The notes under the pieces: model-generated
Databases searched by the model: none
What the model saw: only the letters and a program-made list of their open reading frames with translations
What the model was told of the DNA's origin: nothing
Made by a program: the position numbers and the translations under genes
DNA from: Prevotella sp.
Lineage (GTDB): Bacteria; Bacteroidota; Bacteroidia; Bacteroidales; Bacteroidaceae
Assembly: GCA_017619275.1 (NCBI GenBank)
Contig: JAFZSR010000127.1
Span: 1 to 32,347, forward strand
Length of the DNA stretch: 32,347 nucleotides
Direction of reading: 5' to 3'
In this document: positions 1 through 32,347 of the stretch, piece after piece
Numbering within the stretch: the stretch's first letter is position 1
Layout: each line of letters begins with the position of its first letter

Positions 1-257
1 ACGCCCAGCACGGCGGGCAGCAGGTCGTCGGCGGTCACCACGGCGAATCCGCTTTCCTCGGTGCCAATCACCTCAATCTGCTCCATGCTGCGGAGCACTT
101 TCAAGGGCACATTCGATGGAGCCCGATGCGAGGTGGCGCGCTGGCCATTGATGGCCTGGCGAGCAGCATCAAACATCTGAGCTTTCGTGCGTGGAGCGGC
201 CATTGCTGCAGATGCAGAAAGCATCAGCAAGGTCATCATGGCGAATACTTTTTTCAT
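1..257 (-). CDS. Secreted C10 (streptopain)-like peptidase, N-terminal fragment
   Basis: Read on the minus strand from ATG at 257, the frame is open to the window edge (85 codons), so only the N-terminus is present. It begins MKKVFAMMTLLMLSASAAMA, a clear signal peptide with likely cleavage before APRTKAQ. The mature part contains LKVLRSMEQIEVIG and then GFAVVTADDLLPAVLGV. The pattern GF-V/A-VV-x-ADD-LPAVLG is typical of the Spi-like inhibitory prodomain that precedes the catalytic domain in Bacteroidales C10 cysteine peptidases. The catalytic Cys/His region lies outside the window, so the protease assignment rests on the prodomain only. The gene is divergent from the threonine dehydrogenase-like gene, with a promoter-like TAATTTTG in the shared spacer. 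Confidence 0.65.
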   Translation of the reverse strand, partial: MKKVFAMMTLLMLSASAAMAAPRTKAQMFDAARQAINGQRATSHRAPSNVPLKVLRSMEQIEVIGTEESGFAVVTADDLLPAVLG

Positions 258-298
258 GTCTTGATGGGTTGAAAATTATTAAAATTGCAAAATCCGTG

Positions 299-306
299 CA
301 AAATTA
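299..306 (-). promoter_or_regulatory. Promoter -7 box for the C10 peptidase-like gene
   Basis: The minus strand reads TAATTTTG, matching the Bacteroidetes -7 consensus TAnnTTTG, about 42 bp upstream of the ATG. A convincing TTTG -33 box is not visible at the expected distance, so this is a moderate call. Confidence 0.45.
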
Positions 307-359
307 CACATTTTTTCCCGAATACGAACAGAACGGCGCGTTTTTTTGCAAAAAAATCT

Positions 360-390
360 TTTGCAGTATGATTCCTTATTCGTAACTTTG
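360..390 (+). promoter_or_regulatory. Bacteroidetes-type promoter for the SDR/helicase pair
   Basis: TTTG at 360-363, a 19-bp spacer and TAACTTTG at 383-390 (followed by CAG) match the Bacteroidetes housekeeping promoter. Transcription would begin near 397, leaving a leader of roughly 27 nt before ATG 424. This argues against starts further upstream in the same open frame. Confidence 0.75.
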
Positions 391-423
391 CAGCAGAAAA
401 GACATCTTAAATCGTTTACAACA

Positions 424-1392
424 ATGAAAAATATATTGGTAATTGGCTCAACGGGGCAGATTGGCTCGGAGTTGACGATGGAGCTACGGCGGCGATATGG
501 CGGCGACCATGTGGTGGCTGGCTACATCAAGGGAGCCGAGCCCAAAGGCGACCTGGAGGCCAGCGGTCCGCACGCCGTGGCCGACGTCACCGACGCCGAA
601 GGCATCCTCAACATTGTGAAAACCCACCACATCGACACCATCTACAACTTGGCGGCGCTGCTCTCGGTGGTGGCCGAGTCGAAGCCCCGCCTGGCCTGGC
701 AGATTGGCATCGACGGGCTTTGGAACGTCCTGGAGGTGGCCCGCGCGGAGCATTGCGCCGTGTTCACCCCCAGCTCGATAGGCTCGTTTGGACTGGAGAC
801 GCCCCACGACATGACCCCGCAGGACACCATCCAGCGCCCACGTACCATCTACGGCGTGTCGAAGGTGACCACCGAGCTGCTCAGCGACTGGTTTCACCAT
901 AAGTATGGCGTGGACACGCGCTCGGTTCGTTTCCCCGGCATCATCAGCCATGTGACGCCTCCCGGCGGAGGCACCACCGACTACGCCGTCGACATCTATT
1001 ACTATGCCGTGCGTGGACAGAAGTTCACCTGCCCCATCAAGGCCGGCACCCGCATGGACATGATGTATATGCCCGACGCCCTGCGTGCCGCCATCGAACT
1101 GATGGAGGCCGACCCCACGCGGCTGGTGCATCACAACGGATTCAACGTGGCCGCCATGAGCTTCGACCCCGACATGATTTTCCACGCCATCCGCAAGCTG
1201 CGCCCCGCCTTCGAGATGGACTACAACGTGGACCCGCTGAAGCAGTCTATAGCCGAGTCGTGGCCCGACATGATGGACGACAGCTGCGCCCGCCGCGAGT
1301 GGGGATGGGAGCACCACTACGGACTGATAGACATGACGGCCGACATGCTGCAGAAGCTGAGCGAGCGACTGGAACGCGATGGAAGCATCTGA
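424..1392 (+). CDS. NAD-dependent epimerase/dehydratase, SDR-type L-threonine 3-dehydrogenase-like
   Basis: This 322-residue extended short-chain dehydrogenase has the Rossmann motif GSTGQIG at residues 8-14 and the catalytic YGVSK (Tyr143, Lys147). The segment around TPSSIGSFG, TPQDTIQRPRTIYGVSK and VRFPGIIS is characteristic of the UDP-glucose-4-epimerase-like L-threonine dehydrogenases of Bacteroidetes, which oxidise L-threonine to 2-amino-3-ketobutyrate with NAD+ in the cytoplasm. The frame is open further upstream to 346, but the promoter lies in that extension and MKNILVIG is the natural N-terminus. The usual partner, 2-amino-3-ketobutyrate CoA ligase, is not next to it. Its last 14 bp overlap the start of the helicase gene, which suggests translational coupling. 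Another sugar-nucleotide epimerase is possible but less likely. Confidence 0.85.
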   Translation: MKNILVIGSTGQIGSELTMELRRRYGGDHVVAGYIKGAEPKGDLEASGPHAVADVTDAEGILNIVKTHHIDTIYNLAALLSVVAESKPRLAWQIGIDGLWNVLEVARAEHCAVFTPSSIGSFGLETPHDMTPQDTIQRPRTIYGVSKVTTELLSDWFHHKYGVDTRSVRFPGIISHVTPPGGGTTDYAVDIYYYAVRGQKFTCPIKAGTRMDMMYMPDALRAAIELMEADPTRLVHHNGFNVAAMSFDPDMIFHAIRKLRPAFEMDYNVDPLKQSIAESWPDMMDDSCARREWGWEHHYGLIDMTADMLQKLSERLERDGSI

Positions 1393-4300
1393 ACTATTCG
1401 ACATCTGCCAAGACTTGGCTGCCAATCCTCCCGGAGCAGAGGCAACCAGCCAACTGCACCAGGTGCTGGTGCTGACATGTGCCGAGGGCTGCCGCCAACA
1501 GGGCGGTGCCTTCGGCAACTTGTTTTCGCAGGTGGACTTCCTGTGCAAGCGGTTGGGGCTGTCGGCGACGCAGACATTCGACGTGCAGACGGCTCGACGG
1601 CACACCAACAGCGGGCACCCCATCGACCCAGCCGACTGGCCCTACGACGTGATGGCCGTGGCGCGTCTGGTGTCGGCGGTGTTTCGCGCCGATGTGCCCG
1701 GCACGCTGTTGCAGCTGCTGCCCGTCAATGAGCGCCCACGTGAGAAGGGGCTGCGCATCAACAAGGACTATGTGCGCTGCATCGTGGACCGTGTGGAACA
1801 GGACTTCATCCACGCCCATACGGACGATGGCCCCCTCGTCGTTGACTACCGCAACACCGACGACGGGCGCGACTTTGCCTATCTGCAGAAGCTGCTGCGC
1901 CCCGGCATGCAGATGAACCTGCTCGACAGTCATGTCGACGACCAAAGGGCCGATCTCGCCCCTGTGGTGGTGCCCACCATCGTGGTGGTGGAGCCCGATT
2001 TCCTCATCGACATCTCGTCGCTCGCCGCCTGCTTCACCGACTACGGCCACCACGCGCTGCTCTACACGCTGAACCGCCTGAAGGAAAACGCGAACACGCA
2101 GGCCATCCTGATAGGAAACTTCGCTGGCACGGCCCTCGACGACATCATCCGCCTCCAGCGCGAAGAGAAGAACTACGATGCGCTCACCGACGAGGACATC
2201 GCCGCTCGCTCGTTGCGCCGCTTCTTCCGCGAGCAAGCGCTGCGGCTCTTGGCCTGTAGCGATTTCGATGCCACCCAGTTCAAGCAGATGGCTGTGGAGC
2301 AGGTGAAGAACATCCGCGAGGCAGTGAAGATCATCGGCAACGCCGCCGCCTCGTTCCTGCTGGAGCCTTCCTTCGTGAGCGAGCATCTGGGCGTGCAGGG
2401 CCGTGTAGACCTGATGAGCGACATCAGTCCCGACGCCGCCCAACGCGGAACGCTGCTGGTGGAGCAGAAAGCGGGCCGCAACTACAAGATTGAATACGGC
2501 AGCCACGACAGCCACGGCCTTCAGGTAGAGACCCACTATGTGCAGCTGCTGCTCTACTATGCCGTGCTGCGCTACAACTTCGGCCTTTCCGACCGACGCG
2601 TTGACATGCGTCTGCTCTATTCGCGCTATCCTGCGGCGAAGGGTCTGCTCACGGTGAACTACTACCGCACGCTGCTGCGCGAGGCTCTGTGTCTGCGCAA
2701 CAAAATCGTGGCCACCGAGCTGCTCATCGCCCGCGATGGCTTCGGCCGCATCGCCCCCCTCTTGACTGTTGATTTTATATATAAAGGTTATGCGCGTGAT
2801 GCCCATTTCCACCGCTATGTGGAACCTCCTGTCGTCCAGCTGTCGCGTCACCTGGCAATGCTCTCCCCGCTTGAACGCACCTACTACGAGCGCATGCTCA
2901 CCTTCGTCTATCGCGAACAGTTGGCTGCCAAGATTGGTTCGGCCGAAATGCGCCTACACCATAGCGGCGGCAGCACCGCCGACCTGTGGCAGATGTCGCT
3001 GGCCGAGAAGATAGAGACGGGGAATATTATAATCGGACACGTACCCTCCCAAGAAACCTTACCCCAAGTCCCCACCGGACCCACCCCCAGCCCCTCCCTG
3101 CAGGGAGGGGAGCAGATAGTTTTGCTGCAAATAAATCAAATGGCAAGTCTATATACGCCCCTCCCTACAAGGGAGGGGATGGGGGAGGGTCCGATGGGTC
3201 TGGAGGGTCCGGTGGGTCCGCTTAGCGGCCTTCTTAACTTCCGCCCCGGCGACATGGTCTACCTCTATGCCTTCAGGGGCGAGCCCGACGTTAGGCACAG
3301 CGTGCTGTTCAAGGCCACATTGAAGGAGCTGGGTACCGACACGGTGACGCTGGTGATGACCGACGTGCAGCAGAATGCCGACCTCTTCAACCCTGCACAA
3401 CAGCGATTGTGGGCGGTGGAGCATGCCGGCAACGACGTGGGCACGGGGTCGGCCATCCGCTCGCTGCAGCAGTTCATCACCTCCTGCCCCGACCGTCGAC
3501 AGCTGCTGCTGGGACAACGACCACCACGAGCCAATACTGGACTACGGCTGAGCCGAAACTACCATCCCGACTACGACGAGGTGCTGTTGCGCATCAAGCA
3601 GGCCCGCGATTATTTCCTGCTGGTGGGGCCGCCCGGCACAGGCAAGACCTCCATGGCCCTGCGCTTCATGGTGGAAGAGGAAGAGCAGGGCAACATCCTC
3701 CTCATGGCCTACACCAACCGCGCCGTCGACGAGATTTGCGACATGCTCTGCCAGGCGGGAAAGGCGTTCCTGCGCATCGGACGAACAGCCTCGTGCGATG
3801 AGCGCTTCCGCCCCTACCTGCTCGACGTGGCGCTGGCCAACAGTCAGCACCTCAGCGACGCCCAGCAGCTGGTCGACACCACGCACATCATCGTCTCCAC
3901 CACGTCGATGCTGCTCTCCCAGTCGTGGGTGCTGCAGCTGAAACACTTTGCGCTGGCCATCGTCGACGAGGCGTCGCAGATTCTGGAGCCGGGGCTGATG
4001 GGTCTGCTCAGCAGCGAGGCCGTGGAGCGCTTCGTGCTCGTGGGCGACCACAAGCAGCTGCCTGCCGTGGTGCAGCAGGCCCCCGAGCAGAGCGTGGTGA
4101 CCGAGCAGTGTCTGCGTGACATCTGCCTCGACGATTGCCGCCATAGCCTTTTCGAGCGACTGCTGCGCTGGGAGCGGCAGCAGGGGCGCACATCGTTCAT
4201 TGGCACCCTGCATGCCCATGGTCGCATGCACTCCGCCGTGGCTCGTTTCCCCCTCACTCATTTCTATCAGCGCGAAGAGCTGCATGCCGTGCCCCTGCCG

Positions 4301-4921
4301 CACCAGCGCGAGGATGACCTGGGCTACGACCTGCCCGCCCGCGACCATCTGGACGAACTGCTGAAGACAAGGAGAATATTGTTTATAGACACGGCCCCGG
4401 CCCCCTCCAACCTCCCCCAACTGGGGGAGGCTTTCCCTGCGACTTCCTCATGCGGAGCAGCCTCCCCCAGTTGGGAGAGGTTGGAGGGGGCCGGGGCTGG
4501 GTTGGAGGGGGACCTAGTTGCTGACCTGCTGAATCGTATCTATCGTTTCACAGCCAGCCATTTCATCCCGTCGAGGACCGTGGGGGTGATTGTGCCCTAT
4601 CGGCGGCAGATAGCCCTCATTCGCCAGGCGATGGTCGGGACGCCCTTGGAGCAGATAGGCAGCGACATCTGCATCGACACCGTGGAGCGCTATCAGGGCA
4701 GCCAGCGCGATGTCATCATCTTCAGCTTCGGCGTCACCCACCGTTTCCAGCTCGATTTCCTCACGGCCAGCACCTTTGCCGACGACGACGGCACACTGGT
4801 CGACCGCAAGCTGAACGTAGCACTCACCCGTGCCCGCCGCCAAATGATTATCGTGGGGCAGTCGTCCGTGCTGAACCATGTCCCTCTGTTCCGGCAACTC
4901 ATCGATAGCTACAGCGATTAA
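1379..4921 (+). CDS. Fusion of PD-(D/E)XK nuclease and superfamily 1 (Dna2-like) helicase, with two repeat-derived inserts
   Basis: The 1180-residue protein has a RecB/Cas4-like nuclease signature in its N-terminal half (GRVDL with Asp344, then EQK with Glu362 and Lys364). The C-terminal SF1B helicase has Walker A GPPGTGKT at 750-757, DEAS at 863-866, GDHKQLP from 889, TVERYQGSQRD, and NVALTRAR near 1146-1153. The arrangement resembles Dna2-type nuclease-helicases, so it probably acts on DNA flaps or ends during repair; the exact role is unknown. Two stretches look foreign to the fold: residues about 566-614 (Pro/Gly-rich, between nuclease and helicase) and about 1006-1041 (inside the helicase half). 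Both are encoded by GC-rich palindromes (3076-3220 and 4394-4500) that keep the frame open. The ATG overlaps the previous gene by 14 bp. Confidence 0.85.
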   Translation: MEASELFDICQDLAANPPGAEATSQLHQVLVLTCAEGCRQQGGAFGNLFSQVDFLCKRLGLSATQTFDVQTARRHTNSGHPIDPADWPYDVMAVARLVSAVFRADVPGTLLQLLPVNERPREKGLRINKDYVRCIVDRVEQDFIHAHTDDGPLVVDYRNTDDGRDFAYLQKLLRPGMQMNLLDSHVDDQRADLAPVVVPTIVVVEPDFLIDISSLAACFTDYGHHALLYTLNRLKENANTQAILIGNFAGTALDDIIRLQREEKNYDALTDEDIAARSLRRFFREQALRLLACSDFDATQFKQMAVEQVKNIREAVKIIGNAAASFLLEPSFVSEHLGVQGRVDLMSDISPDAAQRGTLLVEQKAGRNYKIEYGSHDSHGLQVETHYVQLLLYYAVLRYNFGLSDRRVDMRLLYSRYPAAKGLLTVNYYRTLLREALCLRNKIVATELLIARDGFGRIAPLLTVDFIYKGYARDAHFHRYVEPPVVQLSRHLAMLSPLERTYYERMLTFVYREQLAAKIGSAEMRLHHSGGSTADLWQMSLAEKIETGNIIIGHVPSQETLPQVPTGPTPSPSLQGGEQIVLLQINQMASLYTPLPTREGMGEGPMGLEGPVGPLSGLLNFRPGDMVYLYAFRGEPDVRHSVLFKATLKELGTDTVTLVMTDVQQNADLFNPAQQRLWAVEHAGNDVGTGSAIRSLQQFITSCPDRRQLLLGQRPPRANTGLRLSRNYHPDYDEVLLRIKQARDYFLLVGPPGTGKTSMALRFMVEEEEQGNILLMAYTNRAVDEICDMLCQAGKAFLRIGRTASCDERFRPYLLDVALANSQHLSDAQQLVDTTHIIVSTTSMLLSQSWVLQLKHFALAIVDEASQILEPGLMGLLSSEAVERFVLVGDHKQLPAVVQQAPEQSVVTEQCLRDICLDDCRHSLFERLLRWERQQGRTSFIGTLHAHGRMHSAVARFPLTHFYQREELHAVPLPHQREDDLGYDLPARDHLDELLKTRRILFIDTAPAPSNLPQLGEAFPATSSCGAASPSWERLEGAGAGLEGDLVADLLNRIYRFTASHFIPSRTVGVIVPYRRQIALIRQAMVGTPLEQIGSDICIDTVERYQGSQRDVIIFSFGVTHRFQLDFLTASTFADDDGTLVDRKLNVALTRARRQMIIVGQSSVLNHVPLFRQLIDSYSD
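3076..3220 (+). repeat. GC-rich palindromic element inside the helicase gene (copy 1)
   Basis: Two imperfect inverted arms, 3076-3110 and 3158-3193, flank an AT-richer core of 47 bp. Each arm contains its own palindrome: CCCCTCCCTGCAGGGAGGGG at 3091-3110 and a near-identical one at 3158-3178. A tail to 3220 repeats GGGTCCG-like 9-mers. The whole element is translated in frame, giving PSPSLQGG, then a core, then TPLPTREG. The core AGTCTATATAC and AGCAGATA are shared with the element in dnaG. Confidence 0.85.
4394..4500 (+). repeat. GC-rich palindromic element inside the helicase gene (copy 2)
   Basis: The left arm 4394-4432 (GGCCCCGGCCCCCTCCAACC and onward) and the right arm 4459-4500 are near-perfect reverse complements around a 26-bp centre. 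Each arm also carries a smaller palindrome, CCTCCCCCAACTGGGGGAGG at 4411-4430. It reads in frame as a Pro/Gly/Ala/Ser-rich peptide interrupting the helicase half. Its arm sequence differs from copy 1, so it is a separate subfamily. Confidence 0.8.
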
Positions 4922-5015
4922 AAAAACGTACAAGGAATCTACTGATTATCACGGCATTGGGCATACCAACAACGGAACGAGAGTTCGTTTGGAAAAATCC
5001 CAAGCCATAGGCCCC

Positions 5016-5080
5016 AAAAAAGTCAACGAGATTTTTCAAAAAATGAACGAGATTTTTCAAAAAGTCAACGACTTTTTTTC
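5016..5080. repeat. AT-rich palindromic repeat, probable terminator region (site A)
   Basis: Three units of about 21 bp follow the pattern A5-6, GTCAACGAG or TGAACGAG, ATTTTTC. They end in an AAAAAGTC-AAC-GACTTTTT hairpin (5059-5077) with a T tract to 5079. The site lies between the convergent helicase and lipoprotein genes. The same units recur at 15010-15075 and 31635-31722. Confidence 0.7.
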
Positions 5081-5149
5081 GTGGGGAGCACTCCTATCTT
5101 TTTTTACACTTAAATGCGGATAATCATTCGGTGCAATAAAAACACAAAA

Positions 5150-5211
5150 CGGTCGTTAAGACCGAAAAGTTCTTTGCGAAAGCAAAGGGATAAAGCCGAG
5201 TGGTTTTTTTT
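5150..5211. other. Cluster of small hairpins with a T tract, function unknown
   Basis: CGGTC-gttaa-GACCG (5150-5164) is followed by CTTTGC-gaaa-GCAAAG (5172-5187), a stem closed by a GNRA-type GAAA loop, and then by eight Ts at 5204-5211. There is no open frame of note here. It could be a terminator remnant or part of a small RNA; the sequence alone does not decide. Confidence 0.35.
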
Positions 5212-5237
5212 GTCTAAGTTGTCTTTAAAACAACAAG

Positions 5238-5370
5238 GCGCAGCCACTCCCCTCCCTTTCAAGGGGAGGGGCAGGGGTGGGGTCTGTATATTCTTCATTC
5301 GCAGGATTTTAGAGACCCCACCCCTTCCCCCTCCCCGTAAGGGCAGGGTTCAGGAGGGGAGTGGCTGCGC
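5238..5370. repeat. Intergenic GC-rich palindromic element with perfect terminal inverted repeats
   Basis: The ends are perfect 18-bp inverted repeats: GCGCAGCCACTCCCCTCC at 5238-5255 and its complement at 5353-5370. Inside are a second perfect inverted pair (AGGGGTGGGGTCT at 5273-5285, complement at 5313-5325) and sub-palindromes of the CCCCTCC...GGAGGGG kind. It lies 15 bp beyond the lipoprotein stop codon and resembles the elements inside genes, so it may show what a whole element looks like. It may also end transcription. Confidence 0.8.
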
Positions 5371-5385
5371 GTCGTTTATCACAAG

Positions 5386-6030
5386 TCAGAACTTGATGTA
5401 GAGGTGGTCGAACTTCCTACTGAAATCCTTGACGGCCATCATCATCCATTCCTTGTTGAACTTGTCGCCGGGAACAATATAATCGCTGCTGGTTTGCAGT
5501 TCGTTGCCCTCGGCATCCATGTACACCCACTTGAATTCAACCTCCTTGTTGACAGGCTTTGTCAGGGTTACATCGAAGACGAAGTAGAAATAGGCGCGGT
5601 CGGCTTCCATCACCTTCAGTTTCACGCTGGCATCGGCAATTTGGCTCTTGTCATACTCCACCTTGATGTCCTTCCCCTCGAGTGCGTTAGAGGCCTCGGC
5701 AATCTTCGCTTTGTAGTATTCCGACAACTGTTTCTCGGCCTCGTCGCGCAACGACTTGTTCTTCGCAGCCGCATCCAGATCCTCGGTTTTCAGCTCCCTG
5801 AAATGCTTGCCCATAATGGTTCCGGCTTCCAGCTGCTGTTCCAGCAGTAAAGGCAGATTGCCAAATATCGGCGACTCCGGGGCTGTAACCGTCTGCTCGG
5901 CCTGTTTGATGGCCTCCTCTACGATTCCGCCGTCTAAGCCCGAACCGCCACCTTTGCAACTGTTAAACACCATGCCCGAGAGGGCTCCTACTGCCAAAAT
6001 GGCAATCGATTTGAATAGATTCTTTTTCAT
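5386..6030 (-). CDS. Predicted lipoprotein of unknown function
   Basis: The 214-residue product starts MKKNLFKSIAILAVGALSGM and has a Bacteroidetes-style lipobox (FNSC, Cys25) followed by KGGGSG. A Gly/charged stretch after the Cys is typical of surface-exposed Bacteroidetes lipoproteins, so it is probably lipid-anchored. The middle (about residues 75-115) is Lys/Glu/Ala-rich and probably helical. The C-terminal third (VEFKWVYMDAEGNEL onward) looks like beta strands. I do not recognise a family. It lies 80 bp downstream of rsgA on the same strand and has no clear promoter of its own, so it may be expressed with frr and rsgA. Confidence 0.75.
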   Translation of the reverse strand: MKKNLFKSIAILAVGALSGMVFNSCKGGGSGLDGGIVEEAIKQAEQTVTAPESPIFGNLPLLLEQQLEAGTIMGKHFRELKTEDLDAAAKNKSLRDEAEKQLSEYYKAKIAEASNALEGKDIKVEYDKSQIADASVKLKVMEADRAYFYFVFDVTLTKPVNKEVEFKWVYMDAEGNELQTSSDYIVPGDKFNKEWMMMAVKDFSRKFDHLYIKF

Positions 6031-6110
6031 AAGCTTGTTGGTCGTCAGACCGTCTTAGTTGTTAGTTAATGTGAAATGCTGTTTCGAGGTTTGTTTTTGT
6101 GTCCCGTTGG

Positions 6111-7172
6111 TCAGTAGGCTTCGCGGTACTTGCTCTCGTCTTTGTCGTTGAGCATCGAGACGTAGCTTTGGTAGCGGCTTTGGGCGATGAGGTGGTCGTC
6201 GAGCGCGCGTAGCACGGCACAGCCTGGCTCGTGGGTGTGGGTGCAGTTGGAGAAGCGGCAGTCTTTCGAGAAGCGGAAGATTTCCTTGAAATAGCCCGAA
6301 ATCTCCTCAGGCTCCATGTCGAAAGTGCCGAAACCCTTGATGCCCGGGGTGTCGATGAGATAAGCCCCCCCTACGGCCCCCGATAAGGGAGAAGCCCCCC
6401 CTACGGCCCCCGAGGGGGTTTCTATAGTTTTGCCTGTAGCAGGGTCTATCGTAGCCCCCTCGGGGGCTGAAGGGGGGGCTAGTGCGGGGCCTATCGGTAT
6501 CATCTCGCTGAAGGTGGTGGTGTGCATGCCGGTGTTGTGGGCGTCGCTGATTTCGGCTGTGCGCAGGTTGGCATCGGGCACCAGGCGGTTGATGAGTGTC
6601 GATTTGCCTACGCCGCTGTTGCCGCTCAGCAGTGTGATTTTGCCATTGAGCAGGGGGCGCAGGGCATCGAGTCCGCTGCCCGTGGCGGCCGAGATTTGCA
6701 GACAGTGGTAGCCCACCGTCTCGTAGAGCGTCACCATCATCTGCTGTAGACGGCGCTCATCATCGTCGAGCAGGTCGGTCTTGTTGAACGCCAGCACCAC
6801 GGGCACGCGGTAGGCCTCGGCCGAGGCCAGGAAGCGGTCGATGAACGTGGTGCTGGTCTCTGGGCGCACCACCGTCACCACAAGTAGAGCCTGGTCGACA
6901 TTGGCCGCCAGGATGTGGCTCTGCTTCGACAGATTGATGCTCTTGCGGATGATGTAGTTGCGGCGGTCTTCAATGGCGGTGATGAAGGCCGCGTCGTGCT
7001 CGCCTTGCGGCGCCAGCACCTCCACGCGGTCGCCCACGGCCACGGGGTTGGTGCTGCGAATGCCCTTCAGGCGGAAGTTGCCCTTAATCTTACAATCAAG
7101 CAGCTGGCCACCGTCGGTGCGGACGGTGTACCAGCTGCCAGTATTCTTAATGACGAGTCCTTTCAACGCCAA
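6111..7172 (-). CDS. rsgA: Ribosome small-subunit-dependent GTPase RsgA with an in-frame insert
   Basis: RsgA is a circularly permuted GTPase that checks late maturation of the 30S subunit. The 353-residue protein has an N-terminal OB-fold (about 1-75), G4 NKTD at 130-133, G1 GNSGVGKS at 184-191, the HTTT switch at 217-220, G3 DTPG at 274-277, and a zinc site Cys305-x4-Cys310-x-His312-x5-Cys318. In relatives only about 10-15 residues separate HTTT from DTPG; here there are 53. The extra residues (about 229-270, with SGAVGGA twice) are encoded by a GC-rich palindromic repeat. All catalytic motifs are intact and the frame is unbroken, so the gene is probably functional unless the insert disturbs switch movement. 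frr lies 45 bp upstream. Confidence 0.95.
6362..6480 (-). repeat. GC-rich palindromic element inside rsgA
   Basis: The arms 6392-6418 and 6454-6480 (AGCCCCCCCTACGGCCCCCG and a near-complement) flank a 35-bp AT-richer core. A partial extra copy of the first arm precedes it as a 30-bp tandem unit (6362-6391). Read with the gene it gives [12 protein letters not shown] and [10 protein letters not shown]. The same arm and the TTCTATAGT edge occur in rseP at the right end of the window. Confidence 0.85.
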
Positions 7173-7188
7173 TGTTTAAAGTATGACG

Positions 7189-7216
7189 TTCAACATTCAA
7201 CGTTCAACGTTCAATG
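7189..7216. repeat. 7-bp tandem repeat between frr and rsgA
   Basis: Four heptamers in a row (TTCAACA, TTCAACG, TTCAACG, TTCAATG) fill most of the 45-bp spacer. The array lies within one transcription unit and does not enter either reading frame. Confidence 0.75.
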
Positions 7217-7217
7217 T

Positions 7218-7778
7218 TTACACCGTCATGATTTCCTTGTTCTTGGCCTCGATGAGCGCGTCGAGCTTCTTAATCCACTTGTCGTGCAGCTTCTGCAGCT
7301 CCAGCTCGGCGTCCTTCTCGTTGTCTTCCGAGAGTCCGTCCTTGATGGCCTTCTTCAGCTTGTCCTTGATGTCGTTGCGCACATTACGCACCTCCACCTT
7401 GGTTTTTTCTGCAATCTTGTTGCACTGCTTCACCAGGTCGCGGCGGCGCTCCTCGGTGGGCTGGGGAATGGTGAGGCGTATCACTTCGCCGTTGTTCTCG
7501 GGTGTGATGCCTACGTCGCTGGCCATGATGGCCTTCTCGATGTCCTTTATCTGCTTGCGGTCCCAGGGCTTGATGGCGATGGTTCGGGCATCGGGACAGT
7601 TCACGGTGGCCACCTGGTTCAGGGGCACCTTGGAGCCATACGACTCCACTCTCACGCCGTCGAGGATGGCCACGTTGGCACGTCCGGCACGGATGCGGCT
7701 TAGCTCCTCGTCGAGGAACATGGCAGCCATCTCCATGCGCTCTTCGGCTTTCTGCAATGTTTCTTTTACGTCAATCAT
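7218..7778 (-). CDS. frr: Ribosome recycling factor
   Basis: The 186-residue protein has the normal length and sequence of RRF, which works with EF-G to split the post-termination ribosome. Recognisable stretches are LDEELSRIRAGRANVAILDG near the N-terminus, the loop domain VPLNQVATV, and the C-terminal helix with TEERRRDLVKQ and NVRND. It starts at ATG 7778 with a consensus promoter about 70 bp upstream, and heads a minus-strand unit with rsgA and probably the lipoprotein gene. Both frr and rsgA serve ribosome turnover or maturation, so joint expression makes sense. Confidence 0.97.
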   Translation of the reverse strand: MIDVKETLQKAEERMEMAAMFLDEELSRIRAGRANVAILDGVRVESYGSKVPLNQVATVNCPDARTIAIKPWDRKQIKDIEKAIMASDVGITPENNGEVIRLTIPQPTEERRRDLVKQCNKIAEKTKVEVRNVRNDIKDKLKKAIKDGLSEDNEKDAELELQKLHDKWIKKLDALIEAKNKEIMTV

Positions 7779-7849
7779 AGTTGTTATATCGTTTAATTAT
7801 TCAATCCGAAAATTCTTTGTCGGCTTCCGCATTTCTCGGTTTCTGCTGA

Positions 7850-7881
7850 CAAAATTAGGCATTTTATTTCTTCCTCGCAAA
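7850..7881 (-). promoter_or_regulatory. Promoter of frr-rsgA
   Basis: On the minus strand, TTTG (7878-7881), a 20-bp spacer and TAATTTTG (7850-7857) match the Bacteroidetes consensus. The leader would be about 65 nt. Confidence 0.7.
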
Positions 7882-7931
7882 ATTTTTCACAAAAAAATGG
7901 CTGCTCATGAGTCATTTTATAAAATAATGAC

Positions 7932-7939
7932 TATCTTTG
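7932..7939 (+). promoter_or_regulatory. Promoter -7 box of the sensor-kinase cluster
   Basis: TATCTTTG followed by CAG lies 20 bp before ATG 7960, so the leader is very short. The -33 region lacks a good TTTG. In its place are two dyads, CTCATGAG (7905-7912) and an AT-rich TCATT...AATGA (7912-7930), which might bind a regulator that compensates for the weak -33. That last point is inference. Confidence 0.5.
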
Positions 7940-7959
7940 CAGCAAAATTGTATTAACAG

Positions 7960-8418
7960 ATGACAACCATACGCACATTCGTAGCCTCGCTATTATTGGC
8001 CATTGCCAGCGTGGCCGTGGCCGACAACTACCAGTATCTCACCGTGACACAAAGCGGCGGCGAGACCAGCTTCACCGTGAGTGACATCCAAAAAATTACG
8101 TTCGACGCCACCAACATGGTGCTGCACATGACCGACGGAACCACGCAGACGTTGCCCTTGGCCTCGCTGCAGAAGATGTTCTTTGCCAGCGAGTCGTCGG
8201 CCATTGAAACCGTGGCACAGGACAAGCAGAGAGTCCGCTTCAGCAACGGCGTGCTGCGTGCCGACTTGCAGGCTGGCGAAACGGTGACGCTCTTCAACAT
8301 GAAAGGCGAGCAGGTGATGCACGCCAACGAAAGCGGCACATACGACCTCTCGCGTCTCGCCAAAGGAGTCTACATTATAAAGGTGGGTAAGGAAACAAAG
8401 AAGGTCGTCAACAAATAA
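7960..8418 (+). CDS. Small secreted protein with T9SS-type sorting tail
   Basis: The 152-residue product has a signal peptide (MTTIRTFVASLLLAIASVAVA). A beta-rich segment follows with ITFDATNMVLHMTDGTTQTL and LASLQKMFF, a pattern seen in many secreted Prevotella proteins. The C-terminus, GVYIIKVGKETKKVVNK preceded by LFNMKGEQVMH, matches the Por secretion (type A) tail used by the type IX secretion system. It should therefore be exported to the surface or the medium. It is the first gene of a tight cluster: the pseudokinase begins 12 bp after its stop. Its role there is unknown; a ligand or accessory factor for the sensors is a guess. Confidence 0.8.
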   Translation: MTTIRTFVASLLLAIASVAVADNYQYLTVTQSGGETSFTVSDIQKITFDATNMVLHMTDGTTQTLPLASLQKMFFASESSAIETVAQDKQRVRFSNGVLRADLQAGETVTLFNMKGEQVMHANESGTYDLSRLAKGVYIIKVGKETKKVVNK

Positions 8419-8430
8419 AGCTTCAATAAG

Positions 8431-11223
8431 GTGTCAATCATCCGTTTGCTCGCTTTATTGATACCATTAGTTGTGGGCGTGCCTACGCTGCATGCCCAAA
8501 CAGATTTGGGGCGCGTCTACACCGACGACCGTCCACTGGTGTATGAAGATGCGTGGGACTTGTGGCCTTATGTCTTCCTCGACGATGAAGGTAATCCCAC
8601 AGGCTACAACGTCGACCTGCTGAAGCTCATCTTCGACAAGCTCAATATCCCCTACGTCATACGTCTGAAGCCCACCCACCAGGCACTGGAAGACCTGCGT
8701 GAGGGGCGCTCCGACCTGATGCTGGGCATGAAAGCCAATTTCCACGACGACTACACGCTCCACTACGGCAAGAACGTCATCCACCTCTTCACCCACTCCT
8801 TAGCCCATTCCAGCAGCACGCCGCCCTCGGTGACCAAGTTGGCCGACTTGGCCACAAACAAAGTCATCGTTCACTCCGGCAGCTTCAGCCACCACCTGAT
8901 GGAAGACCACGGCTGGGGCAACAACGCGATGGGATATGGCGACATGGACAAGGCCATACAGATGATTAGTGCCGAGGGCCAAGGCCAGGTGCTGTGGAAC
9001 GCCATGTCGCTAAAGTGGTTGATTCATAAATACCATGCCGACAACCTGACGCTCACCCCCGTCGACATGCCGTCGGGCGACTATCGCTTCATGTCGAACG
9101 ACGAAGAACTGCTCAAACAACTCGACCAAGTCTACGCCCAGCTGGATGCCAACGAGCAGCTGAAGCCCCTGCAGGAGAAATGGTTCCATCCCGAGAGGCA
9201 GACAAAGCGTGGCACACCCGGCTGGCTGTGGTATGTGGCCCTGGCCATCGGAGCCGTCGCCCTGTTGCTTACCATTGCCGCGCTGTTCTCACACATCCAA
9301 CAACGAAAAGCCACTCGCCAGCTACGGCAGCGCAACAACCTGCTGTCGCAGATACTCAGCATCAGCCACGTCAGCATGTGGACCTACAACGTGAAGCACG
9401 ACGTCTTCACTTGGTATGGCACCCGAGGCAACGCCGAGAAGAAATACTCATCCCAAGAGTTCGCCCGGCTCTATCATCCCAGCGACTACCACCGGTTGGC
9501 CGAGGCCATCAACAAGGTGGCCAGCCAGCAGCAGGACGAAGTGCAGCTGCAGCTGAGTGCCGCCGACACTGCCGATGGCCAGGAGCACACCTATCGGGTG
9601 TTCATCTCTGTGCTTCGTAAGGAGCACGGTATCCCCAGCGTCATCATTGGCACCAAGGCCGACATCACCGAGGAATACCGCCGCCAGCAGGAGACGGAAG
9701 CGCTCACACAGCGCTACAAGTCGGTGTTCAGCACCGCCATGGTCGACATGGTTTACTTCGACAAAGACGGATATATCAACAACCTGAACGAGCGAGCCTC
9801 GCAAACCTTCCACATGTCGCTCGACGACATGCGCCAGCACAACGTAAACCTGACAAAGGCCGTGGGCGACGACGACCTGCACCTCGACAGCACGGAGCGC
9901 GTCTACCTTTCGCTTTGTCTCGACACCAACAACAAGAACCTGAACATGTGGGAGGCCGACCAGGACAATACCGATTACTACGAGCTGCAGCTGGTGCCCG
10001 TGTTCGATGCCAACCATCAACATGTGGGCACCTACGGCACCGGGCGCCACATCACCGAGTTTGTAAAAACCTTCCACAAGGCCCAGCAGGGCGTGAAGCG
10101 CCTGCGACAAGCCACCAACGAAACCGCCGAGCACGTTGACAACATCAACTTCGCCCTGAAGGTGGGAGGCGTCAGGCTCATCAGTTACTCGCCCACCACC
10201 CATCTGCTCACCATCTTCCATCGCATGCACGAGGCACAATATGTGCTCACGCAGCAGCGATGCCTGAGCATGCTCGATGCTGGGTCCGTGCACGTGGGGA
10301 TGCGTATGCTGAGGGCCATGGACAGCCTAGCCTACCGCTCGATGGACTGCGACCTGCACACCAACCTCCGTCTGCCCGACGGCAAATGCCTCACCCTTCA
10401 GCTGCACCTCTTCCCCAGCGTCGACGAACAGGGACGCATCACCAAGTATTCGGGCATCTGCCGCGACACCACCGACATCAAGCACACCGAGCAACTATTA
10501 CAGCAGGAAACCATCAAGGCTCAAGAGGTGGAACAGGTGAAAAGCCAGTTCCTGCACAACATGTGCTACGAGATTCGCACGCCGCTCAACACCGTCGTGG
10601 CCTTCGCCGAAAAGTTCGAGCAAGAGCATAAACCGGAAGACGAAGAGCTGTACATACAGGAAATCAAGGACAAATCGGCTCATCTGCTCCAACTCATCAA
10701 CGACATCCTTTTCCTCTCGCGTCTTGATGCCCACATGATTACCATCACGCCCCAGCCCACCGACTTCGCCATGACCTTCGAAGCCCATTGCCAAGCAGGA
10801 TGGGGAGCCCACAAGCAGCACGGGGTGAACTATGTGGTGAAGAACAAATACGACCAGCTCGTGGTCGACATCGACGACAACAATCTGGGTCACGTCATCG
10901 AGCTGATAGCCGCCGCCAGTGCCATGTACACGCCTCATGGCAGCGTGAAGGCACGCTATGAACACATCGGCGGCAAGCTCATCATCGTCTTCGACGACAC
11001 GGGCGTCGGCATCGACCCCGAAACGCTGTCGCACATCTTCGACCGTTTCAACATGATGACAGGCCAGAGCAAAAGTAGTGGCCTGGGCATGGCAATATGT
11101 CAGGAGCTGACCCATCAGATGGGCGGCACCATCGAAATCAACAGCGAGGTGGGCAAGGGCACATCCGTATGGATTACCATTCCCTGCAACGCCTCGGTTG
11201 TAGAACATAAGAAGGAACAATAA
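8431..11223 (+). CDS. Membrane sensor histidine pseudokinase (SBP-PAS-HisKA-HATPase), degenerate
   Basis: The 930-residue protein starts with GTG; no in-frame ATG precedes it after the upstream stop. It has a signal peptide (to about HAQ), a periplasmic solute-binding family 3 domain (about 25-250), one membrane segment (about 264-288), roughly three PAS-like domains, then HisKA and HATPase_c regions. The H-box reads FLHNMCYEIRTPLN: the phosphoacceptor His is replaced by Tyr713 (codon TAC at 10567). In the N-box the Mg/ATP-binding Asn aligns with Ala829 and the usual Lys with Met832. The G1 box DDTGVGID and G2 box GLGMAI are kept. It probably cannot autophosphorylate but may bind nucleotide or dimerise with the kinase encoded 3 bp downstream. 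No receiver domain is present. Confidence 0.88.
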   Translation: MSIIRLLALLIPLVVGVPTLHAQTDLGRVYTDDRPLVYEDAWDLWPYVFLDDEGNPTGYNVDLLKLIFDKLNIPYVIRLKPTHQALEDLREGRSDLMLGMKANFHDDYTLHYGKNVIHLFTHSLAHSSSTPPSVTKLADLATNKVIVHSGSFSHHLMEDHGWGNNAMGYGDMDKAIQMISAEGQGQVLWNAMSLKWLIHKYHADNLTLTPVDMPSGDYRFMSNDEELLKQLDQVYAQLDANEQLKPLQEKWFHPERQTKRGTPGWLWYVALAIGAVALLLTIAALFSHIQQRKATRQLRQRNNLLSQILSISHVSMWTYNVKHDVFTWYGTRGNAEKKYSSQEFARLYHPSDYHRLAEAINKVASQQQDEVQLQLSAADTADGQEHTYRVFISVLRKEHGIPSVIIGTKADITEEYRRQQETEALTQRYKSVFSTAMVDMVYFDKDGYINNLNERASQTFHMSLDDMRQHNVNLTKAVGDDDLHLDSTERVYLSLCLDTNNKNLNMWEADQDNTDYYELQLVPVFDANHQHVGTYGTGRHITEFVKTFHKAQQGVKRLRQATNETAEHVDNINFALKVGGVRLISYSPTTHLLTIFHRMHEAQYVLTQQRCLSMLDAGSVHVGMRMLRAMDSLAYRSMDCDLHTNLRLPDGKCLTLQLHLFPSVDEQGRITKYSGICRDTTDIKHTEQLLQQETIKAQEVEQVKSQFLHNMCYEIRTPLNTVVAFAEKFEQEHKPEDEELYIQEIKDKSAHLLQLINDILFLSRLDAHMITITPQPTDFAMTFEAHCQAGWGAHKQHGVNYVVKNKYDQLVVDIDDNNLGHVIELIAAASAMYTPHGSVKARYEHIGGKLIIVFDDTGVGIDPETLSHIFDRFNMMTGQSKSSGLGMAICQELTHQMGGTIEINSEVGKGTSVWITIPCNASVVEHKKEQ

Positions 11224-11226
11224 CGT

Positions 11227-14028
11227 ATGACACTTCTCAGTAGCAGACATTACCTCCGTCGGCGGGCAGCCATCAAGCTGTTGGCCCTCCTGCTGGCGCT
11301 GGTTCCTGCCACGGCTACGTTTGCCCAGGACCATACGGACTTGGGCGTCGTCACCGTGGCCTGCGACTGGGATTACGCCCCCTACGAATACATCAACAGC
11401 GAGGGAGAACCTGCTGGGTTCAACATCGACGTGCTGCAAACCATCCTGAAGCGTCTGGGGCTGCGCTACGAGTTTGTGATGAACACAAGGGCGCAAGGCG
11501 TGGAGGCTTTCATGGACCATAGGGCCGACCTCATCATCGACTATCGCGGGCGCTTCGACAACACCTCCTATCTGCGCTCGCGTAGCATCCTCGATTATTA
11601 CAAGATGGATGTGGCCTACAAGAACGGCACGTCACCCATCAACGACCCTGCCAAGCTGAACAATGGCGGAACCATCGTCTACAACAGCGTCAACGACTCG
11701 GTCATGATCACCATGCTCCAACAATACGTCAAAAGCACCAACATGGTGATGGCGTCGCCACGCGAAGCGCTCATGGGCTTGCAGAACGGTCAATACGACT
11801 ACTTCGTGTGGGGCCACGAACTCATCAAGTGGAAAATCAAGGAGTATAATCTCAAGGACCTCATCAGCAACGAACTCGACATTCCCGCCATCGAAATCCA
11901 CATTGCCGGTCACGACGAGCACCTCATGCAGGACATCGACAACGAGTTTGCACGCTTGAAACAAAGCGGAGAAATCGACAGGATACGCCAACACTGGTTC
12001 CACCCCGAAGACGCTACGGGCGAAGGCTCCAACCTGGGACTCTACGTCACGCTGGCCATCTTTATCGTGGCCATCCTAGCGTTCATCTTCTACCGCATCA
12101 TCGTAGCCAGGGTGAGAACCGCAGTGCGCAACAGCGAGGATGCCGAAGCCATGATGCGCCAGGCTTTCAACATGGGCAGCTACTCGGTCATCGTCTACAA
12201 CATGCGCAACAGGCATTTCAGCAACGTACACGGCAACAGCCTCCCACCCGAAGGCATGTCGCTGGACGAATACCTGAAACGCATGCACCCCGACGACAAC
12301 CGCCACATCTATCTCGTGCGCCAGCAACTGGTGGACGGGCGCAACACCAGCGCATCTTTCAACATGCGGTGGAACACCGCCACCCCCGACAATCCCACAT
12401 GGGTTAACTTGTCGGCCAATGTCTTTATCGAGCGCGACCGCTACGGCCACCCCGAACAAATTGTGGCGGCCTTCCGAAATATCACCGACGAAGTGCAGGC
12501 ACAACGCGACAACGAGGAGCTGGGACTGCGCTATCTGAAAATGTTCGACTCCTCGGTGCTGGCCATGTCGTTCTATGACAAAGATAAGCATCTCATCGAC
12601 CTGAACGAGAACATGAAGAAGCTGTGCGGTTTTGACCCGAAAGAAAGTAACATCGAGTATTTCCGCCGTCAAGACCTGATCGACTGGGATATGCTTCGCG
12701 ACGATTTCAACATCGACCAGCAAGACAATTTCCATGTGTGCCAGCATTTGTACATCCCAGAGCGGGGCATCGACAAATATATCGAGATGCGCCTCCGAAC
12801 CACTACCGACGCTCAGGGCGACCTGCTCTACTATGTTGTCACTGCCCGCGATGTCACCGCCGAGCGCAACATGTATCTGGAACTGCGGCATCAGAACATG
12901 GCTCTGAAGAAGACGGAAGAGATAAACCGCAAGTACGAGGAAGAGCTGCGCACGCTGCTCGAGAATTGCAACATGCACGTGTGGCACGCCGACCTCAACA
13001 CTGGCCTCATCACCATCTCCCGCTCGCTCGACAAGAGCCAGTACAGCCTGTCCATGGAGGATTACGTGAACAGGATGGCGTCCAACGACCGCGAACAGGC
13101 CCTGAACAACATTCAGCAGTTGCGCACGCTCAAACGCTCGTTCAATGTGACCCACCATTTCCTCTCGTCGTTCATCAACGACAAGCCCACCTGGTATGCC
13201 GTCAGTGGCATGCCGTTGACCGACAGCGAGGGCCATGTGAACCGTCTCTTCGGCGTGGTGCGAAATGTCGACTCGCTGATGGAGGCTCAGGAGCGACTGA
13301 AGCAGGAGACGGCACGAGCCGAAAACAGCGGTAAGCTGAAGGCAGCCTTCTTGGCCAACATGACCCACGAGATACGCACACCGCTCAACGCCATCGTGGG
13401 ATTCTCCGACTTGTTGCGCATGGTGGACACGACCGAGGAGCGACAGGAGTTCGTGCGCATCATCCGCAACAACTGCGACATGCTGCTGCGACTCATCAAC
13501 GATATCTTCGAGGCTTCGACCATCGACCTCAAACCACTCGAAATCAAGCCAAAGCCCGTCGACTTTGCAGTGGCATTCAACGACATCTGCCAGTCGCTGG
13601 CAAGGCGCGTGCAGGATCCTGCCGTACAGTTCATCGCCGAGCAGACCGACGAGTCGCTCATCGTCAACATCGATATGGGGCGCATGCAGCAGGTCATCAC
13701 CAATTTCGTCACCAACGCGGTAAAGCACACCCAGCAGGGACACATCAAGGTGGGATGGCGACGCACCCCACGGCCCCTCTCCTCGCAGCAGGGAGCCGAG
13801 GGCGATTTAGGCATCTACATGTATTGCGAAGACACCGGCTCCGGCATTCCCAAGGACATGCAGGAGCGCATCTTCGACCGCTTTGTAAAACTCAACGACT
13901 TCGTGCAAGGCACCGGACTGGGTCTCAGCATCTGCAAGAGCATCGCCGAACGCAGCAACGGCTGCATCGGCGTGCAGAGCGAGGGCGAAGGCCGAGGCTG
14001 CACCTTCTGGATATGGGTGCCCTGTTAG
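11227..14028 (+). CDS. Membrane sensor histidine kinase (SBP-PAS-HisKA-HATPase), intact
   Basis: The 933-residue paralogue of the preceding protein has the same layout: signal peptide, solute-binding family 3 domain (GVVTVACDWDYAPYEYINSE onward), one membrane helix (about 273-292), several PAS-like domains, HisKA and HATPase_c. Its catalytic motifs are complete: THEIRTPLN with His714, N-box TNFVTNAVKHT with Asn830, G1 EDTGSGIP, F-box IFDRF and G2 GTGLGLSI. It should sense a small periplasmic solute and autophosphorylate. No response regulator with a receiver domain lies nearby, so the phosphate acceptor is unknown. The 3-bp gap to the pseudokinase and their near-equal length point to duplication and joint expression. 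Confidence 0.92.
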   Translation: MTLLSSRHYLRRRAAIKLLALLLALVPATATFAQDHTDLGVVTVACDWDYAPYEYINSEGEPAGFNIDVLQTILKRLGLRYEFVMNTRAQGVEAFMDHRADLIIDYRGRFDNTSYLRSRSILDYYKMDVAYKNGTSPINDPAKLNNGGTIVYNSVNDSVMITMLQQYVKSTNMVMASPREALMGLQNGQYDYFVWGHELIKWKIKEYNLKDLISNELDIPAIEIHIAGHDEHLMQDIDNEFARLKQSGEIDRIRQHWFHPEDATGEGSNLGLYVTLAIFIVAILAFIFYRIIVARVRTAVRNSEDAEAMMRQAFNMGSYSVIVYNMRNRHFSNVHGNSLPPEGMSLDEYLKRMHPDDNRHIYLVRQQLVDGRNTSASFNMRWNTATPDNPTWVNLSANVFIERDRYGHPEQIVAAFRNITDEVQAQRDNEELGLRYLKMFDSSVLAMSFYDKDKHLIDLNENMKKLCGFDPKESNIEYFRRQDLIDWDMLRDDFNIDQQDNFHVCQHLYIPERGIDKYIEMRLRTTTDAQGDLLYYVVTARDVTAERNMYLELRHQNMALKKTEEINRKYEEELRTLLENCNMHVWHADLNTGLITISRSLDKSQYSLSMEDYVNRMASNDREQALNNIQQLRTLKRSFNVTHHFLSSFINDKPTWYAVSGMPLTDSEGHVNRLFGVVRNVDSLMEAQERLKQETARAENSGKLKAAFLANMTHEIRTPLNAIVGFSDLLRMVDTTEERQEFVRIIRNNCDMLLRLINDIFEASTIDLKPLEIKPKPVDFAVAFNDICQSLARRVQDPAVQFIAEQTDESLIVNIDMGRMQQVITNFVTNAVKHTQQGHIKVGWRRTPRPLSSQQGAEGDLGIYMYCEDTGSGIPKDMQERIFDRFVKLNDFVQGTGLGLSICKSIAERSNGCIGVQSEGEGRGCTFWIWVPC

Positions 14029-14083
14029 GGCGTGTTCATTCATCGACAAAAACAATCTTTAACTCCCTTAAAACTCCAACGAT

Positions 14084-14950
14084 ATGCAAACCAGCAAATA
14101 CATGCTCGCCAGTGAGCGCGACCAGCTGTGGGGACTCACCGTCACCACCATCGGCTACGAAGAGATTGGCCCCAACGACCCTTACCCCACTCGCGGCCAT
14201 GCCGACGGCTACTATTTCGACCTGGCCAAGGGGCGCATCCTGCCCGAGTATCAACTGCTCTATATCATCGAGGGACAGGGCATTTTCCATAGTCAGACCC
14301 TGGGGGAGGCTCCACTGAAGGAAGGCGACTTCTTTATGCTCTTCCCCGGCGAATGGCATAGCTACCACCCCACAGGCCCCACTGGCTGGAAGAAATTCTG
14401 GATAGGCTTCCAAGGGCGCAATGTCGACGACCGCGTGCGCGCCGGTTTCCTCGCTCCCACCAAGCCCATCTACCATGTTGGCTTCCACGACAGCATCGTG
14501 CGCCTCTACCGCTCGGCCTACGATGCCGCCGTGGCCGAGGAGGCTTACGCCCAGCAGCTCATGGCTGGCATCGTCAACCATCTCATCGGGCTGATGTATG
14601 CCCTGGAGCGAAACATCGAACTGAAGAGCCGCAACCAAAGCCACGTCGACCTGATGAACCGAGCCCGACTGCGCATCCGTGAGGAGCTGGAGTCGCCACT
14701 CACCATTCAGCAGGTGGCCGACGACCTGGGTATGAGCTACTCCAATTTCCGCAAGCTCTTCAAGGAGTACACCGGTCTCTCGCCAGCCACCTACCAGCAG
14801 GACCTGCGCCTGCAGCGTGCCAAGGAACTGCTCACCACCACCAGCCTGAGCATTAAGGAGATTGCCTACCGGCTAAACTTCGATTCGCCCGACTACTTCT
14901 CATCGAAATTCAAAATCAAGACAGGCCGTAAGCCCAGCGACCTGAGGTAA
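14084..14950 (+). CDS. AraC-family transcriptional regulator with cupin-like sensor domain
   Basis: The 288-residue protein has an N-terminal AraC-type cupin region (LLYIIEGQGIF, then EGDFFMLFPGEWHSY, residues about 60-110) and a C-terminal double helix-turn-helix (about 195-288) with LTIQQVADDLGMSYSNFRKL and SIKEIAYRLNFDSPDYFSSK, ending in TGRKPSDLR. Such proteins bind a small ligand, often a sugar, and activate nearby genes. It starts 55 bp after the sensor kinase stop on the same strand and no clear promoter separates them, so it may belong to the same unit. It has no receiver domain, so phosphorylation by the kinase is not expected from its architecture. Confidence 0.9.
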   Translation: MQTSKYMLASERDQLWGLTVTTIGYEEIGPNDPYPTRGHADGYYFDLAKGRILPEYQLLYIIEGQGIFHSQTLGEAPLKEGDFFMLFPGEWHSYHPTGPTGWKKFWIGFQGRNVDDRVRAGFLAPTKPIYHVGFHDSIVRLYRSAYDAAVAEEAYAQQLMAGIVNHLIGLMYALERNIELKSRNQSHVDLMNRARLRIREELESPLTIQQVADDLGMSYSNFRKLFKEYTGLSPATYQQDLRLQRAKELLTTTSLSIKEIAYRLNFDSPDYFSSKFKIKTGRKPSDLR

Positions 14951-15009
14951 GCCTTCAGTCCGTTACGACCCTAAAACTATCTCTTCCGCCCGACTATGTG
15001 CCGAGTGGT

Positions 15010-15075
15010 AAAAAATCTCGTACGAGATTTTTTCAAAAGTCGTTACCGTTTTTCAAAAAGTCGTTACCGAAATTT
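15010..15075. repeat. AT-rich palindromic repeat, probable terminator (site B)
   Basis: A perfect 24-bp palindrome (15010-15033; A6, TCTCGTACGAGA, T6) is followed by two units AAAAGTCGTTACCG with T/A runs. It lies 60 bp after the AraC stop and before the promoter of the 59-residue peptide gene, where a terminator would be expected. It is related in sequence to the repeats at 5016-5080 and 31635-31722. Confidence 0.7.
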
Positions 15076-15169
15076 CAGGGGGCGCCACCTGCTTGAAACC
15101 TCCTGTTATTCCCGAAAAACATCAAATGCAACAAAAATGACGTTTTGTTGTGAAAAAAGTTCGATTTTT

Positions 15170-15201
15170 GTTGTTTGTTAGCTAAAAAATGATTAACTTT
15201 G
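15170..15201 (+). promoter_or_regulatory. Promoter of the 59-residue peptide gene
   Basis: TAACTTTG at 15194-15201 followed by CAG is a consensus -7 box; GTTG at 15170-15173 lies 20 bp upstream as a near -33. The transcript would have a leader of about 110 nt holding a small hairpin GGGCA-tgt-TGCCC (15210-15222). Confidence 0.65.
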
Positions 15202-15320
15202 CAGCCCAAGGGCATGTTGCCCATTATATGCTCAAATCAGAATGAAGCAAAAGACGAAGCAAGACTGGTTTTGACATCTATAGAAAAAGAATAATTAAAT
15301 ATAGTATAGGAGTTCAAACT

Positions 15321-15500
15321 ATGAACAAGAAATCTTACATGGAACCCGCAACACGGGTCGTGAAGGTTCAGACGATGAGCATGATTGCCTCTACTACTGG
15401 AGTTAGTACCGTTGGTGGTAATGCAGGTCTTAACTATGGCGGCGGCGGCAGCTACGCAGCCCTTAGCCGTGATGGCGGCTGGGACGAAGACGACGAATAA
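15321..15500 (+). CDS. 59-residue Gly-rich peptide with acidic tail, no signal peptide
   Basis: The frame ATG 15321 to TAA 15500 encodes a peptide starting MNKKSYMEPATRVVKVQTMS, continuing with MIASTTGVSTVGGNAG, a Gly run (NYGGGGSY) and an acidic end GGWDEDDE. It has its own consensus promoter and is followed by stem-loops, which supports a real gene despite its size. The N-terminal pattern (KKxYxxPxxxVVxxxxxxMIA) recalls a group of short uncharacterised peptides common in Prevotella and Bacteroides. The conserved head with a variable Gly-rich tail looks like a leader plus a variable part, but that is inference. There is no membrane segment. Function unknown. Confidence 0.75.
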   Translation: MNKKSYMEPATRVVKVQTMSMIASTTGVSTVGGNAGLNYGGGGSYAALSRDGGWDEDDE

Positions 15501-15517
15501 ACGAGTCTCCTGAACCT

Positions 15518-15587
15518 CCGCACCTCCGTTTGGTGCGGGCCAATAGAACTACAGAGGCACAGAGGCCTTGGGCATCATCTCTGTGCC
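15518..15587 (+). terminator. Two stem-loops after the small peptide gene
   Basis: CCGCACC/GGTGCGG (15518-15538, 7-bp stem) and GGCACAGAG/CTCTGTGCC (15556-15587, 9-bp stem) follow the stop codon closely. Neither has a strong T tract directly after it, so termination is plausible but not certain. The remaining 130 bp up to cls is AT-rich without recognisable features. Confidence 0.45.
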
Positions 15588-15717
15588 ATGTAATTGTATA
15601 TGTTTTTGTTCTAAAACAATTTTGGATAGTTGCGGTTTGCTTTGCAAAGAATTTTTCTTTCCTTTTTCATTTATTCGTTTCTGAAAAAGCAAACAGTCAT
15701 TTCTTTCTGATGAATTC

Positions 15718-17118
15718 TTACAGCAGGGGAGCGAAGAGGCGGGTGAACGAGTCCCATAGGCGGCGCACGATGTGCGGGTGGATGCGCTCTGGCAATGATG
15801 CCAATGGCACTGCCAACTGCTCGTCGGCCTCAAACACTTGGCGCATGCGAACGGCCATGTCGGCATCGTAGAAGAACATGTTTCCTTCGAAATTGTTTTC
15901 AAACGAGCGAAAGTCGAGGTTGGTGGAGCCGCAGGTGCACACGGCGTCGTCGCTCACCATGAGCTTGGAGTGCAGGAAGCCCCCGTCGTAGAGGCTCACC
16001 TTGATGCCCGCTTCGGCGGCTTCGCGCAAATAGCTGCGACTGGCCCATTCCACAAACCACGCATCGCTGCCACGGGGCACCATCACACGCACGTCGACAC
16101 CGGCGGCAGCAGCCGTCTTCATGGCGAAGAACACGCTGTCGGTGGGCAGGAAATAGGGTGTTTCGAAATAAATGTACTTGCGGGCGGCCATGATGGCATG
16201 CAGATAGCCCTGCATGATTTCGGGATAGCTGTCTACGGGGCCGCTGGTGACGGTTTGCACCAATGCTCCTTCCTGTTGTGGACGGGTGTAGTACTTGCGG
16301 TCGCTGAGCAGCGTGCGGTCAACAAAATACCAGTCGGTGAGGAAAGCGCGCTGCAAGCTGTTCACGCCGCCGCCCTCGATGCGCAGCATGGTGTCGCGCC
16401 ACTTGGATGACACATACCTTATCGCGATGTTCATCCCCCCCACATAGCCTACGCGGCCATCGATGACGATGACCTTGCGGTGGTTGCGGTAGTTGGCCTT
16501 TCGCGTGAACTGGGGGAAGTGCACAGGCATGAACGGCTCCACATCGATGCCCTCGCGGCGCATGCGCTCGAAGAAGCGGCTCTTGACGCGCCAACAGCCT
16601 ACGTCGTCGTAGATCACCCGCACCTCTACGCCCTTTCGGGCACGGGCTATCAGGGCATCGCTGATGAGGCGACCCAGGGCGTCGTCCTCGAAGATGTACA
16701 TGCAGAGGTGGATATGGTTGCGGGCGGCGGTAATGTCGCGCAGCAAGCGGGGGAAGAAATCGTAGCCACTGGTGAGGATGTCGGCCCGCTGGTTGAGGAA
16801 GGGCATGGAGAAGCTCTGGCGGGCAAACAGGTTGATGGCGGGCTCGTAGGTGGCGGGCAGCTGCAGGGGTCCCTGCTCCACAAACTCCACCATCGTGCGC
16901 TTGGTGAGCATGTCCATGCTGCGACGACTGATGAAGCGCTCCTTGCGATGGTTGATGCCGAAGAAGATGTAGGCGATGACACCAAAGAGGGGAAGGAAAT
17001 AGATGACGAGCGCCCACGCCATCGTCTTCGCGGGCTGGCGATTGTCCAGCACCACGTGGATGATGGCGGCTATGGCTATCAGCCGCGAGAGCCAGTAGAG
17101 AATGCCAAGAACGCTCAT
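15718..17118 (-). CDS. cls: Cardiolipin synthase (phospholipase D family)
   Basis: The 466-residue protein has two N-terminal membrane helices (about 1-25 and 33-54) and a double phospholipase D fold. HKD motif 1 is NHRKVIVIDGRVGYVGGMN and motif 2 is FLHSKLMVSDDAVCTCGSTN, both with the His-x-Lys-x4-Asp pattern intact. This fits bacterial Cls, which joins two phosphatidylglycerols into cardiolipin at the inner membrane. Length and order match the family. It begins 9 bp after the queE stop and is the last gene of the minus-strand dnaG-queD-queE-cls run, so it is probably cotranscribed. Confidence 0.93.
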   Translation of the reverse strand: MSVLGILYWLSRLIAIAAIIHVVLDNRQPAKTMAWALVIYFLPLFGVIAYIFFGINHRKERFISRRSMDMLTKRTMVEFVEQGPLQLPATYEPAINLFARQSFSMPFLNQRADILTSGYDFFPRLLRDITAARNHIHLCMYIFEDDALGRLISDALIARARKGVEVRVIYDDVGCWRVKSRFFERMRREGIDVEPFMPVHFPQFTRKANYRNHRKVIVIDGRVGYVGGMNIAIRYVSSKWRDTMLRIEGGGVNSLQRAFLTDWYFVDRTLLSDRKYYTRPQQEGALVQTVTSGPVDSYPEIMQGYLHAIMAARKYIYFETPYFLPTDSVFFAMKTAAAAGVDVRVMVPRGSDAWFVEWASRSYLREAAEAGIKVSLYDGGFLHSKLMVSDDAVCTCGSTNLDFRSFENNFEGNMFFYDADMAVRMRQVFEADEQLAVPLASLPERIHPHIVRRLWDSFTRLFAPLL

Positions 17119-17127
17119 CTTACTCTT

Positions 17128-17742
17128 TTATTCTATTCCAATGAGTTTATGGGTTTGCAGGGAGAGGCGCCACTGGGGATGGTGTTTGATGTAGTCCACG
17201 CATCGCTGCATGATGGCGGCGTTGCGGATAGGGTCGCCCGTGTCGCAGGGCTGGAGATAGAGGAGGGGGGAGGAGTGAGAATTGAGCGTTGGGAGGAATG
17301 ATTCAGGGTCGGTGGTTTCGTCGAAGACGATTTTCAGCTCGTCGGGTAATCTCTCACCGCTCAGCTTAAATTTCTCACCACTCAGCTTCGGCGACACGGT
17401 GAGCCAGTCGAGGTTGCGGGGGGCGGGACGGGTGCCGTTGCTCTCCATGGCCACCTCGTAGCCGTGCTGGTGGAGCAGGTCAACGAGTGCCTCGTCGGCT
17501 TGCAGCGTGGGCTCGCCGCCGGTGAGCACGACGAGGGGAGAGGTGTCGGCAGCAATGCTGCCGACCACCGTACCTATCGCGGCGAAGAGGCCATCGGCGG
17601 TCATCTCTGTGAAGGTGTCGAACTCCGTATCGCAGAAAGGACAGCGCAGGTTGCAGCCGGCAAAACGAATGAACACCGCAGCACGCCCGGTGTTGCGCCC
17701 CTCGCCCTGCAGCGAATAGAAAATAAGGTTCACTCGATACAT
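17128..17742 (-). CDS. queE: 7-carboxy-7-deazaguanine synthase (radical SAM)
   Basis: QueE makes 7-carboxy-7-deazaguanine from 6-carboxytetrahydropterin, a step to queuosine in tRNA. The 204-residue protein has the small-form QueE N-terminus FYSLQGEGRNTGRAAVFIRF and the [4Fe-4S] motif Cys30-x3-Cys34-x2-Cys37 (CNLRCPFC), then LTGGEPTLQ. The product of queD, just upstream, is its substrate. Oddities: a 16-bp direct repeat (17352-17367 and 17373-17388) duplicates KLSGE-like residues after VSPKLSGE, and a Ser/Leu-rich stretch (NSHSSPLLYL) lies beyond it, so this loop seems expanded. Confidence 0.95.
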   Translation of the reverse strand: MYRVNLIFYSLQGEGRNTGRAAVFIRFAGCNLRCPFCDTEFDTFTEMTADGLFAAIGTVVGSIAADTSPLVVLTGGEPTLQADEALVDLLHQHGYEVAMESNGTRPAPRNLDWLTVSPKLSGEKFKLSGERLPDELKIVFDETTDPESFLPTLNSHSSPLLYLQPCDTGDPIRNAAIMQRCVDYIKHHPQWRLSLQTHKLIGIE

Positions 17743-17748
17743 CCTCTA

Positions 17749-17825
17749 CCGTCTAAAGTCTATCGTCTCTCATCTATAGTCTAAAGTCTATAGTCAACCG
17801 TCTACCGTCAATCCTCTTTAGTCAA
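17749..17825. repeat. 7-bp tandem repeat array between queD and queE
   Basis: About eleven degenerate heptamers with consensus NNGTCTA (CCGTCTA, AAGTCTA, TCGTCTC, TCATCTA, TAGTCTA, AAGTCTA, TAGTCAA and onward) occupy nearly the whole 75-bp gap. The last unit overlaps the queD stop codon. Confidence 0.75.
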
Positions 17826-18150
17826 CCTCGTAGCAGGCGATGTTGCCTTCACTCTCCTGCACGGTGCATTTGTAGCAGTGTGGCGTCTGCTCCACGCACC
17901 AGCGGGCGATGTTCTCCGCTGTGGGGTTGAAGGGCAACACGTCGTTCAGGTTCTGATGGTCCAGCTGTTGTTTGATGCGTCGTTTCACCTCGGTGAAGTC
18001 CACCACCATCCCGTTTTGGTTCAGCTCTTTTGCGCGGCAGTAGAGGGTGATTACCCAATTATGGCCGTGCAGCTGTGTGCATTTGCTCTCGTAGTCGACC
18101 GTCAGCCTGTGGCTGGCCGAGATTTCAAGTCTTTTCTGAATGTAGTACAT
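17818..18150 (-). CDS. queD: 6-carboxytetrahydropterin synthase QueD
   Basis: QueD converts dihydroneopterin triphosphate to 6-carboxytetrahydropterin in queuosine synthesis. The 110-residue protein carries the zinc ligands His14 (SASH), His28 and His30 (LHGHN), the catalytic Cys24, and the C-terminal ESEGN motif of the PTPS/QueD family; its size is normal for bacterial QueD. It starts 9 bp after the dnaG stop and precedes queE, so two consecutive pathway steps are coexpressed. queC and queF are not in the window. Confidence 0.95.
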   Translation of the reverse strand: MYYIQKRLEISASHRLTVDYESKCTQLHGHNWVITLYCRAKELNQNGMVVDFTEVKRRIKQQLDHQNLNDVLPFNPTAENIARWCVEQTPHCYKCTVQESEGNIACYEVD

Positions 18151-18159
18151 AGTTACGTT

Positions 18160-20205
18160 TTAAACAATGAGTTCGCGGCCCAGCCTGTTGGCCAGCATGT
18201 CGCGTATCTCCTTGGTTTCCTTATGTTCTTTTAGTAGTTGTATCTGCTGTTCGATGCTGGTGTCGGGGCTTCGCATCTGCCGTTCCAGTTCCTTCACGCG
18301 AGCCGAGACGATGTTGAACCGGAAGGTCATCACCAGGTTGACGATGAGCTGTTGCAAACCGTCTTCTTGTGGCTTTGGCACAAAGCGTCCGCCCAATTGG
18401 TGACGGTCGATGTCGAGCTTGGTGGCCAGCTGGCTTACCTGCGGGTCGGGATGTGAGCAGAAGTAGGTCTCGGCCTTGAAGCCCGGCTCACCACTATGCG
18501 CTGCCGCCTCGCTGAGTATCTGCTGGTACAGGGGTTGTGATAATTGCAGTCCATCCTGCGACAGGTCGTAGTCGATATACTGCGCCACGCTGAGCGAGAT
18601 GGTGCCGCCGTCGTCGGTCTCCACATTGTCGAAGATGATCTCTTCGCCGTGGCGCACAATCTCGCGCAAGAGGAGGAGTTCAATAGTAGAACCAGCAACA
18701 GGCCCAACAAGCCCTACAGACCCTCCCCCGGCCCCTCCCTGTGAGGGAAGCAAAGACCCTCCCCCGGCCCCTCCCTGTGAGGGAAGCAAAGACCCTCCCC
18801 CGGCCCCTCCCTGTGAGGGAGGGGAGTATATAGACTTGTCTGCTGCAAGAGTATCTGCTTCTCTCCCTTCAGTGTGATGGTGGGGCTGTTGGGCTTGCTG
18901 GTTGTTACCCACCTTTTTGTTCAGCTCGGCGATGAGCGTTTGCTCCTTCATGCCGATGCGGCGTGCCAAGTCGGTGATGTAGGTGGAGCGTAGTATCTGG
19001 TCGGGGATGACGCTGATGCTTTGCACGATGCCACCGATGGCCTCGCTGCGCTTTACGGGGTCGTCGGTGTTCTGCACCGTGAGGCGTGTCTTGAAGGTGA
19101 TAAAGTCTGTTTGGTTCTCGTCGATAAACTTCTTCAGTTCCTCGCTGCTGTGCTTGCGGGCGAAGCTGTCGGGGTCGTCGCCGTCGGGCAGTAGCAGCAC
19201 CTTGATGTTCATGCCCTCGGCTAGCAGCATATCGGTGCCGCGCATGGCGGCGTGGATGCCCGCCTCGTCGCCGTCGTAGAGCAGGGTGATGTTGCTTGTG
19301 AAGCGGTGGAGCAGGTGAATCTGATGGATGGAGAGCGCCGTGCCGCTGTTGGCCACCACGTTCTCGATGCCCGCCTGGTGCATGGCGATGACATCGGTGT
19401 AGCCCTCCACCATGAACACGCGGTCTTCCTTCACGATGGCTTTCTTCGCCTGGTAGATGCCGTATAGCTCGCGCTCCTTGTGGTAGATGTCGCTGTCGGG
19501 GCTGTTCACATACTTCTGCGCCACACCCTTGGTGCGGCTGTCGAGTACGCGTCCGCCAAAGGCCACCACCTTGCCGCTGACGTTCAGCCAAGGGAAGATG
19601 GCGCGACCTGAATAGCGGTCGTAGATGCCACGCTCGTTCTCGATACAAAGGCCGGTCTTGACGAGGAACTCTTTCTGATAGCCCTTGCTTGTTGCCTCTG
19701 TGCAGAGGGCATCGCGCCGCTGCGGGGCATAGCCCAGCTGGAAGCGCTCGATGATGTCGTCGCGGATGCCACGGCTGCGGAAATATTGTTTTCCTATGGC
19801 GATGCCGTCGGGGTCGTTTTTCAGTATTTGGTGAAACCAGTCCTTGGCCCACTCGTTGACGATGAACATCGAATCGCGCTCGCTTTGTGCCTGGCGCTCC
19901 TCGTCGGTGAGTTCTTTCTCAACGATTTCAATGTTGTATTTGCGTGCTAGCCAGCGCAGGGCTTCGGGATAGGTAATCTGCTCGTGCTCCATTAGGAAAC
20001 CGGCGGGCGTGCCGCCCTTTCCGCAGACAAAGCAGTGGCAGATGTTCTTCGCCGGCGACACCATGAACGAGGGGTTGCGGTCGTCGTGGAAGGGGCATAG
20101 TCCTTTGTAGTTCACACCGCTCTTGCGCAGTGTGACGAACTCGCCCACCACGTCGACGATGCGTGCTGCATCCAGGATTTTATCTACTGTAGCCCGGTCG
20201 ATCAT
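18160..20205 (-). CDS. dnaG: DNA primase with an in-frame repeat insert
   Basis: DnaG lays RNA primers for replication. The 681-residue protein has the CHC2 zinc finger (Cys37, His40, Cys58, Cys61), the RNA-polymerase core and Toprim (VFMVEGYTDVIAMHQ, then LLYDGDEAG). The C-terminal helicase-binding region starts near residue 510. Between core and C-terminal domain, residues about 437-505 form a low-complexity linker with SLLPSQGGAGGG repeated. It is encoded by a GC-rich palindromic element and its 36-bp tandem copies (18690-18895). A flexible linker is normal here, so the insert is probably tolerated. ATG 20205 begins the zinc-finger domain at the expected place. The double esterase gene ends 47 bp upstream on the same strand. 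Confidence 0.97.
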   Translation of the reverse strand: MIDRATVDKILDAARIVDVVGEFVTLRKSGVNYKGLCPFHDDRNPSFMVSPAKNICHCFVCGKGGTPAGFLMEHEQITYPEALRWLARKYNIEIVEKELTDEERQAQSERDSMFIVNEWAKDWFHQILKNDPDGIAIGKQYFRSRGIRDDIIERFQLGYAPQRRDALCTEATSKGYQKEFLVKTGLCIENERGIYDRYSGRAIFPWLNVSGKVVAFGGRVLDSRTKGVAQKYVNSPDSDIYHKERELYGIYQAKKAIVKEDRVFMVEGYTDVIAMHQAGIENVVANSGTALSIHQIHLLHRFTSNITLLYDGDEAGIHAAMRGTDMLLAEGMNIKVLLLPDGDDPDSFARKHSSEELKKFIDENQTDFITFKTRLTVQNTDDPVKRSEAIGGIVQSISVIPDQILRSTYITDLARRIGMKEQTLIAELNKKVGNNQQAQQPHHHTEGREADTLAADKSIYSPPSQGGAGGGSLLPSQGGAGGGSLLPSQGGAGGGSVGLVGPVAGSTIELLLLREIVRHGEEIIFDNVETDDGGTISLSVAQYIDYDLSQDGLQLSQPLYQQILSEAAAHSGEPGFKAETYFCSHPDPQVSQLATKLDIDRHQLGGRFVPKPQEDGLQQLIVNLVMTFRFNIVSARVKELERQMRSPDTSIEQQIQLLKEHKETKEIRDMLANRLGRELIV
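18690..18895 (-). repeat. GC-rich palindromic element with 36-bp tandem triplication inside dnaG
   Basis: On the plus strand, three copies of a 36-bp unit start near 18719, 18755 and 18791 (GACCCTCCCCCGGCCCCTCC, then CTGTGAGGG). An AT-richer core with TATATAGACTTG and ATCTGCTT follows to 18864, and a degenerate second arm to about 18895. Arm, core and tail line up with the helicase element at 3076-3220 and have the same orientation relative to the gene, but a different reading frame. As 36 is divisible by 3, the tandem copies preserve the frame. Confidence 0.85.
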
Positions 20206-20210
20206 TTTTT

Positions 20211-20250
20211 CTAGACTTACTAGTCTATCTAGTCTTTCTAGTTATACTAG
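20211..20250. repeat. 9-bp periodic CTAG array upstream of dnaG
   Basis: CTAG occurs at 20211, 20220, 20229, 20238 and 20247, exactly 9 bp apart, with loose consensus CTAGTCTWT. It fills the 47-bp gap between the esterase stop and the dnaG start. Confidence 0.75.
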
Positions 20251-20252
20251 TT

Positions 20253-21929
20253 TTATTTCTTTAAATATTTAGCCAGTTCAGAGCCGTTTTGGCGCAGGCC
20301 CTTGGCGAAGCTTTGGGCGTTCATCTGGGCGCCGAGTTTCGAGGCGTGGGTGTGGTCCTGCTTGAAATAGACGCCCGCCTTTTCCTTCAGCTTGGCGATG
20401 GCCTCGCGGGCCTTCTCCTTGTCGTCGGGCAGGCGTTTCAGGGCGAACTTCTTGTCGAGGAAATCGGCGCTGATGTTGTGCATGTCGATGAACTCCACGC
20501 CGGTAGCTTCCACCACCTCGCGATACCAGCGACCGTAGGTGTTGTCGCGGCGCTCCACCTTGCCGCCGGGCCACTCGTTGCGCGGCGTCAGGCTCACAAG
20601 GATGGGCGTGGCCCCCTTCTCCCGGGCGTCGTCAATCATCTTGCGCAGATACCATCCGAAGCTGTACACCACCTCGTAGTCGCCGTTGTCCATGTGATAG
20701 ACGTGCAGCGTGTCCTGCGTGCCGGGGATGACGCCGCGTCCCTTGTTGTCGGTGATGGGACAGATGTCGTTGTGCCCAAACTGGATGGTGACGAAGTCGC
20801 CGGGCTGCAGCGAGTTATAGACGCGCTCCCACAGCCCTTCCTTGATGAAGGTGCGTGTGCTGCGCCCGGCGCGCCCAGCATTGACGAGCGTGACGCGGGT
20901 GGTGTCGAACACGGTAGCGGATTGCGATGCCCATCCCCACATGCCGTTGTCGTCCTTGTCGGAGTTCTTCACGGTGCTGTCGCCAGTGAAGTAAACGACC
21001 GGCTTCCTCTTTGAAGGAGTGAATCGCGATGGCTCCACGTTCTGCATCATGGTTTGCAGGGGACGCAGGGCGGGGTTGGCACTATAGAAAAGCCCCTCGG
21101 CGGCGCTGCGTGCGTTCATCTCGGCCCCAAATTTTGAGGTGTGGATCTTGTCGCCCAGGAAGTGATAGCCCTGCTTCCAAGCACTGTAGCTGTCAAGCTT
21201 CTGGCCGCTAATTTCGTTCAGGTCAACGAAGGGCACCCCCTCCACGGCGGCGATATAGGCTGCCCATTCCGTCTGTGGCTTGCGCACGATGCGGCCGTCG
21301 GCATCGATGGCGTTGCGTGGCGTGAGCGACATCAGGATGGGGTGAGCGCCTCGTGCACGTACCTCATTAATATATAGGCGCAGATAGCGGCCATAGCTGT
21401 AGACGGTGTCCTGTCGCTGCGTGCGCTGATTAAAGCCGATGTACATCGTGTCAGGGTCCACGCCGGGGATGACGGCGCGAGCGCGTCGCTGGTCGAAGTA
21501 TTCGCCGCCGTCGTTGTGACCGATGCTGACGAGCACCCAGTCGCCGGGCTGCAATGCTTGACGGATGGCGGGCCACAGGTCGGTGTAGAACGTGCGGGTC
21601 GACATGCCGCCCAGCGCCTGGTTTTCGACCGATATTTTCCTTGCGTTGAAGTATTTTGGGAAGTAGTAGCCCCATCCCCACTGGCCGTTGTTGCCATTGC
21701 CCAGCGTGCCGTTGCGCATGGTGCTGTTGCCAACCAGGAAGAGCACTGGGTTCTGGCCTCGGCGTGTGCTGCCCGGTGCAGGGCGAGCCTGCAGGGCCTT
21801 GGCTATTGAGTCAGGGGTGTTGTCAATCACCTGTTCGGCGGCGGTGGGGTCGGGCAGGTTGTCGAACACCTGCGGCATGGCCACCACGGCCGAGAGGATG
21901 GCTATCAGCGTTGTGAGTAGTCGTTTCAT
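20253..21929 (-). CDS. Secreted double SGNH/GDSL esterase, rhamnogalacturonan acetylesterase-like
   Basis: The 558-residue protein starts MKRLLTTLIAILSAVVAMPQ (signal peptide). The frame stays open further upstream without a credible start, and the promoter lies directly before this ATG. Two tandem domains of the rhamnogalacturonan acetylesterase type follow. Domain 1 (about 55-300) has block I GNSTM, ALGGMSTRT, GHND and GDKIHTSKFGA. Domain 2 (about 310-555) has TGDSTVKN, NAGRAGRSTRT, FGHND and QDHTHASKLGA. Such enzymes remove acetyl groups from pectin in the periplasm or outside the cell. In domain 1 the Asp of GDS is Asn; the catalytic Ser and the Asp-x-x-His pair remain. No other polysaccharide genes are near, except the membrane regulator upstream. 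Confidence 0.88.
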   Translation of the reverse strand: MKRLLTTLIAILSAVVAMPQVFDNLPDPTAAEQVIDNTPDSIAKALQARPAPGSTRRGQNPVLFLVGNSTMRNGTLGNGNNGQWGWGYYFPKYFNARKISVENQALGGMSTRTFYTDLWPAIRQALQPGDWVLVSIGHNDGGEYFDQRRARAVIPGVDPDTMYIGFNQRTQRQDTVYSYGRYLRLYINEVRARGAHPILMSLTPRNAIDADGRIVRKPQTEWAAYIAAVEGVPFVDLNEISGQKLDSYSAWKQGYHFLGDKIHTSKFGAEMNARSAAEGLFYSANPALRPLQTMMQNVEPSRFTPSKRKPVVYFTGDSTVKNSDKDDNGMWGWASQSATVFDTTRVTLVNAGRAGRSTRTFIKEGLWERVYNSLQPGDFVTIQFGHNDICPITDNKGRGVIPGTQDTLHVYHMDNGDYEVVYSFGWYLRKMIDDAREKGATPILVSLTPRNEWPGGKVERRDNTYGRWYREVVEATGVEFIDMHNISADFLDKKFALKRLPDDKEKAREAIAKLKEKAGVYFKQDHTHASKLGAQMNAQSFAKGLRQNGSELAKYLKK

Positions 21930-21953
21930 CTTCAATGATATTTTTTTATTTTG

Positions 21954-21985
21954 CAAAGATACAATGTTTATTCCGTCTGACCAAA
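21954..21985 (-). promoter_or_regulatory. Promoter of the double esterase gene
   Basis: Minus strand: TTTG (21982-21985), a 20-bp spacer and TATCTTTG (21954-21961) followed by CA. It supports ATG 21929 as the start and suggests the esterase is transcribed separately from the regulator gene upstream. Confidence 0.75.
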
Positions 21986-22000
21986 TTAGCGAGCCAAAAT

Positions 22001-23683
22001 CTACCCAACTCTCTGGCCGCTCTCGCGCCATTCGCTGGGCGACATGCCCGTGACCGACTTGAAGGCGCGGAAGAACGAGGCATCCGACGAGAACCCCGAC
22101 TCGGGGCCTACCGACGAAATCTTGATGTCGGGCCTGTTGCTGAGCAGCTGTTTGGCATGTTCCACGCGATAGGCATTGACAAACTGGGGGAAGGTCATGC
22201 CCCGCTCGGCCTTGATGCAGTCGCTGATATAGGTACGGTTGGAGTTGAGCGCGTCGGCCACGTCCTGTAGTTTCAGATCGCTGTGCAGATAGGGTAGCTC
22301 GCTCTCCATGTGCTGGCAGATGCGCTCCATCAGCGCCTTGAAGCCCTGTTGGCTGTCGTCGATGGGCGTGGTAGGCTTCGGCTTGCGTCGTTTTATCGCC
22401 CAAACGATGGTCAGCAGCAACAAAATGGCCAGCGCCAAGAGCCACCATCCCCATTGGCCGCCACTCTTCGCGGCGGCTGTGTCGGACTCAGTGTCGTTGC
22501 TGGTGCCCAGTCGCAGCAGCAGCACCTTGTTGTGGGGAGTGAAGTTATCCACGCTGCCGTCGACGTTCAGATCGGTGCCACCCGCCAGCATAATGTCGCC
22601 GCTCGGCATCAGCAGCGGATGACCATAGAAGACGTAGCGTTGCGGCTCGGTGGCGTAGAACGTCAGCCGGGCTGGCTGCTCGGCATAATCCACACCCAAC
22701 ACATACAGTCGCTTGCTGTTGGGGCCATAGCCTATCAGGAAAGCACGATGAGTCTGGCGATTGGCTATAAAGGGAGGTTGCCAGTCGATGAGGTCTTTTT
22801 GATACCGGGTGGGGATGGTGTCGGTGGTGGTCAGCAGCGTAAAGACGGTGTCCTCAAGATGGCAGATGGCTTTCTGCCCCAAGTGGTTCTCCACAGGCAG
22901 CAGATACACATAGCGGCCAGCCTCGCGGTCGCCCACAAAGCAGTCGGTGGAAATGGTGGCGCAGAGATTGCGCAGCGTGTGCCACTCGCTGAAGAGGGGC
23001 ACCGTGAAAGGCTCGCCCTTCAGGCGGTCTACCCAGATGGTGTCGTAGGCTTCGGCATGGTGGTCGATGCTGCTGAAGATGATGACGTCGTCGTCGGCCA
23101 CGGGCAGCACGTAGGGTACAGCCCTGGGCTGGGCCACCGGCTTCACATGGTTGAAATACTTCTGCCCGTCGAACAGTTCGATGTCGTCGGGACTTTGATA
23201 CCAGTTGCCCGTGATGACCACGCGCCCGCTATCGATCTCGGTGGCCGAGGCGAACACGCGCCCATGGTCCAGGCAACCAAAGCCGCGGAAGGTGTGGCTG
23301 GCAGTGTCGTAGCGTTCCACGCTGAAGATGTGGCCAATGCCCAGTGGTTCGCGATGGCCGCCGCCAATGAGCACCAGTCCGTTGCTGAGGGGCACGGCGA
23401 TACACTCATCGTGAGGATAGACGGTGTTGAGCAGGTGCCATTCGCCGTTGCTGAAGTATTCGGCCGTGGCCGTGGGCACGAAGCCGCTGGTGTGGCCGCC
23501 CACCACCATGGGGGTGCCGCCCGCCATGAACACGGCGTGGCCGCTGCGCGGGATATGCAGACTCGGCAGCGTGTCGATGGCCAAGGGCGTCACCACTGGT
23601 TCAGGGCCTTTGTCGGCCCATGCCGCACAGCAGGTGAAGGTCATGGCAAGCAGGGCTGCCACCTTGAATAGTTGTCTTTGCAT
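22001..23683 (-). CDS. Membrane one-component regulator: periplasmic beta-propeller, one TM helix, AraC-type HTH
   Basis: The start was set at ATG 23683 (560 residues, MQRQLFKVAALLAMTF with a signal sequence), because the promoter covers the more upstream ATG at 23743. Residues about 30-400 have kelch-like repeats (AVFMAGGTPMVVGGHTSG, NGLVLIGGGHREP, SGRVVITGNW, MPSGDIMLAGGTDLN), suggesting a beta-propeller sensor in the periplasm. A membrane helix follows (WGWWLLALAILLLLTIVWAI, about 417-437), then a cytoplasmic AraC domain (about 460-560) with LKLQDVADALNSNRTYISDC and SGFSSDASFFRAFKSVTGMS. It should pass an outside signal straight to DNA, with no kinase step. Its neighbour, the pectin-type esterase, may be a target; that is inference. 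Confidence 0.87.
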   Translation of the reverse strand: MQRQLFKVAALLAMTFTCCAAWADKGPEPVVTPLAIDTLPSLHIPRSGHAVFMAGGTPMVVGGHTSGFVPTATAEYFSNGEWHLLNTVYPHDECIAVPLSNGLVLIGGGHREPLGIGHIFSVERYDTASHTFRGFGCLDHGRVFASATEIDSGRVVITGNWYQSPDDIELFDGQKYFNHVKPVAQPRAVPYVLPVADDDVIIFSSIDHHAEAYDTIWVDRLKGEPFTVPLFSEWHTLRNLCATISTDCFVGDREAGRYVYLLPVENHLGQKAICHLEDTVFTLLTTTDTIPTRYQKDLIDWQPPFIANRQTHRAFLIGYGPNSKRLYVLGVDYAEQPARLTFYATEPQRYVFYGHPLLMPSGDIMLAGGTDLNVDGSVDNFTPHNKVLLLRLGTSNDTESDTAAAKSGGQWGWWLLALAILLLLTIVWAIKRRKPKPTTPIDDSQQGFKALMERICQHMESELPYLHSDLKLQDVADALNSNRTYISDCIKAERGMTFPQFVNAYRVEHAKQLLSNRPDIKISSVGPESGFSSDASFFRAFKSVTGMSPSEWRESGQRVG

Positions 23684-23740
23684 CGAGAAAAAGTATTCCT
23701 TCGGTATTGGGCAGCGTTTAGTTTCTGCCTTCACTGATTG

Positions 23741-23771
23741 CAAAAGTACAAAAATAGTTTTAGGTGACCAA
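23741..23771 (-). promoter_or_regulatory. Promoter of the membrane AraC regulator
   Basis: Minus strand TACTTTTG (23741-23748) followed by CA fits TAnnTTTG. TTGG at 23768-23771 lies 19 bp upstream as a near -33. The downstream position of the box rules out ATG 23743 as the start. Confidence 0.6.
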
Positions 23772-23799
23772 GTTTTTTTGCTTTTTTAAAGAAAACGAC

Positions 23800-24801
23800 C
23801 TATCGCCCACCCGACAGTAGACGGTAGACACTATGGCAACCGACATCGAGAAAGCGGGACAGGCCCACGCTGCCAACCACCACCAAGGGCGGCAGACAGT
23901 AGGCGTAGAGCAGGCAGGTCATCTCAGGCTCGAAGTGGGTGCGCAGATACTCCTGGCCTACGAAGAGCGGAATCCAATGCAAGGCGTAGAGCAGGAAAGC
24001 GTATTTGTAGAACGCATGCGGCTTGAACAGATGATGGCGGTTGAGCAGGTCGTAGACCGTGACCACGGCAATAGGCGTGGCCAGGCGGAAGAGGCTCCAG
24101 AAGCGGGTGGTCGTCGACAAGGAGAGGCAGAACAATGCCGCCCAAAGCACCACGATGCCTACCTGCCACGGACTGACGGCGTCGGCAGCCATGAACGATT
24201 TCTTGTGGATGCCCATCCAACAGCCCAGCAGATACACCTGAAGCCAATAAGCGAGATGGTAGTAAGTCATCTCGATGGCAAACGAGATGACTGCGCAAAC
24301 CGCGATGGACGTCAATCCCCACCACTTATGCTTGAGCAACAAGTAGAAGACGGGCGACAACAAGGCGTAGACCATCAGGTTGCGGACAAACCATAATACC
24401 GACAGATGGCCCGATGTCAGGAACAGTTTGAAGAAACCGCCCACACCGTCGAACTGTGCACATTCTTCCACATAGTTCCAGCCCAACAGGCGCCCCACCA
24501 CCAACCACACCACACAGGCCAAGCAGCTCCAAACGATATAGGGCACCAGCAGGGAGCGCACCCTGCGCAGCAGCTTCCCCTTTGCGCTTTGGGGGGCATA
24601 GTTCAGGAAGAACAGATAGCCCGACACGAAGAAGAAGAATGGCACGGCACAATGTCCCAGCGCATTCGTGACGCTCGTCACTTGCACGATGGGCGACAGC
24701 GACGGCCCCTCTGGCGTGGAGTGCAGCCACACAATCAGGCAAGCCATCGCAAACGACAGCGGCCCTATCTTCTGTAGTTGGTGCTTGGTGCTGTTGCCCA
24801 T
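23800..24801 (-). CDS. Membrane acyltransferase, family 3
   Basis: The 333-residue polytopic protein has about ten hydrophobic segments and the N-terminal signature of acyltransferase 3 enzymes: FAMACLIVWLHS with the conserved His, then HCAVPFFFFVSGYLFF and LLRRVRSLLVPYIVWS. These proteins transfer acetyl or other acyl groups to surface glycans. The substrate cannot be told from sequence. It lies upstream of the beta-propeller regulator on the same strand, with 116 bp and a promoter between them, so they are probably separate units. The start MGNSTKHQLQKIG is the only credible one. Confidence 0.88.
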   Translation of the reverse strand: MGNSTKHQLQKIGPLSFAMACLIVWLHSTPEGPSLSPIVQVTSVTNALGHCAVPFFFFVSGYLFFLNYAPQSAKGKLLRRVRSLLVPYIVWSCLACVVWLVVGRLLGWNYVEECAQFDGVGGFFKLFLTSGHLSVLWFVRNLMVYALLSPVFYLLLKHKWWGLTSIAVCAVISFAIEMTYYHLAYWLQVYLLGCWMGIHKKSFMAADAVSPWQVGIVVLWAALFCLSLSTTTRFWSLFRLATPIAVVTVYDLLNRHHLFKPHAFYKYAFLLYALHWIPLFVGQEYLRTHFEPEMTCLLYAYCLPPLVVVGSVGLSRFLDVGCHSVYRLLSGGR

Positions 24802-24830
24802 AGAATTACGTCAATGCAAAAACCCGACGG

Positions 24831-24838
24831 CAAAGATA
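24831..24838 (-). promoter_or_regulatory. Promoter -7 box of the acyltransferase gene
   Basis: Minus strand TATCTTTG, 29 bp before the ATG. The -33 position shows no TTTG. Confidence 0.5.
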
Positions 24839-24923
24839 CGCATTCTTTCTTGCTTTTCCTCATTTTTCCAGCCCTTTTGTTCAATTTTTTATTCAGAATG
24901 GCAGATAATACATTTATTTTAAC

Positions 24924-24931
24924 TAATTTTG
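24924..24931 (+). promoter_or_regulatory. Promoter -7 box of the outer-membrane protein gene
   Basis: TAATTTTG followed by CA lies 31 bp before ATG 24963. A TTTG -33 box is not evident. Confidence 0.5.
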
Positions 24932-24962
24932 CATCCGCAAATTACTTATAAACAAATAACAA

Positions 24963-25577
24963 ATGATTATGAAAAGATTGATTATGATGGGTGTAGCCGC
25001 TCTTATGGCTACTACTGCCGTGATGGCTCAGTCCGACGGCTACTACGACAAGAAGCACGAGGTGGGCATTACCTTTGGCGCTGGTTCCAACTCGCAAATC
25101 ATCGATGCCTTCGAAGAGTTTGGTGGCGCCATAGTGGGTGTCAAAATGGACAATGAGAAGTTTACTGGCCCGTTCTCCGTGGAATATTTCTATCATCCCA
25201 AATCGTGGCTCGGCGTGGGTGGCATCTTAGCCTACGGCCAAATGAAGCAGGACGTTTTCCTGAACGGCAAGCACAATGGCAAGGACGGCGAAACAAAGAA
25301 CACCTATCTGACACTCATGCCCGCCGTGAAGTTCGATTGGCTGCGCAAGAGCCACTTCGGCATGTACTCAAAGATTGGCTTCGGCGCCACTTACCGCACA
25401 GAAAAGATTGAATACAACTCTTCCTCCTATAAAGACTGGGACGACTCCGAGATCCATGTGAACTGGCAGCTGACGCTGCTCGGCATCGAGGGCGGTGGCC
25501 AGGCTTTCCGCGTATTCGGCGAGCTGGGTACTGGCGAGCAGGGTATCCTCCTGCTGGGTGCCAGATATAAGTTCTGA
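24963..25577 (+). CDS. Outer-membrane beta-barrel protein, unknown function
   Basis: The 204-residue product has a signal peptide (MKRLIMMGVAALMATTAVMA, cleavage before QSDGYY) and ends in Phe (GARYKF), as barrel proteins do. Alternating hydrophobic and polar strands follow with aromatic belts, for example FSVEYFYHP, LGVGGILAYGQM, LMPAVKFDWL and MYSKIGFGATY. Eight strands would fit the size. Two ATGs are possible, 24963 and 24969; the second gives the more usual signal sequence. It ends at a strong terminator and stands alone. Its role is unknown. Confidence 0.8.
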   Translation: MIMKRLIMMGVAALMATTAVMAQSDGYYDKKHEVGITFGAGSNSQIIDAFEEFGGAIVGVKMDNEKFTGPFSVEYFYHPKSWLGVGGILAYGQMKQDVFLNGKHNGKDGETKNTYLTLMPAVKFDWLRKSHFGMYSKIGFGATYRTEKIEYNSSSYKDWDDSEIHVNWQLTLLGIEGGGQAFRVFGELGTGEQGILLLGARYKF

Positions 25578-25602
25578 TGCTTTTTCGCATCGGCGAAGAA
25601 TC

Positions 25603-25646
25603 CTTCACGGCAATCATCAGCTTGATGATTGCCGTGAAGTTTTTTT
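25603..25646 (+). terminator. Strong Rho-independent terminator of the outer-membrane protein gene
   Basis: A 17-bp perfect stem (CTTCACGGCAATCATCA, 25603-25619, with its complement at 25623-25639), a 3-nt loop and seven Ts follow the stop codon by 25 bp. Confidence 0.93.
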
Positions 25647-25718
25647 GCTAGCTAGCTTTGCAAGTAAAGCCCTGACTGAAGACTGTAGCCGCAAATATGC
25701 GGCTCACCCAACCATTGG

Positions 25719-25785
25719 CTAGGGAGACTAGTAGAACTAGGAAGACTAGTAGAACTAGGAAGACTAGTAAAACTAGGAAGACTAG
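25719..25785. repeat. 9-bp periodic CTAG array in a convergent spacer
   Basis: CTAG occurs at 25719, 25728, 25737, 25746, 25755, 25764, 25773 and 25782, exactly every 9 bp. Units alternate ACTAGTAGA and ACTAGGAAG, so the higher-order period is 18 bp. It lies between the two terminators of the convergent outer-membrane protein and adhesin genes. Confidence 0.85.
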
Positions 25786-25823
25786 CTTTTTTTGAAGACG
25801 ATGTAACTACCTGTTTGAAGGGT

Positions 25824-25865
25824 GGAAAAAGAAAGCGGGGCACACCGTTGATGGTGTGCCCCGCT
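25824..25865 (-). terminator. Rho-independent terminator of the cleaved-adhesin gene
   Basis: On the minus strand a 13-bp GC-rich stem (AGCGGGGCACACC and its complement, 25834-25865) with a 6-nt loop is followed by a T-rich stretch (TTTCTTTTTCC). It lies 30 bp beyond the stop codon. Confidence 0.9.
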
Positions 25866-25895
25866 GACACTTATTTGCTGTTGCTTAGGCAACGC

Positions 25896-28800
25896 TTACT
25901 TCACGACCACCTTGTAGCCCTCGATGACGAATGTGCCATGGAGACCTTCGAGGCTGGTAGCCTGGCTGCGAACCAGCTTACCGTCGAGCGTGTAGATATC
26001 AGCAGGCTTGTTGCCATTGATGAGGCTCTTGATAGCGGTGGGCATGCCATTGTTGCTGAATACGAACACCACAGGACGCGACTCGGCACCGTTAGCATAG
26101 ACGGCGCTCACAGCGAAGACGTTCTCGGTGGTAGCACCCTCAAGCTCGATGCTGGTCTCGGTCGTGCTCTCGGCCACCTCGCCATCAACCCAGACGTTGT
26201 AGTTGGCGACGCTGCCACCACCACGGGTGTACTGGATGTCGGCCACGCAGAATGCCAGAGCGGCATCGCCGTTGGTGTTGTTGCGGATGGCAAAGTAGGT
26301 CGTTCCCTCGGGCAGGTCGTAGCTCACCTGCTTCCAGCCAGTCTGTGTCAGCGTCTCGCCACCAACCTTGGTGAAGTCGGCGATGGCGTTGCCAGTGGAA
26401 GAAGCATACACCTCATAGTCGGTGGGACCATACTGGATGCTCAGAGCCGAAACGTAGAACGTGATGGTCTGTGCCACACCAGGCAGAGCGGGCGAAATGA
26501 GCCAGTCGTCGTTGTCGGGATAGCCACCGTTGCCGTCGTAGTTGTAGCCCGAGAGGAGGTAGGTCTCGTCGAGTGTTCCATTAGGACCAGCTAATGCGGT
26601 GTTGGCGATGCCCATATCAGACGGACGCACCACGAGGAATGCGGCGACCTGTCCGTCGGAAGCCAATGTGAGGTCGGTGAAGAGGCTACCCTTGGCTTCG
26701 CCATTGTTGTTGATGGCAGTCCACTCGCCGAAGTCGCTGATATTGTCAGCCTCCAGCTCGGCAAAGTCCTCAAGCACTTCCTCGGTGCTGTTAGCGGGAG
26801 CAGTCCAAGAGAGCTTCACGCCGGTCTCGGTCTTCTCACCCTGCAGGTTCTCAGGAGCAGCAGCAGTGCTCTGCTTCAGGGCAATCACAGCCTCGGCTGT
26901 GTTGTCGTCCTCGTCGAGGTCGTACTCGTATTCCACCTCAGCGCGCAACTTGATGTCGCCGGGTTCGTCGAAGATAGAGGTCTCGATGTCTTGCAGCAGA
27001 GTCATGGTCTCGTAGGAGATGAGCGGCTCGGTGATTTCCTCATTCAGGATTTCCTCCTCGTTGGCGAAGAGCTTCACGGTGAAGTTCTTGGCAGCCTTCT
27101 CACCGATGTTGCGGACGCTGATGCCCACCTCGGCGCTCTGGCCAGCCATCACGCTCTTCGGAGCCTCGATGGTGGTAGCAAGGTTGTACTCAAGCATATC
27201 GGAGATCTTCAGGGCATCGAACCAGATATTTCCTGCATCCTTGAAGTCGCAGCGGAGCACCACCTTGATGAAGGGCTCCTCAGTATAGTCGGCCAGCGAC
27301 ACCTTCACGGGCTGGAAGTCTTCGGTGAGGGCCACAGTCTTCACCAGCTTCTCCTTACCGTCGGGGGTAATCACCTTCACCTTGAAGCGGTTCTTGTTCG
27401 AGCCTTCGCCCTTCACGTGGACAATCAGCGTAGGATTGCCCTCGCGCATAGCGATCTTGCCACTGGTGAACTCAGCAAATGCATCACCACCGTAGCCGCT
27501 GATGACGACGCTGTTGCCATCATCGTCGGCACTTTCACTGCTGTAGGTGCCGTCCACATTCTCGAAGTTCATAATCCAGCCATAGTCGAACTCCTCGCCG
27601 AAGTTCTCCTCAATAGGCATCTGATAAGGTGCGCCTGCGAAGACCTCTGCATAAGCGAAGCTTCTTTCTTCTGCTGTAAGGTCCTTGTTCAGCTCGTTCT
27701 CGGCAGTGACGCACAAGTATTCGATTTGCTGGTCACCCGTGTTGTCGAGTGCAATAGTGGCTGTGGTCTCGGTTGTAGTGGCAACTACATCGTCGAGCAC
27801 AACAATTAAGAACATTCCCCAATACAGTTCCTCGTGAGCCGTCCACACCTTGTAGACAACCTCGTCGGGGTTGACAATACCACCATTCTGGCCAACGGTG
27901 ACAGCATCCCAGTTGAGCACCACGCCGTCGACGGTCTCGTAGGCAGTCAAATTGCTGGGAGCAGCAGGTGCGTCGAGACCAATGTAGGCGTTCACGAGCT
28001 CGCTCTTGGCACCACGACCGCCGTCAGCATCGTAAGGAATAGCCTGATACTTGTGGCTGCCTTCTACATTGTAGTCGACATACACCTTGGTGGCTTCGGG
28101 CAGTACGTTCTCATACTCCTTGATGGGAGCGCCATCACGATAGATCACCAGCTTGCCAATGTTGTTCAGCACGCTTCCGTCGTTGGCCAGGCGAGGAGCA
28201 GTAACAGTGACCACAGCCTTGTGTGCTCCGAAGGGATCGGGCTGCACAGCCAGTCTCGGAGCTGCGGGAGCGGTGGGCTCCATGCCGGCCTCGATGGTGA
28301 TGTACTTCACCTTGAGGTTGAACATGTCGGCGTCGCTAATGGCGTGAATGGCCACGAAGTAGTTGCCATCCTCGGCCACGGAGAACTCCTGCTCGAAGTC
28401 GACGAAATCACTCGACTGGTAATCGGTAGCAGGAATAATCGTCTGGGTCAGGCCCTCAACGGTTCCCTCCTTGCCAACGAGCACCTCGAAGCGCTCGGGC
28501 CAGCTGCTGCTGCTGCCTACGTTCATGATGAAGTTGTAGAACTTGCCAGCCTTCAGGGCGATAGGCATGGTGATGAGGTAGTCGTCGGCGCTGTTGCTGG
28601 AGCTGTAGCCATAGTAAGCACCATTGCTGGCGCTCCATTGCCATGTCGTGCCGTCTTCGTTGGCATCGATGACGTTGAAGAGTTCGAATGCGGCAGCAGT
28701 GCTGAAGTCGGCGGTGTAGGGCACCTGGAGGATAGCATTGATGAATACGGTAACTTCCTCGCTCTTGGCACCATCGCCGAGCGCATTGACAGGAATAGCT

Positions 28801-30839
28801 TGATAGGTGTGGTAGCCAGCCTGCAGTGCGGGATCATTGTCCTCGTAAACAACCACGGAGCCGGGCACAACATCCTCGAACACGTTGATGACCTGTCCGT
28901 CGCGGAGCAGCTTCACAGAGATGTTCTCGGTGAGAGCAGCGCCAGAGACGTCGAGGGTAGGAGCGGTGAAGGTGATGGTGGCGCCAGCGACTTCTCCGTC
29001 GTAAGGAACAACGGTGAGATCGGTGATGGCTGCGGGAGCAGCGGGATCGGCACCCTCCTCAATCAGGAAGTTGTCAACATAGAGGTAGTACTCGTCGGCG
29101 TCGCTGATAGCGTGGATACCAAAGTGGTAGTAGCCAGTCTCTTCAACGATGAGGGTTGCGTTCTCCAGTGTCTGAGCAGCCGTCCAGGTCACGTCGGTAG
29201 ACTCGATGACGGGCAGCACCAAAGCTGAAGCCTTAGCCGTTGTACCCATCTTCACCTCAATGCGCTCGGGATAGGATGCCATGCGGCACCATGCGTCGAT
29301 GGCGAAGTGGTAAATCTTGCCAACTTCAAGCTTGATGGCGGGCGAAATGAGCCAGTCGTCAGCATCAGCGGAAGAGTTGTAGGGATTGCCGAAGTAGCCA
29401 CCTTGATCGTCGCCAGTATAAGTCCAGGTCTTGCCGTCCTCGTTGGCATCGAGGATGCCAAACTCGCCAGCCTCGTCAGCATTGTTGAATGCATTGGCGT
29501 AGGGCAGTTCGTCGATGGGATCACCCGTCTCGACCACTTCGCTTGGAACTTTCAACGTGACTTCTCCGTACCAGCTCAGGTAGTAAATCCTATCGGTGGC
29601 AGCATTGGCAATCACGTCGTTGATGGCGGTGAACTTGTTGAGTTCAGCGTCGTATTCCATCTGGAAATCATCGATGAAATAACCTTCTTCTACCTCGTCG
29701 TAGGTGGCGCCAACCATCCAGATGTTATAAGAGCTATAGTCGCCCAGATACTGGAAGGCGGGGAAGGTGACGATGTTGCCTTCAAGCGAGCCCTTAATCC
29801 ATGCTGCGGGGAAGTCCTCGAACAGCCCTTGCACATAGACATCGTTGCCATCAAAGCCCACGTTGCATTTGCCGCTGATGTTTGAGCTGCCGGCGGATGA
29901 ATAGGCGAGGCCGCTCATGCTAAGCTGGGTGGTCTCAAGGCCGGCGGGAGGAGTAATCAGCTCGGGAGCCTCATAGTCTTCTATGAGAGTGAACACAGTC
30001 TCATAGTCGCCGTAGCCCGAGAAGGTGTCATCGTCAGTCCAGAACAGACCCACAAAGTTGTTGCCCTCCAAGGGATCGCCAGTGCCTTCGAGCGTGATGT
30101 TGCCATCGGCGTCGACGGTGAGCGTGATGTTGTCGGCAGCCACCTCAGCAAATCCAGCTTCAGCATCGTAGGAAACCAAGCTCAGACGCAGACCATAACC
30201 ATAAGACGACCAGTAAACCATCTGGTTCAGAGGAATGGTAATGGTGTTGCCTTCGATGGTGCCCTTTACCCACGTGTTAACGGAGACGTAGCTGATGAAG
30301 TCCTTGATGAAGACCTCGCCATCGGCAGTTTCGACCATTGTGGTGGTACCGCTCTGGTCGCCTACGTAAATCTGATTGTTGCTAACATAATAGCCCACGC
30401 CAGAACGGGTGTAGAACTTCTCCTCGCCTTCAGCGGGTGCGGTGATAACGCCGTTCTCGTCGATGGTCTCACCCAACAGGCGTACATTCATGTCTTTGGC
30501 CTGATAGTTGATGGGTGTGCGGCCCAAGTCGTTGACAGTCATGCTTGTGGCCTGGCCGTAAAGCTTCCATGTCAATCCCTTTACATGTGTTGAAGCGGTT
30601 TCTTTCTCATCGCGCTGGTCTTTCAGCAGCTGAGCAGCGGCAGCGGCCTTTTTTTCAGCGTCGCCGGAGAGAAGGTCTACGATGGCCTGCTGTGTGCCTA
30701 CCATCTTCTTCACGTACATGGCAGCAAGTCCTTTAGCCTTATTGGGTTGGGCTTTCTGGATTTGCTGAGCCTGTGCGGGTACTCCCAGCAGCACTACTGC
30801 CAGGGCACCTAAAAGAAACGAAGTGATTCTTTTACTCAT
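25896..30839 (-). CDS. Large secreted cleaved-adhesin / FN3 protein with T9SS sorting tail
   Basis: The 1647-residue protein begins with a signal peptide (MSKRITSFLLGALAVVLLGV, cleavage near AQAQ). About 470 residues of beta-rich sequence with repeated YxSYG-like segments follow. Then come several cleaved-adhesin (choice-of-anchor J) domains, marked by F..ILDANEDGKTW and DDWLISPAI in the first, VIDANEDGTTWQW and DDYLITMPI in the second, and DDWLISPALPG in the last (near 1440-1470). FN3-like segments (APSNLTAYE, PENLQGEKTETGVKLSW) and a CARDB-like segment (AEVGISVRNIGEKAAKNF) lie between them. The C-terminus, ADIYTLDGKLVR to GTFVIEGYKVVVK, is a type IX secretion tail. It is probably a surface adhesin; such domains also occur in gingipain-type proteins, but no protease motif is seen. 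Confidence 0.88.
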   Translation of the reverse strand: MSKRITSFLLGALAVVLLGVPAQAQQIQKAQPNKAKGLAAMYVKKMVGTQQAIVDLLSGDAEKKAAAAAQLLKDQRDEKETASTHVKGLTWKLYGQATSMTVNDLGRTPINYQAKDMNVRLLGETIDENGVITAPAEGEEKFYTRSGVGYYVSNNQIYVGDQSGTTTMVETADGEVFIKDFISYVSVNTWVKGTIEGNTITIPLNQMVYWSSYGYGLRLSLVSYDAEAGFAEVAADNITLTVDADGNITLEGTGDPLEGNNFVGLFWTDDDTFSGYGDYETVFTLIEDYEAPELITPPAGLETTQLSMSGLAYSSAGSSNISGKCNVGFDGNDVYVQGLFEDFPAAWIKGSLEGNIVTFPAFQYLGDYSSYNIWMVGATYDEVEEGYFIDDFQMEYDAELNKFTAINDVIANAATDRIYYLSWYGEVTLKVPSEVVETGDPIDELPYANAFNNADEAGEFGILDANEDGKTWTYTGDDQGGYFGNPYNSSADADDWLISPAIKLEVGKIYHFAIDAWCRMASYPERIEVKMGTTAKASALVLPVIESTDVTWTAAQTLENATLIVEETGYYHFGIHAISDADEYYLYVDNFLIEEGADPAAPAAITDLTVVPYDGEVAGATITFTAPTLDVSGAALTENISVKLLRDGQVINVFEDVVPGSVVVYEDNDPALQAGYHTYQAIPVNALGDGAKSEEVTVFINAILQVPYTADFSTAAAFELFNVIDANEDGTTWQWSASNGAYYGYSSSNSADDYLITMPIALKAGKFYNFIMNVGSSSSWPERFEVLVGKEGTVEGLTQTIIPATDYQSSDFVDFEQEFSVAEDGNYFVAIHAISDADMFNLKVKYITIEAGMEPTAPAAPRLAVQPDPFGAHKAVVTVTAPRLANDGSVLNNIGKLVIYRDGAPIKEYENVLPEATKVYVDYNVEGSHKYQAIPYDADGGRGAKSELVNAYIGLDAPAAPSNLTAYETVDGVVLNWDAVTVGQNGGIVNPDEVVYKVWTAHEELYWGMFLIVVLDDVVATTTETTATIALDNTGDQQIEYLCVTAENELNKDLTAEERSFAYAEVFAGAPYQMPIEENFGEEFDYGWIMNFENVDGTYSSESADDDGNSVVISGYGGDAFAEFTSGKIAMREGNPTLIVHVKGEGSNKNRFKVKVITPDGKEKLVKTVALTEDFQPVKVSLADYTEEPFIKVVLRCDFKDAGNIWFDALKISDMLEYNLATTIEAPKSVMAGQSAEVGISVRNIGEKAAKNFTVKLFANEEEILNEEITEPLISYETMTLLQDIETSIFDEPGDIKLRAEVEYEYDLDEDDNTAEAVIALKQSTAAAPENLQGEKTETGVKLSWTAPANSTEEVLEDFAELEADNISDFGEWTAINNNGEAKGSLFTDLTLASDGQVAAFLVVRPSDMGIANTALAGPNGTLDETYLLSGYNYDGNGGYPDNDDWLISPALPGVAQTITFYVSALSIQYGPTDYEVYASSTGNAIADFTKVGGETLTQTGWKQVSYDLPEGTTYFAIRNNTNGDAALAFCVADIQYTRGGGSVANYNVWVDGEVAESTTETSIELEGATTENVFAVSAVYANGAESRPVVFVFSNNGMPTAIKSLINGNKPADIYTLDGKLVRSQATSLEGLHGTFVIEGYKVVVK

Positions 30840-30905
30840 AATGTTAATAAATTGGTTAATATTAAAATGATTTATCGTATGTACATTTTACGGCATAATC
30901 GGCTG

Positions 30906-30936
30906 CAAAGTTAACGAAATTATTTCTAACTTCCAA
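30906..30936 (-). promoter_or_regulatory. Promoter of the cleaved-adhesin gene
   Basis: Minus strand TAACTTTG (30906-30913) followed by CAG is a consensus -7 box. TTGG (30933-30936) 19 bp upstream is a near -33. The leader would be about 60 nt. Confidence 0.65.
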
Positions 30937-30984
30937 GAAAAAACAACATTTTGTTTTCAAATCTTAATTTTTTCCGCTATTCCT

Positions 30985-31015
30985 TTTGCTCTTTGGGCAG
31001 AAATGCCTATTTTTG
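30985..31015 (+). promoter_or_regulatory. Promoter of the NUDIX gene
   Basis: TTTG (30985-30988), a 19-bp spacer and TATTTTTG (31008-31015) followed by CAG match the consensus exactly. The position excludes the upstream in-frame ATG at 30951 as the start. Confidence 0.75.
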
Positions 31016-31043
31016 CAGCCATTTCGCGCGTACATTTATTATT

Positions 31044-31571
31044 ATGCATCCACTCGAACTGTTCCATTACTGCCCTGTCTGCGGCGCCCCCGGCTTTGCC
31101 GTGAACAACGTGAAGAGCAAGCATTGCGCCCATTGCGGCTTCACCTATTATGCCAACCCCTCGTCGGCCACCGCCGCCTTCATCCTGCGCCCCGATGGCT
31201 GCCTGTTAGTGGCCCGCCGAGGTAAGGAGCCGGCACGCGGCACATTGGACCTGCCCGGCGGTTTCGTCGACATGGACGAGACGGCCGAGGAGGGCATGCG
31301 CCGCGAAATCATGGAGGAGACCGGCCTGGAGGTTGGCGCGTTGCATTATCTGTTCAGCTTGCCCAACCTCTATGAGTATAGCGGCATGACCATCCACACC
31401 ATCGACATGTTCTACCGTACGGAGGTGCCGCAGGATGCGCAACCACAGGCCGACGACGATGCTGCCGAGCTGATGTGGCTGCCAATAGAAAAAGTGCAGC
31501 CCGAGCTGTTCGGACTCCACAGTGTTCGCAAGGCGGTGGAAAGGTTCCTCGCCAGTGGGATTGGTCAGTAA
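31044..31571 (+). CDS. NUDIX hydrolase with N-terminal zinc ribbon
   Basis: Set at ATG 31044, 29 bp after the promoter, the product has 175 residues. It begins with a zinc ribbon (CPVCG near residue 10, CAHCG near 30) and carries a complete Nudix box, GGFVDMDETAEEGMRREI followed by MEETGL (about residues 72-95), matching G-x5-E-x7-RE-x2-EE-x-G. The ribbon plus Nudix fold recalls NudC-type NAD(H) pyrophosphatases, but it is shorter and the NudC signature is not obvious. A nucleotide-sugar or ADP-ribose substrate is equally possible. It is a single-gene unit, convergent with rseP. Confidence 0.9.
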   Translation: MHPLELFHYCPVCGAPGFAVNNVKSKHCAHCGFTYYANPSSATAAFILRPDGCLLVARRGKEPARGTLDLPGGFVDMDETAEEGMRREIMEETGLEVGALHYLFSLPNLYEYSGMTIHTIDMFYRTEVPQDAQPQADDDAAELMWLPIEKVQPELFGLHSVRKAVERFLASGIGQ

Positions 31572-31607
31572 AGGACAGAAATTTTGATAAATTTTGATAA
31601 ATTTCGG
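31571..31607. repeat. Direct repeat copy 1 flanking the NUDIX-rseP spacer
   Basis: AAAGGACAGAAA is followed by two TTTTGATAAA units and ATTTCG; it contains the dyad GAAATTT-TGAT-AAATTTC. A second copy lies at 31759-31795, so the two enclose the AT-rich terminator repeat. Confidence 0.6.
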
Positions 31608-31634
31608 CTTCCGCCAGAAGCCAACGCTTAGGGA

Positions 31635-31722
31635 CAAAAAAAAGGCGTTGACTTTTTGAAAAAAAGCGGCGAGATTTTTAAAAAAGTCGTTGAGATTTTT
31701 AAAAAACTCAACGACTTTTTTT
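31635..31722. repeat. AT-rich palindromic repeat, probable bidirectional terminator (site C)
   Basis: A 15-bp stem (AAAAAAGTCGTTGAG, 31680-31694, complement at 31707-31721) with a loop that is itself A/T palindromic, and T runs in both directions, lies between convergent genes. Upstream units (GGCGTTGACTTTTTG, GCGGCGAGATTTTT) match the repeats at 5016-5080 and 15010-15075. Confidence 0.75.
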
Positions 31723-31758
31723 CGTGTGGTGTAATCCCTTCTATTTCAACTAAATGAA

Positions 31759-31795
31759 AAAGGACAGAAATGATGGGAAATTTTGATAAATTTCG
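31759..31795. repeat. Direct repeat copy 2 flanking the NUDIX-rseP spacer
   Basis: AAAGGACAGAAA, nine bases, then AAATTTTGATAAATTTCG. It is nearly identical to the copy at 31571-31607 and in the same orientation. Confidence 0.6.
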
Positions 31796-31809
31796 TTATC
31801 TGTTGTTGC

Positions 31810-32347
31810 TTACATGTAGCCCAGCCAGCGCAGGATGTCGTTGAGGTTGGCCACCACCATGAGGAGGATGAGGATGCCGAAGCCCACGTACTCGGCGCGA
31901 ATCATGAACTTGTCGGAAGGCTTGCGCCCAGTAATCATCTCGTAGAGCAGGAACAGCACATGGCCACCGTCGAGTGCGGGGATGGGCAGGATGTTCATGA
32001 AGGCGAGGATGATGCTGAGGAAGGCGGTCATCTCCCAGAAGCGGTGCCAGTCCCATACCTCGGGGAAGAGGCTGCCGATGGCTCCGAAGCCGCCCAGCGA
32101 CTTCGCTCCCTCGCTGGTGAAGACGTACTTCATGTCGCTGACGTAGCTTGCCAGCTTGTGCCAGCCGTAGCGGATGCCGGCGGGAATGCTCTCCCAGAAA
32201 CCGTACTTGAATGTCTGCGGCTCATACTTCGACACGGTGAAGAAGCCCAGCTTGAGCTCGCTGCTCAAGGTGACCTGGACGGTGTCGCGAGCACCCAGAG
32301 CCCCCCCTACGGCCCCCGAGGGGGCTTCTATAGTATTAGTGGCTTCA
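31810..32347 (-). CDS. rseP: Site-2 membrane metalloprotease RseP, C-terminal part
   Basis: The frame is open from the right edge to the stop at 31810 (179 residues); the N-terminus with the HExxH motif lies outside. The end reads NILPIPALDGGHVLFLLYEM, which contains the second zinc-site motif (LDGGH with the catalytic Asp) of RseP/YaeL proteases, followed by a final membrane helix (VGFGILILLMVVANLND). RseP cleaves membrane-embedded anti-sigma factors and signal-peptide remnants. At the window edge the residues [20 protein letters not shown] are encoded by part of a GC-rich palindromic element, placed in the periplasmic (PDZ-side) region. The TTG at 32268 is an internal Leu, not the start. 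Confidence 0.92.
   Translation of the reverse strand, partial: EATNTIEAPSGAVGGALGARDTVQVTLSSELKLGFFTVSKYEPQTFKYGFWESIPAGIRYGWHKLASYVSDMKYVFTSEGAKSLGGFGAIGSLFPEVWDWHRFWEMTAFLSIILAFMNILPIPALDGGHVLFLLYEMITGRKPSDKFMIRAEYVGFGILILLMVVANLNDILRWLGYM
32299..32347 (-). repeat. GC-rich palindromic element inside rseP, partial
   Basis: AGCCCCCCCTACGGCCCCCG, then AGGGGGCTTCTATAGT, matches the arm and core edge of the rsgA element at 6392-6430 with only small differences. The rest is beyond the window. It is read in the same frame in both genes. Confidence 0.8.

Follow-up and report, generated by a model that had tools for sequence, protein, structure and literature searches.

Rickettsia palindromic elements (RPEs) are described, in passages of PMC10969869 and PMC3733652, as short palindromic repeats of several families that lie in frame in unrelated genes. 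The repeats reported here share all of these features, and the comparison with RPEs drawn in a sequence-only reading of the same DNA is apt insofar as the two work alike. The likeness does not imply sequence homology to RPE families, and there are clear differences: relatives point to a host in the Bacteroidales and not in the Rickettsiales, and the element consists of two hairpin arms around a variable spacer and also has a full-length form that bears a nuclease gene. We know of no such nuclease-bearing form of RPEs, and to our knowledge no enzyme has so far been put forward for the movement of protein-coding palindromic elements of this kind. A DUF559 gene lying between the same arms offers a candidate.

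Three other systems invite comparison. The Vsr-like (EDxHD) homing endonucleases, of which I-Bth0305I is an example, resemble our elements in their predicted nuclease fold and in being inserted in conserved genes, one loop of leucyl-tRNA synthetase (LeuRS) in G054 and G037 among them; our elements differ in having a single nuclease domain between hairpin arms and not in an intron or intein, in their many dispersed sites, and in having gene-less derivatives. Inverted pairs of GC-rich hairpins are common to our elements and to the REP/BIME/REPIN sequences associated with RAYT, but what the arms enclose here is a DUF559 gene, not one for a Y1 transposase, and the Y1_Tnp gene of the same genome is accompanied by other repeats. 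Double-hairpin elements are mobile GC-rich palindromes. Yeast mitochondrial GC clusters are presented in the same terms in part of PMC4478555. Our elements resemble both in being GC-rich and mobile, and differ in being bacterial and linked to a nuclease gene between the arms. One Thermosynechococcus DUF559 gene is placed in the EDxHD family of homing endonucleases in a section of PMC9403480, and among the open-licence PMC papers listed in our searches we saw none that connects DUF559 to palindromic elements.

The window, by which we mean the whole stretch of 32,347 nucleotides analysed, is contig 27 of a 3.59-Mb genome that is 85% complete (G000). Its plus strand holds an ORF of 1180 aa (1379..4921) for an AAA_11/AAA_12-type helicase with two inserts of different families. 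The first insert (3077..3220, plus strand, the end lying at ~3220) is a short, gene-less palindromic element, in frame with the helicase and bounded by outer GGGTC-rich tails. It begins with the left tail GGACCCACCCCCAG (3077-3090), the left arm hairpin CCCCTCCCTGCAGGGAGGGG (3091..3110) and the left inner arm AGCAGATAGTTTTGC (3111..3125), and continues with an ATG at 3140, which as ATGGC followed by the right inner arm AAGTCTATATAC (3145-3156) is read as an internal M-A-S-L-Y-T (3140..3156). The right arm hairpin CCCCTCCCTACAAGGGAGGGG (3158..3178) and a tandem tail of 1.9 copies of an 18-bp unit (3184..3218) complete the element, all on the plus strand; both hairpins, the inner motifs and the tails are present, i.e. 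the copy is complete.

A second copy of the family lies on the minus strand at 18690..18895 in dnaG (18160..20205, minus strand, 681 aa), past the stretch to which DnaB_bind aligns (residues 379-421); this dnaG is the single full-length DnaG match in the 85% complete genome. Only one of its two arms is intact: a perfect hairpin occupies 18804-18824 (minus strand), with the complement of AAGTCTATATAC at 18826-18837 and that of GCAGATACTCTTGC at 18845-18858, and the left hairpin is degenerate. The right hairpin and tail unit together form a 36-bp tandem repeat of 2.9 copies (18718-18820). It had been claimed from the letters that the helicase and dnaG elements have common arms, inner motifs and GGGTC-rich tails in identical order and orientation to the gene, and that one core is translated in two frames. 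Both observations hold: the reading phase of the exact AAGTCTATATAC is 2 for the helicase and 0 for dnaG.

Further copies, as expected of a mobile repeat family, are plentiful. The 3.59-Mb genome has 37 instances of a strict hairpin, CCCCTCCCT-N(3-12)-AGGGAGGGG, and 159 of a looser form, and the reversed-pattern control is found not once in either case; blastn with the window element gave 87 matches at 40 distinct places, many of them partial. The consensus of the family, drawn by eye, starts with GACCCWCCCCC, the hairpin CCCCTCCCT-loop-AGGGAGGGG and AGTAGATAGTTCTGC, passes through a variable core that often contains ATG, and ends with AAGTCTATATACT, the inverted hairpin and GGGGGWGGGTC, so that its halves are inverted repeats of each other. 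The nucleotide-level ends are only approximate, because the DnaG of the closest relative is just 84% identical in amino acids (first 446 residues).

We examined 27 copies in the genome, mostly full-length, with partial copies and those at contig ends omitted. One lies in sequence that is not open, four in ORFs shorter than 250 aa, and 22 inside ORFs of at least 250 aa, where 17 are forward and five reverse (p = 0.017). A palindromic repeat is thus found in frame within unrelated ORFs, as in RPEs. A Pfam scan of 15 host ORFs of short copies assigned a family to 12 (none to L024, L026 and L027); by coordinates the insert falls within the matched range of an FAA hydrolase (L018), a DegT (L028) and a PPDK_N protein (L020), in L022 it separates PAS from HisKA, and in L038 HATPase_c from a response regulator. 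Exact copies of AAGTCTATATAC are in phase 2 in the helicase and the DegT ORF, and in phase 0 in dnaG and eight others. The usual insert peptide is ...GRGVDSSA...GKSIYSPPYKGGAGGGS, and the other frame, in the window helicase and the DegT ORF, gives ...EQIV...SLYTPLPxREG.

The sequence-only reading had further proposed that the family is adapted to insertion into coding sequence. Our results add complexity to that proposal: it agrees with the 22 of 27 copies in long ORFs here, but among relatives ORFs of 250 aa or more contain only 8 of 18 hairpin places in G023, 6 of 15 in G028 and 0 of 20 in G016 (L289-L308); at several of the places just one hairpin could be paired. G016 so tolerates or targets other DNA instead of ORFs. 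As a general rule, residence in ORFs is ruled out by this genome, and the other two are mixed.

Orthologues without the insert were found for both genes of the window. The helicase insert is absent in 18 of 18 aligned orthologues (17 fetched and that of G030), in which the corresponding span measures 71-87 residues against 116 in our genome; the adjoining host stretch is partly missing, replaced or unalignable in the latter, and the insertion is consequently not clean at the residue level. For DnaG, matched in 56 of 60 genomes, none of 20 aligned relative loci (19 genomes) carries an insert of the window family. With copies in frame in unrelated genes and inserts that are not common to the examined helicase and DnaG orthologues, the earlier claim of a dispersed, mobile repeat family stands. 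Other palindrome-type inserts occupy the same DnaG linker in G027, G022 and G023, by eye. Relatives of dnaG in G034, G022, G023, G031 and G005 (L231-L235) also show a second variable or recurrent insertion site near residue 191-194.

The full-length form came from a copy with a long core. This copy, on contig C112, encodes a DUF559 protein that is frameshifted, and the genome holds four DUF559 places in all (five matches, two of which are the halves of C112). Two of them, C110 and C112, lie between arms of the window family, and the C110 copy has, immediately inward of its left hairpin, the sequence AGAAGATAGTTCTGC, which is similar to AGCAGATAGTTTTGC of the helicase copy. C87 is enclosed by 51-nt arms of another family, identical at 49 of 51 positions, and C77 by weaker repeats seen by eye only (scan score 9). 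The cores of the short copies are highly variable, so that their putative descent from a DUF559 copy rests on the arms and short flanking stretches. The DUF559 protein has a predicted Vsr/I-Bth0305I-type fold, that of homing endonucleases, with invariant acidic residues; we take the conserved residues to be the catalytic ones of Vsr-type nucleases.

Association of the nuclease with inverted arms extends well beyond this genome. A DUF559 match, in some cases weak, was obtained in 28 of 60 genomes (our own, 35 of the genus and 24 from other families). From at least 581 confirmed relatives in genome_contigs 80 loci were kept for an arm test, and matching inverted arms with a score of at least 19 within 260 bp were present at 57 of these against 5.4% of crosswise pairs (68 against 12.1% at a score of at least 15); 23 scored below 19. 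All but two of the 80 kept named loci (78) are from Bacteroidales, the others being Flavobacteriaceae. Among the matches listed, the nearest named relatives of the C110 protein are Prevotella, and the relatives include the named isolates P. lacticifex JCM 34664 and P. veroralis DSM 19559. In a phylum-wide sample only 9 of 29 loci reached a score of 15 (control 3.2%) and 20 did not, and the DNA-level association of arms and DUF559 is therefore weaker outside the order. Terminal inverted repeats are present, as they are in a MITE of a DDE insertion sequence. Target duplication, which the sequence-only reading had suggested looking for, was not seen in the nuclease-bearing form: in 52 such elements flank identity was at or below that of shuffled flanks for nearly all lengths from 2 to 9 nt.

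The full-length elements look translation-neutral. At several of the 39 DUF559 places examined the nuclease is in frame with a host protein, either inside it or joined to it. The hosts are LeuRS (G054 and G037), a member of the window's helicase family (G030) and DegT (G001); by eye, there are also an ABC-F-like ATPase (G028) and fusions at the N-terminus of gmk, argB, RNase H and ispF. In G054 and G037 the LeuRS insert lies between the residues that correspond to T. thermophilus 236 and 242, and in both genomes, each 99% complete, the DUF559-carrying LeuRS is the sole LeuRS. By eye, the same loop is also hit in L262 and L265, and many other insertion sites are dispersed. In two scanned hosts (L122, L113) Pfam detected no Hint/intein domain, only host and nuclease domains (DUF559, MTES_1575). 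In other Bacteroidota (L262, L265, L282, L288, L266, L268, L203, L204), DUF559 is in frame in LeuRS, MetH-like, HsdR-like and RecG-like proteins, the hosts being named by eye.

Other elements occupy the junctions between genes. Arms scoring at least 19 were present at 78 of 117 loci, and 76 remained after two near a sequence end were dropped. In 63 of the 76 the left arm begins no more than 40 nt from where an ORF of 100 aa or longer on the same strand stops, against 75 of 1520 random positions (4.9%), and in 40 it begins within 6 nt either side of the stop, against 18 of 1520; nine elements contain the stop codon of the upstream gene inside the arm. On the right side, 43 of 75 loci offer an ATG in frame with the next gene, into which it reads; it is located ahead of the right arm and no earlier than 25 nt before the nuclease stop, and at 22 of the 43 it falls in the interval from -8 to +2 nt around that stop. 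The remaining right sides comprise seven that are fused, 14 that are open without such an ATG and 11 that are separate. Openness of the right arm should be interpreted with some caution, since by itself it is weak evidence, other frames being open in 57 of 136 cases. Among 119 loci the nuclease gene has the same strand as the upstream neighbour in 82 and the opposite strand in 3, and for the downstream neighbour the numbers are 73 and 4, the remainder being undecided. Stop-codon placement could stem from selection alone.

Several observations bear on spread. One supported DUF559 group (L152, L153, L156, L157, L158) has near-identical arms and lies at several different genes. Many species have elements at the same junctions, which involve leuC-, argC-, acyl-CoA-dehydrogenase-like and other genes (names assigned by eye), and at some of these the lineages differ. 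On a quick DUF559 tree (117 rows, few columns, many unresolved forks) the target label changes at least 32 times among 19 labels; targets follow the tree only partly, and we do not claim strict site-specific homing. The CCCCTCCC hairpin was found in 20 of 35 genus relatives and in none of 24 genomes from other families. Within the genus, genomes with DUF559 (16) have a median of 8.5 hairpins and those without (20) a median of 0 (p = 0.0017, or 0.018 once two hairpins per DUF559 are subtracted), split matches being merged and weak partial hits in G007, G017 and G020 scored as absent; both p values are optimistic because the genomes are related. Four genomes have DUF559 but no such hairpin, and hairpins without a detected DUF559 number 12 in G032, eight in G027 and seven in G022. 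In G016, 11 of 31 hairpins are the exact flank sequence of its L132 DUF559 gene, two of the 11 being those flanks themselves.

The explanation that we favor, with a probability of roughly two in three, is that 3077-3220 holds a non-autonomous copy, in frame with its host gene, of a mobile element made of a left hairpin arm, a DUF559 gene and an inverted right arm. We infer that the DUF559 nuclease is responsible for its movement. The nuclease would cut or nick DNA, the element (arms and contents) would be copied into the break by repair, and gene-less copies would use the nuclease in trans; reading-frame transparency may have been selected since it would let the element sit in genes and operons without inactivating them. 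The main rival is a nuclease that invades existing palindromes: the palindromes would be primary, RPE-, MITE- or GC-cluster-like and mobilised through recombination or some unrelated transposase, with their spacers serving as safe landing sites into which DUF559 would home. Arm families that vary among genomes around one protein family speak for it, as do a leuC-like junction held by several DUF559 lineages with different arms, the genomes with hairpins and no detected DUF559, and short copies that greatly outnumber DUF559 copies in our genome. We nevertheless consider it unlikely. Closely related DUF559 and arm units are found at different genes, and therefore the whole unit appears to move; moreover, nuclease-bearing elements start mostly near stops and the short copies examined in our genome lie mostly in ORFs, a difference that would be unexpected under random invasion, although selection could blur it.

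Two further explanations were considered. Paired GC-rich hairpins would also fit elements of the REP/REPIN type with a RAYT (Y1) transposase as their mover, and PMC3733652 reports that REPs are inserted in coding sequences and that inverted repeats flank RAYT genes; in our genome, however, the one Y1_Tnp match is weak (24.4 bits, cut-off 23; genome 85% complete) and flanked by a different inverted repeat, so that RAYT is disfavored as the mover and this origin is improbable. That the inserts are ancient, domesticated linker peptides inherited with their host genes would fit peptides that are in frame, glycine/proline-rich and in several cases between host domains. It is contradicted by their absence from the examined orthologues, and also counted against by similar DNA in unrelated genes (at most 85% identity besides the query itself, higher in short stretches) and by different families in the same DnaG linker of different species; we regard it as very improbable.

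On balance, and with somewhat less confidence than for the window element itself, we lean towards a distinct class of mobile element, consisting of inverted hairpin arms around the gene for a Vsr-fold nuclease. Translation transparency would allow it to spread through conserved genes and operon junctions, either by in-frame read-through or by a restart at a stop/start pair, with the 5' end of the following gene rebuilt; it would also mobilise copies that lack the gene and code for a peptide, the window element being one. Such a composite element would explain both the glycine/proline-rich inserts and the DUF559 domains in conserved Bacteroidota proteins, and could provide mobile DNA with a route by which peptides or whole nuclease domains are added to essential enzymes without splicing. 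The earlier RPE-like reading is incomplete in that it missed the DUF559-bearing full-length form with the same arms, the gene-junction form with apparent translational restart, and the other element families within the window.

Those other families are represented at several places. The second insert of the helicase (4389..4513, plus strand) is palindromic with arms of another family, and a further copy lies in another ORF of the genome on C85 (L258). An intergenic palindromic element at 5232..5376, with no strand assigned, combines a hairpin with GGGGTGGGGTC units. A palindromic insert in rsgA (6359..6480, minus strand) has arms like those around the DUF559 gene in L102 of G023, by eye, and the start of an insert of the same type is seen in an RseP-like ORF, also named by eye (32295..32347, minus strand), where it is cut by the window end; the peptide type of these two inserts recurs next to the DUF559 gene in L102. 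On C62 of the genome (L259), a RAYT-like Y1 transposase gene has its own, different inverted-repeat family of several copies. The window further contains a 21-bp repeat of the AAAAAGTCAACGAGATTTTTC type at three places (5016-5103, 15022-15069 and 31638-31746), and tandem arrays with units of 14 bp and 9/18 bp at 17751-17827 and 25719-25785.
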